A stretch of DNA of 64,000 nucleotides from Bacillus sp. FJAT-44742 (GTDB taxonomy: Bacteria > Bacillota > Bacilli > Bacillales > Marinococcaceae): the NCBI RefSeq assembly GCF_002797315.1, contig NZ_KZ454936.1, positions 2,799,645-2,863,644 of the forward strand, in the 5' to 3' direction. Shown here piece by piece: positions 1 through 64,000 of this stretch. The position numbers and the translations under genes were made by a program. Below the pieces are notes generated by a model. It was not told the origin of the DNA and searched no databases. It saw nothing but the letters and a program-made list of their open reading frames with translations. The first letter of the stretch is position 1; every line of letters begins with the position of its first letter.

Positions 1-1620
1 ATAACTTACTTGTTCTTCTAAATGTTTTTCCCAGCCAGCTTTGTTTATCGTATCTCTGACCTGGCCTTTCACATTGGCAAACCAAAAACGTATCCCTTTC
101 CTTTGGAAACGTTCAACGATCTCTTCCAGGCTCCGCGCTGCTACTGTATCAATATCGTTCACACCGGACATTTCCATCATGATCCATTTTGCTTCCGGCT
201 TTTCCAAGTGAAGACTTTTTATTTCTTCCTCCAGATAATTTATATTAGCAAAATGAATATTAGAATCTATTCTTATCAGCAAGACGTTTTTCACTGTTTT
301 TGCTCCAGGAAAACGATTTACTGCGCGGAACGCTTGCTCTTCTTCCAAATAACCTACCTCTACTACATTAGGCTTAGCACTTCTCCTAACTAATATAAGA
401 AGGGTGAATACTGCTCCTAAAATAATTCCCCATTGTATTCCAACAAATAATGTCACAAAAAAGGTAAATACCCATACCCAGCCTTCAAAAGGTTTGACTT
501 TAAACAGGTATTTCATTTGCTTAGTGTCGATCAGCTTGTATACGGCCATGATAATAATAGAAGCAAGAACAGCGTTTGGTAAATAATAAAAGTAAGATGT
601 AAAAAAGAGCAAGGTAACCAAAACACCACAGGCGGTAATAACTGAGGTAAACTGAGTGGCACCCCCGGTTTCATGGTTGACTGCTGTTCTGGAGAAACTT
701 CCGTTTACAGGAAAAGATTGAAAGAAAGATCCTGCAATATTCGCAAGGCCCAGCGCTTTTAATTCTTTGTTTGGCTTAACTGTATATTTTTCTTTACTGG
801 CCACTGCCTTTGCAATAGCCAGTGACTCCATAAAGCCAATAAGAGCTATCGTAAGAGCCATTGGAAACAGTAATTGTACGTTATCCAAAGTCAAGTTTGG
901 AAATACCAAGGAAGGAAATCCTCCTGGTACGTCCCCTACAATTTGAATTCCGGTATCCTCCAGGCCAAGTACAGAGACAGCCCCGATTGACAAGAGAACA
1001 ATGAGCAAAGGACCTGGGATTCGAGGGTGAATTTTTTTGAAGATAAATAGTAGCAGGATACTGGCCAGACCTATAGCTACTGTTGTGAAATGAACGTCTG
1101 ATAATCTATTAAATAACTCAAGTAGTATGACTTGTACCTGCAAATAGTTCCCCAAATTTATTCCTAAAATATGTTCTATTTGACTTATCCCAATGACGAT
1201 AGCTACAGCTGATGTGTAACCGCTCAGCACAGAATGAGGGATGAACTTTACAATAAACCCGGCTCTAAATAACCCTAATAATAGTTGTATAAAACCAACC
1301 ATAACAGCAAGAATAAGAACATAAGAGATATATTCAGCGGAACCAGGTTCTGCAAATACAGAAACCCCTGTAAAAACCAGCAAGGAAGAAACAGCGACAG
1401 GTCCTACCGACAAATGTTTAGACGAGCCAAAAATGGCATAGATAATAAGAGGGATCGTGGAGGCATACAAACCCATTTCTGGCGGGACGCCAGCCAGCAT
1501 AGCATAAGCCATCCCTTGAGGTATAAGCATAACGAATAGAGTAAGACCGGCTATAAAGTCCTGCCTGAACAAATTTTTATTATAGCTTGGAACTAAGTGG
1601 TGTAGCTGCTTTTTGTTCAT
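1..1620 (-). CDS. SulP family inorganic anion transporter with STAS domain (3' end beyond window)
   Basis: Reading from an ATG at 1620 on the minus strand, 540 codons stay open to base 1, so the gene is intact here and only its C-terminus lies outside the window. The start has a GGAGAGGG ribosome site. The N-terminal two thirds is hydrophobic with SulP hallmarks: IPQGMAYAMLAGVPPEMGLY near residues 35-55 and SVGPVAVSSLLV near 70. From about residue 430 a soluble STAS domain follows, with the strand-loop-helix segment MEMSGVNDIDTVAA near residue 485. Family members move sulfate, bicarbonate or other anions across the cytoplasmic membrane by proton or sodium symport, and the STAS domain serves assembly or regulation. 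The substrate cannot be read from the sequence. No sulfate-assimilation gene is adjacent, so bicarbonate is equally possible. Confidence 0.9.
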   Translation of the reverse strand, partial: MNKKQLHHLVPSYNKNLFRQDFIAGLTLFVMLIPQGMAYAMLAGVPPEMGLYASTIPLIIYAIFGSSKHLSVGPVAVSSLLVFTGVSVFAEPGSAEYISYVLILAVMVGFIQLLLGLFRAGFIVKFIPHSVLSGYTSAVAIVIGISQIEHILGINLGNYLQVQVILLELFNRLSDVHFTTVAIGLASILLLFIFKKIHPRIPGPLLIVLLSIGAVSVLGLEDTGIQIVGDVPGGFPSLVFPNLTLDNVQLLFPMALTIALIGFMESLAIAKAVASKEKYTVKPNKELKALGLANIAGSFFQSFPVNGSFSRTAVNHETGGATQFTSVITACGVLVTLLFFTSYFYYLPNAVLASIIIMAVYKLIDTKQMKYLFKVKPFEGWVWVFTFFVTLFVGIQWGIILGAVFTLLILVRRSAKPNVVEVGYLEEEQAFRAVNRFPGAKTVKNVLLIRIDSNIHFANINYLEEEIKSLHLEKPEAKWIMMEMSGVNDIDTVAARSLEEIVERFQRKGIRFWFANVKGQVRDTINKAGWEKHLEEQVSY

Positions 1621-1779
1621 GTCCCTCTCCACCCTAATATAGTCTTTAAATACATGTTATATCCTAAGCAAATTAATTTTAACCTAAATCGTTAAACTCT
1701 TACTAGAAAGTTTTCTACATATTCATTGTGTCTTCCACAATGGCTGACAGCCCAAATGGCTATCATCTTCTTACAGTAA

Positions 1780-1961
1780 GGCTTTGTTACATTTTGCTGT
1801 GGACTTTTGTGAAGTGACGCTTGCATCCACCTAAAGATCCACAGGCGAAATCTACTTCATTCGCAGTTCCCTTCACGGTGTCTTCTATGCCTATAGGCGC
1901 CTCGAGCTTTATCTACAATCAAATGACTTAAAAAGAATCATCATTCGCCTTTAACAGAGCC
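1780..1961. repeat. MITE-like dispersed repeat, copy 1
   Basis: An AT-rich non-coding element bounded by imperfect inverted termini: GGCTTTGTTAC at 1780-1790 and, on the other strand, GGCTCTGTTA ending at 1961. A diverged second copy lies at 15176-15403 and shares the left end GGCTTTGTTACATTTTG, an internal GTGTCTTCTAT block and the right-end core. No open reading frame is inside. It fits a non-autonomous insertion-sequence derivative. The internal layout also recalls the short palindromic intergenic repeats common in Bacillaceae, so its origin is uncertain. The remaining non-coding sequence of 1621-2137 holds only the hairpins listed separately. Confidence 0.55.
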
Positions 1962-1970
1962 TAAAATAAA

Positions 1971-1995
1971 AATCAACTCTTTTTGGAGTTGACGT
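1971..1995 (-). terminator. Intrinsic terminator, probably of the aldehyde dehydrogenase operon
   Basis: On the minus strand CAACTC and GAGTTG pair around a short loop and are followed by ATTTTTATTTT. It lies about 145 bases beyond the aldehyde dehydrogenase stop codon. A second hairpin with CTGTC/GACAG arms near 2070-2095 is closer to the gene but lacks a T run. Confidence 0.55.
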
Positions 1996-2137
1996 GAAAT
2001 GGGAAATGAATATATTTAGTATCATCTATAAGGTCACTTATAAAAGATTTGAATCCTTACAGTTTGAAGGGGCCTGTCCTATATGACAGATACCCCACAA
2101 AACAATTTATTATAACTGGAACTTACTATTTGTCTGA

Positions 2138-3607
2138 TTAGAACCAGTTGAGAGGCTGAGGAGCTGTATTCTCAAATACGTGTTTAACTTCGGTATATTC
2201 TTCTAACCCTTGTTTCCCCAATTCTCTGCCTATCCCTGAAGATTTATATCCTCCCCATGGCGCTTGAGCGAAATAAGGATGGAAATCATTAATCCAAACT
2301 GTTCCCATGCGAAGCAGGCTAGATACTCTTTGAGCTTTTTTTATGTCAGTTGTCCAAACTGCACCGGCAAGCCCATACTTGGAATCATTTGCCAGGGTAA
2401 CCGCTTGTTCCTCCGTGTTGAATTTCTCTATTGTTAAGATAGGACCAAATGTTTCTTCCTGTACAATCTCCATAGAAGTATCACAATTTGTAAATATAGT
2501 AGGTTCAAAGAAAAAGCCGCCTTGAAGCTCTTTTTGTTCTGGCCGTTTTCCGCCGGCAATAAGGTTAGCTCCTTCTTTCAGACCGGTTTCAACATATTTT
2601 TCTACTTTTTCACGATGTTCCTTTGAAATAAGTGGACCAGATTGTGTAGAGTCAACAAACCCGCTGCCAAGTTTAATATTCTTCGTCCGGCTTACTAAAG
2701 CCTCCACAAATTCATCATGAATCGTGTCTTGAACAAGGAGGCGAGCACCTGCCGAGCATACTTGGCCAGCATGGAAAAAGACTGCATTTAATGCCTGGTC
2801 AACCGCTGTTTCAAAATCAGCATCTTCAAACACTACGTTAGGGTTTTTCCCTCCAAGTTCCAAAGCTATCTTTTTAAAGTTTCCCGTAGCAGCTGTCATT
2901 ACCTTTCTGCCTGTTTCAATGCCGCCGGTAAAGGAAATAAGATCAACGTCATGACTTTCAGACAGAGTCTGGCCCGTTTTTGCTCCGTTTCCAAGCACCA
3001 GATTTACTACCCCATTTGGAATACCGGTTTCTTCTATTAATTCGGTTACTTTAATGGTAGTGAGAGGGGTAATTTCACTTGGTTTAACAATAATAGTGTT
3101 GCCTGCAGCCAATGCAGGAGCTATCTTCCACGCTGCCTGCAGAAGAGGATAATTCCACGGCGTAATTTGCCCGCACACACCCACTGGTTCCCGAACAATT
3201 TTGCTTGTAGAATCAGGTATAGGGGAATCAATGATTTCCCCGCCATCTTTGTCTGCCAGACCTCCGTAGTACCGAAAGACTTCTATAATATCGTCCATGT
3301 CGGCATAGCTTTCCGTCAACGTTTTTCCGGTGTCCAGGGTTTCAAGCTCCGCGAGCTCTTTTTTATCCCTCTCAATGAATTCAGCAACTTTTGTGACTAA
3401 TTTGCCTCGTTCCGTTCCGGTTGTACGGCGCCATTCTCCTGAATCAAACGCTTTTCTTGCAGCACTAATAGCAGCCTTTGTATCCTGCTCATCCCCTTCT
3501 GGCACTTCTGCAATGACTTCTTGGTTAAAGGGGTTGATAATGGTCCGGGTTTGACCAGATACGGCTGACACCCAGCTTCCGTCTATATACATTTTTTTAT
3601 GATACAT
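2138..3607 (-). CDS. gbsA: Betaine-aldehyde dehydrogenase (GbsA/BetB type)
   Basis: An aldehyde dehydrogenase of 489 residues, the full family length, with closest resemblance to Bacillus GbsA. The N-terminus MYIDGSWVSAVSGQTRTIIN and the following NPFNQEVIAEV are typical of that group. The active-site parts are present: TPWNYP with Asn152, LELGGKNPN with Glu250, and GQVCSAGAR with nucleophile Cys284. GbsA oxidises glycine betaine aldehyde to glycine betaine with NAD+, the last step in making the osmoprotectant from choline. Here it ends a four-gene operon (52 bases after the reductase) and lacks the usual partners gbsB (choline dehydrogenase) and gbsR. Its substrate in this setting may therefore be another aldehyde made by the operon. 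AAGGAGG precedes the ATG. Confidence 0.85.
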   Translation of the reverse strand: MYHKKMYIDGSWVSAVSGQTRTIINPFNQEVIAEVPEGDEQDTKAAISAARKAFDSGEWRRTTGTERGKLVTKVAEFIERDKKELAELETLDTGKTLTESYADMDDIIEVFRYYGGLADKDGGEIIDSPIPDSTSKIVREPVGVCGQITPWNYPLLQAAWKIAPALAAGNTIIVKPSEITPLTTIKVTELIEETGIPNGVVNLVLGNGAKTGQTLSESHDVDLISFTGGIETGRKVMTAATGNFKKIALELGGKNPNVVFEDADFETAVDQALNAVFFHAGQVCSAGARLLVQDTIHDEFVEALVSRTKNIKLGSGFVDSTQSGPLISKEHREKVEKYVETGLKEGANLIAGGKRPEQKELQGGFFFEPTIFTNCDTSMEIVQEETFGPILTIEKFNTEEQAVTLANDSKYGLAGAVWTTDIKKAQRVSSLLRMGTVWINDFHPYFAQAPWGGYKSSGIGRELGKQGLEEYTEVKHVFENTAPQPLNWF

Positions 3608-3659
3608 TGGTAACCTCCTTGTGTGTAAATCATATTGCTGAGTTAATGGTTTTTCCTCT

Positions 3660-4664
3660 TTAGGCCATCACACTGGTACTATGAGGGGGCTGAACTTTCG
3701 TTTCAGGATCTATATAATGCTTTGCCTGGCTAATTGCTGTCGGGGCTTCGCCGAAGCCTGAGGCAATTAGCTTTACTTTCCCGTCATAGGTAGCAATATC
3801 ACCGGCTGCGTATATACCCGGGATATTCGTTTCCATTTTCTGGTTGACTACTATTGAGTTCTTTTCGATTTCCAGTCCCCATTCTTTAATAGCTCCAAGG
3901 CTTGATAAAAACCCATGGTTTACAACCAGGGAGTCTATTTCAAGGTGTTCTGTGTCTTCTCCCTTGCTTTCTTTAAGAACAACTGTCTCAATGTAGTCAT
4001 CCTTGCCTATTAATTCCTCTATCACTACGGGAGTTTTTATCCGTACACTTGACTCCCTCAATTGATTTACGCTGTGTTCATGAGCCCTGAATTTATCTCT
4101 GCGGTGAATAAGTGTAACTTCACTTGCAATATCCTCAAGCATAAGTGCCCAGTCCACGGCAGAATCTCCTCCACCGGCAACGCAAACTCTTTTGTCCTGA
4201 TATGCCTGCAGGTCTGTAATCGAGTAAAAAAGATTATTCCCCTCATACTTATATGAACTTTCATCTTTAAGACGCCTTGGTTGAAATGCACCTGCGCCCC
4301 CTGTAATGATCACGGTCCTGGAGTAATGAACAGCTTTTGTGGAGGTTACTTTGAACAACTGCTCGTCAAGTTTCTCAACATATTGAACATTTTCCTCCAG
4401 ACATACTTCAGGATTAAACTGCTTTGCCTGTTCTTCTAGCTGGTTAATCAGATCTTTGGCTAACACTTTTGGAAAACCAGCCACATCATAAATATATTTT
4501 TCAGGATAAAGAGCCATCAGCTGGCCGCCTAACTGAGGCAGGCTGTCAATGACTTTCACGGACATTTCACGCATGCCTCCGTAGAAAGCTGTAAATAAAC
4601 CTACTGGCCCTCCGCCAATAATAATGGCATCCACTACGTTATTTTCTTGGGTCATTTTTATCAC
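3660..4664 (-). CDS. Ferredoxin--NADP(+) reductase, YumC (thioredoxin-reductase-like) type
   Basis: A 334-residue flavoprotein. The FAD-binding GGGPVG is at residues 17-22 and the NADPH-binding GGGDSA at 164-169. A C-terminal [17 protein letters not shown] block closes the FAD site. The redox-active CxxC of thioredoxin reductases is absent, which places it with the YumC-type reductases that pass NADPH electrons to ferredoxin. It lies 11 bases after the Rieske gene in the same operon, so the natural inference is an NADPH-to-reductase-to-Rieske electron chain. Most Bacillaceae carry a housekeeping yumC elsewhere. This copy is probably dedicated to the operon, but that cannot be tested from this window. 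Confidence 0.85.
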
Positions 4665-4675
4665 CTTACTGTGTG

Positions 4676-5035
4676 TTATTTATAGACAATGACGTTTTCA
4701 TCTTCCACGCGTACTTGAAAATGTGCCAGCTTTTTTTCAGGGGCAGCCAGCATTCTGCCTTCATTTTTAATATCAAATTCTCTCCCATGCCAAGGGCAGC
4801 GTAGAATTTCTCCTTTGTGACAGTAGTCATAGCTTCCCGGCTTACTATTACTTGTCGTTGCTCCGCATATTAAACCTTTCTCAAGACGAGCTCCTTGATG
4901 AATGCATTGATTCATAAAGGCATAGAACTCTCCGTCTGGTGTCCGGCACACCACGATATTTTGTTTTCCAAAATACGACTCTTTGATTTCACCAGGCTGT
5001 ACGTCAGACGTTTTACAAACGATTTGCTCTTTCAT
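4676..5035 (-). CDS. Small Rieske [2Fe-2S] protein (ferredoxin type)
   Basis: A 119-residue protein consisting only of a Rieske fold. The two cluster-binding boxes are Cys44-x-His46 ([10 protein letters not shown]) and Cys80-x2-His83 ([11 protein letters not shown]). About 30 residues separate them, with two further cysteines (57 and 72), more than in most bacterial Rieske ferredoxins. There is no transmembrane anchor or signal peptide, so it should be a soluble cytoplasmic electron carrier, as in the ferredoxin components of ring-hydroxylating or N-demethylating oxygenases. No oxygenase large subunit lies nearby. The start is 2 bases after the amidohydrolase stop, so translation is probably coupled. 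Confidence 0.85.
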
Positions 5036-5037
5036 AA

Positions 5038-6108
5038 TTATCCCTCCCTCGTCTTAGGCAGCTTAGGATAAAATGCCTTTGCGTTGTCTGCGAATATTTT
5101 TTTCTTAAGTTCCGGGTCCATACTTGGAAGCGCACGGTCAGGAGAGTCAAAGTCCCAGTGGGGATAATCAGTGGAGAAGCACAGAATTTCGTCCGTTCCC
5201 ATCTGCTCTATAAGTGACATAAACTCCTTCTTATTCAACTCTTCTGCAGGCTGAGTGGTCACTCGAATTTGTTCTTTCATAATTTGACTAGGTTTTCTTT
5301 TCAGCCATGGCACTTCATGTCGCAAGTCACGATATTGCTGGTCCATTTTCCACATAAGGTGCGGAACCCAGGTGAATCCTCCTTCGATCATGATAAGACC
5401 AAGGTTTGGAAACTTATCAAATACACCGTTAAAGATCATGTTGGTGATTTGTTTCATGTGAGCAGTAGGGATTAACGTATGCCACTCAATGAAGTATCTT
5501 GGCCATTTGCCGTAATAAACCGGCGGTTCATTGTGATGCATACCGATCATTAGGTCATGTTTTTCAGCCGCTTCAAATATCGGATGATAATACGGATCTC
5601 CCCACATAATGTCATCAATTGGAAGGAGTACCTGAACCATTTTTGGATGAGAGCCGACTCTCTCAATCTCTTTTACAGCATTATGAGGTTCCTGGGCCGC
5701 AATATGGACAGATCCATATAAACGGTCATCCTTTTCGAGCCAGTTTTCAATTTGCCAATCATTGTAAGCTGAAGCTAGAGCTGCAGCCATCTCGTACCAG
5801 CCATGCATAGATGATGGAGATGGATCTAACGCACCGGTTAAAATACCGAACTCATGGCCAATATCATCTAATAGCTGCTTTTGCATAAAAGGCAGGTCAG
5901 TTCCGGCCGGCCTGCCGTCAGGAAGAATCGCATCAGCTCTGTCCACTCCGGCTGTGGCCGGCTGTGTATAGGGCATATGCTTTTCCTGGATCCAATGACA
6001 GTTGGCAATGTAATGTTTATACGGCTCATCTAAATAATCTAGTATATCTTTATATTGAATACGTTCATGAATATCAGTATCTACAATTGCAATTTTATTT
6101 TTAGACAA
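5038..6108 (-). CDS. Amidohydrolase-2 family metal-dependent hydrolase/decarboxylase
   Basis: A 356-residue TIM-barrel protein of the Amidohydrolase_2/ACMSD-like group. Metal-site candidates are the N-terminal DTDIHE (Asp12, His14), HH at 191-192 in GMHHNEPP, Glu242 in IEGG, and Asp314 in FSTDYPHWD. The family includes non-oxidative decarboxylases (ACMSD, gamma-resorcylate) and C-C or C-N hydrolases, so the reaction is not assigned. It is the first gene of the operon, followed after 2 bases by the Rieske gene. The upstream region carries a promoter and tandem repeats. Similar proteins often occur in catabolic clusters. The proximity to a BCCT transporter suggests a zwitterionic or quaternary-amine substrate, which is inference only. 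Confidence 0.75.
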   Translation of the reverse strand: MSKNKIAIVDTDIHERIQYKDILDYLDEPYKHYIANCHWIQEKHMPYTQPATAGVDRADAILPDGRPAGTDLPFMQKQLLDDIGHEFGILTGALDPSPSSMHGWYEMAAALASAYNDWQIENWLEKDDRLYGSVHIAAQEPHNAVKEIERVGSHPKMVQVLLPIDDIMWGDPYYHPIFEAAEKHDLMIGMHHNEPPVYYGKWPRYFIEWHTLIPTAHMKQITNMIFNGVFDKFPNLGLIMIEGGFTWVPHLMWKMDQQYRDLRHEVPWLKRKPSQIMKEQIRVTTQPAEELNKKEFMSLIEQMGTDEILCFSTDYPHWDFDSPDRALPSMDPELKKKIFADNAKAFYPKLPKTREG

Positions 6109-6145
6109 TGGTATTCCTCCTTCACAGTTTTCGCGAGCAAGTAAA

Positions 6146-6175
6146 ATAGTACCAGTGGTTAGAAAGATTCTCCAA
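6146..6175 (-). promoter_or_regulatory. Sigma-A-like promoter of the amidohydrolase-Rieske-FNR-gbsA operon
   Basis: On the minus strand TTGGAG (6170-6175) and TACTAT (6146-6151) are 18 bases apart, and TGG precedes the -10 as an extended -10 element. It lies about 40 bases upstream of the amidohydrolase start, and the four 10-bp repeats begin about 35 bases further upstream, where an activator would bind. A GG/GC pair nearby has the wrong spacing for sigma-54. Confidence 0.5.
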
Positions 6176-6210
6176 ACACACTGAGAGCGGGTGAGTGCGG
6201 TTTAGAATGC

Positions 6211-6250
6211 TCAGTGACATTCAGTGAAAGCCAGTGAAGGCCAGTGACAG
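6211..6250. repeat. Four tandem 10-bp direct repeats (YCAGTGAnnn) in the divergent regulatory region
   Basis: Units start at 6211, 6221, 6231 and 6241, each with core CAGTGA preceded by T or C. The exact 10-base period puts every copy on the same face of the helix. The array lies in the 520-bp gap between the divergent BCCT gene and the amidohydrolase operon, just upstream of the operon's promoter. It is probably an array of operator sites for an unidentified regulator. Apart from this and two promoters I see nothing else defined in the gap. Confidence 0.7.
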
Positions 6251-6523
6251 TTTTTTAATTTTTGAATAATCAGCATTCCTGAATAAAGCTCGTGGCGGCT
6301 TTCTGGCTTTGTGAGGACGGCTTTCTTTTAGTTGGGAGATACAATCATCAGGGGTAAAGGAAGTGGAAAAGAGAAGGAGAATTCAGCCGATTCCTTTGGC
6401 CTTTTTTGTATTGAATGGATGTAAGGCAGTAGGAAAGTCTTAGAATTAATTTCAAATGTACTTCAGAACAGTGTTAATGTCGTTTTATGTGTTTTTATTG
6501 TCGAATATTTAATAAATTCCGGT

Positions 6524-6552
6524 TTGCAATCAATTTAAAAGATGTGTAACAT
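6524..6552 (+). promoter_or_regulatory. Sigma-A-like promoter of the first BCCT gene
   Basis: TTGCAA (6524-6529), a 17-base spacer and TAACAT (6547-6552) lie about 75 bases upstream of the ATG at 6629. Confidence 0.5.
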
Positions 6553-6628
6553 ATGAAACTGTTGCTGAAAAACCCTCTATCATCTCTTCTGATTTTCAAA
6601 ACTATAAAACTATCTTCGAGGTGAGTAT

Positions 6629-8161
6629 ATGAAACATGCAACATTAGTTTTTTGGTACGGACTTGCTATTTGCGGCTTGTTTGTACTCTGGGGAGCTGCA
6701 GCTCCTGAGCATTTGGAAAGTGTGACACTGACGACAACTGCTTTTATCTCTGACTGGTTTGGATGGTATTATATCCTGCTGATTATGGTCATACTAGCCT
6801 TTTGCATTTACTTAATATTTTCAAGATTTAATAAAATAAAGCTAGGCAAGGACAGTGACAAGCCTGAATTCAGCCTTCCCACATGGTTTGCTATGTTGTT
6901 TAGTGCCGGAATGGGAATAGGATTGATTTTTTGGACAACGGCTGAACCCATCTCTCATGCTTTCATAAGCAGCCCCAGCGGTGAGGAGGGGACATCTCAA
7001 GCTATTAAAGAATCCCTTCAGTATTCTTTTTTTCACTGGGGAGTTCATGCTTGGGCCGTCTATGCCCTTGTAGCTTTAGTGTTAGCATATTTTAAGTTTC
7101 ACAAAGGTTATCCTGGTTTAATCAGCGCGACACTTGTTCCTATTTTTGGGAAAGAACGTATGGAGGGGACCCTGGGGAGGTTGATTGACACTCTGGCCAT
7201 CATTGCAACAGTGGTAGGGGTAGCTGCAACTCTTGGCTTTGGGTCTGCGCAAATCAATGAAGGGTTAGCCTATCTCATCAACACACCGAGTAACTATGGC
7301 TTTCAATTGCTAATCCTAGTGGTAGCAACTGTATTATTTATTATTTCAGCATGGTCTGGCTTAAGCAAAGGAATTAAGTATTTAAGTAACATCAATATGA
7401 TTCTGGGCTTTTTACTAATGGTTCTACTATTAATTGTGGGTCCTACAGTGTATATCATGAACATGTTCACCCATTCACTCGGGGGATACATTGCCAACTT
7501 TTTTGATATGAGTTTTGAAATGGAGCCTTTAAACGAGGAAAATCGCACATGGATTGATAACTGGAAGATTTTCTATTGGGCCTGGTGGATCTCCTGGTCT
7601 CCGTTTGTTGGAATTTTTATTGCAAGAATCTCAAAAGGACGTACGATAAAAGAGTTTATGCTTGGTGTTCTATTTGTGCCTGCGTTTGTCTGCTTTATCT
7701 TTTTTGCTGTATTCGGCGTGTCAGCACTGGACATCCAGCAATCAGGCATTACAGCAATTTCCGATTATTCAATGGAAACGACCACCTTTGCTGTTCTAGA
7801 GCATTATCCGCTAGGGACCCTTCTATCGTTTCTAACGATCGTAGTCATTGCCATCTTTTTCATTACTTCAGCTGATTCTGCAACATTTGTGCTGGGTATG
7901 CTATCTACCTCCGGCTCATTAAACCCTTCAAGATCGGTGAAAATTGTTTGGGGATTATGCTTATCAGCCATGGCAGCCATCATTGTATACTTTGGAGGAA
8001 CAGACGGCCTGCAAAACGTTCTTATTATTGCAGCTTTTCCTTTCTCCATAGTAATCATGCTGATGGGATATTCCTTTTATTTATCTGCTAACAAAGAAGT
8101 ACAGGCCAAGAAAAGAAATAAAAACAAAGGGCCGAAAATAAAGTATTCAGATTCTGCGTGA
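6629..8161 (+). CDS. BCCT family osmolyte/betaine transporter
   Basis: A 510-residue integral membrane protein with about 12 transmembrane segments and the BCCT signatures: GMGIGLIFWTTAEP near residue 95, and the TM8 segment WKIFYWAWWISWSPFVGIF near 310-330 with the Trp-rich box that cages trimethylammonium groups. The family (OpuD, BetP, BetL, CaiT) imports glycine betaine, choline, carnitine or similar compounds, usually with sodium. The hydrophilic C-terminal tail is short and Lys-rich, without the long acidic osmosensing domain of BetP. GAGGTG precedes the ATG. It is transcribed divergently from the gbsA-containing operon, so it may import that operon's substrate. Confidence 0.9.
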   Translation: MKHATLVFWYGLAICGLFVLWGAAAPEHLESVTLTTTAFISDWFGWYYILLIMVILAFCIYLIFSRFNKIKLGKDSDKPEFSLPTWFAMLFSAGMGIGLIFWTTAEPISHAFISSPSGEEGTSQAIKESLQYSFFHWGVHAWAVYALVALVLAYFKFHKGYPGLISATLVPIFGKERMEGTLGRLIDTLAIIATVVGVAATLGFGSAQINEGLAYLINTPSNYGFQLLILVVATVLFIISAWSGLSKGIKYLSNINMILGFLLMVLLLIVGPTVYIMNMFTHSLGGYIANFFDMSFEMEPLNEENRTWIDNWKIFYWAWWISWSPFVGIFIARISKGRTIKEFMLGVLFVPAFVCFIFFAVFGVSALDIQQSGITAISDYSMETTTFAVLEHYPLGTLLSFLTIVVIAIFFITSADSATFVLGMLSTSGSLNPSRSVKIVWGLCLSAMAAIIVYFGGTDGLQNVLIIAAFPFSIVIMLMGYSFYLSANKEVQAKKRNKNKGPKIKYSDSA

Positions 8162-8212
8162 TTTATATGTAATTGAAAAAAACATTCTCTCAAAAGCGCA
8201 TATAGGTAAAGG

Positions 8213-8245
8213 AAAAGCCAGGGTATCTCATATCCTGGCTTTTTC
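8213..8245 (+). terminator. Intrinsic terminator between convergent BCCT and gas-vesicle genes
   Basis: AAAGCCAGG and CCTGGCTTT pair around a 10-base loop, with T runs on both sides. It can end the BCCT transcript and, read from the other strand, the gas-vesicle operon. Confidence 0.8.
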
Positions 8246-8294
8246 TATGCCATCTGCTTTGTTTCCTGAACTTTAATAGTAAAAGGATAGCTTT

Positions 8295-8519
8295 TTATTT
8301 TAACCGCTTCGTACGAGATGAATCATTTATTATTTTCTTTATCTCTTCTTCATTAGGAAGTCCCGCTTTTGCTTGAAACGTGTACTCGGTTTTTATAGTA
8401 GAAGCATCTTTCCCTTCCCCGATTTTCCTTTCCTCCACCCGCTTCGTTACGGAATGATCTGTATCTTCTAAACTATGCACCAGCTGCATGATATCATTTA
8501 GCAGGTTATTGTTTTTCAC
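8295..8519 (-). CDS. Small hypothetical protein at the end of the gas-vesicle operon
   Basis: A 74-residue charged protein (many Lys, Glu and Asp) without membrane segments or a recognisable family. Its GTG start overlaps the gvpJ stop codon as GTGA, which argues for coupled translation and a role in gas-vesicle biogenesis. It does not resemble the GvpT or GvpU proteins that follow gvpJ in Priestia megaterium, as far as I can recall those. A segment TEYTFQAKAGLPNEEEIKK near the C-terminus looks like the conserved part. It could be a chaperone-like accessory protein, but no function is claimed. Confidence 0.6.
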   Translation of the reverse strand: MKNNNLLNDIMQLVHSLEDTDHSVTKRVEERKIGEGKDASTIKTEYTFQAKAGLPNEEEIKKIINDSSRTKRLK

Positions 8520-8854
8520 CTTTCCTGTCCTCCCCTGCTTGTAACTGGATTTCCTTCCATATTTTCTTCTAATTGCTTCACGCGTTCTTGAAGCTCTCTG
8601 TTTTCTTCTTCCATCTTAATTGCTTTGGAAGAATAGTGAGGGTCATTTTCCCACCAGTCGATGCCCATTTCCTTAGCTTTATCGACAGATGCAACAAGAA
8701 GGCGTATTTTAATCGTTAGAAGCTCCACTTCTGCTAAATTAACCTTGATGTCTCCTGCTATAACTACTCCTTTATCCAACACTGTTTCCAGAACATCCAC
8801 CAGACCGCCGACTAAATTTGTCGGGTGATTTCCTGCTTGCTGAATCTCGCTCAT
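8516..8854 (-). CDS. gvpJ: Gas vesicle protein GvpJ (GvpA-family minor shell protein)
   Basis: A 112-residue protein with the GvpA/J/M fold in the first 65 residues: VDVLETVLDKGVVIAGDIKV, then LAEVELLTIKIRLLVASVDK. These match the helix-strand-strand-helix shell motif. The tail after residue 65 (GIDWWENDPHY, then a Glu/Lys-rich coiled coil) is typical of GvpJ rather than the major subunit GvpA. GvpJ is a low-abundance shell protein needed to nucleate vesicles. It follows gvpK by 39 bases and overlaps the next gene by 4. The order L-S-K-J is the same as in Priestia megaterium. Confidence 0.85.
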   Translation of the reverse strand: MSEIQQAGNHPTNLVGGLVDVLETVLDKGVVIAGDIKVNLAEVELLTIKIRLLVASVDKAKEMGIDWWENDPHYSSKAIKMEEENRELQERVKQLEENMEGNPVTSRGGQER

Positions 8855-8893
8855 ACGATCACGCTTCCTTTCTTGCTGGTATGATTCTAACAG

Positions 8894-9193
8894 CTACATC
8901 AAATTTCCGAGGGGACCTAAGTCTATATTTAAGTCGTCATCATCCAAATTAAAAATTTCTTTTAATTCTTCCATTTTTTCCTCTAGATTCATCAATGCTT
9001 CTCCCACTTTTTCAATTTCCTCTTCTGTCAGGCTTCCACTTTCCACACGCCTCATGGCTTGACGCTCAACGAGCTGGCGAAGCAGCTCAATAACCGTCAT
9101 CACAAGCTGTGAAAGACCTTCTTCAGCTTTTTCAGGATCCAAAGCAATTTTTCCCGTGGGCTTATGTTCATTAACCAATTCCTGATCTGCCAC
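8894..9193 (-). CDS. gvpK: Gas vesicle protein GvpK
   Basis: A 99-residue protein with the GvpK sequence LDPEKAEEGLSQLVMTVIEL, the QLVERQAMRRVESGSLTEEE block, and the conserved end DLNIDLGPLGNLM. GvpK is an accessory protein required for vesicle assembly in bacilli, actinobacteria and haloarchaea. The start codon is GTG, 8-9 bases after AAGGAGG. It sits between the two GvpA-family genes of the operon. Confidence 0.9.
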   Translation of the reverse strand: MADQELVNEHKPTGKIALDPEKAEEGLSQLVMTVIELLRQLVERQAMRRVESGSLTEEEIEKVGEALMNLEEKMEELKEIFNLDDDDLNIDLGPLGNLM

Positions 9194-9214
9194 TACGAAA
9201 CACCTCCTTTGTAT

Positions 9215-9439
9215 TTATGAAAAATCTATTGTTTCCTCTCTGAACTCCTTCAGTTCCTTGTCCCTTGCCTGCACAAGAGTTTCTACGGAAGCCAGCAGCA
9301 CTCTTAAATCCAGATAGACTAAATCAACACCTGCAATTGAAATAGTGAGATCCCCCTTTAATACCACTCCTTTTTCAAGCACAGCATCAAGAACATCTAA
9401 GAGAGAAACATCTTTTGTCTGCAAAGATTCTCCTGCCAT
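9215..9439 (-). CDS. gvpS: GvpA-family protein, GvpS-like
   Basis: Starting at the internal ATG at 9439 (GAGAGAGG eight bases before it) gives 74 residues beginning MAGESLQTKDVSLLDVL. A longer frame would overlap gvpL. The GvpA-like core is VLDAVLEKGVVLKGDLTI and AGVDLVYLDLRVLLASVETL. Position between gvpL and gvpK matches gvpS of Priestia megaterium. It is a minor GvpA homologue, probably shell-associated. The major shell protein GvpA usually has a KGIVIDAWARVSLVGIELL core, which neither GvpA-family protein here has. Confidence 0.75.
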   Translation of the reverse strand: MAGESLQTKDVSLLDVLDAVLEKGVVLKGDLTISIAGVDLVYLDLRVLLASVETLVQARDKELKEFREETIDFS

Positions 9440-9441
9440 GT

Positions 9442-10281
9442 TTATTCGCCTCTCTCTGTAAAATTGGAAAAGTGGTATGCAGGCCAAGGCCCGGTGACTT
9501 CATAGGAGAAATCTGATTCATTTTTATCTGCCTTTTCTCGCTCTGTTTCAATGATTTGTAACGCCCTCTCCACCTCCTCTTTCGGAAATAAGTAGGCGCC
9601 GTTCCAGCACATATCGTCTTTCCTTCCGGTAAGCTTTCTCTCCCAGTTTTTCTTTACTTCTTCATCACTGCTGAAAGCGGCAAGCTGCTCATGAATGCTC
9701 TCACAGTATTCATCAATCTCTTTTTCTGCCTGCTTTTCTATAAAATCTTTCAGCTTCTTCTTTTCAAAAAATTGTTTACCTTTTGGTAAATCTTTTATTT
9801 CCTCTATTTTCTCTTTGACCTTCGGACTGTTTTCCTCAACTTCTTTCGTAAAGGATGATTTGTCGGTGTAAATCTTGATGTTCCATTCTTCTTTTTTGCC
9901 AAGCTCCTTAAATACGGACGTAATATTCTCTTTATGAGTCTCTACTATCTCTTTTAAGCTTTCTTTATCTTCGTAGATTGTGCCAAATTTCAATGGAATG
10001 ACCGTGTAGATTTCGTTTAAAGCATTCATCTTCTCATGATGATGAAAAGCATGCTTTTGGAGCCATTTCATATCATCCACTTTTCGCTGCAATACTTCCT
10101 CGGAGAAATCTTCCTCTTTTACGAGACAAGTTACTGCGGTAACCTCATTGAATTCTATAAATTCTATGTCATAATCAGGATCAATCCCTGTCATTGAAGA
10201 AAGAGAGTTTTCCTTTGTTTCATTTGTCGGGACAAAAGCATATAAGTAAATGAGTTCCTTTGTATTTGCTTCCGTTTGCAT
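9442..10281 (-). CDS. gvpL: Gas vesicle protein GvpL/GvpF family
   Basis: A 279-residue cytosolic protein of the GvpL/F family. It starts with KELIYLYAFVPTNE, has the central FHHHEKMNALNEIYTVIPLKFGTI motif region (residues about 75-100), and ends with SYEVTGPWPAYHF, the conserved GPWPPY-like motif. GvpF/L proteins bind GvpA and help build the growing vesicle. Only one member of the family is here; gas-vesicle clusters usually hold gvpF as well. It begins 30 bases after the TetR stop and two bases before the GvpS-like start. Confidence 0.85.
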   Translation of the reverse strand: MQTEANTKELIYLYAFVPTNETKENSLSSMTGIDPDYDIEFIEFNEVTAVTCLVKEEDFSEEVLQRKVDDMKWLQKHAFHHHEKMNALNEIYTVIPLKFGTIYEDKESLKEIVETHKENITSVFKELGKKEEWNIKIYTDKSSFTKEVEENSPKVKEKIEEIKDLPKGKQFFEKKKLKDFIEKQAEKEIDEYCESIHEQLAAFSSDEEVKKNWERKLTGRKDDMCWNGAYLFPKEEVERALQIIETEREKADKNESDFSYEVTGPWPAYHFSNFTERGE

Positions 10282-10311
10282 GTGTATTCCTCCTATTCTT
10301 GTATTTTTTAT

Positions 10312-10959
10312 TTATTCGTTAACACTTTTTTTTGAAGTTTCAGGAAGGCCAGAAAGCTCCGCTCCCCACGTGGTCAAAACCGAACATACGACATTTTCTA
10401 CCTGAGGTACCAACTCATAATCAGTGTTACCTCTCACCCATTCAGAAAGAAGTCCGCTGACCAGCCCTACAAAAGCTAATGCACCTGACTCTGGCGTCCA
10501 ATGTACTGGAAAGGGACTTTTTCGCTGGGCACGTACAAGAACTTCTGTTACTACCTCACGCGCGTGGTGTTCCATAGATTTTTCATCCGACTCACTATTC
10601 TCTCTATTAAGCTCATACTGTAATAGCAGTCTTGTAAGCTGTCTCAGCCGAATGTCAGACTGATATTTATGGAGAATAGATCCTATTGTATCTGCCAGCG
10701 CCTCCAAAGGATCGACCAGGTCATTGCTTGATAAAAGTTCCGTAAGCTGTTCTAAAGGAAGCTCGATTCTTTCTCTTATCGCTTTTAACAATCCCTCCTT
10801 GTTTTGAAAATGCCAATGTACCGCCCCTCTTGTTATTCCAGCTGAATTTGCAATGTCTGTCAGGGAGGTTGACTCATACCCTCTTTTAATAAACAACTCT
10901 TCTGCTGCATCAATAATTGCTTCTCGGGTCTGCGCAGCTTCCTCCTTTGTCCGGCGCAT
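10312..10959 (-). CDS. TetR/AcrR family transcriptional regulator, first gene of the gas-vesicle operon
   Basis: A 215-residue TetR-type repressor. The N-terminal helix-turn-helix spans about residues 10-56: TREAIIDAAEELFIKRGYES, then LTDIANSAGITRGAVHWHFQ. The TRGAVHWHF recognition helix resembles AcrR/TtgR multidrug-pump repressors. The C-terminal domain should bind a small hydrophobic ligand. The gvpL gene starts 30 bases after its stop with no terminator between, so it is probably co-transcribed with the gas-vesicle genes. A perfect 13-bp palindrome upstream is a likely autoregulatory operator. TetR control of gas vesicles is not something I know as established, so it is inference. Confidence 0.85.
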   Translation of the reverse strand: MRRTKEEAAQTREAIIDAAEELFIKRGYESTSLTDIANSAGITRGAVHWHFQNKEGLLKAIRERIELPLEQLTELLSSNDLVDPLEALADTIGSILHKYQSDIRLRQLTRLLLQYELNRENSESDEKSMEHHAREVVTEVLVRAQRKSPFPVHWTPESGALAFVGLVSGLLSEWVRGNTDYELVPQVENVVCSVLTTWGAELSGLPETSKKSVNE

Positions 10960-10981
10960 GAAACCACCTTCCTTTTGTTAT

Positions 10982-10994
10982 ACATACAGTATGT
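10982..10994. promoter_or_regulatory. Putative TetR operator
   Basis: ACATACAGTATGT is a perfect inverted repeat 23 bases upstream of the TetR start, close to AcrR/TtgR-type operators in sequence. Its position over the likely promoter fits autorepression of the TetR-gvp operon. Confidence 0.55.
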
Positions 10995-11059
10995 TTGTAA
11001 ATGACTTGTTCCCCTTCTACCCTCCAGTGCTTTTTTATAAACTCTTGATTTTTGCTCAT

Positions 11060-11086
11060 AAAAAAAGAGGCCTGTTTAAAGGCCTC
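11060..11086 (-). terminator. Intrinsic terminator of hcp
   Basis: On the minus strand GAGGCCT and AGGCCTC pair around TTTAAA-like sequence, followed by seven T. It begins about 18 bases after the hcp stop. Confidence 0.9.
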
Positions 11087-11103
11087 CAAAAAGAACTGTA
11101 CTT

Positions 11104-12396
11104 TTAATTGAATGCAAGCATGTCATTCATGTCTTCTTCCGCATTGCCAATCAGCTTTAACCCAAAAGATTCCTGTAAAAAGCTAAGCACTCCTGGCGTT
11201 ATAAATTCTGGAGGCTTCGGTCCTATACGAATATCTTTAATGCCTAAACTAAACAATCCAAGCAGTATAGCCACGGCCTTTTGCTCAAACCAGGAAAGAA
11301 CGATACTTACAGGCAGCTCGTTTACTTCGCATTCAAATGCCTCTGCAAGAGCAAGAGCGATTTTTACCGTAGATACCGAGTTGTTACACTGACCTAAATC
11401 AATAAACCTGGGGATATCGGTTCCTTCAATGGTTCCATACTCAACATCATTAAAACGGAATTTCCCGCAAGAGGTTGTCATAATTACGGTATTGTTTGGA
11501 AGGGATGTGGCCAACTCTCTATAATAGTCGCCGCCAGGACCCGGAGCGTCGCAGCCTGCGATGACGAAAAATCTTTTGATTTTCCCTTCTTTGACTGCGT
11601 CAATAATTTCTGGTCCTAGCCCGATGACTGTTTCATGGTGATATCCGGTCTTTAATGTTGCCTCGCTCTCCATATCTGCGTCTTCTAATGATAGAGCCTT
11701 TTCAATTAGTGGAGTGAAGTCGTCATTTTCTATTTTATGGACTCCCTCTAAGCCCGCAATATCGTAGGAATAGAAACGATCAGAGTAGCTGCCTTTTATA
11801 GGCATTACGCAGTTTGTAGTCGCTAAAATAGCACCCTTAAATTTTTTGAAAAGGCGTCGCTGGTCAAACCATGCCTTTCCGATGTTTCCTTTTAAATGGG
11901 GATATTTCTTCAAAGCCGGGTATCCATGAGCCGGCAGCATCTCAGAATGAGTGTAAACATTGATTCCTTTTCCCTCTGATTGCTTTAACAATTCTTCCAG
12001 CGCAAATAGATTATGACCCGTGACAATAATTGCTTTGCCTTCTACTTTGTTTTGAGAAACCGTAACAGGCTCTGGTGTCCCGAGCTTTGCAGTGTGTGCT
12101 TGATCGAGAAGCTCCATAACCTTGACCGCAGCCCTTCCCACTTTCATTGCCATATCTATATGTTCCTGCATGTTAAAATTTGAATTCGTTAACGTCATAT
12201 ATAACGCTTCGTGAGTGACGGCATCTACTTCCGGATCACTATACCCTAGCTGTCTGGCATGAGTGGCATATGCTGCAATTCCTTTTAGTGCAAAAACCAT
12301 TGTATCCTGCATGCTTGCAATGTCTTCATTTTTCCCACAGACCCCGATCACCTGGCAGCCGCCTTTTAAAGTTTGCTCACATTGATAACAAAACAC
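11104..12396 (-). CDS. hcp: Hydroxylamine reductase / hybrid-cluster protein, short (class III) form
   Basis: A 430-residue hybrid-cluster protein. The N-terminal cysteine set Cys3-x2-Cys6-x7-Cys14-x5-Cys20 binds the cubane cluster. Later ligands of the hybrid cluster are visible in VIAGCDAPGPGGDYY, TTSCGKFRFN and DLGQCNNSVS. At 430 residues it is about 120 shorter than the E. coli type, which fits the class that lacks the second helical bundle. Hcp reduces nitric oxide or hydroxylamine and, in some bacteria, S-nitrosylates proteins. The start is GTG after AAGGAGGGG. No hcr reductase gene is adjacent. A tiny Cys-rich protein lies just upstream on the same strand and may be a partner. Confidence 0.9.
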   Translation of the reverse strand: MFCYQCEQTLKGGCQVIGVCGKNEDIASMQDTMVFALKGIAAYATHARQLGYSDPEVDAVTHEALYMTLTNSNFNMQEHIDMAMKVGRAAVKVMELLDQAHTAKLGTPEPVTVSQNKVEGKAIIVTGHNLFALEELLKQSEGKGINVYTHSEMLPAHGYPALKKYPHLKGNIGKAWFDQRRLFKKFKGAILATTNCVMPIKGSYSDRFYSYDIAGLEGVHKIENDDFTPLIEKALSLEDADMESEATLKTGYHHETVIGLGPEIIDAVKEGKIKRFFVIAGCDAPGPGGDYYRELATSLPNNTVIMTTSCGKFRFNDVEYGTIEGTDIPRFIDLGQCNNSVSTVKIALALAEAFECEVNELPVSIVLSWFEQKAVAILLGLFSLGIKDIRIGPKPPEFITPGVLSFLQESFGLKLIGNAEEDMNDMLAFN

Positions 12397-12448
12397 CTAT
12401 GAACCCCTCCTTAAATTAACCTCTGCGTTAAGGATAAAGGATCTTCAC

Positions 12449-12479
12449 AGGAGGTTCTGTGACAAAGATCATAGTTTAT
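12449..12479 (-). other. Stem-loop between the small Cys-rich gene and hcp
   Basis: GATCTT/AAGATC plus CACAG/CTGTG arms form an 11-bp bulged stem around a 6-base loop. There is no T run, so it is not a simple terminator. On the mRNA the loop contains CCTCC, complementary to the hcp ribosome site GGAGG about 45 bases downstream. It could stabilise or separate the two cistrons. Confidence 0.45.
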
Positions 12480-12483
12480 CAGG

Positions 12484-12624
12484 TTATCTTTGACCCTCTT
12501 GGCAACCTTCATAGCAAGCAAAACAATAAAGCATCCTCTCTTCACTGTTCACTCCGTTTAAAAAGCCGTTCTCACAATAGATGGAACAACCACAAGCCGT
12601 ACACTCCCCAACTTTTTCTTCCAC
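12484..12624 (-). CDS. 46-residue cysteine-rich putative metal-binding protein upstream of hcp
   Basis: A short open frame starting at GTG (12624), nine bases after GGAAGAGGAG, and ending with TAA at 12484. It encodes 46 residues with seven cysteines at 8, 11, 13, 17, 34, 37 and 41, that is CxxCxC-x3-C then CxxC-x3-C. The double knuckle suggests a zinc ribbon or a small Fe-S protein. It lies 88 bases upstream of hcp on the same strand, so it may be co-transcribed and serve as a redox or assembly partner. I do not recognise the family. The ordered cysteines and good ribosome site argue that it is real, but it needs homologue support. Confidence 0.6.
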   Translation of the reverse strand: MEEKVGECTACGCSIYCENGFLNGVNSEERMLYCFACYEGCQEGQR

Positions 12625-12773
12625 AATTTTCAACTCCTCTTCCTGGCAAGTTTAACCGTTTCCTTCTTCATAAAGTTCAGTGCTCCTTGATTGATTCCTT
12701 CTTAGGTACCTGCTTTTACTGTATAGTGCTCTGTCAAATTTATAGAGTGAAAAACCGAATGAAATTGAGTCGA

Positions 12774-12821
12774 AAAAATAGGGCTGCCTTAAAGCCGATA
12801 TGAACGACTTATGGCAGCCCT
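12774..12821 (-). terminator. Intrinsic terminator of the second BCCT gene
   Basis: AGGGCTGCC and GGCAGCCCT form a 9-bp stem, followed on the minus strand by six T. It begins about 12 bases after the BCCT stop codon. Confidence 0.85.
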
Positions 12822-12833
12822 GATCCTTTAAGT

Positions 12834-14408
12834 TTACTCTTCTTCTTCAAGATGCTCAGCAATTTTCCGGTGTTTTTCTATATCCTTCCTTTGTCGGGTT
12901 TCCCGGTAGTCCTGCTGAATGGAAATAAACAGAGAAACAGCAACAATGAATAATACGATAGAAAATGGCAAGGCACCGATCAGTGAAGCCGTTTGAAGTC
13001 CTTCTAAGCCTGCACTTATAATCAAAACCACCGCAAGGAAAGCAATAAGTGTTCCCCAAATTACTTTTACGGTAACTGTTGGGTTTGTGTCACCTTTTGA
13101 AGTCATCATGCCAAGAACGAAGGTCGCTGAGTCTGCCGATGTTACTAAAAAGGTAAATAATAAGCAGATTGACAGAACTGATAGAATGGCTCCCAGAGGG
13201 AGGTTTTCAAGCATCGAAAATAAAGCAGTTGTTTCATCCGCAGCAACAGCCCCTGCTATATCCGTCCCCTGAAAAAGGTCCATATTCATAGCCGTTCCTC
13301 CAAAAATCCCAATCCATATAATACCTAGAAATGGAGGGACTACCATAACGCCAAGGACGAACTCTCTTACCGTTCTCCCACGAGAGATTCGCGCAACAAA
13401 CATGCCGACAAATGGTGACCAGGCAATAGTCCAGGCCCAGTAATAGATAGGCCAGTCCTGGACCCAGGTTCCTTCAGTATAATGATCCAGGCGCAAGCTT
13501 GCTTGAAAGAAATTCTGCATGTAATCGCCGATTCCAGTGGTGATGGTATTGAGGATATAGCCTGTTGGCCCTATGATAAGCACGGTAACCATAAGAATTA
13601 ACGCCAACGCTAAATTCGTGTTACTTAAGTATTTAATTCCTCGATCCAGGCCCGATATGGTTGAGATTAAAAAGAAAACAAACATGACTAAAACGATAAT
13701 GACCTGTGTAGCGATTCCTGCCGGAGCATCGAATACAGCTGACAAACCTCCGTTTATCTGGAGGACACTTAATCCCAAGGTTGTTGCCACTCCCATCACC
13801 GTAGCAATCACGGCGATAATATCAATCGTACTTCGAAGCGGCTTTTTGCCAGTGTCACCAATCACAGGATTCATCGTGTCACTAATCAGACTCCGCTCTT
13901 CTTGTCTGTATATAAAATAAGAAATAGCCAGTCCAACGAAAGTAAACGAGGCCCATTGATGAATGCCATTGTTAAAAAATGCACTCCACATGGCTTCTCT
14001 CGCAGCTTCATTTGTTCCAGCTTCAATACCTCCTTCAAAAGGCGGCGGGCTCCCGAAGTGAGTCATCGGTTCTGCTACACCCCAAAATACAATACTTACA
14101 CCAAAACCACAGCTGAACAACATGGCAATCCATGTAAAAAACGGATACTTAGGCCTGGTGTCATCTCCTCCCAGTCTTATTCTTCCGTATTTACTAAAAG
14201 CTAAGTACAAGTTGAAAATAATTAAACAAAACACAAAAGCTAAATAAAACCAGCCAAAGGTATCAGCGATAAAGTCATAGGCTGCCGTAGCATTGGCTGC
14301 CAGTGCTTCTGGAGCTATCGCCCCCCAAATCGCAAAAATGAAAATGATAGAAAATGAGATCCAAAAGGTCCGGTTTAAAAACTTCCACTTATCCGGTTTG
14401 TCAGCCAT
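12834..14408 (-). CDS. BCCT family osmolyte transporter (second copy)
   Basis: A 524-residue membrane protein with about 12 transmembrane segments. BCCT landmarks are FGVSIVFWGVAEPMTHFGSP near residue 105 and, in TM8, WPIYYWAWTIAWSPFVGMFV with the substrate-caging aromatic residues. The C-terminal tail (about 40 residues, rich in Arg, Lys and Glu) is longer than in the first copy and could sense ionic strength. It is monocistronic: a terminator follows and a 220-base gap precedes it. Substrate is probably glycine betaine or a related solute. Two distinct BCCT genes within 8 kb fit a salt-stressed habitat. Confidence 0.9.
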   Translation of the reverse strand: MADKPDKWKFLNRTFWISFSIIFIFAIWGAIAPEALAANATAAYDFIADTFGWFYLAFVFCLIIFNLYLAFSKYGRIRLGGDDTRPKYPFFTWIAMLFSCGFGVSIVFWGVAEPMTHFGSPPPFEGGIEAGTNEAAREAMWSAFFNNGIHQWASFTFVGLAISYFIYRQEERSLISDTMNPVIGDTGKKPLRSTIDIIAVIATVMGVATTLGLSVLQINGGLSAVFDAPAGIATQVIIVLVMFVFFLISTISGLDRGIKYLSNTNLALALILMVTVLIIGPTGYILNTITTGIGDYMQNFFQASLRLDHYTEGTWVQDWPIYYWAWTIAWSPFVGMFVARISRGRTVREFVLGVMVVPPFLGIIWIGIFGGTAMNMDLFQGTDIAGAVAADETTALFSMLENLPLGAILSVLSICLLFTFLVTSADSATFVLGMMTSKGDTNPTVTVKVIWGTLIAFLAVVLIISAGLEGLQTASLIGALPFSIVLFIVAVSLFISIQQDYRETRQRKDIEKHRKIAEHLEEEE

Positions 14409-14583
14409 ACTGCTCCCCCTTACTAAATTGCTTGCTATCTTTATTCCTTATTGAATTCCCTCTAATACCAATCTCATAACCTATTTATCGCAGGTAATAA
14501 TGGGAATACAAAAGAATAAATAAAAAAAACTGAAATACCTGGCATATCTATGTCTCCTCCGCTCGTATTTCCAAGAAAAACCT

Positions 14584-14620
14584 GAAAAAACACTTGGCCA
14601 ACAGCCAAATGTTTTTTCGG
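14584..14620 (-). terminator. Intrinsic terminator of the thioesterase gene
   Basis: On the minus strand CATTTGGC and GCCAAGTG pair (one G-T pair) and are followed by TTTTTT, about 10-15 bases after the stop codon. Confidence 0.75.
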
Positions 14621-14628
14621 TACACGTA

Positions 14629-15024
14629 TTAATGAGTGATTTTATGTTTTTCCAGCTCTATTCTAATCTCCTTTGAAATCGGCTGACTTTGCTGCACAGA
14701 GAAATCAAAATTGACGTAGACTGCTTTTCCTATAGCACACAGCTCATTGTTTTGATGAATCTCCTCATAGAGTTTGAAACTTGAATTCCCAACGTCAGAA
14801 ACCCACGTTCTCACTTCGACTGGATAGCCATAATAAATCTGGCTTACATATTCCACCTCCATTTTGAGTATCACGCACCTCCAGTTATCAAAAGATAAAT
14901 CCGGAGTGAAAAGCTTAAAGATCTCGTCTCTGCCAGATTCCAGCCACACTGGTAACGTGGTGTTATTGATATGGCCGGCTCCATCGGTTTCTGAAACCCT
15001 GGGTTCAATGACTTTCGTAAACAT
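14629..15024 (-). CDS. Acyl-CoA thioesterase, hotdog fold (4-hydroxybenzoyl-CoA thioesterase family)
   Basis: Taking the ATG at 15024 (GGGGTGA eight bases before) gives 131 residues starting MFTKVIEPRVSETDGAGHIN. An in-frame ATG at 15060 exists but has a poor ribosome site. The active-site region is SETDGAGHINNTTLPVWLE, with Asp in the position of the family's catalytic acid, followed by RDEIFKLF. These enzymes release free acid from small or medium acyl-CoAs in the cytoplasm. The gene stands alone between a terminator and a repeat element, but lies near the fatty-acid degradation cluster and may relieve CoA trapping. Confidence 0.8.
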   Translation of the reverse strand: MFTKVIEPRVSETDGAGHINNTTLPVWLESGRDEIFKLFTPDLSFDNWRCVILKMEVEYVSQIYYGYPVEVRTWVSDVGNSSFKLYEEIHQNNELCAIGKAVYVNFDFSVQQSQPISKEIRIELEKHKITH

Positions 15025-15175
15025 TTTCATCACCCCACTAAGAAAGGTTGCCTTCTTCATAAAAAATTTCTTCTTTAATTAGATTCAATATATGTTTCGA
15101 CATTTCCTTTCTTCTGATGAAATGCTCCGTTTAAAAGGAAATAATCCCCCTTTACATAGCTTCTTTTAAAAAAAT

Positions 15176-15403
15176 GGCTTTGTTACATTTTGTTGTTGTT
15201 TTTCATTAATAGATGCTCGCTTGCACCTAAAAGGCCAGAAATTGCGCCATTCCTTCATGTTTCACTTGTTTCGCCTTCATGGTGTCTTCTATTCTCAGGT
15301 TGCTACAGCTTTCTCGAAAAAACATGCGATTCTCGTTGGCATACCTACTATGATTTTTAATCAAATAACTTATTAACAATCCATATCAACCTTTATCAGA
15401 TTC
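15176..15403. repeat. MITE-like dispersed repeat, copy 2
   Basis: A diverged copy of the element at 1780-1961. The left end GGCTTTGTTACATTTTG is identical, an internal TGGTGTCTTCTAT block is shared, and the right end (TCTGATAAAGGTTGA on the minus strand) matches the right end of copy 1 with changes. At about 228 bp it is longer than copy 1. There is no open frame inside. It occupies most of the 404-bp gap between the thioesterase and the small Cys protein. Confidence 0.5.
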
Positions 15404-15419
15404 AAAAAAATAACCATAA

Positions 15420-15452
15420 AAAAAACAGAGACCTTTAGTTTAGATCTCCATT
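15420..15452 (-). terminator. Intrinsic terminator of the 73-residue Cys protein gene
   Basis: GGAGATC and GGTCTCT pair imperfectly on the minus strand and are followed by TTTTTTTT. The stop codon is about 13 bases before. Confidence 0.7.
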
Positions 15453-15464
15453 TTTTTAGAATCA

Positions 15465-15686
15465 TTACCTTCTACCAGGAGCCCTTCCTTTCGTCAGAAT
15501 ACAAGGAACTCCTTTTCCAATTGCTCCAGGTTGACTCATTTTTTCCATGTATGCAATCCCTCTTGCGCACTGCTTTTTACAGGAAAAGCAAGTTTCAGAG
15601 GTAACCACCTTCATAGTATGGGCATGCTTTTCAGCAGGGGAAACTTTGACAGCTGTTTTTGACTTTTTTGATTTTCTCTGTCCCAT
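15465..15686 (-). CDS. Small conserved-looking Cys-containing protein of unknown function
   Basis: A 73-residue basic protein. The first 25 residues are Lys-rich and probably disordered. The remainder has Cys33-x2-Cys36-x3-Cys40 in TCFSCKKQCARG, then a Gly/Pro stretch QPGAIGKGVPCILTKG with a fourth cysteine. Such spacing could bind a metal, but one position of a standard zinc ribbon is missing. It is monocistronic with its own terminator. I recognise no named family and give no function. Confidence 0.55.
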   Translation of the reverse strand: MGQRKSKKSKTAVKVSPAEKHAHTMKVVTSETCFSCKKQCARGIAYMEKMSQPGAIGKGVPCILTKGRAPGRR

Positions 15687-15815
15687 CTTTCATCTCTCCG
15701 TTTACATTTTGCTATATCCTATGCACATGGAAAACGGGAGTGATGAAATCGAAACATTTTATTCTATTATAGGTTTTTCTCCCACCTAAAAGGATCGTGT
15801 CCCCAACAATTACCC

Positions 15816-15849
15816 CAAAAAGAAGAGCCATGCCTTTCATGACTCTTCT
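15816..15849 (-). terminator. Intrinsic terminator of fadF
   Basis: AGAAGAG-x-CATG and CATG-x-CTCTTCT form a 12-bp stem with one mismatch. On the minus strand it is followed by TTTTT. It lies about 88 bases after the fadF stop. Confidence 0.75.
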
Positions 15850-15936
15850 CATTCTTCTATTTAAGCATGTGTGTCAGGCTGAATCTATATATAGGAACCC
15901 TTCCCTATCCATTCACAATAAAAGCAAACTTTTTCA

Positions 15937-18051
15937 TCAAGTGGCGACAATATCTCTTTCTTTTGTATTTATAACTGCTTTTTCAAGAATTTCAGCAATA
16001 TCCAGGGTGGAAATATCATCTTCCACTTCCTTGGCTTTGGTCCCGTCACTCAGCATCGTCAGGCAGTACGGGCACCCGCTTCCAATCATGGACGGGCTCA
16101 CTTCCATCGCCTGCTCTGCCCGGGCGACGTTCACCCGCTGCCCCGCTTCTTCTTCCATCCACATCATGCCGCCGCCGGCTCCGCAGCACATACCGTCCTC
16201 ACGGTTTCGCTCCATTTCCACGACCGTAAGCCCTGGAATGGCTTTTAAAATTTCTCTTGGAGGATCATACACGTCATTGTAGCGGCCCAGGTAACAGGAA
16301 TCGTGATACGTGATCGTTTCCTTGATTTCATGGGTCGGCTTCAGCTTGCCTTCCCGGACCAGCTCAGCGAGAAGCTCGGTATGGTGATAGACTTCCACGT
16401 CTTCTTCCAGTCCGAAGTCAGGATATTCATTTTTAAACGTATTGTAGGCGTGAGGATCAATCGTGACGATCTTTTTCACATCATTTTTCTGGAACGTGTC
16501 AATGTTTGCCGTCGCAAGCTCCTGAAACAGAAACTCGTTTCCAATCCGTCTTGGCGTGTCGCCGGAGTTCTTTTCCTTGTTTCCAAGAATCGCAAACTTC
16601 ACACCCGCTTCATTCATCAGTTTCGCAAAGGACTGGGCTATCTTTTGACTTCTCTTGTCATAGGAGCCCATGGATCCCACAAAGAACAGGTACTCAAACT
16701 CTTCCCCGCGTTTTTTCATTTCTTTGATCGTCGGCGCGTCGACATCGTCCCGGCTTTCCCGCCAGTTCTCACGCTCTTTGCGGTTAATGCCCCACGGGTT
16801 CCCCTGGCGTTCAATATTCGTCATCGCACGCTGGGCTTCTGAGTCCATCTTACCTTCGGTTAAGACAAGATAACGGCGCATGTCAATAATCTTATCGACG
16901 TGCTCATTCATTACCGGGCACTGGTCCTCACAGTTTCGACACGTTGTACAGGCCCAGAGTTCTTCCTCCGTGATGACATCGCCAATCAGGTTCACCTGTT
17001 CAAAGGAAGCGGCTGCTTCTTCGGCTCCCTGGGAGGCAAGCTGGTTTCCTTTCGTGTTACTGAACGCGTACGCTGGAAGCCACGGGGACTTGGAAGTGAC
17101 AGCCGCGCCTTTCTCGGTGAGATGATCCCGCATTTTCAGAAGCAGGTCCATCGGGGATAAGATCTTCCCGGTGCCCGTCGCCGGACACATATTCGTGCAG
17201 CGCCCGCACTCCACACAGGCGTATAGGTCAAGCAGCTGTTTCTGGTTAAAGTTTTCAATGCGCCCGACCCCGAACTCTTCCTGGGACTCGTCTTCAAAAT
17301 CAATCTTTGACAGCTGTCCTACCTTATTGGTGCGCCCGAACCAGACATTTGCCGGTCCTGCGAGTAAGTGGGCGTGCTTGGACTGAGGCACATACACCAG
17401 GAAGGTCAGTAAAATGAGCAGATGAACCCACCAGGCCACGTAGAAGATGGCTCCGGCCGCCGTGGCCGATAATGGGGAAAGGGCACCCCCAATCACCGAA
17501 GCGATCGGCTCAAACCCGGTCAGGGATTTCCCCAGCCACACCATTTCCGCTCCTTTGGCGACCAGCTTTGACACCATCAGGCCGCCGATAAAAATCAGGA
17601 CCAGTCCTGCTTTCCAATTTCGTTTCAGGCGGACAAGCTTTTCAATATAGCGGCGGTGAAAGGCCCAGACGACCGCCACCAAAATCATGACAACGACAGC
17701 TTCCTGAAACAAAGTGAAAACAGGGTACACCGGACCCAACGGGAGGTGGGACCCCGGATTCAGCCCTTTCCAAATCACATCAATGGCACTAAACTGAACA
17801 AGCAAAAAGCCGTAAAAGAACATGACATGAATGATGCCGCTTTTCTTGTCCTTGAGCAGTTTCTTCTGCCCGAAAACGTTTTCAATAATGGCGTTCCAAC
17901 GCTCTTTTGCCGTATGTTCAAACTCAGCCTTCTTTCCAAGTTTAATATATTCGTAACGTGTTTTTACTAGAGTGTAAAATAAATACAGAGCATATAGAGT
18001 TACTAAAAGAAAGCCAATTAAATTAATCGTCGTCATTCCTTGCTCCCTCAC
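15937..18051 (-). CDS. fadF: Iron-sulfur membrane reductase FadF (ETF:menaquinone oxidoreductase-like)
   Basis: A 704-residue protein matching B. subtilis FadF (YwjF) in length and layout. The N-terminal 240 residues hold about six membrane helices like the heme b subunit of nitrate reductase. Two ferredoxin motifs follow (CVECGRCTNMCP near 281 and CTTCRNCEDQCP near 367). The C-terminal half has HdrB-like CCG domains, with DSCYLGRYNDVYDPPREIL and CCGAGGGMMWMEEE. It probably takes electrons from acyl-CoA dehydrogenases via ETF and passes them to menaquinone during beta-oxidation. It is the last gene of the fatty-acid cluster, separated from it by a terminator. The middle of the gene is far richer in G+C than its ends and neighbours. 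Confidence 0.88.
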   Translation of the reverse strand: MREQGMTTINLIGFLLVTLYALYLFYTLVKTRYEYIKLGKKAEFEHTAKERWNAIIENVFGQKKLLKDKKSGIIHVMFFYGFLLVQFSAIDVIWKGLNPGSHLPLGPVYPVFTLFQEAVVVMILVAVVWAFHRRYIEKLVRLKRNWKAGLVLIFIGGLMVSKLVAKGAEMVWLGKSLTGFEPIASVIGGALSPLSATAAGAIFYVAWWVHLLILLTFLVYVPQSKHAHLLAGPANVWFGRTNKVGQLSKIDFEDESQEEFGVGRIENFNQKQLLDLYACVECGRCTNMCPATGTGKILSPMDLLLKMRDHLTEKGAAVTSKSPWLPAYAFSNTKGNQLASQGAEEAAASFEQVNLIGDVITEEELWACTTCRNCEDQCPVMNEHVDKIIDMRRYLVLTEGKMDSEAQRAMTNIERQGNPWGINRKERENWRESRDDVDAPTIKEMKKRGEEFEYLFFVGSMGSYDKRSQKIAQSFAKLMNEAGVKFAILGNKEKNSGDTPRRIGNEFLFQELATANIDTFQKNDVKKIVTIDPHAYNTFKNEYPDFGLEEDVEVYHHTELLAELVREGKLKPTHEIKETITYHDSCYLGRYNDVYDPPREILKAIPGLTVVEMERNREDGMCCGAGGGMMWMEEEAGQRVNVARAEQAMEVSPSMIGSGCPYCLTMLSDGTKAKEVEDDISTLDIAEILEKAVINTKERDIVAT

Positions 18052-18175
18052 TTTCTGCTATTATCCATTCCAAGTTGGTTTCTATAATGAAGGGAAAATT
18101 TCTATTAACGAAAACACCCCGCCAGCAGGCTGTTTCACCTAAATGCCGGTCACAAACATCCGTGTTTTTCTGAAA

Positions 18176-18204
18176 ATCGGAGGGGAAAAACAATTCCCCT
18201 CCTC
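18176..18204 (-). terminator. Intrinsic terminator after the TAXI binding-protein gene
   Basis: GGAGGGGAA and TTCCCCTCC pair; on the minus strand GATTTTC follows. It lies about 40 bases beyond the TAXI stop and would separate the large operon from fadF. Confidence 0.7.
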
Positions 18205-18244
18205 CTCCAACCCATTTATCCTTGTACAGTCAGGAGTGTTTTCC

Positions 18245-19252
18245 TTACTCTACAACTCCAATCTCTTCGTAGTATCGTTTTGCTCCAGGATGCATGTTTT
18301 CATCCGGGTCTACCAGGCCGTGATAACCTAGCTCTGGATCAAAATAATCCCCTCTGTTTGGCTGTTCGTCCTGAAAACGTTCAAGGTTCTCCCAAAGGGA
18401 TTTTGTGAGCTCGTAAACAGTCTCTTCATCCATATCTTCATTTACGACTACCATAGCCATGGTTGAAACAGTTGGTACATCCTCTTCTAAATTAGAATAA
18501 GAGCCAGCGGGAATTGACATTTCAACATTATATCCGTATCCTGCTTCATCCAGCTCTTGCAAGGCATCTTCGGGTATTGGGAGAGGACGGACAGGGTTGG
18601 TCGTGTCCAGCTCACTTAATCCTGTTACATAGGGTGACCCTCCTTGTACGACCATATCAATCCCGCCATCTCTCATTTGGTTGTTGGCATCTCCGTAGCC
18701 GTTATATGTTACACTTCCGCCGTTTGCTTCAATATCTTCAGTCGTATAACCCATTGCCTCAAACACACGTTCAGCTGTTTGAGAACTGGCATCATTAGCT
18801 TCTCCCGGAATGATGTCTGCTCCGTTTTCCAGAGCTTCTTCAATTGTTTCATAAGGACTGGAATCCAATACAGCAAAATTCCATAACGTAGGATACAGCA
18901 CAGCTAGTCCTTTTATATTTTCTTGAGGGTCTCCTTCAAACGATCCTCGCCCTTCAATAGCATCGGCAAAATCAGAAGCAAAGGCCATCCCTGTCAGCAT
19001 TTCTGTTCCCTGGTTCACATCACGAATATTTCCTATCGCTCCTCCCTCCACAACAGTTATATTTGCCCCTTCTATATCATCCATCCATATATCAGTCATC
19101 AAAGTGGAAAGAGGATACCAGCCAGAAGCTGTAGGCCCTGAAATATGTGAATGCATCAAATCACTCTCAGAATTACCTCCTGCGCTTTCCCCTCCGCATC
19201 CAGTGATCATCAACATGCCCGCTGCCCCTGCAATTAATCCATAACGTTTCAT
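18245..19252 (-). CDS. TAXI-family TRAP transporter solute-binding lipoprotein
   Basis: A 335-residue exported lipoprotein: signal peptide of about 18 residues ending in lipobox LMITGC with Cys19, then a Gly/Ser linker. The mature part has TAXI-family features, including ISGPTASGWYPLSTLMTDI and VVEGGAIGNIRDVNQG near residue 65. It would bind a carboxylate at the cell surface and deliver it to the 4TM-12TM permease encoded at 23169-25172, from which it is separated by three genes. The protein is acidic, as expected for a salt-adapted cell. It starts 68 bases after the ligase gene; a CAGGG/CCCTG hairpin in the gap may adjust its expression. Confidence 0.85.
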   Translation of the reverse strand: MKRYGLIAGAAGMLMITGCGGESAGGNSESDLMHSHISGPTASGWYPLSTLMTDIWMDDIEGANITVVEGGAIGNIRDVNQGTEMLTGMAFASDFADAIEGRGSFEGDPQENIKGLAVLYPTLWNFAVLDSSPYETIEEALENGADIIPGEANDASSQTAERVFEAMGYTTEDIEANGGSVTYNGYGDANNQMRDGGIDMVVQGGSPYVTGLSELDTTNPVRPLPIPEDALQELDEAGYGYNVEMSIPAGSYSNLEEDVPTVSTMAMVVVNEDMDEETVYELTKSLWENLERFQDEQPNRGDYFDPELGYHGLVDPDENMHPGAKRYYEEIGVVE

Positions 19253-19320
19253 ACTTATCCCTCTTTCTTTTGTTATTCAGGGTGCTCCCTGTAAGTGCTT
19301 GAAAACCTGGTCTCGCAGCC

Positions 19321-20934
19321 TTACTTTAAAAGCTGGTTTTCTTTCGCTTGATTTTGGAGTGTTCGTTTTAATATTTTTCCTACGCTTGTTTTCGGCAGTG
19401 AGGGTAAAATGTCTATCTTTGTTGGCACCTTGTACACTGCGAGTCTTTCTTTTAACCACATTCTAAGCTCCTCTTTATCTATGAAACCTTGATCTTTCAA
19501 TACAACCGCTGCCTGCACGGTTTCCCCCCTGTATTCATCTGGTATCCCGTACACCGCTGCTTCTTGAATAGAAGGATGTTCATAAAGCACATTTTCTATT
19601 TCTCTAGGATAAACATTGTACCCACTGGCAATAATTAACTCTTTTTTTCGTCCTACGATATAAAAATAGCCGTCTTTATCCATTCGGGCCAAGTCCCCTG
19701 TATACAGCCAGCCGTTCACCAGTGTCCTCTTTGTATCTTCTTCTCTTTGCCAGTATCCTTTCATTACCTGAGGACCTTTTATGACTAATTCACCCACTTC
19801 CCCAACTGGCATTTCTTTTTCGCCAGTAAACTGATCGACAATCTTACAATCCGTGTTAGGAACCGGGATGCCGATACTTCCTGCTTTTCTGACTCCCTGT
19901 GCAGGGTTCCGATGAGTAGTCGGAGAGGTTTCTGACAGCCCGTATCCTTCTAAAATGACGGCTCCAGTTTTTTCTTCAAAAGCTCTAATTACTTCCAACG
20001 GAAGAGGGGCAGAACCAGCCATGCATAATTTCAGAGATTTCATCGTTTCTTCTGTAGCCTCAGGCTGTTTTAAAAGAGCCGCATAAACAGTCGGAACACC
20101 GGAAAACAAGGTAGGTCTTTCTTTTCGAATAATTTCAAGGAACTTCTTTGGGTCAAAGCGGGAAATACAGATTATGGTGGAACCTCTGAATACAGCCAGG
20201 AGCATGACAGCACTCATTCCATAGACGTGGTAAAAAGGTGATACACCAAGCAGTTTCTCTCCCTCTTCACTAATATCTTTCACAGTAAAATGATAGTTTT
20301 GATAGACATTGGAGAAAATGTTCTGATGGGTGAGCATAACTCCTTTGCTTTTGCCGGTCGTGCCTCCCGTATATTGCAGCACAGCTACATCTTCGTAAGG
20401 GTTGATATCATGCTCAGGAGCCAGAGCAGGGTTTCCATTTTCGATCATGGCTTCGAAAGACTCTGTATCACCGCTGGATTGAGCGGCAGAGACAAGGACT
20501 ACTCCAAGCTTATTCCTGCGATCCGCTCGCTGAATTTTGTCAGCATGTTCGGCATGGCTGATTGCCCAGCTGGCCTTTGAATCATTAATTAACTCTCTTA
20601 ACTCCTCACTCGTATAAAGAGGATTCGCTTGTACAACAGTCCCTCCAAGTCTTATTACAGCAAAATAAGCGACGATGTACTCTTTACTATTAAAAAGTTT
20701 TATCAAAGCCCGGTCACCCGGCTTAAACCCTTTTACAAACAGGGAATGAGAGAATGAAAGAACTTTTTCGTACAACTTCTGATAACTCCACCGCACTGGC
20801 CCATCAATAACAGCCGTGTTTGTGGGCCTTTTTTTAAAAGCTTTTTTTAATAAAGAAGACAAAGACGCCGTTGGGATAGAAACCTCTTTTTCAACCCCTG
20901 GCGGATAATGTTTATACCATGGCCGATCAATCAT
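19321..20934 (-). CDS. Long-chain acyl-CoA synthetase (AMP-binding family), copy 1
   Basis: A 537-residue AMP-forming ligase. The P-loop-like motif LQYTGGTTGKSKGVMLTH is near residues 186-203, the GYGLSETSP adenine motif near 327, and YTGDLARMDKDGYFYIVGRK near 420. The C-terminal catalytic lysine lies in PKTSVGKILKR. It activates a carboxylic acid to its CoA thioester at the inner face of the membrane. It closely resembles the second ligase in the cluster (32460-34091), which points to duplication. It lies between an MFS gene and the TAXI binding protein, so it probably activates the acid they import. Confidence 0.88.
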   Translation of the reverse strand: MIDRPWYKHYPPGVEKEVSIPTASLSSLLKKAFKKRPTNTAVIDGPVRWSYQKLYEKVLSFSHSLFVKGFKPGDRALIKLFNSKEYIVAYFAVIRLGGTVVQANPLYTSEELRELINDSKASWAISHAEHADKIQRADRRNKLGVVLVSAAQSSGDTESFEAMIENGNPALAPEHDINPYEDVAVLQYTGGTTGKSKGVMLTHQNIFSNVYQNYHFTVKDISEEGEKLLGVSPFYHVYGMSAVMLLAVFRGSTIICISRFDPKKFLEIIRKERPTLFSGVPTVYAALLKQPEATEETMKSLKLCMAGSAPLPLEVIRAFEEKTGAVILEGYGLSETSPTTHRNPAQGVRKAGSIGIPVPNTDCKIVDQFTGEKEMPVGEVGELVIKGPQVMKGYWQREEDTKRTLVNGWLYTGDLARMDKDGYFYIVGRKKELIIASGYNVYPREIENVLYEHPSIQEAAVYGIPDEYRGETVQAAVVLKDQGFIDKEELRMWLKERLAVYKVPTKIDILPSLPKTSVGKILKRTLQNQAKENQLLK

Positions 20935-20962
20935 TCTTTCCCTCCTCTTTATAAGTGATCAA

Positions 20963-22417
20963 TCAATCCTGAGCCTGTGAACGAGAGACCTTATTTTTGT
21001 TCATATAGGCATGATTTTCTTTAGAGAATGAATCTGTATTTTTATGATTTAATTTCATTTGATGAGTTTGCATATAAAAAGGAAGAAACACAGCAAACGC
21101 GACAATTGCGGCAATGAAGAGCAGGGAATAAGCGTTACTGTATGCCTGGCTGCCGTCTTGCCAGAAGGCGTTCCACAAAGCATCAGAAGCAAAAGGTATT
21201 TCCAGAATCTTCCCGGTCAGTGCCACACCAAAAGCTCCTCCAGAAAACTGAATTAACTGTATCGTTCCGTACCCCGATGTCATCTGTTCTGGGTGCAAGT
21301 ATCTTGTCATGAAATTGGACATTCCCATGGTGATGCAGGAAAACCCTGTGCTTGAAACAAAAAAGAAGAAGGTGACAAGTAAAGGGTAACGATCTCCAAA
21401 GCCTGAAAAGAGGAACGTCCCAGCCAGCATACACACTGCGCTTAAGCCAATAATCCTAGGCAAGCCGATTCTCTCCACGTGTTCACCCAAAAACTTCATA
21501 ACAATAGTAGAGGCCAGCGCGCCTAGAAATACGATCCAGCCTACAGCGGCTATACTTTTACCATGTATGTGAACGAGTAACAAAGGGGTCACAAATAAAA
21601 TAGAAAAGTGAATAAAGAAAATGGTAAAAGCTAAAAACAGGGCCTTTTGATAAATACGATCCTGAAGCATTGACAGTGGTAGAAAGGGATCCTGTTTTCT
21701 TTTAATGTGAAATAAGAAAAGAGGAAAGCATAACGCCCCGAGCAAATACCAAAGCACGCCAGAAGAAACAACCAACAAAAGTGAAATAATAGAGATACTG
21801 AATAATAGAAAGCCTGTAATATCAAAGCTTCCATTCCTCTCTACACGAGAGGGAATATAGCGCCGATAAATAGGGATCGTTAAAACTCCAAGTAAGCTTA
21901 CAGTAAACAAATATCGCCAGCCCAGATAATCACTAATCACCCCGCCTAATAAAGGCCCCAGGCCAAATCCCAAGGCAGAGGCAGAGGCTATCATAGCGAT
22001 TGCCTTGTTTCTTTCCCCTATTGGAAAATAACGGGAAACGACTACAATGCCAAGCGCTGAAATAGCCGAAGTTCCTCCTGCCTGAATGACGCGTGCTGCC
22101 ACAAGGACTGGATAGCTGTCTCCAAGCATTCCTGCTACAGAGCCAATGCCTAATAGCCCAAGACCAATAGTGAGTAAGGAAGGGATGGAAAAAAAAGCAG
22201 TAAGGCGGCCATATAAGAGTGTGCCTACCGCGAAACAAACAGAATAGCTGGTAACCATCCAGGCTGCCAATGAAGCTGTGAGTTGAAAATCTGATTGAAT
22301 TTCAGGTACTGCTATGGTAAACATAGATGTATTCATTACCATGATGAGAACATTGATAAATAGCGTAAATGATAAAAGCTTCTCTCGATTTATCTCTCGT
22401 TCTTTGAGACTTGGCAA
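20963..22417 (-). CDS. MFS transporter, DHA2 (14-TM) type
   Basis: A 484-residue major-facilitator protein with 14 predicted membrane segments. The motif-A-like region between TM2 and TM3 reads LLYGRLTAFFSIPSLL, and motif C-like ALGFGLGPLLGGVIS lies in TM5. DHA2 members are mostly drug or toxic-acid exporters, and this one resembles the TetK/QacA group. In this operon, between a dehydrogenase/reductase and a CoA ligase, it could export excess acid or import a substrate. The direction is not readable. It has a hydrophilic C-terminal tail of about 35 residues. Gaps to its neighbours are about 30 bases. Confidence 0.8.
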   Translation of the reverse strand: MPSLKEREINREKLLSFTLFINVLIMVMNTSMFTIAVPEIQSDFQLTASLAAWMVTSYSVCFAVGTLLYGRLTAFFSIPSLLTIGLGLLGIGSVAGMLGDSYPVLVAARVIQAGGTSAISALGIVVVSRYFPIGERNKAIAMIASASALGFGLGPLLGGVISDYLGWRYLFTVSLLGVLTIPIYRRYIPSRVERNGSFDITGFLLFSISIISLLLVVSSGVLWYLLGALCFPLFLFHIKRKQDPFLPLSMLQDRIYQKALFLAFTIFFIHFSILFVTPLLLVHIHGKSIAAVGWIVFLGALASTIVMKFLGEHVERIGLPRIIGLSAVCMLAGTFLFSGFGDRYPLLVTFFFFVSSTGFSCITMGMSNFMTRYLHPEQMTSGYGTIQLIQFSGGAFGVALTGKILEIPFASDALWNAFWQDGSQAYSNAYSLLFIAAIVAFAVFLPFYMQTHQMKLNHKNTDSFSKENHAYMNKNKVSRSQAQD

Positions 22418-22447
22418 AACAATATCCTCTTTTCTTTACTGCCTATT

Positions 22448-23203
22448 TTATAGATGAGCACCCCCATCGACTGGGAGAGTATGGCCTGTTACGAAATCAC
22501 TCGCTGAAGATGCTAAAAATAAAATGGGTCCGCGTAATAAAGGCGGCTCACCAATGCGTTGCAGTGGTATGCCTTTTTTTATTTGCTCTTCTTTTTCTTC
22601 AAGAATTCCTTTTGTCATGTCACTCTTAAAGAATCCGGGTGCAATGGCATTAACGTAAATATTATGAGAAGCCCACTTTCTTGCAAGGTCCTTGGTAAAG
22701 TGAATGACAGCTGCTTTGCTCGTACTGTACCCTATGGCATCCAGTACTTCAGGAGGCTCTGCTTTTAATCCAGCTACGGAGGCAACGTTAATGATTTTTC
22801 CGTAGCCTTGTTCTTTCATCACCTTTCCTACTCGCTGGGAAAGAAGAAAAGGTCCTTTTACATTTACGTTCATTACTTTATCCCATGCCTCCTCCGGCAT
22901 ATCTTCAACAGAGGCCCCCCATGTTGCTCCGCTGTTGTTCACTAAGATATCTATCCGCTCGTATTTATTTAAAATATTCTGAATGAAATGTTCAATCTGG
23001 TCCTTTTGGGTGACGTCACAGGGTTCGGCATATACTTCCTGACCTGTTTCTTTTAAGACTTGCACAGCACGGCCTTCAACCTCAATACGTCTGGAGCATA
23101 CGCAAACCGTACAGCCTGCTTCCGCCAGAGTAAGAGCAATTTCGAATCCAAGGCCCCTTGCACCACCACTAACCAGTGCTACTTTCCCTTTCAGATCTTC
23201 CAT
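22448..23203 (-). CDS. Short-chain dehydrogenase/reductase (FabG-like)
   Basis: A 251-residue classical SDR. The cofactor motif is SGGARGLGFEIA (residues 14-25), NNSGATWG is the NNAG-equivalent, and the catalytic set is Ser (NVASVAG), Tyr and Lys (YSTSKAA). It likely oxidises or reduces a hydroxyacyl or hydroxy-acid substrate with NAD(P). The start codon lies inside the TRAP permease gene (35-base overlap), preceded by GGAGCAGAAGAA, so translation is coupled to the permease. That pairing suggests it acts on the compound the permease brings in. Confidence 0.8.
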   Translation of the reverse strand: MEDLKGKVALVSGGARGLGFEIALTLAEAGCTVCVCSRRIEVEGRAVQVLKETGQEVYAEPCDVTQKDQIEHFIQNILNKYERIDILVNNSGATWGASVEDMPEEAWDKVMNVNVKGPFLLSQRVGKVMKEQGYGKIINVASVAGLKAEPPEVLDAIGYSTSKAAVIHFTKDLARKWASHNIYVNAIAPGFFKSDMTKGILEEKEEQIKKGIPLQRIGEPPLLRGPILFLASSASDFVTGHTLPVDGGAHL

Positions 23204-25172
23204 TTCTTCTGCTCCCTTCTTGTGAACTTCGAGCGAAGCTCATTTTATTTTTTATCCATTGGTACATAAAGACTCCAAGAAAGAGAAGTATACCAAGCCC
23301 ATCTGTGACCGGTTCAAAGGCTACAAGCAGGAGGGCTGCTGCCAGGAATGTGATTCTTTGCAAAAGGTTAGTTGCTGAAACCGCATAACCCTGTATGAAA
23401 CACGCAAAGGAAACAAGTCCTATCGTTGCCGTTCCTACTCCTAAAATAATAGTAGGTGTGCTTCCTTCCAAAAGAAGGGTAGGGTTATAAATAAACATAT
23501 AAGGAAGCAGAAATCCTGCAATCCCTATTCTCATTGACTGAAAGGATGTCCGCATCGGCTCTCCCCTTGCAATCCCCGCCGTAATATAGGACGTGATTGC
23601 CACAGGAGGAGTAATTCCTGAGAATATTCCAAAATAGAATACAAACAGGTGAGCTGCAATTACCGGTACACCAACTTGTGTTAAACCACCGACAGCTACT
23701 GTTGCCAAAATAACATAGGCAGAAACGGTGGGCATCCCCATACCTAGAATAATAGACGCCACCATGATTAACAGAAGCAGTGGCAGCAGTTCTCCTCCTG
23801 ATAGATCAACTGCGAGTCGGGAGAACCTTGTTCCTAACCCTGTCATAATGACCGCACCGGTGATAATACCAGCTCCTGCACAGGCCATAATCGTTGAAAT
23901 GGAGTTTTTTATACCTTGTTCAATGGCACCAAGAAATTTGACAAATGATAACCGTGTTTCTTTTCTGAGTAAGCTTATTAAACACAAGGACACGATTGCC
24001 CACATTCCTGCCCTCATAGGACTGTAACCTTGGATCATCATGACCACAATGAGGATAAGAGGGAGCATTAAATATCCTCTTTTAAAGATGACTTCCCAAA
24101 AGTTTGGAAGCTGTGTCTTCGGCAAGCCTTCAAGCCCCTGCTTTCGTGCTTGTAAATAAATCATTAAGCTCGCCATGAAGAAGTACAGGAGAGCAGGAAT
24201 CAGAGCATAAGCCGCAATTTGTATAAAAGGAATTCCTGTGTACTCTGCCATAATAAAAGCAGCTGCTCCCATTATTGGCGGCATAATCTGCCCTCCCTGG
24301 GAGGCTACTGCCTCAACACCGCCTGAGAAGTTTCTTGAATATCCTACTTTCCGCATAAGAGGGATCGTAAAAGGTCCCGTCATGGTGGCGTTTGCTACCC
24401 CGTTTCCTGTAATTGTCCCCATCATTCCACTTGAAAGAACTGAAGCAAGAGCAGGGCCACCACGTAATCTTCCGGTGAGAGAGAAAGCAAAATCAATAAA
24501 GAATTGCCCAGCTCCCGTCCGCAATAAAATGGATGCAAAAAGCAGGAACAAAATTAAGACAGTGGAAGCAATGTAAATAGGGTCTGAAAAAATTCCGTTT
24601 GTAGAAATAAACATCGTGTCAATTAGTCGGTTAAAGCTGTACCCCGGATGACCAGCCAGACCGGGAAAATAAGGACCTGCAAACACATAGATAATGAAAA
24701 ACAAAGTGAGCGAGGCCATAGCAATTCCTACAGTTCTTCTAACACCTTCGATAATTAAAGCCATCATTAGAGTTCCTGCAGCGATGTCCATTGGTAAGAC
24801 GTTCCCTCCGCGCATTGACACCTCCGGGTAAGCAAGGAACGTAAATGCGACCAATGCTGCAGACAATAATAATGGAACGAGGTCAAACACAGGATGTAAT
24901 CTATTTCGTCCCTTTTTATAAGGAACAAAACTGAAACAGAGGAAAAGGGCAAGGGAAGTAAATACCGCTCTATGCTGCCACGCTGGCATACCGCCAAAAG
25001 CAGCAGAATACAGAATGTAAAAAGCCAGTCCTATACAAATAGCAGAAAGGAAAAGCCGCCAGGTACGATAGGCACGTGACCAGCCGTTTTCCTGGTCAAG
25101 TACCTCCTCCAGGTTACTTCGTTCCTCCTCATCAACTCTTAGATCAATCTTGTCAGTTTCATTAGTCTTCAT
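23169..25172 (-). CDS. TRAP transporter fused permease (DctQM, TAXI type)
   Basis: A 667-residue membrane protein with about 17 transmembrane segments, the fused 4TM-12TM arrangement that partners TAXI binding proteins. Conserved DctM elements include GMMGTITGNGVANATMTGPF near residue 250, GGQIMPPIMGAAAFIMAEYTG near 285, and MGMPTVSAYVILATVAV near 480. It is a sodium-driven secondary importer of carboxylates. The binding protein of the pair is four genes downstream. The ribosome site AAAGGGGGG overlaps a potential hairpin (25180-25210) that could mask it. Confidence 0.88.
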   Translation of the reverse strand: MKTNETDKIDLRVDEEERSNLEEVLDQENGWSRAYRTWRLFLSAICIGLAFYILYSAAFGGMPAWQHRAVFTSLALFLCFSFVPYKKGRNRLHPVFDLVPLLLSAALVAFTFLAYPEVSMRGGNVLPMDIAAGTLMMALIIEGVRRTVGIAMASLTLFFIIYVFAGPYFPGLAGHPGYSFNRLIDTMFISTNGIFSDPIYIASTVLILFLLFASILLRTGAGQFFIDFAFSLTGRLRGGPALASVLSSGMMGTITGNGVANATMTGPFTIPLMRKVGYSRNFSGGVEAVASQGGQIMPPIMGAAAFIMAEYTGIPFIQIAAYALIPALLYFFMASLMIYLQARKQGLEGLPKTQLPNFWEVIFKRGYLMLPLILIVVMMIQGYSPMRAGMWAIVSLCLISLLRKETRLSFVKFLGAIEQGIKNSISTIMACAGAGIITGAVIMTGLGTRFSRLAVDLSGGELLPLLLLIMVASIILGMGMPTVSAYVILATVAVGGLTQVGVPVIAAHLFVFYFGIFSGITPPVAITSYITAGIARGEPMRTSFQSMRIGIAGFLLPYMFIYNPTLLLEGSTPTIILGVGTATIGLVSFACFIQGYAVSATNLLQRITFLAAALLLVAFEPVTDGLGILLFLGVFMYQWIKNKMSFARSSQEGSRRNGRSERESSTG

Positions 25173-25179
25173 GAAAAAT

Positions 25180-25212
25180 CCCCCCTTTGATTGGGGACTA
25201 ATGAAATCCCCT
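25180..25212 (-). promoter_or_regulatory. Mutually exclusive hairpins over the TRAP permease ribosome site
   Basis: On the minus strand GGGGA and TCCCC can pair just before the ribosome site. Alternatively the CCCC can pair with the GGGGGG of the ribosome site itself. Either fold excludes the other, so translation could be switched. Confidence 0.35.
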
Positions 25213-25293
25213 CCACGAGACTGGCAGCCTGAATACCCTTCTTCATTCAGCTAAAATAGTGTTAACCCTTTGAAAACGCTGTCATAAATGTGG

Positions 25294-26478
25294 TCAAATT
25301 GTCTCAACCATCATTGCCATGCCCTGGCCGCCGCCAACACATAAAGTAGCTATTCCTTTTTTCTCTTCACTCCGCTTTAATTCATATAGCAAGGTAGTCA
25401 GAATTCTCGCTCCTGTCGCTCCTAACGGATGACCAAGGGCAATTGCTCCACCATTTACATTAACCTTTTCAGCCGGGAGAGACAGCTCTCGAATGACGGC
25501 TAATGCTTGAGAGGCAAATGCTTCATTAAGTTCAATCCTTCCAATGTTATTCAGACTTTCCCCGGTCTGTTTCAGAAGTTTTTGTACCGCTGGAATCGGT
25601 CCGACGCCCATTACCTCAGGATCTACTCCGGCCACACTCCAGCCGGTTATTTTAGCCATCGGCTTTATACCAAGCTCTTGTGCTTTAGAACGGCTCATTA
25701 GCAGAAGTGCTGCTGCGCCGTCATTCCTTCCACAAGCATTACCGGCAGTGACAGTGCCATCTTTTTTAAAAGCAGGCTTTAGGTTTTTCAATTTGTCAAT
25801 CGTTGTAGAAGGCCGTGGATGTTCATCTATAGTGAACAGCTTTGTTTCTTTTTTTTCACGGACACTGACCGGTACAATTTCTTCCTCAAAAATACCTGCT
25901 TCTTGAGCATTTTTAGCTCTTTCCTGACTTTGCAAAGCAAAAGCATCCTGATCTTCTCGTAAAATGTTGTATCTTTCTGCTACATTTTCAGCGGTTTTTC
26001 CCATCCCTAGTTCTTCACCGTATATTTCCATTGGCTGTTGGCCATTTTCTGTATTGGAATCAACTAGTTTGGGGGTCCCGCCAAATCGGGCATCTCTTAA
26101 GTAATGAGGAGCATCGCTCATATTTTCAGTTCCCCCGGCAACAATAATATCTCCCTGCCCTGTCAAAATTTGCTGTGCCCCGGAAGCCACTGCCTGCAAT
26201 GAGGAGGCACACAATCTATTAATTGTATATCCAGGTGTTTCTGCAGGAAGACCGGCTCTTAAAGCCGCTACTCTTGCTACGTTGGATGATTTAGTTGTTT
26301 GCCTAACTTCTCCCAAAATGACTTCATCCACTTGTTCAGGAGAGAGCTCCGCTCGGCTAATCGCTTCTTGAATCACCGCAGAAGCTAAATAGCCAGAATT
26401 AGTATCTTTTAGGGTACCTCCGTACCTGCCGATTGCCGTCCTCACTGCACTGACTATTACAATTTCTTCTTCTCTCAT
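25294..26478 (-). CDS. Acetyl-CoA acyltransferase (thiolase)
   Basis: A 394-residue thiolase. The nucleophile Cys90 is in [22 protein letters not shown] follows near 320, [16 protein letters not shown] holds the catalytic His near 352, and CVGGGQGMA holds the second Cys near 382. It cleaves 3-ketoacyl-CoA with CoA in the last step of beta-oxidation, or condenses acetyl-CoA in the reverse direction. It is the tenth gene from the sigma-54 promoter. The following 121-base gap is the largest in the unit and may mark a boundary. Confidence 0.9.
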
Positions 26479-26524
26479 TCGTACCCCTCCTCTTCCTTTG
26501 TCAGTTTTTCATCCTTTTTCCGAT

Positions 26525-27676
26525 TTACCGCTGATATTCCTTTCTCAATTGACCTGAAATAATATTTTTTTGAATTTCAGAGGTTCCTTCATAGATTCTT
26601 GTTATCCTGGCATCTCTGTAGAATCTTTCAATTGGATATTCTTGAATATATCCAATGCCCCCATGCACCTGAACAGCTTTATCTGCCACCCTGTGATATA
26701 CTTCGGAGCCAAAAAGCTTGAGCATGGCAGCTTCTTTAATTACTTTTTGTCCTTCTTCTACCATCCAGGCAATGCGATACGTAAACGACCGTAGTGCCTC
26801 GATATCCATTGCCATTTCCGCTATCATATGAGCCACTGCCTGGTGCTCAATGATAGGGACCTTAAACTGTTCTCTTTCTTCAGAAAATTCCATGCACATA
26901 TCCAACAGCTTTTGACAAGAACCAAGGTTGCGTGCCGCCAGACCGGCCCGTCCATTAGCTAGAATCTTTAATGCGTTTACATACCCCTGTCCTTCTTCTC
27001 CAAGAACGTTTTCCTCCGGCACCTCGCAGTCTTCAAAAAATATTTCAGCAGACTGAGAGCCTTTTAGTCCCATCTTCTTCTCAATTGCGCCAACCTTAAA
27101 ACCAGGGAAGTTTTTTTCTACAATAAAGGATGTGATTCCTTTAGGTCCTTTGGATGCATCCGTGACAGCCATGACAGTGAAAACATCTGCAATGGGGGCA
27201 TTTGTAATATAATGCTTTGTGCCATTTAAAATATATTTATCTCCCTTTTTGACTGCCGTAGTTTTTAAGTTGGTAGCGTGGGAGCCGGCAGAAGGCTCCG
27301 TTAGTGCAAAAGCGCCGATTTTTTCCCCGGATGCCATGTCAGGCAAATATTTCTGTTTTTGTTCTTCAGTTCCCATCTCTACGATTCCAACCGATCCAAT
27401 CCCTGAGTGGGCACCGATTAACGTAGTATAGCCGTTGTGAGTTTTCCCGATCTCTTCATATAAAGCGCACTTACCTATCATTCCGATTCCTAATCCGCCG
27501 TATTCTTCTGGAATACTTAGTCCAAACAATCCTATGTCTTTAGACTTTTCCACGATTATATCCGGAATTTGGTCATCCTCTTCTATTTGCATAGATAAAG
27601 GATCAACTTCATTTGCAACAAAATCTCTAATGTTTTTCTTAAGCAATACAAGATCTTCATCCAGCTGAAAGTTCAT
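26525..27676 (-). CDS. Acyl-CoA dehydrogenase, copy 2
   Basis: The ATG at 27676 (GAGGAGTGG nine bases before) gives 383 residues starting MNFQLDEDLVLLKKNIRDF. A longer in-frame start would overlap the upstream gene. FAD and substrate motifs are FALTEPSAGSHATNLKT near 125 and the C-terminal YIQEYPIERFYRDARITRIYEGTSEI. The catalytic base is expected at the Glu of IYEGTSEIQ. It oxidises acyl-CoA to trans-2-enoyl-CoA, with electrons going to the EtfAB pair encoded just upstream and then to FadF. Confidence 0.9.
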   Translation of the reverse strand: MNFQLDEDLVLLKKNIRDFVANEVDPLSMQIEEDDQIPDIIVEKSKDIGLFGLSIPEEYGGLGIGMIGKCALYEEIGKTHNGYTTLIGAHSGIGSVGIVEMGTEEQKQKYLPDMASGEKIGAFALTEPSAGSHATNLKTTAVKKGDKYILNGTKHYITNAPIADVFTVMAVTDASKGPKGITSFIVEKNFPGFKVGAIEKKMGLKGSQSAEIFFEDCEVPEENVLGEEGQGYVNALKILANGRAGLAARNLGSCQKLLDMCMEFSEEREQFKVPIIEHQAVAHMIAEMAMDIEALRSFTYRIAWMVEEGQKVIKEAAMLKLFGSEVYHRVADKAVQVHGGIGYIQEYPIERFYRDARITRIYEGTSEIQKNIISGQLRKEYQR

Positions 27677-27689
27677 GTGTGACCACTCC

Positions 27690-28535
27690 TCAGGAATATT
27701 GATAAAACCCTCTTCCCGTCTTTCTTCCAAGCCTTCCTGCTTTAACATATTTTACTAATAGGGGGCAAGGGCGGTATTTCTCTCCCAGTGTTTTGTATAA
27801 ATACTCCATATTGCGCAGGCGTGTATCTAATCCGACTAAATCTGCCAGCTCTAATGGGCCCATAGGGTGGTTTAATCCTAGTTTCATAGATTTATCTATA
27901 TCTTCTGGAGTGGCCACCCCCTCCATGACCATATTCATTGCTTCATTTCCAATTAAGCAGTTCATCCTGCTGACAGCAAAGCCAGGAAACTCGTTTATAG
28001 TAACGCATTCTTTCTTCATACGTCTCCCTGCTTCAAATACCTTGTCTACTGTCTCCTGCGACGTTTCCAGCCCGCGGACCACTTCAATGAGCTTCATTCT
28101 ATGCACCGGGTTAAAAAAATGCATGGCTACGCAGCGATCAGGACGCCTGGTTTGTGCTCCAATCTCTGTAGGGCTCATGGTTGAAGTGTTGGTTGCTAAT
28201 ATTGTATGGCTGGGTGTAATCTCATCAAGCTGCTGAAAAATTTCTGTTTTAAGCTCCATAATTTCAAGGACAGCTTCTATGACTATGTCTGCCTCAAAGC
28301 CGGCTTCATCTAGTGAAGTGGTATAAGAAATCCTCTCAAGGGCTTCAGCAGCCTGGTTAGCAGATATATAGTTTTTCTTTATATTTTTCTCGAAAAGCTC
28401 TTCAATATAGGTTCGAGCGTTTTCCAGGGAAGATGAGTGTACATCATGAAGAACTGTATGAAAGCCGGCGAGAGCAGCTTCATAGCATATTCCTCTTCCC
28501 ATTGTCCCTGCTCCCACCACTCCAATTCGTTTCAT
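27690..28535 (-). CDS. 3-hydroxyacyl/3-hydroxybutyryl-CoA dehydrogenase, copy 1
   Basis: A 281-residue 3HCDH enzyme, the usual length of the single-function form. The NAD-binding motif [13 protein letters not shown] is at the N-terminus, [13 protein letters not shown] near 115, the catalytic His is in [15 protein letters not shown] near 140, and [16 protein letters not shown] lies in the C-terminal dimerisation domain. It oxidises 3-hydroxyacyl-CoA to 3-ketoacyl-CoA. A second homologue is at 31564-32430. The two differ throughout, so they may have different chain-length ranges. Confidence 0.88.
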
Positions 28536-28549
28536 TAGCCTACCTCCAA

Positions 28550-29527
28550 TTAAGCTTGTGCCATTAATGCCTTCTTGAATTGCTCTGTGAGCAGCGGAAT
28601 CACTTCAAATAAATCGCCTACGATTCCATAATCAGCTACTTCAAATATAGGGGCTTCCGGATCCTTGTTAATTGCTACAATAATTTTAGAGCTGGACATC
28701 CCTGCCAGATGCTGTATTGCGCCCGATAACCCTGCTGCGATATATAAATCAGGTGTTACAACCTTGCCTGTCTGGCCGATTTGTAAAGAATAATCGCAGT
28801 ATTCAGCATCGCATGCTCCTCTTGAAGCACCTACCGCACCGCCTAATACCTCAGCAAGCTCTTCTAAAGGCTTAAATCCCTCTTCACTCTTTACTCCCCT
28901 GCCGCCCGCAACAATCACCTTCGCTTCCGATAGATCAATACCGCCGCTTGTTTTCTTTACAACATCTTTGATAACTGTCCGCAAATCTTTAATGTCGAAA
29001 GTAACAGAAGAGACATCTCCCTCTCTGGACTCGTCTTTTTTCAAAGCGGGAATGTTGTTAGGACGAATGGTTGCCAGCATCAAATCGCTTTTCATACTCT
29101 TCTGTTCAAACGCTTTTCCTGAATAGATAGGACGGGTAAAGACGAGATCCTCCCCTTCACCTTCAATATCAGTCACATCGGACACCAGACCTGTTTTTAA
29201 GGCGGCGGCTATTCGAGGAGCCAGGTCTTTTCCTGAGGAAGTATGGCATAATAGCATTCCATCTGGCTTTTCGTCTTCAAGTAATTGAAGACATGCTTGT
29301 TTGTAAGCATCTGTGGTATATTGTTCAAGTTCCTCCTGCTCGGAAACAATCATACGATCCACTCCGTGCTTGATCATTTCACTGGCAAACTCGCTCGCCT
29401 TGTTCCCAAAAAGAATACCAACGACCTCGCCATCGTTCACGGCCTTACGTGCTGCTGCGACTGCCTCAAGGGAAACATTACGAAGCTCTCTATCACGGAT
29501 CTCACCCAATACTAGTATTTTTTTCAT
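28550..29527 (-). CDS. etfA: Electron transfer flavoprotein alpha subunit
   Basis: Starting at ATG 29527 (GGAGGGATTTACT before it) gives 325 residues beginning [15 protein letters not shown]. The C-terminal FAD domain contains [41 protein letters not shown] and the signature [14 protein letters not shown]. With EtfB it carries electrons from acyl-CoA dehydrogenases to the membrane reductase FadF. Many bacilli have a housekeeping etfBA next to fadR; this pair appears to be specific to the cluster. Confidence 0.92.
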
Positions 29528-29541
29528 AGTAAATCCCTCCA

Positions 29542-30315
29542 TTAAATAACTTTTGCTTCTTCTCTCAAGTGCTTTACAAGCTCTTGGACTTGATTTTCAA
29601 TTTCTCCCTCCAGGATTTTGCCCTCTCCTTTTTCCGGGGGTAAAAACCTTCCTGTCGTGGAAGTCTTAGCTTCTACATCCTCTTCCTCAAGATCTAAATC
29701 ATCCAGATCCAATGTTTCTAATGGTTTTTTCTTCGCTTTCATAATCCCTGGCAAGGAAGGATATCTTGGTTCATTTAACCCTTGCTGACAAGTAACAAGC
29801 AACGGGAGAGAGGTTTCAACAATTTCAATATCCCCTTCAACATCCCTTTCTGCTGTTACTGCTTGTCCCTCAATGTCGAGCTTTGTGATCGTAGTTAATT
29901 GGTTGATGCCCAGTCTTTCAGCAATACGGGGACCAACCTGTCCTGCCCCGTCATCTACCGCCACATTCCCGCTTAAAATAATATCTGCGTCCTTGTCTTT
30001 TAAATAGGCTGTTAATATTTCAGAAATGGTGAAGTGGTCGATTTCCTCATCTACATCCTCTGTATCTAGTAAAACCGCCTTGTCCGCTCCCATGGCGAGA
30101 GCCGTTCTTAGTTCCTTTTCAGCATCTTCATCGCCCGCTGTGATTACTGTTACCTCTCCACCATGCTTGTCTCGAAGCTGTATAGCCTCCTCGATCGCAT
30201 ATTCATCATAAGGGTTAATAATAAATTCAACTCCGTCATCATCGATCATTCCATTTTTAATTACTATTTTTTCCTCAGTGTCAAAGGTTCTTTTCATGAT
30301 TACAAATACATTCAT
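29542..30315 (-). CDS. etfB: Electron transfer flavoprotein beta subunit
   Basis: A 257-residue ETF beta subunit: MNVFVIMKRTFDTEEKIVIK at the N-terminus, VTVITAGDEDAEKELRTALA with the AMP-binding region near 55, and the EtfB signature region ADIILSGNVAVDDGAGQVGP near 110, followed by ITKLDIEGQ. EtfB precedes EtfA with a 14-base gap, the usual order. It forms the heterodimer that accepts electrons from several dehydrogenases. Confidence 0.92.
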   Translation of the reverse strand: MNVFVIMKRTFDTEEKIVIKNGMIDDDGVEFIINPYDEYAIEEAIQLRDKHGGEVTVITAGDEDAEKELRTALAMGADKAVLLDTEDVDEEIDHFTISEILTAYLKDKDADIILSGNVAVDDGAGQVGPRIAERLGINQLTTITKLDIEGQAVTAERDVEGDIEIVETSLPLLVTCQQGLNEPRYPSLPGIMKAKKKPLETLDLDDLDLEEEDVEAKTSTTGRFLPPEKGEGKILEGEIENQVQELVKHLREEAKVI

Positions 30316-30328
30316 CTTATTTACCTCC

Positions 30329-30733
30329 TTATGTAGATTTTTTCACTTTAAATGTCCCTGTGCCTTTTGCCAGCAGTACATCTTCATGGCTGTACATCTC
30401 ACTCTCACACGTTACAATCCGGTACCCCTGATGAAGAATCTTTGCAGATGCCACGATATCTCCTTCTTTGACTGGGGCTAAAAAATTAATATTCATGTTA
30501 ACGGTCACAATATCTTTCTCCACAGCCTGCCGCACTGCCAGGCTCATAATGTTATCAAGCATCGTAGCGTAGACACCGCCATGCACTGTCTGGTTCGTGT
30601 TTAACAAATATTTTTTTATTGGCAGTTTTAATAAAATGACGTCTTTTCCAGCGTCCAATATTTCAAAACCTAAGTGAGAAAAGAAAGGACTTGTTTCAAA
30701 GCGTTGTCTTAGGGTCTGCGACGAACCGGACAT
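30329..30733 (-). CDS. PaaI-type hotdog thioesterase
   Basis: A 134-residue hotdog-fold protein with the PaaI motif NQTVHGGVYATMLDNIMSLAV (residues about 47-67), where the Gly-Gly and Asp positions shape the active site. PaaI-like enzymes hydrolyse dead-end acyl-CoA or aryl-CoA intermediates and so free CoA in degradation pathways. It sits 13 bases before etfB and 12 bases after the enoyl-CoA hydratase gene, so it belongs to the operon. Confidence 0.85.
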   Translation of the reverse strand: MSGSSQTLRQRFETSPFFSHLGFEILDAGKDVILLKLPIKKYLLNTNQTVHGGVYATMLDNIMSLAVRQAVEKDIVTVNMNINFLAPVKEGDIVASAKILHQGYRIVTCESEMYSHEDVLLAKGTGTFKVKKST

Positions 30734-30745
30734 AGGATCTCCTCC

Positions 30746-31525
30746 TTATACACCTTTAAATTCTGGTTTTCTTTTTTCTAAAAATGCTGTGGTCCCTTCT
30801 CTCTTGTCATCCGAGTTAAACAAGATTGCCTGTGAGAGCTTTTCAATCATCAATCCCGTTTTCATGTCCGTTTCATAACCTGAGTGAACGGATAGCTTGG
30901 CCAGCTTCACTGCCAATGGGCCCTTTGCGAGGATTTGGTCAGCAATGGCCTTTGTCTTCTCAAATAGTTCCTGAGGAGATGCGGTGTCACTTACTAATCC
31001 AAATTGCATGGCTTCCTCGCTGGAAATGATTTTTCCAGTAAGAATCCATTCCATGGCCTTCCCTTTTCCAACAAGTCTTGACAGTCTTTGTGTACCTCCT
31101 GCTCCGGGGATAATTGAAAGGTTTAGCTCAGGTAATCCAAATTTAGCTGCAGTAGAAGCCACCCGAATATCACATGCCATTGCAAGCTCACATCCGCCTC
31201 CAAGAGCATACCCATTTACCATGGCAATCGTTGGTTTTTCATAGCTTTCAATGTAATCATAAACTTGCTGCATGCCATTGTTTGTTAAGGCGTCTGAAGC
31301 TGTTTTCTCTGTTAGCTGGGAAATGTCTGCGCCTGCAGCGAATGATCTTTCTCCCTGCCCAGTAAAAATAACGCATCTGATTTGATCATCGTTTTTTATG
31401 CTCTCCAGTGAAGTCACAATCTCATCTAACGTTTCTTTATTAATCGCATTTCTAACTTCCGGCCTGTTAATCGTAATTAACGCAAGCTGCTCTTCTTTTT
31501 CGACTAAAATGTGTTGAAATGTCAT
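30746..31525 (-). CDS. Enoyl-CoA hydratase
   Basis: A 259-residue crotonase-fold enzyme. The oxyanion-hole segments FAAGADISQL (near 65) and ALGGGCELAMACD (near 105-117) are present, as are the two expected catalytic glutamates, in GGGCELA and in LPELNLSIIPGAGGTQRL. It hydrates trans-2-enoyl-CoA to 3-hydroxyacyl-CoA. It lies 38 bases after the second hydroxyacyl-CoA dehydrogenase gene. Confidence 0.92.
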   Translation of the reverse strand: MTFQHILVEKEEQLALITINRPEVRNAINKETLDEIVTSLESIKNDDQIRCVIFTGQGERSFAAGADISQLTEKTASDALTNNGMQQVYDYIESYEKPTIAMVNGYALGGGCELAMACDIRVASTAAKFGLPELNLSIIPGAGGTQRLSRLVGKGKAMEWILTGKIISSEEAMQFGLVSDTASPQELFEKTKAIADQILAKGPLAVKLAKLSVHSGYETDMKTGLMIEKLSQAILFNSDDKREGTTAFLEKRKPEFKGV

Positions 31526-31563
31526 TTGTACCTCCTGATTTCATTTTGAAAGTTTTGAATATT

Positions 31564-32430
31564 TCAGCTATAAGAATAGAATCCTTTGCCAGTCTTCCTC
31601 CCTAGCTCTCCTTTGTTAACTTTATCTATAATAATCTGTGAGGGTTTATCCTCTTCATTGCCAGATTCCTTATATCGTTGCTCTCTCACGCTATAATGAA
31701 CATCTAATCCCGTTAAATCAATTAATGCAAAGGGACCAATCGGATGGTTTAATGCTTTTGTACAGGCAAGGTCGATCTCTTCTGCTGTCGCGATTTCATT
31801 TTCATACAGATAAATGGCTTCATTCATTACCTTTCCAAGGATACGGTTCGCCACAAACCCTGATATTTCTTTTTTCAAAAGAATAGGTGTTTTATTTAAT
31901 TTCTTCGCTAATTCAAAAGCGGTTTGAGCTGTTTCTTCTGACGTATGAGGACCTTGAACCACTTCGACCATTTCCATGACCAATGCCGGATTAAAAAAGT
32001 GAAAGTTGCAAACTTTTTCTGGCCGATTAGTATGGTGGGCAACTTTAGAACTGACAATCGTAGAGCTGTTTGTCGATAAAATGGCATGTGGAGGAGCAAG
32101 CTTGTCCAGCTTTTCGAAAAGTTCTTTTTTCACTTCAACGTTTTCAATAATTGCTTCAATAACAAAATCACTGTTTTTTACAGCATCCTCCAGGGAAGAT
32201 AAAAAGGTTAAACGGGAAAAAGCCTCCTCTACTTCCTGTTCAGAAACCTTGCCTTTTTCTGCCCTTTTATTTAACCGGAACCGCAGCTCTTTTTCGGCTT
32301 GTCCCAGGCTCTCTTCATTAATGTCCTGCAGCTTAACGTCGAATCCAGATAGTGCAGCTACCATTGCAATTTGAGAACCCATCGCTCCGGAACCTATGAC
32401 ACCGATTTCTTTTATTTGGTCAACACTCAT
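31564..32430 (-). CDS. 3-hydroxyacyl-CoA dehydrogenase, copy 2
   Basis: A 288-residue 3HCDH-family enzyme: NAD motif IGVIGSGAMGSQIA near residue 10, LSTNSSTIVSSKVA near 117, catalytic His in NFHFFNPALVMEMVE near 143, and NHPIGPFALIDLTGLDVH near 235. It performs the same step as copy 1. Two such genes, two acyl-CoA dehydrogenases and two ligases in one operon suggest that either a branched or substituted acid or two chain-length ranges are handled. Confidence 0.88.
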   Translation of the reverse strand: MSVDQIKEIGVIGSGAMGSQIAMVAALSGFDVKLQDINEESLGQAEKELRFRLNKRAEKGKVSEQEVEEAFSRLTFLSSLEDAVKNSDFVIEAIIENVEVKKELFEKLDKLAPPHAILSTNSSTIVSSKVAHHTNRPEKVCNFHFFNPALVMEMVEVVQGPHTSEETAQTAFELAKKLNKTPILLKKEISGFVANRILGKVMNEAIYLYENEIATAEEIDLACTKALNHPIGPFALIDLTGLDVHYSVREQRYKESGNEEDKPSQIIIDKVNKGELGRKTGKGFYSYS

Positions 32431-32459
32431 CGTTGCAGCCCTCCATTTTTTTGTTCTTC

Positions 32460-34091
32460 TTAAGGGTTATTCATCTGTTCCTTGCTCTTGGTAATCTCTT
32501 CATCTACTAGTTTTCTTCTTAACACTTTGCCGACCGTAGTTTTAGGAAGTTCGCTGCGAAAAGCAATTTCCTTTGGAATTTTGTAGCGTGCCAGTCTTGT
32601 GGAACACCATTCAATAATCTCCTCTTCTTCAGGATTCATGTTATCCCTCGGTACAATCACAGCTTTTACGGTTTCCCCTCTGTAAGAGCTTGGTACGCCA
32701 AACACACATACTTCCTTTATCGCAGGGTGTTCATATAAAACTTCCTCGACTTCTGCTGGATAGATATTGTAGCCACTCGCGATAATTAAATCTTTTTTCC
32801 TTCCAACAATATAGAAGTATCCCTCAGAATCCATGGTGGCCAAATCACCCGTATACAACCAGCCATTACGAAGGGCAAGAGATGTTTCTTCTTCATTATT
32901 CCAGTAGCCTTTCATGACTTGGGGTCCCTTTATCACGAGTTCTCCTACTTCTCCAACAGGTACTTCTTCCTCTCCATTATGCTGCTCCACAACCTTCGCT
33001 TCAGTGTTAGGCAGCGGTATTCCAATGCTTCCCGGCTTTCGATGGTCCCCTACTGGATTCCGGTGAGATACTGGTGAACATTCTGATAACCCGTATCCTT
33101 CAATGATTGGTGAATTGGTTTTCTCCTCAAACTCTCTCATTAACTCAACTGGCATTGGGGCAGACCCGGAAATACATCTCTTTAATGAACGTAAGATTTC
33201 CGGTGATGCTTCAGGATGATTGATGATCGCAATATACATGGTAGGAACACCGGAAAACAGGGTGGGTTTATGCTTTTTCATAATGTCAATAAAATGATCG
33301 ATATCAAACCGTTTCATACATATAATTGCAGCGGACCTCATCACTCCAAGGTTTAAACAACTAGTCATACCGTACACGTGAAAAAATGGTGACACCGCCA
33401 ACACTCTCTCCCCGGGACGCTTTAAACCGTTTGTTGTAAAAATGAAGCTTTGATACACGTTCGCTACTAAATTGAAGTGAGTGAGCATTACACCCTTGCT
33501 TTTTCCAGTCGTTCCTCCAGTATATTGAAGGACAGCCAAATCTTTTTTCGGTGCAATAGATACTTCAGGAACCTCCTTAGATTGGCCCCTTTCTATCAAG
33601 TCATACAGGCTGTATTCTTCTTCACCTAAAGTGTCTTTTTCATCGTTTACGGTATAAATATTTTTTGTAATCTGTGAGATTTTTATTTCTGACATCTTCC
33701 CTCGCTGAAAGTAGTTACTAAAAAACCAGGAAGACCGTGAATTTTCTAATAAATACTCCAGCTCCCCTATTTGATACATCGGGTTAACCTGGACAACAAT
33801 ACCTCCTAATCGAAGGACTGCATAATAACAAACACAATATTCAGCTGAGTTAGGAAACATCAGTGCAGCCCGGTCTCCTTTTTTAAACCCAAGCTGAGAT
33901 AACGAAGCAGCAAGACAATCTACCTTTTCCTTAAACTCCTGATAGGAAATTGTTTGATTGTCATCAATTATCGCTGCTTGTTCCGGGTAATCCTTCGCTG
34001 ACCTGTTTAAGAGTTCATAGAGGCTAATAGAAGGTATTTCAATTTCTTCAGGAATATCCTCTGGATAAAAAGCATGCCAACGTTTTTTCAA
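32460..34091 (-). CDS. Long-chain acyl-CoA synthetase (AMP-binding family), copy 2
   Basis: A 543-residue AMP-forming ligase with LQYTGGTTGKSKGVMLTHF near 188, EGYGLSECSPVSHRNP near 330, YTGDLATMDSEGYFYIVGRK near 425 and the C-terminal lysine in PKTTVGKVLRRKL. Domain order and length match copy 1. It is the second gene after the sigma-54 promoter, so it is probably the main activating enzyme. It starts 12 bases after the acyl-CoA dehydrogenase gene. Confidence 0.9.
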   Translation of the reverse strand: MKKRWHAFYPEDIPEEIEIPSISLYELLNRSAKDYPEQAAIIDDNQTISYQEFKEKVDCLAASLSQLGFKKGDRAALMFPNSAEYCVCYYAVLRLGGIVVQVNPMYQIGELEYLLENSRSSWFFSNYFQRGKMSEIKISQITKNIYTVNDEKDTLGEEEYSLYDLIERGQSKEVPEVSIAPKKDLAVLQYTGGTTGKSKGVMLTHFNLVANVYQSFIFTTNGLKRPGERVLAVSPFFHVYGMTSCLNLGVMRSAAIICMKRFDIDHFIDIMKKHKPTLFSGVPTMYIAIINHPEASPEILRSLKRCISGSAPMPVELMREFEEKTNSPIIEGYGLSECSPVSHRNPVGDHRKPGSIGIPLPNTEAKVVEQHNGEEEVPVGEVGELVIKGPQVMKGYWNNEEETSLALRNGWLYTGDLATMDSEGYFYIVGRKKDLIIASGYNIYPAEVEEVLYEHPAIKEVCVFGVPSSYRGETVKAVIVPRDNMNPEEEEIIEWCSTRLARYKIPKEIAFRSELPKTTVGKVLRRKLVDEEITKSKEQMNNP

Positions 34092-34103
34092 TCTTCTTCC
34101 TCC

Positions 34104-35255
34104 TTATTTTTTTGCTTCATTTAGAATGTGCTTGGCGACTATTATTCTCTGAATCTCATTTGTTCCTTCATAAATCTTTGTAATTCGGGCATCCCGGTAA
34201 AATCTTTCAACTGGATACTCAGCAATGTAACCCATACCCCCATGAATTTGAACTGCTTTATCTGCTACTTTGTTAAATACCTCTGAAGCGTACATTTTTG
34301 CCATTGATGCTTCCTTGATTGCTTTTTTACCTTCATCAATCATCCTTGCCGCATTCATTGTTAATTGCTTGGCAGCTTCTGTTTCTGTAGCCATATCTGC
34401 AAGCATCCATTGAATTCCTTGGTTATCTGCTATAGGCTGTCCAAACTGTACTCGCTCTAAGGCATATTCAGCTGACATTTCAATCAGCTTCTCTGAAGAT
34501 CCTACAGCTCGTGCGGCCAGGCCTACCCTGCCTTCGCCCAGGATTGTTAACGCAGAGACATATCCCATTCCTACTTCACCAATCACATTCTCCTCTGGCA
34601 CCACACAGTCTTCAAATATGATCTGTGAAGTGTAAGAACCTCGGAGACCCATTTTTTTATCTTCCGCTCCCACGCTAAACCCTGGGAAATCTTTTTCAAC
34701 TAAAAATGCGGTAATGCCGCCTTTGGCTCCTTTTTCCTTATCAGTTACAGCAAACACTGTGATAACGTCTGCAATGGGACCATTGGTTATAAAATGTTTC
34801 ATTCCATTTAGTATCCATTTATTCCCTGCCTTTTCTGCCCGGGTGGATAAGTTTGTTGCATCAGATCCGGCTCCCGGTTCTGACAAGGCAAACGCTCCTA
34901 TTAAATTACCTGATGCCATATCCGGAAGATATTTTTGTTTAAGGTGGTCTGATCCCAGCCTTACTAAACCCGTGCTGCCGATTCCTGTATGTGCGCTAAT
35001 TAACGAAACATATCCATTATGTGTTCTGCCTAACTGCTCTAGCACTACGGCCTTCCCGCATGTATCAAGGCCGATTCCCCCGTATTCTTCTGGAATGCTG
35101 AGGCCAAAAAGCCCTAATTCTTTCGCTTTCTCTACAAGATGCTGAGGTATTTTATCTTCTTCTTCTATTTGCTGAGCATAAGGTTCTACTTCATTTTCCA
35201 CAAAGTTTCGAATCATCGTTTTCATTTGAGACACTTCGCTAGCTGTAGCTACCAT
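34104..35255 (-). CDS. Acyl-CoA dehydrogenase, copy 1 (first gene of the sigma-54 unit)
   Basis: The ATG at 35255 (AAGGAG nine bases before) gives 383 residues starting MVATASEVSQMKTMIRNF. An upstream in-frame start at 35315 would lie over the sigma-54 promoter and is rejected. Motifs are FALSEPGAGSDATNLSTRA near 125 and YIAEYPVERFYRDARITKIYEGTNEIQ near the C-terminus. It oxidises acyl-CoA and passes electrons to ETF. As the first gene after the promoter it should be strongly expressed on induction. Confidence 0.92.
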   Translation of the reverse strand: MVATASEVSQMKTMIRNFVENEVEPYAQQIEEEDKIPQHLVEKAKELGLFGLSIPEEYGGIGLDTCGKAVVLEQLGRTHNGYVSLISAHTGIGSTGLVRLGSDHLKQKYLPDMASGNLIGAFALSEPGAGSDATNLSTRAEKAGNKWILNGMKHFITNGPIADVITVFAVTDKEKGAKGGITAFLVEKDFPGFSVGAEDKKMGLRGSYTSQIIFEDCVVPEENVIGEVGMGYVSALTILGEGRVGLAARAVGSSEKLIEMSAEYALERVQFGQPIADNQGIQWMLADMATETEAAKQLTMNAARMIDEGKKAIKEASMAKMYASEVFNKVADKAVQIHGGMGYIAEYPVERFYRDARITKIYEGTNEIQRIIVAKHILNEAKK

Positions 35256-35298
35256 TTTGACACGCTCCTTATGTTCTTTTTCATACACCTTATATATA

Positions 35299-35314
35299 AG
35301 CAAGATTCGTGCCA
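35299..35314 (-). promoter_or_regulatory. Sigma-54 (-24/-12) promoter
   Basis: The minus strand reads TGGCAC-GAATC-TTGCT: TGGCAC is the -24 element (35309-35314) and TTGCT the -12 (35299-35303), with the GG and GC exactly 10 bases apart as SigL requires. Transcription would start near 35289, about 34 bases before the acyl-CoA dehydrogenase ATG. The only sigma-54 activator in the window is encoded immediately upstream. Confidence 0.85.
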
Positions 35315-35315
35315 A

Positions 35316-35343
35316 ATAAAAAAGCGCTATATAACAGCGCTTT
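35316..35343 (-). terminator. Intrinsic terminator of the sigma-54 activator gene
   Basis: AAAGCGC and GCGCTTT pair around a 9-base loop and are followed by a T run on the minus strand. The T run ends two bases before the -24 element of the sigma-54 promoter, so readthrough from the activator gene into the operon is blocked. Confidence 0.85.
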
Positions 35344-35365
35344 CATATTTCAAGCAAAAACCGAA

Positions 35366-35445
35366 GATTCATTTTTGAATTATTTTCTGAATTAACTCTA
35401 TTTTCTGTAATTCACTTTTGTATTATGAACCAAAAATGAATTACA
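35366..35445. promoter_or_regulatory. Putative upstream activating sequences for the sigma-54 activator
   Basis: At 35406-35445 two 15-base arms (TGTAATTCAYTTTTG) face each other around a 10-base spacer with one mismatch. A third half-site (GATTCATTTTTG) is at 35366-35377, within a smaller palindrome ATTCATTTTTGAAT. They lie about 80-155 bases upstream of the predicted start site, the normal range for enhancer-binding activators. The larger repeat also overlaps the activator stop codon. Confidence 0.6.
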
Positions 35446-37129
35446 GGGTTTCCGTATCAATAGAAAGTCCATATTTTTTTAGTTTTCTTACGACTGTTGC
35501 CTGGCTGGTTTCCAGGTGTTCAGCAATTTCATAAGTTGTAGACCATTTTTTTACCGCTGTAGATAATACCTTTTTTTCTGCTTCTTCCACGCTTTTCTTT
35601 AAAGGAAGTAATGTACTCTCGGGGACATATTCATATCCTTCTTTATATTCGTCTGGAAGGTCGTCAAAGGATAAACTCTTTGCGGGACAGGTTATCATCA
35701 TACGTTCAACCAGATTAGATAACTCTCTGACGTTCCCAGGCCAGTGATACCTTAGAAAAAATTCTGTTAATGTACGGTCTGCTGTTTTATTCATTTCATA
35801 TTTTTTGTTGTATTTATTAACTAAGGACTGCACCAAAGGCAAAATATCTTCTTTTCGCTCCCTGAGTGGCGGCACAAAAACCGGCACTACGTGCAGACGG
35901 TAATATAGATCTTCTCGGAACGTCCCTTCCTTTACCATCTTTTTTAAATCCTTATTTGTGGCTGCTATTACTCTAACATCTACTTTTTTTGTTTTTGTTC
36001 CACCGATTCGCTGAATCTCCTTTTCTTGAAGGACCCTGAGAAACTTCACCTGCAGTGGTTCGGGCATTTCTCCTACTTCATCCATAAATAAAAAACCTCT
36101 ATCTGCCATTTCAAACAACCCGGGTTTTCCTGAGCGGCTGGCTCCTGAAAAGGCCCCGGCCTCATATCCAAATAATTCAGATTCCAGCAAGTCTTTAGGA
36201 AGAGCACCGCAATTAATTTTAATAAAGTTTCCACTGTCGTAGCGATTGCTCACGCGATACAAGTGCCTGGCTAATACATCTTTCCCTACACCCGTTTCTC
36301 CTAAAATGAGCACCGTCGTATCTACATGAGCTAATCTTTCTGCGGTGTTAAAGAGGTCCAGCATCTTTTCGCTTTTAATTACTACCTCAGGATCTTCCTT
36401 TGTATAGGCTTTAAGCCTTTCAAGCTGCTGTTCGTATTTTTTATTTAATTGCTGTACTTCATTTAGTTGTTCATGCAGCTCATTTAATTCTGACAAATCT
36501 CGAATGTTGGTTACAATTTTCTCAATTTCCCCGTTTTCATTAAAAATAGGGCTGCCCGTCATTACCGTTTTTTTCTGATTAAAATTCTTTTGTACGACAT
36601 TCACCGTTTCTTTTGCTTTCAATACTTTTGTGGTGACGGATTCTTTTAATATCCCTCTTTTCATAAGATCATGGACGTTTTTTCCTATGTAGTAGTGTTT
36701 GGGGATGCCTGATATTCTTTCTATGGCTGAATTTGTTTTTAATGTATTTCCTTCATGATCTGTGATGTATATACCATCATAGGAGCTTTCAATGATGGCA
36801 TCGAGCTCACGGTTTGACTTATTAAGTTCCTTAATCTTCTCCTTCATTCCAGCGTATTCTTCCCCTGGCACTGCTATATAGTTAAAAATGCCATTAGTAG
36901 AAGGATAATTTGTTTTTCGCATAAAAAATAGAAAACATTGATCTTGCAGTTTCCCTAAAAATGATTCTTGATCAGTGCGAAAATCAGAAAAGACAGAATC
37001 AGCGTTGTCACCCGCTGTGACTTTCCCCTGGAAAAGTTCAAATGCAGCTTCGTTTAAGGACTGTATGGTAGTTTCATGATCAGTAGTGAATGAAGCAAAC
37101 GGGAAATGGAATATACTCATGGGAGCCAT
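35441..37129 (-). CDS. PAS-domain sigma-54-dependent transcriptional activator
   Basis: A 562-residue enhancer-binding protein of the RocR/BkdR kind. Residues 1-100 form an unassigned sensor region, and a PAS domain covers about 105-215 (AIIESSYDGIYITDHEGNTL). A coiled linker leads to the AAA+ domain (about 250-480) with Walker A GETGVGKD at 277-284, the sigma-54 contact loop GAFSGA at 325-330 and Walker B FLFMDE at 346-351. A Fis-like helix-turn-helix ends the protein (STTYEIAEHLETSQATVVRK). The loop has Ser for the usual Thr of GAFTGA. It should sense an acid or acyl-CoA and activate the promoter next door. Its start overlaps the upstream reductase stop as TGATG. Confidence 0.92.
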   Translation of the reverse strand: MAPMSIFHFPFASFTTDHETTIQSLNEAAFELFQGKVTAGDNADSVFSDFRTDQESFLGKLQDQCFLFFMRKTNYPSTNGIFNYIAVPGEEYAGMKEKIKELNKSNRELDAIIESSYDGIYITDHEGNTLKTNSAIERISGIPKHYYIGKNVHDLMKRGILKESVTTKVLKAKETVNVVQKNFNQKKTVMTGSPIFNENGEIEKIVTNIRDLSELNELHEQLNEVQQLNKKYEQQLERLKAYTKEDPEVVIKSEKMLDLFNTAERLAHVDTTVLILGETGVGKDVLARHLYRVSNRYDSGNFIKINCGALPKDLLESELFGYEAGAFSGASRSGKPGLFEMADRGFLFMDEVGEMPEPLQVKFLRVLQEKEIQRIGGTKTKKVDVRVIAATNKDLKKMVKEGTFREDLYYRLHVVPVFVPPLRERKEDILPLVQSLVNKYNKKYEMNKTADRTLTEFFLRYHWPGNVRELSNLVERMMITCPAKSLSFDDLPDEYKEGYEYVPESTLLPLKKSVEEAEKKVLSTAVKKWSTTYEIAEHLETSQATVVRKLKKYGLSIDTETL

Positions 37130-38040
37130 CAGCCTTTCCTTACATCTATAAACGTCAATATAGAGTAAAGCGTTTCCAAAACAGGCGTATCCACTTCTAA
37201 CCTTCTCGCCTTTTTAACGAAATACCCGCATAATGCTTCAACCTCCATGGGCTTGCCCTTTTCTCTATCCTGAAGCATAGAGGTTTTGTGATGTCGTACT
37301 AAGGCGGCATCAGCGAATACTTGATCTATTGCTTTTTTAGTCACTTTAATATTTGCTTTCTTTGCTACTTCTACGATTTCCTTTAATACCAGCTCTGCTG
37401 TTTTATTTAATTCAGGAGAATCTAATATCTCGCCTACAGCAGCTCCAGTTACAGCAGACAGAGGATTAAAAGTGACATTCCAAAGAGACTTTCGCCATTT
37501 TCTTTCAATGATGCGGTCGCTTGACCTTGTATTGATCCCGCTGATTTCAAACAACTGAACGACCTCATCCGCTTTTTGACAGTTATCATCTGATAGACTT
37601 CCAATAAAAAATAAATGATTCCCTTCTTGTTTCACTGCGCCTGGAGAATCTACCTGGGCAGAAATATGTGCAGCACCAGATAACACCTGCTTCTCTCCAT
37701 AAAGATCAGCTAATACTTCTTCGTTGCTCACTCCATTTTGAAAGGTAAGGATTGATGCCTCCTTTTTGACAAAAGGCATCATTTCCCTGGCTGTCTTTAA
37801 CGTATCCGGTGATTTAACCGTAAACAAAATAAGGTCTGCCCCTTTTATGACATCCATAGAATCAGTAAACGTTGCTTTTATGGTTTTTTCGTGGTTGTTT
37901 GTTTTTAAAATCAGACCATTTTCCTTCATATGCTTAAGATGTTCTCCTCTGGCAATCAATGAAACATTCATTCTTTCATTGCTCAACATGCCGCCAAGAT
38001 AACTTCCAATAGCTCCTGCCCCAACTACTGCAATATTCAT
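37129..38040 (-). CDS. Ketopantoate reductase family protein (PanE/ApbA-like)
   Basis: The ATG at 38040, seven bases after AAGGAGG, gives 303 residues starting MNIAVVGAGAIGSYLGGML with the NADP-binding GAGAIG. ITFQNGVSNEEVLADLYG and the C-terminal KPMEVEALCGYFVKKARRLE match the ApbA/PanE domains, with Lys and Glu at the expected catalytic places. The family reduces 2-ketopantoate for pantothenate, but many paralogues act on other 2-oxo or hydroxy acids. Being translationally coupled to the sigma-54 activator, it may serve CoA supply for the acyl-CoA pathway or handle a 2-oxo acid. Confidence 0.8.
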   Translation of the reverse strand: MNIAVVGAGAIGSYLGGMLSNERMNVSLIARGEHLKHMKENGLILKTNNHEKTIKATFTDSMDVIKGADLILFTVKSPDTLKTAREMMPFVKKEASILTFQNGVSNEEVLADLYGEKQVLSGAAHISAQVDSPGAVKQEGNHLFFIGSLSDDNCQKADEVVQLFEISGINTRSSDRIIERKWRKSLWNVTFNPLSAVTGAAVGEILDSPELNKTAELVLKEIVEVAKKANIKVTKKAIDQVFADAALVRHHKTSMLQDREKGKPMEVEALCGYFVKKARRLEVDTPVLETLYSILTFIDVRKG

Positions 38041-38273
38041 AGCATCCTCCTTACGACTAAAAATGTCATTTACATTTCTTCTATATGGGAGAAACCATTT
38101 CCTTTTATCTATCTTTGTAAAATCTTCGTCTGGCCCTTCTCTGCTTTGAACCCAAAGGCTCAAGTAGACAATCCATCCCAGCCTTTCTCTCGCATCCTCG
38201 GTGAGATGAGACAACGCTGGTATGGCACCTGCAGATTCTGCCATAAAACATTTCCCTTTATCCGTTACAGATC

Positions 38274-38311
38274 CATAAATAAAAGCATACCAGAAGCTTC
38301 CAGCATGCTTT
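38274..38311 (-). terminator. Intrinsic terminator of glaH
   Basis: AAAGCAT and ATGCTTT close a long, nearly self-complementary stem (CTGGAAGCTTCTGG in the middle), followed by TTATTTAT on the minus strand. It lies 15 bases after the glaH stop. Confidence 0.75.
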
Positions 38312-38325
38312 CCTTCAGTATTTAC

Positions 38326-39261
38326 TTACTTTAAGAATTGCCCTCGCTGGCGAAGCAGCTCTCTGTGAAGGTGAACATTTTTCTCAAAAGCTGCTCTGCC
38401 ATGCAGCCAGAATAAATTATTCAGCATAACCAGATTCCCTGTAGGAAGGTTTAACTCAATGACATTTTCATCTTCCTCCATAGAAGAAGAAAGATCACGT
38501 AAATACTTTGCCTGTTGAATAGATTCAGGATAAGCAAATTGGTCGATAAAGCAAATGCAAGGGTTGTTATTTTTCAGGAAAAAGGTTTTACGTTTTACTT
38601 CTTCTTGTACATTTTTACTTGCAGGAGCTTTGTAAGTAAATTCGTAAGAAGCTAAAGGATCTTTAGTAAAACGCTCAAGCTCCTTCCAATCATCCAGGTG
38701 CAGAAGCCTTGATTCTCCTCCAACCGCATGTTCTTCAGCCATTTTCATCATTAGCAGCCAGTCAGTTGGTTCATCTACAAATGTCCCGTCAGTGTGTAAG
38801 GTAAACCGTCTATAAGCCTGCCTTAAATAAGAATCACTGTTATCTGTATCCTTCACGGTAAACCTTGCATAATACTTTCCTGACATGGCATCGAAGTTGG
38901 GCTCTCCTATTAAATGACTTAAAGCAGTGGAGAATAGGATATATTCAGCTACGTCATTCGTTTGTTCTTTAACTCCTATAGTAAATCCCCCTGATGCCCT
39001 GTCATGGAGAATACTGTTGATCGTTTGGGAAAAAGAGGGTCCTGCAACTTCTTCAAGCTTTGCCGCTGCGATAAATCGGTTGTAAGGCACATATTCCAGT
39101 CTTTCTGTGCTCATATCCTTTAGCTCGGAAAAGAATTGTCTTACCACAGCATCACTAATTTCAATATGATACAGTCGGTTGCTTTGCGGATGCTTACTTA
39201 CTCGAAACGTGTTCTCTTCCTTTACAAAATCTCTTTTTACATCCTGTTCAAGCATACTCAT
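38326..39261 (-). CDS. glaH: Glutarate 2-hydroxylase (CsiD/GlaH), Fe(II)/2-oxoglutarate-dependent
   Basis: A 311-residue protein of the CsiD family. The iron-binding triad is His156-x-Asp158 (FTLHTDGTF) and His287 (WLHGRAAF), and C-terminal arginines (HRELLRQR) should hold the 2-oxoglutarate. It hydroxylates glutarate to L-2-hydroxyglutarate while turning 2-oxoglutarate into succinate, in lysine and glutarate breakdown. The next gene upstream, lhgO, encodes the enzyme for the following step, so the assignment is well supported. AGGAGG precedes the ATG. The 260-base leader holds a sigma-A promoter, strong stems and an intrinsic terminator before the ribosome site. Confidence 0.9.
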   Translation of the reverse strand: MSMLEQDVKRDFVKEENTFRVSKHPQSNRLYHIEISDAVVRQFFSELKDMSTERLEYVPYNRFIAAAKLEEVAGPSFSQTINSILHDRASGGFTIGVKEQTNDVAEYILFSTALSHLIGEPNFDAMSGKYYARFTVKDTDNSDSYLRQAYRRFTLHTDGTFVDEPTDWLLMMKMAEEHAVGGESRLLHLDDWKELERFTKDPLASYEFTYKAPASKNVQEEVKRKTFFLKNNNPCICFIDQFAYPESIQQAKYLRDLSSSMEEDENVIELNLPTGNLVMLNNLFWLHGRAAFEKNVHLHRELLRQRGQFLK

Positions 39262-39284
39262 TGTTCATTCCTCCTCTAAAATTA

Positions 39285-39333
39285 AACATAAAAAGCCAGC
39301 TATACTGTGAGGTTGCACAGTACAACTGGCTTT
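39285..39333 (-). terminator. Leader terminator before glaH
   Basis: AAAGCCAG and CTGGCTTT form the outer stem, TACTGTG and CACAGTA the inner one, followed by TTTTTA. It lies between the glaH promoter and its ribosome site, so it must be controlled for glaH to be expressed. Confidence 0.85.
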
Positions 39334-39463
39334 AGATTACTGGTTATGCTCTACGGAAATAGAGTCATAGTAACTAAACAGCTGAAGAGTTATATAGGTG
39401 AATTCGCGTATTCCTTCATTCACGATTCTTCAGGTTCTACCCTGAGAAGGTGAATGGGTAACT
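39334..39463 (-). promoter_or_regulatory. Structured leader RNA of glaH, possible riboswitch or attenuator
   Basis: On the transcript, CATTCAC/GTGAATG encloses an inner CAGG/CCTG stem. Further on, TTTAGTTAC can pair with GTAATCTAAA, enclosing a CTCTA/TAGAG hairpin. The 3' side of that second stem (CTAAA) overlaps the first bases of the terminator arm, so the two folds compete. That is the layout of a transcriptional riboswitch. It does not match the lysine, glycine, glutamine, T-box or SAM consensus features I know. Confidence 0.55.
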
Positions 39464-39469
39464 GATTAC

Positions 39470-39498
39470 AGTGTAAAACAGCTTAAAACTAATGTCAA
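39470..39498 (-). promoter_or_regulatory. Sigma-A promoter of glaH
   Basis: TTGACA (39493-39498), a 17-base spacer and TACACT (39470-39475) on the minus strand. Transcription should start near 39463, over 200 bases before the glaH ATG. Confidence 0.8.
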
Positions 39499-39525
39499 CA
39501 TATATTCAAAATATTCTATCATTTA

Positions 39526-40740
39526 CTATGATTGACTGGTGAGAGCATTTTCTTTCTTCATGCCTATCAACCTTGTCACTTCTTCACCGATCTGGATAGA
39601 AGCTGTGGCTGCTGGTGAAGGAGCGTTACAAATGTGAAAGCTGTTTTTCCCAGTCACAATATGAAAGTCATCGACAAGGCTTCCATCTGCCTTTAAAGCT
39701 TGTGCTCTTACTCCCGCCGGTGCAGGATCCAAGTCATCTCCGGTTATTTCAGGAATCAGCTTTTGGAGGCTTTCTACAAACTTAGCTTTGCTGAATGAGC
39801 GAATCATTTCTTCTGATCCTTCTTTCACATAATTTCTTGCCAGTTTCCAAAAGCCGCTGTACCCCATGACTTCCATGAAATCTTTAAGTAAAAAATCAGT
39901 CTTTCTGTATCCTTCTCGTTTAAAGCTAAGAACTGCATTGGGTCCCGCTTCTACTTCTCCATCTATCATTCTCGTAAAGTGGACTCCTAGAAATGGGAAG
40001 TCTGGGTTAGGCACAGGATAGACAAGATTTTTAACAAGTCCCCTTTTTTCCTCTTTAAGAGTATAATACTCTCCTCGAAACGGGATCACTTTCATGTCTG
40101 TATGATAGCCCGTTTTTCTTGCTATTCTATCACTGTGAAGACCGGCACAATTAATTAACGTTTTGGCTCGATAGGTGCTGTGCTGTGTCTCTATGGTTAC
40201 CTGGGACTCCTCCTCTGTAATATTTTGAACCTCAGTATTAAGAAGCATTGTCCCTCCGCCCTCTTCAATCAGCGAAGCAAAAGTCTCACTGACCTGCTTG
40301 AAATTAACAATTCCTGCTGAAGGAACATGAATCGCTGCAAGGCCGTTCACGTTAGGTTCCTTTTCCTTCAGCTCTTCCCTGCTTATTTTTCTAATGTTTA
40401 AGCCGTTCTCCAACCCACGTTTGTAGAGATTATCTAAACGTGGCAGCTCCTGGTCATTAGTGGCAACAATAACCTTTCCGCAGACATCATGGTCAATGTT
40501 ATGCTCTTGGCAAAACTCTACCATCGATTGATTGCCCGCCTTTGCGAACCTTGCTTTGTAGCTTCCTGGTTTATAATAAATTCCAGAGTGAATAACGCCA
40601 CTGTTATGACCAGTTTGGTGAGAGGCCCAGCTTTCTTCTTTTTCAATCATTAAAATGGAGGCCCCAGGGAACCTTTTTGTTAGGGAGTGCCCTACAGAAA
40701 GGCCAACAATTCCACCACCTATAATCGCATAATCGTACAT
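39526..40740 (-). CDS. lhgO: L-2-hydroxyglutarate oxidase
   Basis: A 404-residue FAD-dependent enzyme of the DAO/LhgO family. FAD motif GGGIVGLS begins at residue 8, SHQTGHNSGVIHSGIYYKPG near 45-64 is the LhgO hallmark, and VIPFRGEYYTLK lies near 225. It oxidises L-2-hydroxyglutarate to 2-oxoglutarate, passing electrons to the quinone pool. Together with GlaH it converts glutarate to a TCA-cycle intermediate. It has its own leader with a terminator upstream, and a second regulated leader separates it from glaH. Confidence 0.92.
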   Translation of the reverse strand: MYDYAIIGGGIVGLSVGHSLTKRFPGASILMIEKEESWASHQTGHNSGVIHSGIYYKPGSYKARFAKAGNQSMVEFCQEHNIDHDVCGKVIVATNDQELPRLDNLYKRGLENGLNIRKISREELKEKEPNVNGLAAIHVPSAGIVNFKQVSETFASLIEEGGGTMLLNTEVQNITEEESQVTIETQHSTYRAKTLINCAGLHSDRIARKTGYHTDMKVIPFRGEYYTLKEEKRGLVKNLVYPVPNPDFPFLGVHFTRMIDGEVEAGPNAVLSFKREGYRKTDFLLKDFMEVMGYSGFWKLARNYVKEGSEEMIRSFSKAKFVESLQKLIPEITGDDLDPAPAGVRAQALKADGSLVDDFHIVTGKNSFHICNAPSPAATASIQIGEEVTRLIGMKKENALTSQS

Positions 40741-40770
40741 TAGCTTCCTCCTATTCCCTGATTAAAATGC

Positions 40771-40811
40771 AAAAAAGCCAGTCTTCTCCTTTTTCAGGCG
40801 GGGTGACTGGC
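40771..40811 (-). terminator. Leader terminator before lhgO
   Basis: GCCAGTC and GACTGGC pair and are followed by TTTTTTG on the minus strand, only about 30 bases before the lhgO start codon. It must be bypassed for expression. Confidence 0.85.
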
Positions 40812-40945
40812 TATAACCTATTTGTAAATGCTCTTCACTCTTCCTGAAGAATCATAGGCTACTCAGTATGATTAAAAAAATTTTACCTTTCCCTTCTCTG
40901 GCCCTGTCAGGGGCTGCCTGACTAGAAGAGAAGGAGTATCCACCT
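40812..40945 (-). promoter_or_regulatory. Structured leader RNA of lhgO, possible riboswitch or attenuator
   Basis: The transcript can form CCTTCTCT/AGAGAAGG around an inner GTCAGG/CCTGAC stem, then ATCATA/TATGAT. An alternative AGCCTAT/ATAGGTT pairing would break the latter. The outer-plus-inner stem architecture resembles the first domain of the glaH leader, though loops differ. The first stem is followed after 11 bases by seven T, so it could instead be a weak terminator of the DUF3870 gene. Confidence 0.5.
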
Positions 40946-40948
40946 AAT

Positions 40949-40977
40949 ACTGTATACTCCTTTTGAAATTATGTCAA
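40949..40977 (-). promoter_or_regulatory. Sigma-A-like promoter of lhgO
   Basis: TTGACA (40972-40977) with TACAGT 17 bases away (40949-40954) on the minus strand; an overlapping TATACA is 15 bases away. It starts 14 bases after the DUF3870 stop codon. Confidence 0.6.
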
Positions 40978-40990
40978 TGTTCAGACTTGT

Positions 40991-41317
40991 TTACTTATTT
41001 CTTAGAAAGTGTGTATGAAACTGAATATGTAGATCTTTAATGGCTGCTAAAATTGCGTTCTTTGCTTTTCCATGATAGTGGGTTTCCACCGCTCTTAGTA
41101 TAATTTCTACACTGTCCTTGAGACTGTATCCTCTTAACAAATGATGAATATATTCCCTTCCATGTTCTGTCGCCAGAGTACAGGAGGCTTGAAGTATCAC
41201 TCCATACTTTCTGTCTACTTCTGCTGTAACTGTCAACGTATTAAACACACTTTGCGCCGCCATGCCTTCTGGAAGTCTTGCATGGCCGGCAATAAATGCA
41301 ATGTTGCCATTTTCCAT
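40991..41317 (-). CDS. DUF3870 domain-containing protein
   Basis: A 108-residue soluble protein recognised as DUF3870 by its GHARLPEGMAAQSVFNTLTV start, the VILQASCTLATEHGREYIHH core and the RAVETHYHGKAKNAILAAI end. Function is unknown. It is oriented like lhgO and separated from it by the lhgO promoter and leader, and it follows the Lrp gene by about 100 bases. That context suggests a role in amino-acid or carboxylate degradation. AAGGAG precedes the ATG. Confidence 0.8.
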   Translation of the reverse strand: MENGNIAFIAGHARLPEGMAAQSVFNTLTVTAEVDRKYGVILQASCTLATEHGREYIHHLLRGYSLKDSVEIILRAVETHYHGKAKNAILAAIKDLHIQFHTHFLRNK

Positions 41318-41421
41318 GTACTTTTACTCCTTTCCACACTTTTATTCTATATTATAAAGGAGAGAACCAACTCTACTCTGCCTGCTATGAATCGTTTTAT
41401 AGAGAGTTGCTCTTTTTACTG

Positions 41422-41934
41422 TTAGATAGCTTTCTTTGAATCTGCTTCCATGCCGCTCTCCTTATCCTTGCCTTCTGGGAGAACATATGAAAAAGAATCT
41501 TTATATTCCTTTAGTTCCACGCTGACATCTATTGATTGAATCCCCTCTAATTGTGATAATTGATGATTCACAAAATGAACGAGGGATTCATTGTTTCTAA
41601 AATAAGCCTGTATAATTAAATCATGCATACCGGAAAAAGCTCCGACAAAACGGACTTCCTGAAAGCTCTTAAGCTTTATGGCAATATCCTCTTGTTTCCC
41701 CAGCTGTGTTGAGAAACCGATAATTGCCTGAACATGTAGGCCCACCTTGTCAGGATTCGTATGAACCACAAATTCAAAGACCCCATTTTCCTGCATTTTT
41801 TTAACGCGGGAACGGACTGTCCCTTCACTAACCCCTAGTATATCAGCAATATTACTGTAAGGGCGTTTCCCATTTTCCTGCAAAAATCCCAGGATAGAAA
41901 AATCCACTTTATCCAGCTCTTGCATTTTCCCCAC
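41422..41934 (-). CDS. Lrp/AsnC family transcriptional regulator
   Basis: A 170-residue regulator. The N-terminal helix-turn-helix (LDKVDFSILGFLQENGKRPY, then NIADILGVSEGTVRSRVKKM) is followed by a RAM ligand-binding domain (about 70-150) with VRFVGAFSGMHDLIIQAYF. Lrp proteins form octamers and respond to amino acids or related acids. Its place upstream of DUF3870, lhgO and glaH makes it a candidate regulator of glutarate or lysine breakdown. The extra C-terminal tail (about 20 charged residues) is unusual. Confidence 0.88.
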   Translation of the reverse strand: MGKMQELDKVDFSILGFLQENGKRPYSNIADILGVSEGTVRSRVKKMQENGVFEFVVHTNPDKVGLHVQAIIGFSTQLGKQEDIAIKLKSFQEVRFVGAFSGMHDLIIQAYFRNNESLVHFVNHQLSQLEGIQSIDVSVELKEYKDSFSYVLPEGKDKESGMEADSKKAI

Positions 41935-42094
41935 TCCTCATCTAAAGGATGTAATATTTACAATTATAGGTAATCATTTTATGTCTTACAAGGTATTATC
42001 CAGGCACTTTTTGACGCTTTTATTACATACAAATACACTATGAAAAATGTCGAACTCTCTTAGCAACAGGCAGACTTAAAAAGCAGACATGGAT

Positions 42095-42598
42095 TCAGCA
42101 GAAAGCTACCTTTTTTTCCATGTGAACAGTCTCCAGCCTGTCATTCTCATCTCTCACAATTAAAAAACCTTTCTTCTCCCAGAAAGTTAGTCCTCCAGGT
42201 AAAAACTCATGTGTATGAAGATACATTGTTTGATAGCCGGATTCGACACAAAACCTGACAGCTCTATCATATAACCTTGAACCAATTCCTTGCTTGCGGC
42301 TATCACTTTTTACGTAACATTTAATAATTTCACAGGTGTCCGGTAAGCAATACCGCCCTTGTAAAGCGGTAATTCTGTCGTCATATGGCCGGACAGCAAT
42401 TGTTCCCAAAACATTCCCTTCAGAAAAAGCTGCTAAAAAAATGGCTTTATCATTATTAATAAACAGTCTTTCCATCTCGGTAATATCTTTTTTAGCGTTA
42501 TCGCTTAAAGGAAAAGGATAAACTTCTGCCATGGTGGGGAGCAAAAATGCGGCTACATTATCAATTTCCTCTGGTTTTACCTCTCGTATGTCAATCAT
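42095..42598 (-). CDS. GNAT family N-acetyltransferase
   Basis: A 167-residue GNAT protein. The acetyl-CoA pyrophosphate loop is SRKQGIGSRLYDRAVRF (near 97-113, matching the Q/RxxGxG/A motif), and NDRLETVHMEKKV ends the protein. The substrate is unknown. It is separate from its neighbours and lies next to the degraded LysR/EamA locus. Confidence 0.85.
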   Translation of the reverse strand: MIDIREVKPEEIDNVAAFLLPTMAEVYPFPLSDNAKKDITEMERLFINNDKAIFLAAFSEGNVLGTIAVRPYDDRITALQGRYCLPDTCEIIKCYVKSDSRKQGIGSRLYDRAVRFCVESGYQTMYLHTHEFLPGGLTFWEKKGFLIVRDENDRLETVHMEKKVAFC

Positions 42599-42662
42599 GA
42601 GTTCCTCCTGTGCTATGTACTAAAATTCAAGCAAAAATAACTTTTATTCAGTAAAGTGAAAG

Positions 42663-42914
42663 TTACAGCTGACTAACCATTGGCATTGTTCTACGTACCT
42701 GGTAGATTTCTTGGATGCGGGGGGATTGCCTTTTTGAAAGCAGCAATGTCTTTACCCTGCAGCTCTCTTCTTCTATAAGAAGCAAACAGATATCCGCATA
42801 TGCCGGCAGGACACTTTCAAGTACGATACTAACTCCAGTTTTTTTCTATCATTGAAACAATAGCATGATCATCAGCTAATTCATAATTTAATTTGCTTTT
42901 TATATCGAAATTTT
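42663..42914 (-). pseudogene. LysR-family regulator, frameshifted C-terminal remnant
   Basis: On the minus strand one frame reads YELADDHAIVSMIEKN and then meets a stop. A second frame takes over at once with GVSIVLESVLPAYADICLLL and runs to TAA at 42663 (LSKRQSPRIQEIYQVRRT). Joined, they match the end of a LysR substrate-binding domain. Everything upstream, including the DNA-binding domain, is gone. It faces the EamA remnant, the usual divergent arrangement for a regulator and its transporter. Confidence 0.65.
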
Positions 42915-42955
42915 AATTTATCAGTTAAGAAGATGGAGCCGTAGAACGGGCTTAA

Positions 42956-43210
42956 AGAATTATTATAACAAAAAGATATGTTGTTTCTCTTAAGCTTTTA
43001 GTGGGGGCTGGACTTTCATTTATATTTTATGTAATTGGAATTCGGCGGACTACCCCGACAACTGCTTCGATGGTCGCTATGGTAGAGCCGGTAACAGCTT
43101 CATTATTTGGCGTTTTGCTTCTTGGAGATCATTTGACAACCATTCAAGTTTTTGGAATGGTAATCATCCTCCTTACAATCACCGTATTTAGTGTGAAGCA
43201 GTCCAATTGA
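42956..43210 (+). pseudogene. EamA/DMT-family transporter, C-terminal remnant
   Basis: The 3' end of an EamA permease: LLVGAGLSFIFYVIGIRRTT, then ASMVAMVEPVTASLFGVLLL and a final membrane helix, about two or three of the usual ten. A TAA at 42953 closes the frame upstream and there is no convincing ribosome site. The family exports amino acids or metabolites. This copy must be inactive. Confidence 0.75.
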
Positions 43211-43373
43211 GTATTTTTCCAGTAATTCACATTAACGCGGGTCCTCTGTAGTTTCATTAATATAATGGTAGTTCTTCTGCGTCTGGCTTTGTCTTCTCAA
43301 GACATGTAAATAGTTTACTTCCCTTCTTGAACGGGTATTATTCTTCTTGTCCAGTTTGAGAAAGGAGGATTTT

Positions 43374-43664
43374 ATGCCGCAAATTCAAGAAGGAAAAGAG
43401 TATCTAGATGTAAAAGCAGGACGCTTTCGGCTGTATTTTTATAGAAGATATAAGGTCATTACTGTCATTAACGACCTGCTCATTGGCATCTTATTTGTTA
43501 TTGGAAGTTTGCTGAACTTTTCTTCTCAAACAGAAATATTTGGCATGGTGGCTTATTTACTAGGAAGTATTTTCTTGTTTATCCGCCCTCTTCTTAGACT
43601 GATTCGCAATACTTCTTTACGAAAAGATATAACCGACAAAGACACGTATACCACAGACGGTTAG
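43374..43664 (+). CDS. YrhK-like small membrane protein
   Basis: The ATG at 43374 after AAAGGAGG gives 96 residues with an N-terminal soluble part (MPQIQEGKEYLDVKAGRFRL) and two membrane helices (about 35-55 and 60-80). It matches the YrhK domain of bacilli and actinobacteria, whose function is unknown. It appears to be monocistronic and lies inside a zone otherwise rich in gene remnants. Confidence 0.75.
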   Translation: MPQIQEGKEYLDVKAGRFRLYFYRRYKVITVINDLLIGILFVIGSLLNFSSQTEIFGMVAYLLGSIFLFIRPLLRLIRNTSLRKDITDKDTYTTDG

Positions 43665-43771
43665 TTTCGTTTTGAAGGGTCCTGCTTTTATGTTTTATCT
43701 GCCCTTACCCCTCCCAGCTTCCTCCTTCTGAATATCTTCTTTCTTCTTTATCACCTTTTATAGGACAGTGA

Positions 43772-43912
43772 GTTGAACTCTTACTTATCACAGGGTTCTC
43801 TACACCTGGTGGTTACCATAAAGGTTGTTTCGCAGGAAACGAGGCGTATCAAATTATTGGTGAAGGAGAGGAAACTCGCCTACATATTAAAGACACTTGC
43901 ACTGGGTGTTAA
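43772..43912 (+). pseudogene. Possible coding remnant with Cys-rich end
   Basis: A frame of 46 codons between stops reads GGYHKGCFAGNEAYQIIGEG and ends IKDTCTGC-stop. It looks protein-like, but it has no start codon or ribosome site. I take it as the 3' remnant of a lost gene of unidentified family. The rest of 43665-44032 holds only the hairpin listed next. Confidence 0.3.
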
Positions 43913-43928
43913 GGTATAAAATTACACA

Positions 43929-43967
43929 AAGAAGAGCGGTGACATAGGAAATGCAGCCGCTCTTCTT
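43929..43967. terminator. Hairpin, likely terminator
   Basis: AAGAAGAGCGG and CCGCTCTTCTT form an 11-bp stem around a 17-base loop. It could end the plus-strand remnant or, read on the minus strand, the AI-2E-family gene, whose stop is about 65 bases before it. Confidence 0.5.
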
Positions 43968-44032
43968 AGTTCTGTATAATTATCTTTTTAAGATTACTCT
44001 CTCATCAACCGTTCATTTTCCCACAACGATTG

Positions 44033-45130
44033 TTAGGTATCTTTAAGCTTATTTTCCTGTTGTTTCACTTGCCATAGCCGATGGAGATGGGTGACAAATA
44101 CCTTGCTGACGGCATACGTCGGAACGGCAAGCAGCATCCCGACAATACCCAAAAATTGTCCCGCTACAAGCACTAAAATCAATACAGTCACCGGGTGCAT
44201 TGAAAGCTTTTTGCCCATCACCTGTGGTTGAAGCAGAATGCTTTCAATTTGTTGAATGATCACAATAATAATAATCACAAGCAGAGCCATAAATGGAGAT
44301 TGCAAGATCCCGACTATAACGGCAGGCACCGCACCAATCCAGGGACCGACGTATGGAATTACGTTGGTAATCATGGCAAAGAGCGCAAGAATTAATGCAT
44401 AATCCAACCCAATAAGCGTAAATGCAATGTAACAAAGAATTCCTATAAAGGAACAAACGATAAGAATTCCTTGGATATAATTACTTAACATCTTATCCAT
44501 ACCACTAAGAATACGGCTCGCTTCTTTTTTATTATCTTTCTCCTGAATAAAACGAAGAATACTATTTGGAAACTTTTCCCCTTCTTTTAACAAGTAAAAA
44601 AGAATAAAAGGAATAACAAACAGGGCGATTAATACATTAAACACGGCACCGACAAAGCTTAAAGTGTTAGGTACAATATTCGACATAATGTTGTTAATAA
44701 TAGATCCTGCTTGCTCTACCTGCTCTTCAACTTGAAAGAATTCCGTTAAATCAAATCGTTGGACCAGTTCATGCTGCTGAATTTGTATAAGCAGTTGCTG
44801 CATTTCAGAAATAATTACTGGCATGCTGTTGACTAGACTATTCATTTGATTTTCTATCTCAGGAACAATAAGTGAAAGGAGAGCTACAATTAAAGCGGCA
44901 AAGCCGAAAAATAATAGTAAAATCGCAAGTGTTCTCGGTATTTTCTTACTCAACCTGTGAACAATAGGCCTAAATATGTAAAATAGTATTCCTGCTATTA
45001 CAATGGGAAAAAAGACTGTTTGGAAGAATACAAGCAGAGGGATAAAGATCCAGTCAATGAGCGTCCCTAAATAAATAATTAAAAAAATAATAATAATTGC
45101 CGACCCAGTTTTTAAAAACTTATTATACAT
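44033..45130 (-). CDS. AI-2E/PerM family transporter
   Basis: A 365-residue membrane protein with about eight helices, typical of the family: a pair near the N-terminus, a soluble amphipathic region (about 85-150, EIENQMNSLVNSMPVIISEM), and the C-terminal block ALFAMITNVIPYVGPWIGAVPA that marks AI-2E/PerM proteins. Some members export autoinducer-2 and others are sodium-proton antiporters or of unknown role, so the substrate is open. luxS lies 11 kb away in this window, which is not evidence for a link. Confidence 0.85.
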   Translation of the reverse strand: MYNKFLKTGSAIIIIFLIIYLGTLIDWIFIPLLVFFQTVFFPIVIAGILFYIFRPIVHRLSKKIPRTLAILLLFFGFAALIVALLSLIVPEIENQMNSLVNSMPVIISEMQQLLIQIQQHELVQRFDLTEFFQVEEQVEQAGSIINNIMSNIVPNTLSFVGAVFNVLIALFVIPFILFYLLKEGEKFPNSILRFIQEKDNKKEASRILSGMDKMLSNYIQGILIVCSFIGILCYIAFTLIGLDYALILALFAMITNVIPYVGPWIGAVPAVIVGILQSPFMALLVIIIIVIIQQIESILLQPQVMGKKLSMHPVTVLILVLVAGQFLGIVGMLLAVPTYAVSKVFVTHLHRLWQVKQQENKLKDT

Positions 45131-45357
45131 GTAACCACTCCTGCAAAATAAATAGGACAGTATTCAAAGAAACTAAAAAAGCAGGATACCCTTAAAGTCA
45201 GGAGTAATTTTCCACCTTTAACTAACTATATGACAAATCGGATCAGGAAATCAATGAAACCAAGTTCTGCAAAGAAACCTATTTATTAAACACACACCTT
45301 ACGGTAACGAATATAGTCTCAAGTATGGGGCGAACAAAGATATACTGAGTGAAAAAG

Positions 45358-45387
45358 ACAAAAAAACGTAACCTCAAAGGTTACGTT
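45358..45387 (-). terminator. Intrinsic terminator of tRNA-Ala
   Basis: AACGTAACCT and AGGTTACGTT pair around a short loop and are followed by TTTTTTT on the minus strand, just after the tRNA 3' end. Confidence 0.85.
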
Positions 45388-45398
45388 GTAATTATGTA

Positions 45399-45474
45399 TG
45401 GTGGAGCATAGCGGGCTCGAACCGCTGACCTCTACACTGCCAGTGTAGCGCTCTCCCAGCTGAGCTAATGCCCC
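45399..45474 (-). tRNA. tRNA-Ala, anticodon GGC
   Basis: The minus strand gives a 76-nt cloverleaf: acceptor GGGGCAT/ATGCTCC with encoded ACCA end, D arm TAGCTCAGCTGGGAGAGC, anticodon stem CTACA/TGTAG with loop CTGGCAG (anticodon GGC, reading GCC and GCT codons), and T arm with GGTTCGAGCC. It stands alone with its own terminator, and no insertion or attachment-site duplication is seen beside it. Confidence 0.95.
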
Positions 45475-45529
45475 ATTTCCTATTATTCAGATATGTTTTA
45501 TTATATATTGTTTTCTTTAAGTTGTCAAT

Positions 45530-45688
45530 TTATAAAATAAAGTCAAGAATCAGCCAGCCAATAACCCCAAATACAGCAGTAACCGCCGCTTCTCTTATTT
45601 TTTCTTTTCTCAGCTTCTTTTCTTTCACCCAATCGAGAAGGATCCACCCTAAAAAAACGGCAATCCCAAAAATCAGTGCTTGAATCAT
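45530..45688 (-). CDS. 52-residue two-helix membrane protein
   Basis: ATG at 45688 after GGGTGATAGAG, stop TAA at 45530. The protein is 52 residues: a hydrophobic helix (ALIFGIAVFLGWILLDWV), a strongly basic loop (KEKKLRKEKIREA) and a second helix (VTAVFGVIGWLILDFIL). The positive loop should face the cytoplasm. It is not a named family to my knowledge. It lies between the tRNA and the potassium-channel gene. Confidence 0.6.
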   Translation of the reverse strand: MIQALIFGIAVFLGWILLDWVKEKKLRKEKIREAAVTAVFGVIGWLILDFIL

Positions 45689-45804
45689 TCTCTATCACCC
45701 GCTTCCTCTCTGTCCGTTCCTAACTATAGCAGATGAAGGTTGAATGAACAAGAGGTTGGCTATACTGAAGCTACTACTCTTTTTTGTCTGGAGGATGTAT
45801 GTAA

Positions 45805-46806
45805 ATGCTTCCTTTTCATAAGCTTACTCAGCATTTTGCTAAGTCTCACTTGCTAACCAGACTATTTTTAGTAATTGGGATCATTATTATTAGTATAAGC
45901 TGGCTGATGCACCGGCTGGAGCCACATACCTTTCCCACTTACTTTGATGCCGTCTGGTGGGCCATAGTCAGTGCTTCTACAGTGGGATACGGCGACCTTG
46001 TACCTGATAGCACGATTGGGCGCGTTATTGCTATCATCCTTATTTTATTTGGGATTGGATTTGTCACCTTTTTTGTTACATCCTTGGCTGCCACTACCGT
46101 TACAGAGGAAACACAATGGCGTCAGGGGAAGCTTTCCTGCCGTTATGAGAACCACTGCATTGTCATTGGCTGGAATGAAAAAAGCAGGCAGGTGATCAAA
46201 GAGCTGCAGAGGCAACATGCTCAAAGAGAAATTGTCCTCATTGACGAAACTCTTCAGCAGCCTCCCTTTCCCCGTCACTCAAGTGTTCACTTTATTCAAG
46301 GGAATCCTAACATAGATGAAACCCTGAAGAAGGCGAATATCTCCAAAGCTGCAAGTGTACTCATAACCGCAGGAAGATCAATGAATGAACAAGACAGCGA
46401 TGCACGGACGATCTTGACTCTTCTGGCAGTGAAAAGCAATAACGATAAGGCAATGGTAACTGTTGAAATATTAACTCCTGAACTTCTCGCCAATGCAAAA
46501 AGAGCCGGTGCAGATGAAGTCATAGAATCGACTTATGTGACCAGCCTTTTGATGAGCGGAAGTACGGTTTATCCTGGAGTAGCAAGTATCATAACCGATT
46601 TACTTGAGCATGAGGACCAGTATAACCTCAAGATGACTGAAATAAAGGATGATTGGGTTGGGCTTTCCTTTGAAGAGCTTTTACACGAATTCAGAAAAGA
46701 AGGCAAGCTGCCTCTCGGTGTAAAAAGACAGGGGAAAATGCTGTTAAATCCTAATGCTCCTTTTTTTGTGTCCCAGGAAGACTCCATTCTCTTTGTTGAC
46801 CATTAA
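45805..46806 (+). CDS. yugO: Potassium channel with RCK/TrkA-N domain (YugO-like)
   Basis: A 333-residue ion channel with two membrane helices flanking the pore loop, and the selectivity filter TVGYGD at residues 59-64. A cytoplasmic RCK domain follows from about residue 112 (CIVIGWNEKSRQVIKELQ in place of the classical GxGxxG), then a TrkA-C-like end. B. subtilis YugO is the potassium channel behind electrical signalling in biofilms and lies in the same neighbourhood next to yugN and pgi. The stop overlaps that of the convergent yugN. Confidence 0.88.
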   Translation: MLPFHKLTQHFAKSHLLTRLFLVIGIIIISISWLMHRLEPHTFPTYFDAVWWAIVSASTVGYGDLVPDSTIGRVIAIILILFGIGFVTFFVTSLAATTVTEETQWRQGKLSCRYENHCIVIGWNEKSRQVIKELQRQHAQREIVLIDETLQQPPFPRHSSVHFIQGNPNIDETLKKANISKAASVLITAGRSMNEQDSDARTILTLLAVKSNNDKAMVTVEILTPELLANAKRAGADEVIESTYVTSLLMSGSTVYPGVASIITDLLEHEDQYNLKMTEIKDDWVGLSFEELLHEFRKEGKLPLGVKRQGKMLLNPNAPFFVSQEDSILFVDH

Positions 46807-47201
46807 GTTAACAATGTGGCTTCCAGCTCTTCTATTAACAAACGGCCTGTTTCTAAGTACTTGTTAGGAACGGCCGCATCGTGTACAACCGGCTTTTGGA
46901 ACTGGTTGAATAAGGCATTATAGTTGTAGACGACATCATCAATCCCTTCCTCATATTGATGAGTTAATAAAAACGGGCGTCCAAGCTCCACAGTTACACC
47001 TTTTGTTTCAACCTCTCCATCAATAGCCCGAAAAGGCAGCCTCAGGAAATGGTATCCATGGTCATCGTCTATTTTATAGTCAAAGTAACCATGATCATAA
47101 TCCCAATTTCCTCCAATTCCATACCCTAATGGATGCAATTTTTCCTTTAATGTTTCCATTTTGAATTTATGTTCTTCAATTCTTGACTGCAGTTGGATCA
47201 T
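46803..47201 (-). CDS. yugN: YugN-like protein
   Basis: A 132-residue soluble protein matching the YugN family of bacilli: LHPLGYGIGGNWDYDHGYFD near residue 25, FLRLPFRAIDGEVE near 55, and an N-terminal helix. Function is unknown. Its place between the potassium channel and pgi is conserved with B. subtilis. The last four bases overlap the convergent channel gene. Confidence 0.8.
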   Translation of the reverse strand: MIQLQSRIEEHKFKMETLKEKLHPLGYGIGGNWDYDHGYFDYKIDDDHGYHFLRLPFRAIDGEVETKGVTVELGRPFLLTHQYEEGIDDVVYNYNALFNQFQKPVVHDAAVPNKYLETGRLLIEELEATLLT

Positions 47202-47283
47202 TGTCGATTACCCCCTTTACCTGGTTAGCTTCGACATTTCTATCCTTTTTCATACATCAAGAAGGACGGGACGTATCCACAGT

Positions 47284-47314
47284 AAAAAAACCGGTCCTGA
47301 TCATTCAGAACCGG
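47284..47314 (-). terminator. Intrinsic terminator of pgi
   Basis: CCGGTTCTGA and TCAGGACCGG pair around ATGA, followed by TTTTTTT on the minus strand, about 9 bases after the pgi stop. Confidence 0.9.
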
Positions 47315-47322
47315 GCTGGCTG

Positions 47323-48678
47323 TTATTTTTTCAAGCGGTTTTCAAGCTCTTGCTTCTGCTCTTCAAATCCAGGTTTTCCAAGCAAAGCAAACATGTTTTT
47401 CTTATAATCCTCTACTCCTGGCTGGTCAAACGGGTTAACACCTAAAAGATAGCCGCTGATCGCGCAAGCTTTTTCAAAAAAGTAAACCAGGTAACCAAAA
47501 TGGTACTCATTCATTTCTGGAATCGTAACAATCAAATTAGGTACCTTTCCATCGGTGTGAGCTAAAAGAGTACCTTCAAACGCTTTTTTATTTACAAAGT
47601 TCATTGTTTCGCCGGAAAGATAGTTTAAGCCGTCTAAATCGCTTTTATTTTCTTTTAAGGTAATGTCATTGCCCGGCTCTTCAATTTGCAGGACAGTCTC
47701 GAACAGGTGACGACGGCCATCCTGCACGTATTGTCCCATGGAATGAAGATCTGTAGAAAAATTAACCGAAGCCGGGAACAATCCTTTTCCATCTTTTCCT
47801 TCACTTTCGCCAAATAGCTGCTTCCACCACTCAGATACATACTGAAGCCTTGGCTCATAATTTACAAGAAGCTCGATGGTATTACCTTTTTGGTAAAGAG
47901 CATGGCGTAAGGCCGCATATTGGTACGCCTCATTTTTTTCCAGGCTGTCTGTGGAAAGAGCTTTTCGTGCATCTGCTGCACCTTTCATCATGCTTTCGAT
48001 GTCAAGACCGGACGCAGCAATCGGCAGAAGTCCCACAGCCGTTAAGACAGAATAACGACCGCCTACATCATCTGGTACGACAAATGATTCAAACCCTTCT
48101 TCAGAAGCAAGTGTTTTTAAAGCTCCTTTTTCTCTGTCGGTCGTCGCATAAATCCTTGACGCTGCTTCTTCTTTACCATACTTATTTTCCAGCCACTCAC
48201 GGAAAATGCGAAACGCAATGGCAGGCTCGGTCGTAGTCCCTGATTTAGATATTACGTTCAGTGATACATCCTTCCCTTCAATGATGTGAAGCAAATCGTT
48301 TACATAAGAAGGACTAATATGATGTCCGGCAAAGTAAATTTCCGGGCCTTTACGCTGTTCTTTTGGAAGCTGATTTCTAAAGGTATGGTGTAAGCTCTCC
48401 AACGCTGCTTTGGCTCCTAAGTATGAACCGCCAATACCTATCACTATAAGTACATCAGAGTCCTCGCTAATTTTGTCGGCGGCTTGCTGAATGCGTGAAA
48501 ATTCCCCTTTATCATAATCTGCCGGCAGATCCACCCATCCCAAAAAGTCATTTCCTGCACCTGTTTTATTATGAAGAGCCTCGTGAGCCTGGGTAACGGC
48601 TCCTTGCAGCTGACTGATTTCTTCTTCTCTCACAAATTCCAAAGCATTACTGTAATCCAAGTTTAGTTGATTGCCCAT
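47323..48678 (-). CDS. pgi: Glucose-6-phosphate isomerase
   Basis: The ATG at 48678 (AGGAGG nine bases before) gives 451 residues, the usual length in bacilli, starting [20 protein letters not shown]. Signatures are [18 protein letters not shown] near 85, [15 protein letters not shown] near 145, [17 protein letters not shown] near 205 with the PGI signature, and a C-terminal catalytic Lys in [16 protein letters not shown]. It converts glucose-6-phosphate and fructose-6-phosphate in glycolysis. A longer upstream frame would add 26 unlikely residues. Confidence 0.95.
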
Positions 48679-48792
48679 AGCATTTTCCCTCCTATTTCTA
48701 ACAACGTCTTCTATCAATGTAAAGAAGCCAAACTGACAAATCAAGACGTTTTCCAATTGTAACCGTCTTCAGCTTAAAATATATTTTATTCT

Positions 48793-49962
48793 TTATAATG
48801 AGTCTCTGAGAATTTTTTCAACAACCTCTCTGTCCTGTGTTAAAAACGAACCATACGAGCCATTGATTAAGGCCTTATCTGCTATTGTTCCCAAACTGTC
48901 TTCTCCAATATTATAATCTTTCAGGCGGCTTGGAGCTCCCAGATTAACCCAGAATTCCTGGAGCTTATCGATTCCTTCCAATGCAGCATCTCTTTCACTT
49001 TTATTGCTCTTATCTACATTAAAAACCTGCTCTGCCAAACGAGACATACGCGTGATTCCTACCTCTTTTTCAATGGTCTGCTTAAGCCAGTTTGGAAATA
49101 AAACAGCTAGTCCTCCGGCGTGGGGTATATCATGCACTGCTGACACGGCATGCTCCAGGTTATGTGTTCCCCAGTCACCGCGGGCTCCCATTTGAAGTAC
49201 GCCATTTAAAGCCATGGTTCCACAGTACATAATAGTTTCCCGGTATTCATAATTTTCTGGTTCAGCCATTAATTTAGGGCCTGTCTCAACGCAAACCCTA
49301 AGTAGAGATTCTGCCAATTGGTCTTGCACCGGTGTGTTTGTTTCCACATGGAAGTAGGTTTCAATAACGTGGCTCATCATATCAATAATTCCAAATGCTG
49401 TTTGATCAGCAGGCACAGAATAAGTATAAACAGGATCCAGTATGGAAAAAGCAGGGTAAACAAGAGGATGGGCCCACCCATGTTTTTCATTCGTCTCCCA
49501 GTTTGTAATTACTGAATTAGGATTCATTTCTGAACCGGTTGCTGCCAAGGTGAGCACTGTGCCCAGCGGCAAAGCTTTGTCCGGCTTTGCTTTTTTCGTG
49601 ACGACATCCCATACGTCAACATCGCTTGCGGCCCCTACAGCAATGGCCTTGGTGCAATCAATTACACTTCCGCCGCCTACTGCAAGAAGAAGGTCGATAT
49701 TATTTTCTTTTGCAAGCTGCACCCCTCTATTTACCGTAGAGAGTCTTGGATTTGGCTCCACTCCAGAAAGCTCTGTCACCTTTATGTTCTGGCTCTTTAA
49801 TTCGCTCATCACTTCATCATAAATTCCATTTTTCTTAATGCTTCCTCCTCCATATACAAGGAGAACATTGTCACCAAAAGATTTCGCTTCTTTTCCCAGA
49901 TTGGTAATCATTCCTTTTCCAAAATGCAGTCTCGTTGTGTTTTGAAAAGTAAATTCTTTCAT
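48793..49962 (-). CDS. Iron-containing alcohol dehydrogenase (YugJ/YugK-like, butanol dehydrogenase type)
   Basis: A 389-residue group III alcohol dehydrogenase. NAD contacts are [16 protein letters not shown] and [18 protein letters not shown] near 95. The metal-binding Asp/His set lies in [16 protein letters not shown] (about 195-210) and [20 protein letters not shown] (about 265-285). It reduces aldehydes such as butyraldehyde with NAD(P)H or works in reverse. The pair next to pgi is conserved with B. subtilis yugJK; only one copy is present here. Confidence 0.85.
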
Positions 49963-50218
49963 TGCAGCCTCCAGTAAATAGACATATTGGTTGTGCCTGT
50001 CTTACCTTTAATCGAAAAGCAATCCCTGTATAATGCTTTCTTACATAAAATCACAGGGTAAAAAAATAAGATACTCAAAAAAATGAAGGTTACATGCATA
50101 AAGTACTTCTCTTTATTTCATTCTATACCTACAGACCCTATTCCCTGCTTATGGGGGAAGTTTTCGTCCTATTTTCTTTAAGATGAAGGGTGGAAAAAGT
50201 AAAGGGAGGTGAAGAATA

Positions 50219-50446
50219 ATGAGCGGAATACAACGTACAGCTTTGGTTCTCGCCATGATCGGAGCAATTAATTGGGGACTTATTGGATTTTTTGGTTTTG
50301 ACCTTGTCGCAGCAATCTTCGGTGGTCAAGCAGCAGCCATTTCCCGTGTAATCTATGCAATTGTAGGAATTGCAGGGATCTATTGTATCTCTATCTTATT
50401 TAAACCTGAGAGCGAGCTTCAAAGAAGCCCAGAAACACAACGCTAA
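50219..50446 (+). CDS. yuzA: DUF378 family protein (YuzA)
   Basis: A 75-residue two-helix membrane protein: ALVLAMIGAINWGLIGFFGF and ISRVIYAIVGIAGIYCISIL, with the IGAINWGLIG motif that defines DUF378. AAAGGGAGGTGAAGAATA precedes the ATG. Function is unknown; B. subtilis YuzA lies in the same gene neighbourhood. Confidence 0.88.
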   Translation: MSGIQRTALVLAMIGAINWGLIGFFGFDLVAAIFGGQAAAISRVIYAIVGIAGIYCISILFKPESELQRSPETQR

Positions 50447-50487
50447 CGCCTGTCAATTGTTCATGCCTGCTTCACTATGTACAGCCC

Positions 50488-50516
50488 GCCCGGAGCTATC
50501 GCTTCGGGCTTTTATG
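50488..50516 (+). terminator. Intrinsic terminator of yuzA
   Basis: GCCCGGAGC and GCTTCGGGC pair around TATC (one mismatch) and are followed by TTTTATGCTTTTTC. Confidence 0.75.
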
Positions 50517-50629
50517 CTTTTTCTTCTTCCTCTGCATAGCTGAGAGCTGAAATGTGCCGGGGGGGGATTTAAACAAGATTCACCCCTTTCTTCAACCCTG
50601 CTCCCTCTCCTGTAACACTGACTATAAAA

Positions 50630-50658
50630 TAAAAAAGTCCGAGCTTTCACCCCGGACG
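50630..50658 (-). terminator. Intrinsic terminator of yugI
   Basis: On the minus strand GTCCG and CGGAC pair around an 11-base loop and are followed by TTTTTTATTT, 13 bases after the yugI stop. Confidence 0.8.
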
Positions 50659-50670
50659 TTTTTATAGTGC

Positions 50671-51099
50671 TTATTTGCGAACTCTTTTGTTCAGGTCTGC
50701 TTGAATCTCATTTGATTGCTTCAACCAGTCCTTAAGCTTGTCTTCAAGGGTATTAAACCCCTGACTTTTCTGTTGAGTTCCGGCTGCAGCGCCACTTCGG
50801 TTGTTTGGCTTATTGCCGCCTTCGCGACGTGGAGCTCCTTTTCCTTCTGGGGCTGGCTGAGTATCTTTAATGGAAAGGGAAATCTTTCCTGACTCATTAT
50901 CAATTGATTTGATTTTTACTTGCACTTCATCTCCTACGGATAGAACATCATTAATATCTTTCACGAAGCCGTGAGTCACTTCTGAAATGTGTACAAGTCC
51001 TTGTTTCTGGTCATCAAGAGCCACAAAAGCACCAAACGGTTTAATCCCAGTTACTTTCCCTTCAACGATACTACCTACTTCATATTGCTGTACCGACAT
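50671..51099 (-). CDS. yugI: S1-domain RNA-binding protein, general stress protein 13 (YugI)
   Basis: A 142-residue protein with one S1 RNA-binding domain at residues 8-77: GSIVEGKVTGIKPFGAFVAL, KQGLVHISEVTHGFV and VKIKSIDNESGKISLSIKD. A Gly/Pro/Gln-rich flexible linker (about 82-115) and a helical end (LEDKLKDWLKQSNEIQADL) follow. B. subtilis YugI (GSP13) associates with ribosomes under stress. The neighbourhood is conserved with alaT and yuzA. Confidence 0.9.
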   Translation of the reverse strand: MSVQQYEVGSIVEGKVTGIKPFGAFVALDDQKQGLVHISEVTHGFVKDINDVLSVGDEVQVKIKSIDNESGKISLSIKDTQPAPEGKGAPRREGGNKPNNRSGAAAGTQQKSQGFNTLEDKLKDWLKQSNEIQADLNKRVRK

Positions 51100-51251
51100 G
51101 AAAACATCTCCTAACTATTTTTTAACCTATAAAGTATATCACAGGTGGCTTAACACAGCAATTTGGATATAATACTTATTCCATCAATACCAGTAGTGTA
51201 AACACCTTTTGTAAAAGGCCTGCGCTGTGCCTTCCCGGAAAAATATAAAAG

Positions 51252-51280
51252 TTGACAAACAGTCTCTACATAGCTATTGT
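51252..51280 (+). promoter_or_regulatory. Sigma-A promoter of the sodium symporter gene
   Basis: TTGACA (51252-51257), a 17-base spacer and TATTGT (51275-51280), with the ATG 38 bases further on. Confidence 0.75.
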
Positions 51281-51317
51281 GAACCATGTTGAGAATTCAA
51301 AAGGAGAGAATATTTTT

Positions 51318-52664
51318 ATGGCTAATCGAGGAGAACAATGGTCTTCTAAGATCGGTTTTATTTTAGCTGCTGCCGGTTCGGCCATAGGGCTTGGAGCTAT
51401 TTGGCGACTTCCTTATGTAGCTGGAACCAACGGCGGCGGTGCATTTTTTGTTATTTTTCTACTTTTCACCTTATTATTGGGGACTTCGTTATTACTGGCT
51501 GAGTTTGTCATTGGCCGGCGTACCAACAAGAATGCCATTCAAGCGTATAAGGAAATTGCTCCCAACAGCTTGTGGCACGGAATTGGGATACTTGGAGTGG
51601 TAACCTCCTTTCTTCTCCTTTCCTTTTACTCAGTGGTCGGCGGCTGGATTCTTACGTACTTTATCCGGAGCTTAACTGGGGGATTGACTGATCCGGCAAC
51701 CGGAGATTTCGGTGAGTTATTTGGGAGCATTATCTCAAATCACTGGGAAGTTGGTGCGGCCCATCTTGGATTTATGCTCATCACGATCTTAATTGTCCAA
51801 GGGGGAATCCAAAAAGGAATTGAACGGGCGAGCACCCTGATGATGCCACTGTTGTTTATCCTGTTTCTTATCCTTGTGATTCGTTCCGTAACCTTGGAAG
51901 GCGCAATGGAAGGAGTAACGTTTTTCCTTCAGCCAGATTGGAGTGAAGTGACAAGCGAAACGATTCTTTTTGCACTGGGACAGGCTTTCTTTTCCTTAAG
52001 CCTTGGGGTGTCTATTATGGTAACATACAGCTCCTACTTGTCTAAAAAAGACGATCTTGTCCGTTCTGCTGCATCCATAGTAGGTCTCAGTGTATTCATC
52101 GCTGTTCTTGCCGGATTGGCGATATTCCCGGGAGTTTTTGCATTTGGACTTGAACCAGATGAAGGGCCTAGTCTCATTTTCACTGTTCTGCCTGCTGTGT
52201 TTAGTGAAATGGCTTTTGGCTCTGTGTTTTTATCCATGTTTCTTGCTTTATTATTATTCGCTACTTTGACCTCAGCCTTTTCACTGTTAGAAATTGTTGT
52301 AGCTACAACATCTAAAAGCGATCCGGCAAAACGAAAGAAAATGGCTTGGAGCATGGGTCTCATTATTTTCCTGATTGGAATTCCATCTAATTTGTCATTT
52401 GGACTTCTTGGTGAATGGCTTATTTTTGGAGATACTTTTTTTAATCAATTAGACTTTCTAGTTTCCAATATTCTTCTGCCTCTTGGCGCATTGCTGATTT
52501 CAATATTTGTTCCGTTAAAAATGAGTAAGTCAGTATTGCAGGAGGAGCTTTTACGCAGTTCTAATTTAGGGTCCGGCTTCTTCCAAGTGTGGTTTATAAC
52601 TATTCGTTACATTGCCCCAATCGCGATTGCCATTGCTTTCTTAAATGTGCTTGGAATACTCTAA
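51318..52664 (+). CDS. Neurotransmitter:sodium symporter family transporter
   Basis: The ATG at 51318 after AAGGAG gives 448 residues starting [20 protein letters not shown]. An upstream in-frame start would lie on the promoter. About 11 or 12 membrane helices; TM1 [20 protein letters not shown] has the LeuT-type unwound Na+ site, and the [17 protein letters not shown] segment of TM6 follows. Bacterial members import amino acids such as leucine, tryptophan, tyrosine or methionine with sodium. In B. subtilis this gene is not between yugI and alaT, so it looks inserted here. Confidence 0.9.
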
Positions 52665-52762
52665 ACTGAAAGTGCCAGTGATATTTGGAGCTGCAACCTC
52701 CATCGTCGCCTGATTGCGAGAGGAACAGCACCCGCTGAAAAAAATATATTACAGCCAATTTT

Positions 52763-52775
52763 GGTGCCAGGCACC
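52763..52775. repeat. GGTGCC-A-GGCACC palindrome, copy 1
   Basis: A 13-base perfect palindrome followed by TTTTTT. A second copy with T in the centre forms part of a longer palindrome at 55693-55717. Such GGTGCCwGGCACC words are scattered through many Bacillaceae intergenic regions. Confidence 0.6.
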
Positions 52776-52917
52776 TTTTTTAAAAAATAGTGGATTATTT
52801 TATAGAATTGCGGGAATACTATTAATGCTATTCCCCCTCTTTCATGAGGCAAAGCCCGCTGCTTTGTTTTCTCTGTTGAAGAGGCTGTGAATCCAGTAAT
52901 CTTTTTCTCCCCTTTCT

Positions 52918-52965
52918 CCGGTAGTACACTTTAAAAGCTTCCCCCAGCTTTAAAGTAGTAACCGG
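52918..52965. repeat. Imperfect 20-bp inverted repeat
   Basis: The arms at 52918-52939 and 52946-52965 share CCGGT, TA, ACTTTAAA and AGCT in order, with a few bulged bases, around CCCCC-like loop sequence. It lies in the 417-bp gap between the symporter gene and alaT, directly before a terminator. No coding signal was seen in that gap. Confidence 0.5.
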
Positions 52966-53018
52966 AAAAAAACCGAAGGCCTGCTGCATGCAAATGCAGT
53001 GAAGCCTTCGGTTTTTTC
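52966..53018. terminator. Bidirectional intrinsic terminator between the symporter and alaT
   Basis: AAAACCGAAGGC and GCCTTCGGTTTT form a 12-bp outer stem with an inner CTGC/GCAG hairpin, and T runs follow on both strands. It serves the convergent symporter and alaT-alaR units. Confidence 0.9.
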
Positions 53019-53081
53019 TTTTTATCATTTTTTCATAAAAAATAGGCCGCTTTATTGTGCGGCCTTTCTTCCTAACACTAT

Positions 53082-54269
53082 TTAATTTATTTTGTGACGC
53101 TCCAGGAAAGCACCCATTCGTTCGATAGCTGTCCGCAAAGAATCGAGTGAAGTAGCATAAGAGCAGCGGATGTGAGTTTCACCGCCTTCTCCAAATACAT
53201 CCCCCGGCACCACGGCTACTTGTTCTTCTACTAAAAGCTGCTCAGCAAATTCCTCAGCGTTCATTCCTGTCGGGCTAATATCCGGAAAAGCATAAAATGC
53301 CCCTCCAGGAAAATGACAAGGGAGTCCAATCTCATCGAAAGCCTTCACTAAATAGTTCCTTCTTTGTCTATAACTGGTAACCATACGACTTACATCTTCC
53401 TGTCCGTTTTGAAGAGCCTCAATGGCTCCATGCTGAGCCAGTGTAGATGCACACATCATTGTATACTGATGGATTTTCAGCATAGCTGAAACGATATCTT
53501 CTGGTCCACAGATAAACCCAAGACGCCACCCTGTCATAGCGAAGGCTTTGGAAAACCCAGATATCAAGATCGTCCGGTCCCACATTCCTTCACAGCGCGG
53601 GAAACTATAATGCGGCTCATCATAGCTGAGTTCCGCGTAAATTTCATCAGATAAAACGAGAAGGTCATGCTTTTCCACTAGGTAAGCAATCTCTTTTAAC
53701 TCATTCTCAGTCATAGTGGCCCCAGTTGGATTATTAGGGAAACAAAGAATGATTGCTTTCGTTCTCGCTGTAATTGCCTCTTCCAATTGGGAAGGTGTCA
53801 GCTTGAAATCGTTCTCTTTTTTTGTACCAATAGGTACTGGCACACCACCGGCCAATGAAACAATTGGCGCATAGGAGACAAAGCTGGGTTCCACCACAAT
53901 CACTTCATCACCTGGATTAACGATGGCCCTGACAGCCAGGTCTATTCCTTCACTGGCTCCGACAGTAACGAGAACTTCATCCTCAGGCTGGTACGAAACT
54001 TGAAAACGCTGTTTCATATATTTGGAAATTTCCTGTCGCAGTTCCAGTAAGCCAGCATTTGCCGTATATGCTGTATGCCCTCTCTCCATGGAATTAATGC
54101 TTGCCTCACGAACATTCCACGGAGTTACAAAATCAGGCTCCCCAACACCTAAAGAAATAACATTATCCATGGTGGAGGCAAGGTCAAAAAAACGCCGGAT
54201 TCCTGATGGCTTTATTCGTTGCACTGAGTCCGATAAGCGCTGTTTATTTTTAACCGATGAGAAAGTCAT
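53082..54269 (-). CDS. alaT: Alanine/aromatic aminotransferase family I (AlaT/YugH)
   Basis: A 395-residue fold-type I aminotransferase. FPNNPTGATMTENELKEIAY near 175, SDEIYAELSYDEP near 205, and the PLP lysine in ILISGFSKAFAMTGWRLGF near 235 are present, with the Arg of HIRCSYATS near the end. B. subtilis AlaT (YugH) is an alanine transaminase and forms an operon with alaR, exactly as here. The start overlaps the alaR stop by four bases (ATGA). Confidence 0.9.
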   Translation of the reverse strand: MTFSSVKNKQRLSDSVQRIKPSGIRRFFDLASTMDNVISLGVGEPDFVTPWNVREASINSMERGHTAYTANAGLLELRQEISKYMKQRFQVSYQPEDEVLVTVGASEGIDLAVRAIVNPGDEVIVVEPSFVSYAPIVSLAGGVPVPIGTKKENDFKLTPSQLEEAITARTKAIILCFPNNPTGATMTENELKEIAYLVEKHDLLVLSDEIYAELSYDEPHYSFPRCEGMWDRTILISGFSKAFAMTGWRLGFICGPEDIVSAMLKIHQYTMMCASTLAQHGAIEALQNGQEDVSRMVTSYRQRRNYLVKAFDEIGLPCHFPGGAFYAFPDISPTGMNAEEFAEQLLVEEQVAVVPGDVFGEGGETHIRCSYATSLDSLRTAIERMGAFLERHKIN

Positions 54270-54760
54270 GGCGAAACCACGATTCTTTTGTCTTCTTCGC
54301 CGTCATCAAACACTACCCCATCGTGTTTATATGTTTTGAGCTGAAAATGTGTAGTTGTGGATATAACTGAATCAAGTGTTGATAACTTACTTGAGACAAA
54401 GTTGGAAATTTCATTCATCGTTTTTCCCTCTATGACTACTTGAAGGTCATAAGCGCCTGACACAAGGTATAATGCTTTCACCTCAGAAAATCTGTAGATA
54501 CGCTCAGCTACTTCATCAAAGCCTACTCCTCGTTGTGGTGTAACTTTCACATCAATCATAGCTGTAACCCCAGGGTGATCATCAACCTTGCTCCAGTCGA
54601 TCACTGCATTGTAGCTTAAGATAATTTTTTCTTCCTGAAGCTTCGCCAGGATTCCATTAACTTTCTCTTCACTCACGTCTACCATCCTGGCCAGTGTAGG
54701 TACATCCAATCTGGCGTTTTCTTCAACAAGATGTAAAATTTCTAGTTCCTTCTCCTCCAT
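54266..54760 (-). CDS. alaR: Lrp/AsnC family regulator (AlaR/YugG)
   Basis: A 164-residue Lrp-type regulator: helix-turn-helix in LARMVDVSEEKVNGILAKLQ near 24-43, a linker and a RAM domain with VKALYLVSGAYDLQVVIEGK near 95. In B. subtilis AlaR activates alaT in response to alanine. Operon order alaR-alaT with a 4-base overlap is conserved. Confidence 0.9.
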   Translation of the reverse strand: MEEKELEILHLVEENARLDVPTLARMVDVSEEKVNGILAKLQEEKIILSYNAVIDWSKVDDHPGVTAMIDVKVTPQRGVGFDEVAERIYRFSEVKALYLVSGAYDLQVVIEGKTMNEISNFVSSKLSTLDSVISTTTHFQLKTYKHDGVVFDDGEEDKRIVVSP

Positions 54761-55041
54761 CTCACTGACTCCTTTCCCAACGTTGCTTCTCAGCCTCTGC
54801 CGTTTCTCTCTGTTTTTAAAACCGCAGAGGAAATAGTTTTCGTATCGTTAATCATATCATATTAATACGAAAAACTGAGGTTCCTTTTTAAAAATTCTGA
54901 GGACTTCTCTCGTTTTCTCTTCCACCTATTGGGGAATACTAAACTACGCTCTATTTGTGTTAAAACACTTGTTACGGTTGCACAATGATATACCCAGCTC
55001 CTTACTATAAAATTGCTATTCTCAAGGCAGGTGACTGAAAA

Positions 55042-55698
55042 ATGGCAGAACATAAACCAGTGGATGCTTCAAAAAAAAGTGAAGATAACCCTGAGCATGT
55101 ACCTGAAAAAGCCTCTGTTGCTCTTTTATTAATAGACACGATAAATGATATGGAATTTGAAGATGGAGAGAAATTATTTGAACAGTCTCTTCCAGCCGCT
55201 AAAAAAATAGCAAAATTAAAAAGAAGAGTAAAATCTTACGACGTTCCTGTCATTTATGTAAATGACAATTATGGAAGATGGCAAAGTGATTTCAGACAGC
55301 TCGTTGACCATTGTCTTGAAAATAATGTACGTGGCAAGCCTATCGTAGAATTGCTTCTTCCAGAGGAAGATGACTATTTTGTTTTAAAACCTCAGTTCTC
55401 AGCTTTTTTTGCTACTCCTCTTGATCTGCTACTCGATTATCTAGAAGTAAAAACGTTGATTATTGCCGGGTTTGCAGGCAACATGTGTGTTCACTTTACG
55501 GTAAATGACGCCTACATGCGCCACTACAAAACCATTGTGCCCTCTGACTGCACAGCCTCTAACACCGAAGAGAGTGACCTGAATTCTTTGGAGATGATGC
55601 ACGCTCTCTTAAAAACAAACATCACTTCCTCCGACGAACTGGACCTAGTGGAAATTATTCAAAAAGCAAATGATTACTTTAAACAGCAACGAAAGTAA
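55042..55698 (+). CDS. Isochorismatase family cysteine hydrolase
   Basis: A 218-residue protein of the isochorismatase/nicotinamidase fold. The catalytic triad is Asp32 (LLIDTINDMEF), Lys in FVLKPQFSAFF and Cys in AGFAGNMCVHFTV. The family hydrolyses amides or N-carbamoyl compounds. The metal-binding His of true nicotinamidases is not evident, so the substrate is unknown. A charged N-terminal extension of about 23 residues precedes the domain. The stop codon lies in a 25-bp perfect palindrome. Confidence 0.85.
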   Translation: MAEHKPVDASKKSEDNPEHVPEKASVALLLIDTINDMEFEDGEKLFEQSLPAAKKIAKLKRRVKSYDVPVIYVNDNYGRWQSDFRQLVDHCLENNVRGKPIVELLLPEEDDYFVLKPQFSAFFATPLDLLLDYLEVKTLIIAGFAGNMCVHFTVNDAYMRHYKTIVPSDCTASNTEESDLNSLEMMHALLKTNITSSDELDLVEIIQKANDYFKQQRK

Positions 55699-55717
55699 GG
55701 TGCCTGGCACCTTACTT
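55693..55717. repeat. 25-bp perfect palindrome containing GGTGCC-T-GGCACC
   Basis: Arms of 12 bases (AAGTAAGGTGCC) around a central T. It overlaps the stop codon of the isochorismatase gene and contains the same core as the palindrome at 52763. Confidence 0.7.
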
Positions 55718-55739
55718 GTTTGTAATATACTTGCAATAT

Positions 55740-55772
55740 AAAAGACGCTCCCTCTTCAGGAGAGGAAGCGTC
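55740..55772 (-). terminator. Intrinsic terminator of luxS
   Basis: GACGCT-x-CCTCT and AGAGG-x-AGCGTC form a strong stem, followed by TTTTAT on the minus strand, about 19 bases after the luxS stop. Confidence 0.85.
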
Positions 55773-55774
55773 CA

Positions 55775-55794
55775 TTAAACAAACGTTTGTTTAA
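55775..55794. repeat. 20-bp perfect palindrome at the luxS stop codon
   Basis: TTAAACAAAC followed immediately by its reverse complement GTTTGTTTAA. The luxS TAA (55791-55793) is inside. With no loop it is a better protein-binding site than an RNA hairpin. Confidence 0.65.
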
Positions 55795-56261
55795 AATACT
55801 TCTTTCAATGATTCGGCATCCTGTTCAAGCCAGTACTTCATCCACTTTTTTGCACCTTCAAGGTTATGAAGCTTAGCCTGCCCGCACTGTTCTTCGTTAG
55901 CGGCCGGCACCTCTTCAAGCTCAATAGAATATTCCATAGTTTTTTTCAGGACATCAATAAGTTCTTCAATTGAAGGCTCACCATTCATAATAAGATAAAA
56001 GCCAGTCTGACATCCCATTGGAGAAAGGTCAATCACTTCAAAATGATCATACTCTTCTGTGAAACGACGGACATTCAGAGCGAGCAAGTGCTCCAGCGTA
56101 TGAATGACAGGAGGCTGAAGGTTTTGTTTGTTAGGCTGACAAAAACGAATATCGTACTTGTTAACGTAACCGTCACTCCCAACTTTTTGAACGCCTGCAT
56201 GGCGAATATACGGGGCCTTTACAATATTGTGATCAAGCTCAAAACTTTCTACGCTTGGCAT
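55791..56261 (-). CDS. luxS: S-ribosylhomocysteine lyase LuxS
   Basis: A 156-residue LuxS with every key residue at the B. subtilis position: metal ligands His54 and His58 (HTLEHLL) and Cys126 (EEQCGQAK), and catalytic Cys84 (MGCQTGFYL) and Glu57. It splits S-ribosylhomocysteine into homocysteine and the autoinducer-2 precursor in the activated methyl cycle. It is monocistronic. An 18-bp palindrome lies just upstream of the ribosome site. Confidence 0.96.
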
Positions 56262-56281
56262 GAAATCACTCCTTATTCTTT

Positions 56282-56299
56282 AAAGAGGAAATCCTCTTT
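56282..56299. promoter_or_regulatory. 18-bp palindrome in the luxS leader
   Basis: AAAGAGGA and TCCTCTTT flank two bases, about 20 bases upstream of the luxS start. It could be an operator or a hairpin near the ribosome site; no U run follows that would make it a terminator for luxS transcription. Confidence 0.4.
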
Positions 56300-56354
56300 A
56301 TATATGCTAGTGTGATTATGATGATACTATGGTTTGCTATCTTAATACAATCAT

Positions 56355-57116
56355 TTACGATGTTTTTCCTTTATCTTCTGTGATTTCCTTTTTGCCAAAC
56401 AGTTCACCGGCAAGCTTTACATAATCGGTAATAAGGCCATCTGCCCCTTTATTCACAAGATCAACCATTCTTTTTGGATGATTGACCGTCCATACATACA
56501 CAGGCTTTTGTAAGGCATGCATTCTTTTTAAAAAATTCAGCCTGAGGACACGGTAGTTAGGGCATACTATATCAGCTTTTGTTTTAATTAATCTTCTTTC
56601 TGGAAAGATGTCCTGCTGGTAAGCCGTCAACCTGAATCTGTGTTGAAATACATTTTTGCCAAGCAAAAGTCCCGTAGGAACTTGAGAGTCAATTTCTTTT
56701 ACCCTTACTAAAATATCATCATTAAACGAAGAAATTAACAGATGTTTAAGAGGAAAACGACCACTGGCCGTTTTGATGATATCTTTTTCAAGACCCGGTT
56801 CTTTCACTTCCAAATTCAACCTGATCTTTCCTCTGCATGCGTCAAGAACATCCTCTAATAAAGGAGGAGTCCAGCCAAGAAGACCTGTCTGCATGATCCA
56901 TTCCTTATAGGTTAAAGCCCCGACAGGAACCTTGTTCCATTTCTTATCATGGAAACAAACTAAATAACCATCCTTTGTACGTCTAATATCCGTTTCAACA
57001 TAATCGGCCCCGCCGGCAATCGCCTGGTTAAAGGATTCGATCGTGTTTTCCTGTGCGCCTAAATTGGTTACACCACGATGAGAAATAATGATTGGCGTGG
57101 CTAACTCTTTTATCAT
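56355..57116 (-). CDS. Glycerophosphodiester phosphodiesterase (UgpQ/GlpQ type)
   Basis: A 253-residue GDPD-fold protein. Active-site segments are ISHRGVTNLGAQENTIESF (residues 11-29) with His, Arg and Glu, and YVETDIRRTKDGYLVCFHD near 38-56 with the metal Glu-Asp pair. PVYVWTVNHPKRMVDLVNKG and TDYVKLA close the barrel. There is no signal peptide, so it is a cytoplasmic form that releases glycerol-3-phosphate from glycerophosphodiesters. Confidence 0.9.
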   Translation of the reverse strand: MIKELATPIIISHRGVTNLGAQENTIESFNQAIAGGADYVETDIRRTKDGYLVCFHDKKWNKVPVGALTYKEWIMQTGLLGWTPPLLEDVLDACRGKIRLNLEVKEPGLEKDIIKTASGRFPLKHLLISSFNDDILVRVKEIDSQVPTGLLLGKNVFQHRFRLTAYQQDIFPERRLIKTKADIVCPNYRVLRLNFLKRMHALQKPVYVWTVNHPKRMVDLVNKGADGLITDYVKLAGELFGKKEITEDKGKTS

Positions 57117-57195
57117 TTTGATACTTCCCCACTTTTTGTCCTTTTCTTTACCTATCCCCGAATTTTAATAAGAATACACTGGTTATAGGTGGAGA

Positions 57196-57466
57196 TTACT
57201 GATGGCTTGTGTTTTCTGATACCTTTATCGCGGCTTTGGCAAGTGCTCCCAGGACAACAGCCTTTTTCCTGATCCTCCATGTACTTTGCCCTAATATAGG
57301 CTTCTCCTTCTGTGGAGCGGACATAATGGGATGGAAGTTGATTGAGAGCCAGTGCTGCCACGTCCTGCTGACATTCTTCACAAGTACATGGTAAATACAA
57401 ATGATGCACATGTTCCTTTAGTATATGTGCAACAATTCCTTCCATTGCGTTTTTCATTGCATCCAT
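57196..57466 (-). pseudogene. comFB: ComFB-family gene with a frameshift
   Basis: The first frame from ATG 57466 gives the ComFB features: two-Cys motif PCTCEECQQDVAALALNQLP and SHYVRSTEGEAYIRAKYMED. After GAAAAAGG (57261-57268 on the minus strand) it turns into GCCPGSTCQSRD and unrelated sequence. Dropping one G restores KAVVLGALAKAAIKVSENTS and a stop at 57196, which looks like the normal ComFB C-terminus. It is therefore a frameshifted gene, a sequencing error at the homopolymer, or a programmed shift. The uncorrected frame ends at 57152 (104 residues). Confidence 0.65.
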
Positions 57467-57505
57467 CCTCTCCTTCCCCAGGGAAAGCCCTTTTTTACAG
57501 GTTTC

Positions 57506-57934
57506 TTATTGGTTGGGAGGGTCTCCATGAATCATCACAGGCACCTGGTGGCTTCGGGCAAATTGCTTGAGAGCTTCATCGTAATCTGTCGGGGTATATT
57601 GGATCACACGCCACCTCATCCCTTTATGCAATCTGATAAGCACACCTTTTTGAGCCCATTTCATGTATAAAATGACCATTTCTTTTATGTTTTCAGGCTC
57701 AGCTGTCTTTTCTTTAATTGTAAAATTAAACACTTTAGTTTTGATGCGGATGATGTCCTCTTCTACTTGAAGTTCATATGTAACCAACAAAAAGTAAACA
57801 GGTAATAGTGGCAATAAGTATGGTAGAACGGGAATTTGAAACTCAAAATAAAATGCATACCAAACCGTCAGTACAAATAAAAACAACCAGAGCGGTCTGG
57901 ATTCTGTAGCATGATACACTTTTTCCACAGCCAT
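57506..57934 (-). CDS. Two-helix membrane protein with C-terminal PH-like domain, hypothetical
   Basis: A 142-residue protein with two hydrophobic helices (PLWLFLFVLTVWYAFYF and PVLPYLLPLLPVYFLLV) near residues 14-50. A soluble beta-rich part (ELQVEEDIIRIKTKVFNF through WRVIQYTPTDYDEALKQFA) resembles bacterial PH-like domains. The family is not recognised with confidence. It is transcribed alongside the comFB remnant, with a gap of about 40 bases. Confidence 0.65.
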   Translation of the reverse strand: MAVEKVYHATESRPLWLFLFVLTVWYAFYFEFQIPVLPYLLPLLPVYFLLVTYELQVEEDIIRIKTKVFNFTIKEKTAEPENIKEMVILYMKWAQKGVLIRLHKGMRWRVIQYTPTDYDEALKQFARSHQVPVMIHGDPPNQ

Positions 57935-58072
57935 CCCTTCCTTTCCTTATCATGGTAGCATATCACGCTCAGCAGGTCATAAGACTTTTCATAAAATATT
58001 ATATAGGGTACAATATTTAGTGATACGAAATAAACACAGTCATGTGTGATGTATTTTTGAGGGTGATTACTT

Positions 58073-59314
58073 ATTAATTCTGAACGTATTGCAAGCCGCA
58101 ATTTAAAAATTATGTGGTTTGCCAATTTTTTTGTAGCAGCCAGTGCTACGATGGTTCTTCCTTTTATATCTTTATATATAGAAACACTCGGTGACTTTTC
58201 TGATGCCTATGTACAACGATGGGCCGGGTATGTCTTTGGTGTTACCTTTTTAGTGGCATTCTTTTTTGCTCCTTTATGGGGCCGTTTTGGGGATCGTTAC
58301 GGTCGGAAGTCGATTTTAGTCATCACGGGACTCGGTATATCCATAAGCATTTTCTTGATGGGTTTTGTTGAATCCGTTATGGGACTTTTCTTGCTCCGGC
58401 TGTTCATGGGAATCGTTACAGGTTTTATCCCCACCGCCATTGCCCTGATCTCGGCACAGAGCAGTAAAGAAACGGCTGGTGAAAAGCTCGGCACCCTGCA
58501 GACTGGCACGGTTGCCGGGGGACTGCTTGGTCCTCTTATGGGAGGAGTATTGGCAGATACGACTGGCTTTGCGTTGACCTTTGTTATTACATCTATTGTT
58601 ATTGCATTATCGACAGTACTCGTTGTTTTCGGAGTAAAGGAAGTGGTGTACAAGGAAGAAGGAGAAGAAGAAAGATCCTACAGTAAAAAAGAAATTTTCC
58701 GCCATGTTTTTACCCATCCTGTCCTGCTCATCGTTATGATTATTTCACTAGTGATGCAAACAGCTAATTTTAGCGTCCAGCCTCTGCTCGCCTTGTATGT
58801 AAATGAGTTAAACTCAACTGAAAACATTGCTTTTATGGCTGGTTTTGTTTTCTCAGTAACTGGTCTTGGAAGCTTGGTCGCCGCACGAAAATGGGGACAG
58901 CTCGGAGACAAAATAGGTCATGAAAAGGTACTGCTCATATTGCTTATTTTATCTGCAGTCTTTTTTATCCCCCAGGCCTTTGTTACAGAGATATGGCAGC
59001 TTGTACTCCTGCGTTTTTTGTTTGGTGTGCAGGTAGGCGGGTTAATCCCTTGCATGACAGCCTACATTCGACAAGCTTGCCCTGTAACTGTGCAAGGGGA
59101 GGTAATGGGATATAATCAAAGCTTCCGGTTTCTGGGGAATGTTGTTGGGCCTGTTATGGGGGGAACAGTCGCCTCTTTTTTCCATATCCCATTTGTTTTT
59201 ATCGTATCAGGGGGGCTTTTTATCATAAGCGCTTTCGTCTTATGGCTTACCCTATCTCGTATCAATCAACACTCTCCTCTCCCTTCAGCGGAAGCAGGCA
59301 AAGTCAGATCTTAA
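58073..59314 (+). CDS. MFS drug-exporter-like transporter with apparent ATT start
   Basis: A 12-TM major-facilitator protein of about 413 residues: motif A GRFGDRYGRKSIL between TM2 and TM3 and motif C GTVAGGLLGPLMGG in TM5, as in multidrug or TetA-like exporters. The first ATG (58112, MWFANFF) lacks a ribosome site and begins inside TM1. In frame upstream, an ATT at 58073 lies six bases after GAGGGTGA and adds a normal N-terminus (NSERIASRNLKI). A TGA sits three codons before the ATT. So translation probably begins at ATT, or an ATG was mutated. Confidence 0.85.
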   Translation: MNSERIASRNLKIMWFANFFVAASATMVLPFISLYIETLGDFSDAYVQRWAGYVFGVTFLVAFFFAPLWGRFGDRYGRKSILVITGLGISISIFLMGFVESVMGLFLLRLFMGIVTGFIPTAIALISAQSSKETAGEKLGTLQTGTVAGGLLGPLMGGVLADTTGFALTFVITSIVIALSTVLVVFGVKEVVYKEEGEEERSYSKKEIFRHVFTHPVLLIVMIISLVMQTANFSVQPLLALYVNELNSTENIAFMAGFVFSVTGLGSLVAARKWGQLGDKIGHEKVLLILLILSAVFFIPQAFVTEIWQLVLLRFLFGVQVGGLIPCMTAYIRQACPVTVQGEVMGYNQSFRFLGNVVGPVMGGTVASFFHIPFVFIVSGGLFIISAFVLWLTLSRINQHSPLPSAEAGKVRS

Positions 59315-59325
59315 GACATTATAAA

Positions 59326-59370
59326 AAGGGCTGAGCTCAAACATTCACTTTTGAGCTCAGCCCTTTTTTA
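59326..59370. terminator. Bidirectional intrinsic terminator
   Basis: AAAAGGGCTGAGCTCAAA and its complement form a stem of about 18 bp around an 8-base loop, with T runs on both strands. It separates the convergent MFS and heme-copper-oxidase-like genes. Confidence 0.92.
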
Positions 59371-59775
59371 TTGTGCGTCTGTAATGTACTTACCGTGAAC
59401 AAATGTCATGACAGCAAACAAAATGAAACTCACTGCCAGAATTGTTCCCCCGATGATAAACGCCATGAGAGTGACCGTAGAGCCTGGTATAAAATAATAA
59501 GCCCACATGCCTCCGCTCAGGCCAATTGATCCAAAAAATGCTGTCCATACATGGACCGTTGCAAGCTTTGAGGATTTAGGAACAGGAAACATCCGATAAT
59601 ACGCAGCAAATGCAAATAATGACAGCCAGCCAACCACCAAAATATGAGCATGAATTGGCCGTAATGCCATTGATCCCGCGCCTGCCATGTGTGATCCCAT
59701 AATTGTACCAATGACTGCAAAAATAGCTGAAGTCTGCAATAAAAATTTAGTTCGATTCAAATCTATTTCCCCCAT
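59368..59775 (-). CDS. Small 4-TM cytochrome oxidase subunit I-like membrane protein
   Basis: A 135-residue protein with four membrane helices. The segment LRPIHAHILVVGWLSLFAFA resembles the His-bearing helix of heme-copper oxidase subunit I, and MFPVPKSSKLATVHVW follows. It is far too short for an oxidase and lacks the full set of heme and copper ligands. Databases often name such proteins after subunit I of cbb3 oxidases. It could bind one heme; the true role is unknown. Confidence 0.65.
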   Translation of the reverse strand: MGEIDLNRTKFLLQTSAIFAVIGTIMGSHMAGAGSMALRPIHAHILVVGWLSLFAFAAYYRMFPVPKSSKLATVHVWTAFFGSIGLSGGMWAYYFIPGSTVTLMAFIIGGTILAVSFILFAVMTFVHGKYITDAQ

Positions 59776-59913
59776 GATTTGTAGTCTCTAAATGGCTTTC
59801 AGCTTGTATTATTCCATAAGAGTGATTCGGCGGCAAGATCACTTGCCCTTCCTATTGTGACGTCCCCATGAATCTTCACCGCTTTTCGTCCAGACAAAGT
59901 AGTAAAAAACGCA

Positions 59914-59945
59914 TTGTTAACCAAACAAAAAAATAAGTTGACGAA
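59914..59945 (+). promoter_or_regulatory. BirA-like biotin operator over the bioY promoter
   Basis: TTGTTAACC (59914-59922) and AGTTGACGAA (59936-59945) resemble the two halves of the Gram-positive BirA operator. The right half overlaps the -35 hexamer TTGACG (59938-59943), which pairs with TAGGAT (59961-59966) after 17 bases. Biotin-loaded BirA would block this promoter. Confidence 0.65.
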
Positions 59946-60000
59946 AGAGTCATATTTGAGTAGGATTAAAATACGACAATGTACTAAGGAAGGTGGTCCC

Positions 60001-60597
60001 TTGAAATTTAAACCGCTAGACATTATTTTAGTAGCAATGTTTGCTGCTCTCATGGGGGTAGGAGCAAACATCACGGCTTTTCTCGTTGTTGGAGGTGTCC
60101 CCATAACCCTCCAGCCTATCATTGCTATTCTTGCCGGTATTGTCCTTGGCAGCCGCCTTGGATCCTTATCTATGATTATCTATACGTTAATCGGTCTTGT
60201 AGGCATGCCTGTCTTCGCTCAATTTTCCGGGGGACTGCGAACCTTTGTCAGCCCGACATTCGGATTTATTCTTTCATTCATTCTCGTTGCTTACGTTGTC
60301 GGAAAATTAATTGAGTCCAAACAAAGTCCTGGTTTACCAACATTTTTCATAGCAGCATTTGTCGGTCTTACAATTAATTATCTATTGGGAACGAATTACA
60401 TGTATTATGCTTATTTATTTATTGCAGAAGCACCAGAAGGCTTCAGCTATTCAATGGTTTGGGCCTGGATGGCGGCTCCATTAGTAAAAGATATTATTTT
60501 CACTGTCCTTTCTGCAGGAGCCGGCTATAAAATATATTATCTAATAAGAAAACGTCACACCCACTTTCAATCACCAAGACAACAATCAGTTTCATAA
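60001..60597 (+). CDS. bioY: Biotin transporter BioY (S component)
   Basis: The TTG at 60001 after AAGGAAGGTGG gives 198 residues starting MKFKPLDIILVAMFAALMGV. Six membrane helices; BioY features are GGVPITLQPIIAILAGIVLG near 35-54, LIGLVGMPVFAQFSGGLRTF, and SPTFGFILSFILVAYVVG near 90. It binds biotin for an ECF-type importer (EcfAT encoded elsewhere) or works alone. The BirA-like site upstream supports biotin control. A longer frame from 59914 would run through the operator and is rejected. Confidence 0.9.
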   Translation: MKFKPLDIILVAMFAALMGVGANITAFLVVGGVPITLQPIIAILAGIVLGSRLGSLSMIIYTLIGLVGMPVFAQFSGGLRTFVSPTFGFILSFILVAYVVGKLIESKQSPGLPTFFIAAFVGLTINYLLGTNYMYYAYLFIAEAPEGFSYSMVWAWMAAPLVKDIIFTVLSAGAGYKIYYLIRKRHTHFQSPRQQSVS

Positions 60598-60636
60598 TCC
60601 ATAAAAAAAGCTGGGACTAAACCCAGTTAAATTAAT

Positions 60637-60673
60637 AAGGGACTCTCAATCCGGTGAGAGTTCCCTTTTTTTG
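60637..60673 (+). terminator. Intrinsic terminator of bioY
   Basis: AAGGGACTCTC and GAGAGTTCCCTT pair (one bulge) around a 6-base loop and are followed by TTTTTTT. A smaller CTGGG/CCCAG hairpin precedes it at 60611-60626. Confidence 0.85.
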
Positions 60674-60784
60674 TTTTCAGTAGGTAGTTGTTCAAAGTTA
60701 CACTCGCTAACGTAGCCAACTGGCACTTTGATCAGGAGAGCGACTCTTTTACGTGTTTTATACCGGCAAATGTAATATTTCTTC

Positions 60785-60835
60785 TAAAAAAGAAAGTGTC
60801 TCATCCAGGCCACTGCAATGTGACCTTATGAGACA
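60785..60835 (-). terminator. Intrinsic terminator of the dctQMP operon
   Basis: GTGTCTCAT and ATGAGACAC close a large stem-loop and are followed by TTTCTTTTTT on the minus strand, about 20 bases after the dctP stop. Confidence 0.8.
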
Positions 60836-60851
60836 CCTCCCCTTTATTAAT

Positions 60852-61940
60852 TTAAGCTTCTTCACCAGTAACTTCTTCGATTTCTTCTTCTAACATGTCT
60901 AGAATTTCTGCCGCATCTTCGCCGCCATTCTCTCTGAAGTAGTCACGCATAGGTTCAGCCAGCTCCCTGAACTGCTCACGCTCATCTTCATTAAGCTCAT
61001 ATACGTCAGTTGGATAGTCTTCATTTTCAATAATCGCATCAAGAAGTTCTTCATTCATTTGGTCCTGAAGATCAAATCCTACTTCCTTCATTTCTTCCAC
61101 AGTTTCATCAATCATTGCTTGAATATCTTCAGGAAGGTCATTGTAGAAACCAGGATTTACTGTAGTCATAGCTACATAGTTATTGTGGTTCGAAATAGTC
61201 ATGTGATCTTGAACTTCATGGAAGCCTGCATCCTCAATAAAGAAGATCGGGTTTTCCTGGCCGTCAACAGTTCCTTGCTGAAGACCTGTATATAGCTCAC
61301 TCCAGCTCATGGCTGTAGGGTCAGCACCGTATTGACGATAAGACTCCATAATTAACGGAGATTCTTGTGTTCTCATTGCAAACCCTTGGAAATCATCTGG
61401 TGTACGCAGCTGTGTGCTTCCTGTCCATTGCATAGCACCCTCTGTCCAGAATGATAAAGGCTTAATATTATGTTCTTCGTATTTTTCAGCCAGGTGTGTA
61501 TTGAGCGCTTCACTTGTTTCAAGCACTTCTTGAGTCTCGGCTACGTCATCCGGGAACAAGAATTGCAGGGCAAACAATTGACCCTCTTCTACCATTGTTC
61601 CAGTAAAGCCTGGTGACACGATTGCAAATTCAACAACGCCGCTTTGAAGTTGCTCCACTTGGTCAACTTCACTTCCAAGGCCGCCAAACTCATAGACATC
61701 AATGTTAATTTGACCATCGGACTTTTCATTTAGCCTTTCAGCAAATTCCTCAGCATACTCATATTGAACCTGTCCTTGGTTCTCTTCAGTTACAAAGCGC
61801 CATTCATATGTTTCTCCGTCGCCGCCAGCATCTCCATTATCTTCGGCAGCGTCATCCCCGCCATTCCCGCATCCAGCAATTGCAGCAGTAAGGAGAAAAG
61901 CTGAGCCTGCCATTAACCAAGGTTTCTTTCTAAAATCCAT
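60852..61940 (-). CDS. dctP: DctP-type TRAP transporter substrate-binding lipoprotein
   Basis: A 362-residue lipoprotein: signal helix, lipobox LTAAIAGC, then an acidic Gly/Asp linker. The mature part shows DctP features such as YEYAEEFAERLNEKSDGQIN near 60, the conserved arginine region GFAMRTQESPLIMESYRQYG near 185, and WSELYTGLQQGTVDGQENP near 215. It is very rich in Glu and Asp, typical of halophile exported proteins. It delivers a carboxylic acid to the DctQM permease encoded upstream. It starts about 50 bases after the dctM stop. Confidence 0.9.
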   Translation of the reverse strand: MDFRKKPWLMAGSAFLLTAAIAGCGNGGDDAAEDNGDAGGDGETYEWRFVTEENQGQVQYEYAEEFAERLNEKSDGQINIDVYEFGGLGSEVDQVEQLQSGVVEFAIVSPGFTGTMVEEGQLFALQFLFPDDVAETQEVLETSEALNTHLAEKYEEHNIKPLSFWTEGAMQWTGSTQLRTPDDFQGFAMRTQESPLIMESYRQYGADPTAMSWSELYTGLQQGTVDGQENPIFFIEDAGFHEVQDHMTISNHNNYVAMTTVNPGFYNDLPEDIQAMIDETVEEMKEVGFDLQDQMNEELLDAIIENEDYPTDVYELNEDEREQFRELAEPMRDYFRENGGEDAAEILDMLEEEIEEVTGEEA

Positions 61941-61990
61941 CTAAATTACCCCCTATGTTTTTCTTTAATCTATAACTCAACATCTGCCGC

Positions 61991-63262
61991 TTATAAGAAG
62001 CGATAGAAAAGAGAAATCTCTTCAAACATAATAACTAAAATTGACACAATCAGCAGCATTACAATGTAAGGCGGTGTTCCTCGGATAACGTCTAGATAAG
62101 ACTTATTAAACACCGCACTTGCGGTAAATATGTCCACCCCAAACGGTGGTGTTGCTGAGCCTAGCGCAGCCTGGAACGTAATAACCACCCCTAAATGAAC
62201 AGGATCAACTCCTGCCTGCATAGCTGCAGGATAAAATATTGGAGTAAGTATTAAAATTACTACTATCGGATCAACAAACATACATCCTATAAAGAAGAAA
62301 ATGGCCACAATGACTAGAACGTATACAGCCGAAGGGTCACCACCGAGAAAAGCATCAGTAATCAACTGAGGAATTCGTGCAAACTGGATCACCCAGGCAA
62401 AAGCTTGTCCTCCGGCAACTAAAACAAACACAGCGGATGTAACAAGACCAGTTGATAACGCTATACTTGGAATTTGTGTAATTTTGATGGACCGGAAGAT
62501 TAAAACCTCTAATACTATAGCATACAGCACTGATATCCCAGCAGCCTCTGTAGGCGTGAAAATCCCTGTATAGATCCCCCCTACAATAATAACTGGGAAA
62601 CCTAGTGGAAACAGGGCCTTGCCTGTAAGCTTGAATCGTGCATTCCATGTTGTTTTTTCGGCTAACGGAATGTTAAAAATCTTTGCATGTATGTATGCAT
62701 ATATCGCAAAGAATAAAAAGATCAGTAACCCGGGGCCAATACCGGCTATAAACAGTTCCCCAACCGATGTACCCGAAATGAGGGCGTAAATGATCATTCC
62801 AATACTTGGCGGAATAAGAAGTGCAATATCACTTGCATTAATGATTAAAGCAATAGCACTGGAATCCTTATATCCTACTTTAAGCAGCCTCTCCCTCATT
62901 GGCTTACCAATCGCAACAACCGTAGCCTGCGTCGATCCGGATATAGAGCCAAACAGGGTACAGGCAGCAGCCGTAGTTATCGCATACCCGCCCCGCAAAT
63001 GCCCCACAAATGCGCCAACAAAATCAAGGAGCCTTTTCGAGGTTTTCCCTGTGGACATAATGTCAGCAGCAAAAATAAAAAGTGGAACAGCGAGCAGCAC
63101 GTATGATGATATCCCCTCCATCATTTGCTGCACCATAAATATGGGGTCTACATTTGGAAAAAAGAATAGTACAACAACAAGAGGAGCAAGAATCAGTGGA
63201 ATCATCATTGGAAATCCCAGGAATAAAAAGATTACCATGATGGCTAAGAGTGTAGTAACCAT
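61991..63262 (-). CDS. dctM: TRAP transporter large permease DctM
   Basis: A 423-residue membrane protein with 12 helices. DctM signatures include LLAVPLFIFAADIMSTGKTS near 55, FGSISGSTQATVVAIGKPM near 110, NASDIALLIPPSIGMIIYAL near 140, and the end block GVVITFQAALGSATPPFGVD near 370. It carries the solute with sodium. Gap to dctQ is about 24 bases. Confidence 0.92.
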   Translation of the reverse strand: MVTTLLAIMVIFLFLGFPMMIPLILAPLVVVLFFFPNVDPIFMVQQMMEGISSYVLLAVPLFIFAADIMSTGKTSKRLLDFVGAFVGHLRGGYAITTAAACTLFGSISGSTQATVVAIGKPMRERLLKVGYKDSSAIALIINASDIALLIPPSIGMIIYALISGTSVGELFIAGIGPGLLIFLFFAIYAYIHAKIFNIPLAEKTTWNARFKLTGKALFPLGFPVIIVGGIYTGIFTPTEAAGISVLYAIVLEVLIFRSIKITQIPSIALSTGLVTSAVFVLVAGGQAFAWVIQFARIPQLITDAFLGGDPSAVYVLVIVAIFFFIGCMFVDPIVVILILTPIFYPAAMQAGVDPVHLGVVITFQAALGSATPPFGVDIFTASAVFNKSYLDVIRGTPPYIVMLLIVSILVIMFEEISLFYRFL

Positions 63263-63286
63263 AAGACTTTCCTCTCTCTTTAAATT

Positions 63287-63832
63287 TTAAATTGCTCCAT
63301 CTGTTCGATCATAATCTTTCTTATCAGTAGCTAAGTAAACATCCTTCTCTTTGATATTGATCCATGCGTTTCGTAAAAATTGAATACCTCCGAGAACAAA
63401 CCCAAGGGGAACTGCAATCAGCATCCAATAATAAGGGAAACGCAGAGCGGCGGTAACTCGTCCTGAGTCCCTGACAGAAGCCATGTAGCCGTAAGCATAA
63501 TAAGCAAGAACAAACAATACAATTGCTGTGATTAAAGGGATAATGATTGCCAAAGCTTTCCTGATCTTATGCGGAGCAAGGTCGAAAAAAGCTGACATAC
63601 TGATATGCCTTCCTTTTCTTGCTACGTAACTAATCCCAATAAAAGTAGCTAAAAAAAGAGCAAAGCGACTGATTTCTTCATTAAACGCCCAGCTTGCTCC
63701 CGTGAATGTTCTGCTAAGTACGTTACCAATAACCATTACAGAAATGACAATAATTGCAAAGCTTAAGATAAGCTCCTCTATTTTCATCAAAGACCGATCG
63801 AGAATGCTGATTACCCTATTAAACGTATTCAT
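63287..63832 (-). CDS. dctQ: TRAP transporter small permease DctQ
   Basis: The ATG at 63832 gives 181 residues starting MNTFNRVISILDRSLMKIEE with four membrane helices, the usual DctQ size. GASWAFNEEISRFALFLATF is the conserved DctQ segment. An upstream in-frame ATG at 63883 lies three bases from the predicted transcription start, so it is rejected. The chosen ATG has GGAGG 13 bases before it, which is long, so another nearby start is possible. The order dctQ-dctM-dctP forms a complete TRAP system. Confidence 0.85.
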   Translation of the reverse strand: MNTFNRVISILDRSLMKIEELILSFAIIVISVMVIGNVLSRTFTGASWAFNEEISRFALFLATFIGISYVARKGRHISMSAFFDLAPHKIRKALAIIIPLITAIVLFVLAYYAYGYMASVRDSGRVTAALRFPYYWMLIAVPLGFVLGGIQFLRNAWINIKEKDVYLATDKKDYDRTDGAI

Positions 63833-63892
63833 CCAGAGTCTTCTGCCTCCTAACTTCATGAAAGCACAGGGAGTAGCCTGCACTATCTAAAA

Positions 63893-63921
63893 ATCATACT
63901 AAATGCCCTGAATTTTCTCAA
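63893..63921 (-). promoter_or_regulatory. Sigma-A promoter of dctQMP
   Basis: TTGAGA (63916-63921), a 17-base spacer and TATGAT (63893-63898) on the minus strand. Transcription should start near 63886. Confidence 0.65.
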
Positions 63922-64000
63922 TGCGGTATATCCTCTTTATCCTTTGTATAAGTGTTATCACCATCTCTGTGTGTAAGATAGCTCTTGTGATACGCGTCTA

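What the first reader, a model, noticed from the sequence alone, without database searches (positions are those of the whole stretch)
39285..39525. Unclassified riboswitch-like leader in front of glutarate hydroxylase (glaH)
Seen: a near-consensus sigma-A promoter, then about 125 nt with two strong stem domains, then an intrinsic terminator before the ribosome site. The second stem (TTTAGTTAC with GTAATCTAAA) shares bases with the terminator's 5' arm, so the folds are mutually exclusive. Known: this is the standard design of transcriptional riboswitches and attenuators. Inference: the ligand could be glutarate, L-2-hydroxyglutarate, 2-oxoglutarate or lysine. I do not find the consensus of the lysine, glycine, glutamine or T-box classes.
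Basis: partly seen in the sequence, partly recalled or inferred. Interest (0 to 1): 0.75.

Follow-up and report, generated by a model that had tools for sequence, protein, structure and literature searches.

The report
Glutarate-pathway antiterminator RNA, probable riboswitch
The leader in front of the glutarate-degrading gene glaH is one copy of a previously undescribed, widely conserved RNA switch that sits in front of most glutarate-breakdown gene sets examined in Bacillus-type bacteria, and it most likely turns those genes on when glutarate is present.

Summary
The window leader (about 39292-39463, minus strand) has a sigma-A promoter, a hairpin domain P1, a linker, and a bulged hairpin P2/P3. 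P2/P3 extends into an antiterminator helix (CAGCTG with CAGTTG) whose 3' strand is the 5' arm of a strong intrinsic terminator. No Rfam family matches. Covariance models built here find the element before about 73 of 80 named glaH genes. Searched without reference to genes, they give 60 sites in 42 of 299 genomes of the order: 30 before glaH, 12 before SUGCT-like glutarate CoA-transferase or glutaryl-CoA-dehydrogenase genes, 5 before transaminase/dehydrogenase operons (one through an importer), others before transporters and lactamase-type hydantoinases. In a tree-aware test the eight strongest covarying column pairs of 1540 are all predicted base pairs. Glutarate is the metabolite these operons share, and the known effector of both pathways in Pseudomonas. 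Best reading: a new ON-type transcriptional riboswitch class, probably glutarate-sensing, with P2/P3 as core and P1 optional. Direct binding is inferred, not shown. Protein-mediated antitermination, with the linked protein DUF3870 as candidate, is the main rival.

The parts
39470..39498 (-). sigma-A-type promoter: TTGACA (39498-39493), 17-nt spacer, TACACT (39475-39470)
   Evidence: sequence; promoters of the same type at the same distance in relatives
39417..39456 (-). P1 hairpin: outer stem CATTCAC/GTGAATG, internal loop, inner stem CAGG/CCTG (optional accessory domain)
   Evidence: folds -17.9 kcal/mol; outer stem carries several Watson-Crick types per position across relatives
39323..39384 (-). 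P2/P3 bulged hairpin extended by the antiterminator helix CAGCTG (39384-39379) / CAGTTG (39328-39323); core of the element
   Evidence: R2 match 54 bits; covariation; fold
39292..39333 (-). intrinsic terminator hairpin followed by T run; its 5' arm contains the antiterminator 3' strand
   Evidence: sequence; -26.9 kcal/mol
39270..39276 (-). Shine-Dalgarno sequence GAGGAGG of glaH
   Evidence: sequence
38326..39261 (-). glaH (csiD), glutarate 2-hydroxylase, the regulated gene
   Evidence: PF08943 E 4e-125; NCBIfam glutarate dioxygenase GlaH above cut-off
39526..40740 (-). lhgO, L-2-hydroxyglutarate oxidase, upstream gene of the same pathway
   Evidence: NCBIfam PRK11728 above cut-off
40991..41317 (-). 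DUF3870 gene, strongly linked to the RNA element in relatives; possible protein partner or pathway protein
   Evidence: PF12986; co-localisation

Best explanation
The leader is a cis-acting transcription-antitermination RNA of a new class. RNA polymerase first makes P1 and then P2/P3, which can extend into an antiterminator helix that holds the 5' arm of the terminator. Without the signal the more stable terminator wins and glaH stays off. When the signal, most likely glutarate, binds the P2/P3 internal-loop domain (helped by P1 where present), the antiterminator is locked and glaH is transcribed. Shown: anatomy, competing folds, conservation, covariation, and the link to glutarate catabolism by gene-independent searches. 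Inferred: the ON direction, glutarate as the signal, and direct binding by the RNA. Step confidences: real conserved antitermination RNA 0.98; serves glutarate catabolism 0.93; signal is glutarate 0.7; bound directly by the RNA 0.6.
For: Mutually exclusive antiterminator and terminator. Conserved before about 73 of 80 named glaH genes. Gene-independent search: 60 sites in 42 of 299 genomes, 30 before glaH, 12 before SUGCT/GcdH, 5 before transaminase/dehydrogenase operons, plus transporters and lactamase-type hydantoinases. Covariation: 14 of 17 pairs with double changes; eight strongest of 1540 column pairs are all structural under a tree-aware null. Glutarate is the effector of both csiD-lhgO and gcdH-gcoT control in P. 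putida, while 5-aminovalerate and lysine are not (PMC6667623). No Rfam class.
Against: No binding or transcription data. The gene for DUF3870 accompanies the element almost everywhere, which would fit a protein co-factor. Unpaired positions of P2/P3 are only moderately conserved. Four sites precede tiny Cys-rich peptides and single sites precede a Rieske oxygenase and an amidohydrolase, which do not obviously belong to glutarate metabolism. The transaminase, CoA-transferase and dehydrogenase assignments are below curated cut-offs or not substrate-specific.
Confidence: 0.6

Rival explanations
1. Protein-mediated antitermination: a glutarate-responsive protein, most plausibly DUF3870, binds P1 and P2/P3 and stabilises the antiterminator, in the manner of HutP or ANTAR regulators.
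For: DUF3870 is near the element in most of the 80 glaH loci in either orientation, in all 44 R2-positive genomes of the order and in 17 of 18 of the class; some genomes carry one copy per operon, e.g. L123 and G135.
Against: Predicted DUF3870 fold is IscU/lipoate-ligase-like with weak matches, and no HutP is among the matches shown. G522 has a weak-scoring but terminator-backed element before a glutaryl-CoA dehydrogenase gene and no DUF3870. DUF3870 has another subfamily beside a membrane-protein gene where R1 finds no credible element. It may be an ordinary pathway protein.
Confidence: 0.25
2. A riboswitch for another metabolite of the same pathway, such as 5-aminovalerate, glutarate semialdehyde, L-2-hydroxyglutarate or a lactam; the P1-less subclass could even sense a different compound.
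For: Sites before transaminase/dehydrogenase genes, permeases and lactamase-type hydantoinases; P1-less copies share a P2 variant.
Against: Only glutarate is directly handled in the GlaH, SUGCT and transaminase/dehydrogenase branches; in P. putida 5-aminovalerate and lysine are not effectors.
Confidence: 0.12
3. Leader-peptide attenuation.
For: The window leader contains a 5-codon ORF, ATG ACT CTA TTT CCG TAG, in P3.
Against: That ORF is absent from many relatives, whereas the pairing covaries.
Confidence: 0.03

Closest known systems
Transcriptional ON riboswitches with terminator/antiterminator platforms (for example adenine pbuE, glycine; own knowledge)
   Same: Leader RNA with a conserved covarying domain and competing antiterminator and terminator; serves catabolic or transport genes of one metabolite
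   Different: No sequence or structure match to any Rfam class; ligand untested
HMP-PP (thiS) riboswitch with terminator-embedded aptamer (PMC6478431, seen; details own knowledge)
   Same: Core sensor coincides with the expression platform and is small
   Different: Different structure and genes; here the core lies in the antiterminator and an extra upstream domain P1 is often present
ANTAR-regulated two-hairpin leaders and HutP-regulated hut leader (own knowledge)
   Same: Two hairpins, the second one overlapping the terminator; catabolic operons
   Different: No conserved hexaloops as in ANTAR targets, no regularly conserved UAG triplets as in HutP sites; linked DUF3870 does not show a HutP fold
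CsiR and GcdR glutarate regulators of Pseudomonas putida (PMC6667623)
   Same: Control the same two pathways (csiD-lhgO and gcdH-gcoT) in response to glutarate
   Different: Two unrelated DNA-binding proteins there; here one RNA element appears to serve both pathways

Membership tests
Riboswitch (as a kind) | Conserved, covarying structured domain in a 5' leader | tested here: met
Riboswitch (as a kind) | Expression platform that competes with the conserved domain (terminator against antiterminator) | tested here: met
   (predicted folds)
Riboswitch (as a kind) | Genes controlled share one metabolite | tested here: met
   47 of 60 sites precede glutarate/5-aminovalerate-type genes, 6 more precede transporters or lactamase-type genes; gene functions inferred by homology
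Riboswitch (as a kind) | Direct binding of the ligand by the RNA without protein | not testable with these tools
   needs in-line probing or in-vitro transcription
Any of the 4227 Rfam 15 families (lysine, glycine, glutamine, T-box and others) | Score at or above the gathering threshold | tested here: not met
ANTAR-regulated leader | Paired hairpins with conserved hexanucleotide apical loops | tested here: not met
   apical loops vary in length and sequence
HutP-type antitermination | Linked protein with the HutP fold | tested here: inconclusive
   DUF3870 model pLDDT 86; PDB fold search shows no HutP in the 50 rows listed, but no strong match to anything
Leader-peptide attenuator | Conserved short ORF with regulatory codons | tested here: not met
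   5-codon ORF of the window not conserved

The most novel reading that the evidence does not exclude
A new riboswitch class that senses the simple dicarboxylate glutarate, with a core of about 60 nt embedded in the antiterminator (P2/P3) and an optional accessory domain (P1), controlling both glutarate routes plus entry and transport steps across Bacilli.
Probability: 0.5. Interest if true: 0.85.

Novelty: new variant of a known kind. Interest (0 to 1): 0.78.

Why it matters
If it binds glutarate, it adds a small, purely dicarboxylic ligand to riboswitch chemistry, with the sensor embedded in the antiterminator itself. It would explain how these Gram-positive bacteria control 5-aminovalerate/glutarate catabolism, and it would supply a compact RNA sensor for glutarate, a platform chemical and a human disease metabolite (PMC6667623). 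If DUF3870 is the sensor instead, an uncharacterised protein family gains a first function as an RNA antiterminator. One in-vitro transcription experiment separates the two.

Tried and rejected
RNAalifold on the raw MAFFT alignment of 24 leaders returned no pairs because P1 and P3 shift register by one base between groups; helices were set by hand and then re-derived by covariance-model alignment. A HutP-like fold for DUF3870 was expected and not seen. The caiA match (E 0.53, far below cut-off) and miRNA-like Rfam matches were treated as chance. Leader-peptide attenuation was rejected (ORF not conserved). ANTAR was rejected (no conserved hexaloops). Two R2 matches are false or doubtful: L218, inside a coding sequence, and L239, without promoter or terminator. 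Literature searches pairing glutarate, csiD or aminovalerate with riboswitch, and glutarate with antitermination, returned nothing describing this element. The terms csiD, glutarate and hydroxyglutarate are absent from the main text of four large RNA-motif papers; their supplements, and the 2017 paper on 224 candidate RNAs, could not be read, so an unnamed earlier listing cannot be excluded.

Full report
What is in the sequence. On the minus strand the leader of glaH has, in order, a TTGACA-17-TACACT promoter, a hairpin domain P1 (39456-39417), a linker of about 33 nt, a bulged hairpin P2/P3 and an intrinsic terminator (39333-39292), then a Shine-Dalgarno sequence and glaH. The leader folds far better than shuffled sequence (z -5.6). 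P2/P3 extends outwards through CAGCTG/CAGTTG into an antiterminator whose 3' strand is the terminator's 5' arm. A transcript ending at 39322, before the terminator closes, is predicted to hold P1 plus the antiterminator; the full leader prefers the terminator by about 10 kcal/mol. So the default state is predicted to be OFF, and something must stabilise the antiterminator.

No known class. Rfam 15 gives nothing in the window leader at gathering or permissive thresholds, nor in 21 further loci, apart from far sub-threshold matches and an unrelated Bacillaceae-1 sRNA elsewhere in L204.

Conservation at glaH. CsiD-family genes from the order were examined by eye: 24 have the same promoter, P1, linker, P2/P3 and terminator plan. 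A covariance model from nine of them (R1) re-finds most of the rest, the divergent ones weakly. In 80 named glaH loci (Bacillus, Halobacillus, Thalassobacillus, Paenibacillus, Brevibacillus, Aneurinibacillus, Peribacillus, Neobacillus and others), R1 at E<=1 or R2 at E<=0.05 finds the leader in about 73; about 56 of these pass R1 at E<=0.01, and one more (Sinobaca) is seen by eye. R2 finds nothing in the Ignatzschineria (gammaproteobacterial), Paenibacillus thalictri and Fictibacillus fluitans glaH loci or in the second P. piri copy.

Beyond glaH. R1, run without reference to genes, also hit leaders of a class III CoA-transferase. Its nearest solved relative is human SUGCT, and its best NCBIfam model is succinate-glutarate CoA-transferase, below the curated cut-off. 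A second model of the P2/P3 antiterminator alone (R2, 39 sequences) was run on 299 genomes of the order. At E<=0.01 it gives 60 sites in 42 genomes (44 genomes at E<=0.1). What follows each site: 30 glaH; 10 SUGCT; 2 glutaryl-CoA-dehydrogenase-like; 4 GABA/5-aminovalerate-type transaminase or aldehyde dehydrogenase; 1 polyamine-type ABC importer heading a transaminase-dehydrogenase-SUGCT-GcdH-DUF3870 operon; 3 amino-acid permeases; 1 dicarboxylate symporter; 2 hydantoinase A/B pairs (in the homologous L103 pair the A subunit is closest to caprolactamase, below cut-off); 1 Rieske oxygenase; 1 amidohydrolase; 4 tiny Cys-rich peptides; 1 false hit in a coding sequence. Two further loci have it before an acetyl-CoA-synthetase-like ligase (L111) and a class III aminotransferase (L082). 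A class-wide search adds glaH, SUGCT, GcdH and aldehyde-dehydrogenase sites in other orders, some at 52-62% G+C. The window's own genome has one confident copy.

Covariation. On the 39-sequence MAFFT alignment 14 of 17 pairs show changes on both sides and 88.9% of cells pair, against 40-41% when partners are slid by one. On 106 distinct model-aligned sequences a tree-aware null (the changes of each column re-placed on a FastTree tree) leaves 3 pairs above a family-wise threshold, all structural, and the eight highest of 1540 column pairs are all predicted pairs. That alignment was fitted to the model, which favours it; the MAFFT alignment was not. P1 was parsed independently: 47 of 112 leaders exceed the 95% shuffle level (about 6 expected), and its outer-stem positions carry several Watson-Crick types, up to all four.

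Core and accessory. P1 is not seen in a set of Bacillaceae leaders (hyuAB, dicarboxylate symporter, amidohydrolase, class III aminotransferase, one gabTD) nor in high-G+C leaders, where P2/P3 follows the promoter closely. Hence P2/P3 with the antiterminator is the core and P1 is optional. The P1-less Bacillaceae copies share a P2 variant (CTAA...TTAG), a possible subclass.

Signal. The pathway is 5-aminovalerate to glutarate semialdehyde to glutarate, then either GlaH and LhgO through L-2-hydroxyglutarate, or SUGCT and GcdH through glutaryl-CoA (own knowledge and PMC6667623). The two downstream branches share glutarate, and the transaminase/dehydrogenase branch makes it. In P. putida glutarate is the effector for both branches, and 5-aminovalerate and lysine are not; CsiR also responds to L-2-hydroxyglutarate (PMC6667623). 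That is the case for glutarate; it is an inference. The transaminase and dehydrogenase could serve GABA as well as 5-aminovalerate, since profile matches do not separate the two.

RNA or protein. DUF3870 lies near the element in most glaH loci, is present in all 44 R2-positive genomes of the order and in 17 of 18 of the class. This is the strongest reason to doubt a pure riboswitch. Against it: the predicted fold is IscU/lipoate-ligase-like and weakly matched, with no HutP among the matches shown; one genome has a weak-scoring but terminator-backed element before a glutaryl-CoA dehydrogenase gene without DUF3870; and the family has another branch beside a membrane-protein gene in loci where R1 finds no credible element. 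It may simply be a pathway protein.

Verdict. The element, its antitermination anatomy and its glutarate-catabolic regulon are well supported. Direct glutarate sensing is the most likely mechanism and is untested.

Noticed in passing
L215 after 633 (+), L209 after 6298 (-), L208 after 10652 (-), L220 near 1909 (+): The RNA element, with P1, precedes very short Cys-rich peptide genes (e.g. MCKKTGCGKCKDCPLANVEKKSK, MCKLASGCKNCGGCKNSGKVIKQQKK) in four genomes; function unknown.
   Followed up: partly
window 40991-41317 and many loci: DUF3870 accompanies the RNA element and glutarate genes in almost all genomes; AlphaFold model suggests a weak IscU/lipoate-ligase-like fold.
   Followed up: partly
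L129-L150: A second DUF3870 subfamily (VGEAKS..NNPI) mostly sits beside a multi-pass membrane protein gene, outside the glutarate context.
   Followed up: no
L103:8673, L207:5631-, L199:4340, L217:526, L082:933, L208:8411-: P1-less copies share a distinct P2 variant (CTAA...TTAG) and precede lactamase-type hydantoinases, a dicarboxylate symporter, an amidohydrolase or aminotransferases; possibly a subclass with another ligand.
   Followed up: partly
L048:1080-1228 (-): The element precedes a Rieske ring-hydroxylating-type oxygenase next to the SUGCT-GcdH-lhgO-DUF3870-glaH cluster; possibly another entry into the pathway.
   Followed up: no
window 35441-37129 and 37129-38244: A PAS-sigma54-type activator and a ketopantoate-reductase-like gene follow glaH; related activators occur near several relatives' clusters.
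   Followed up: no
L047 1642-1917: The element and glaH are separated by extra sequence that looks like a dispersed repeat.
   Followed up: no
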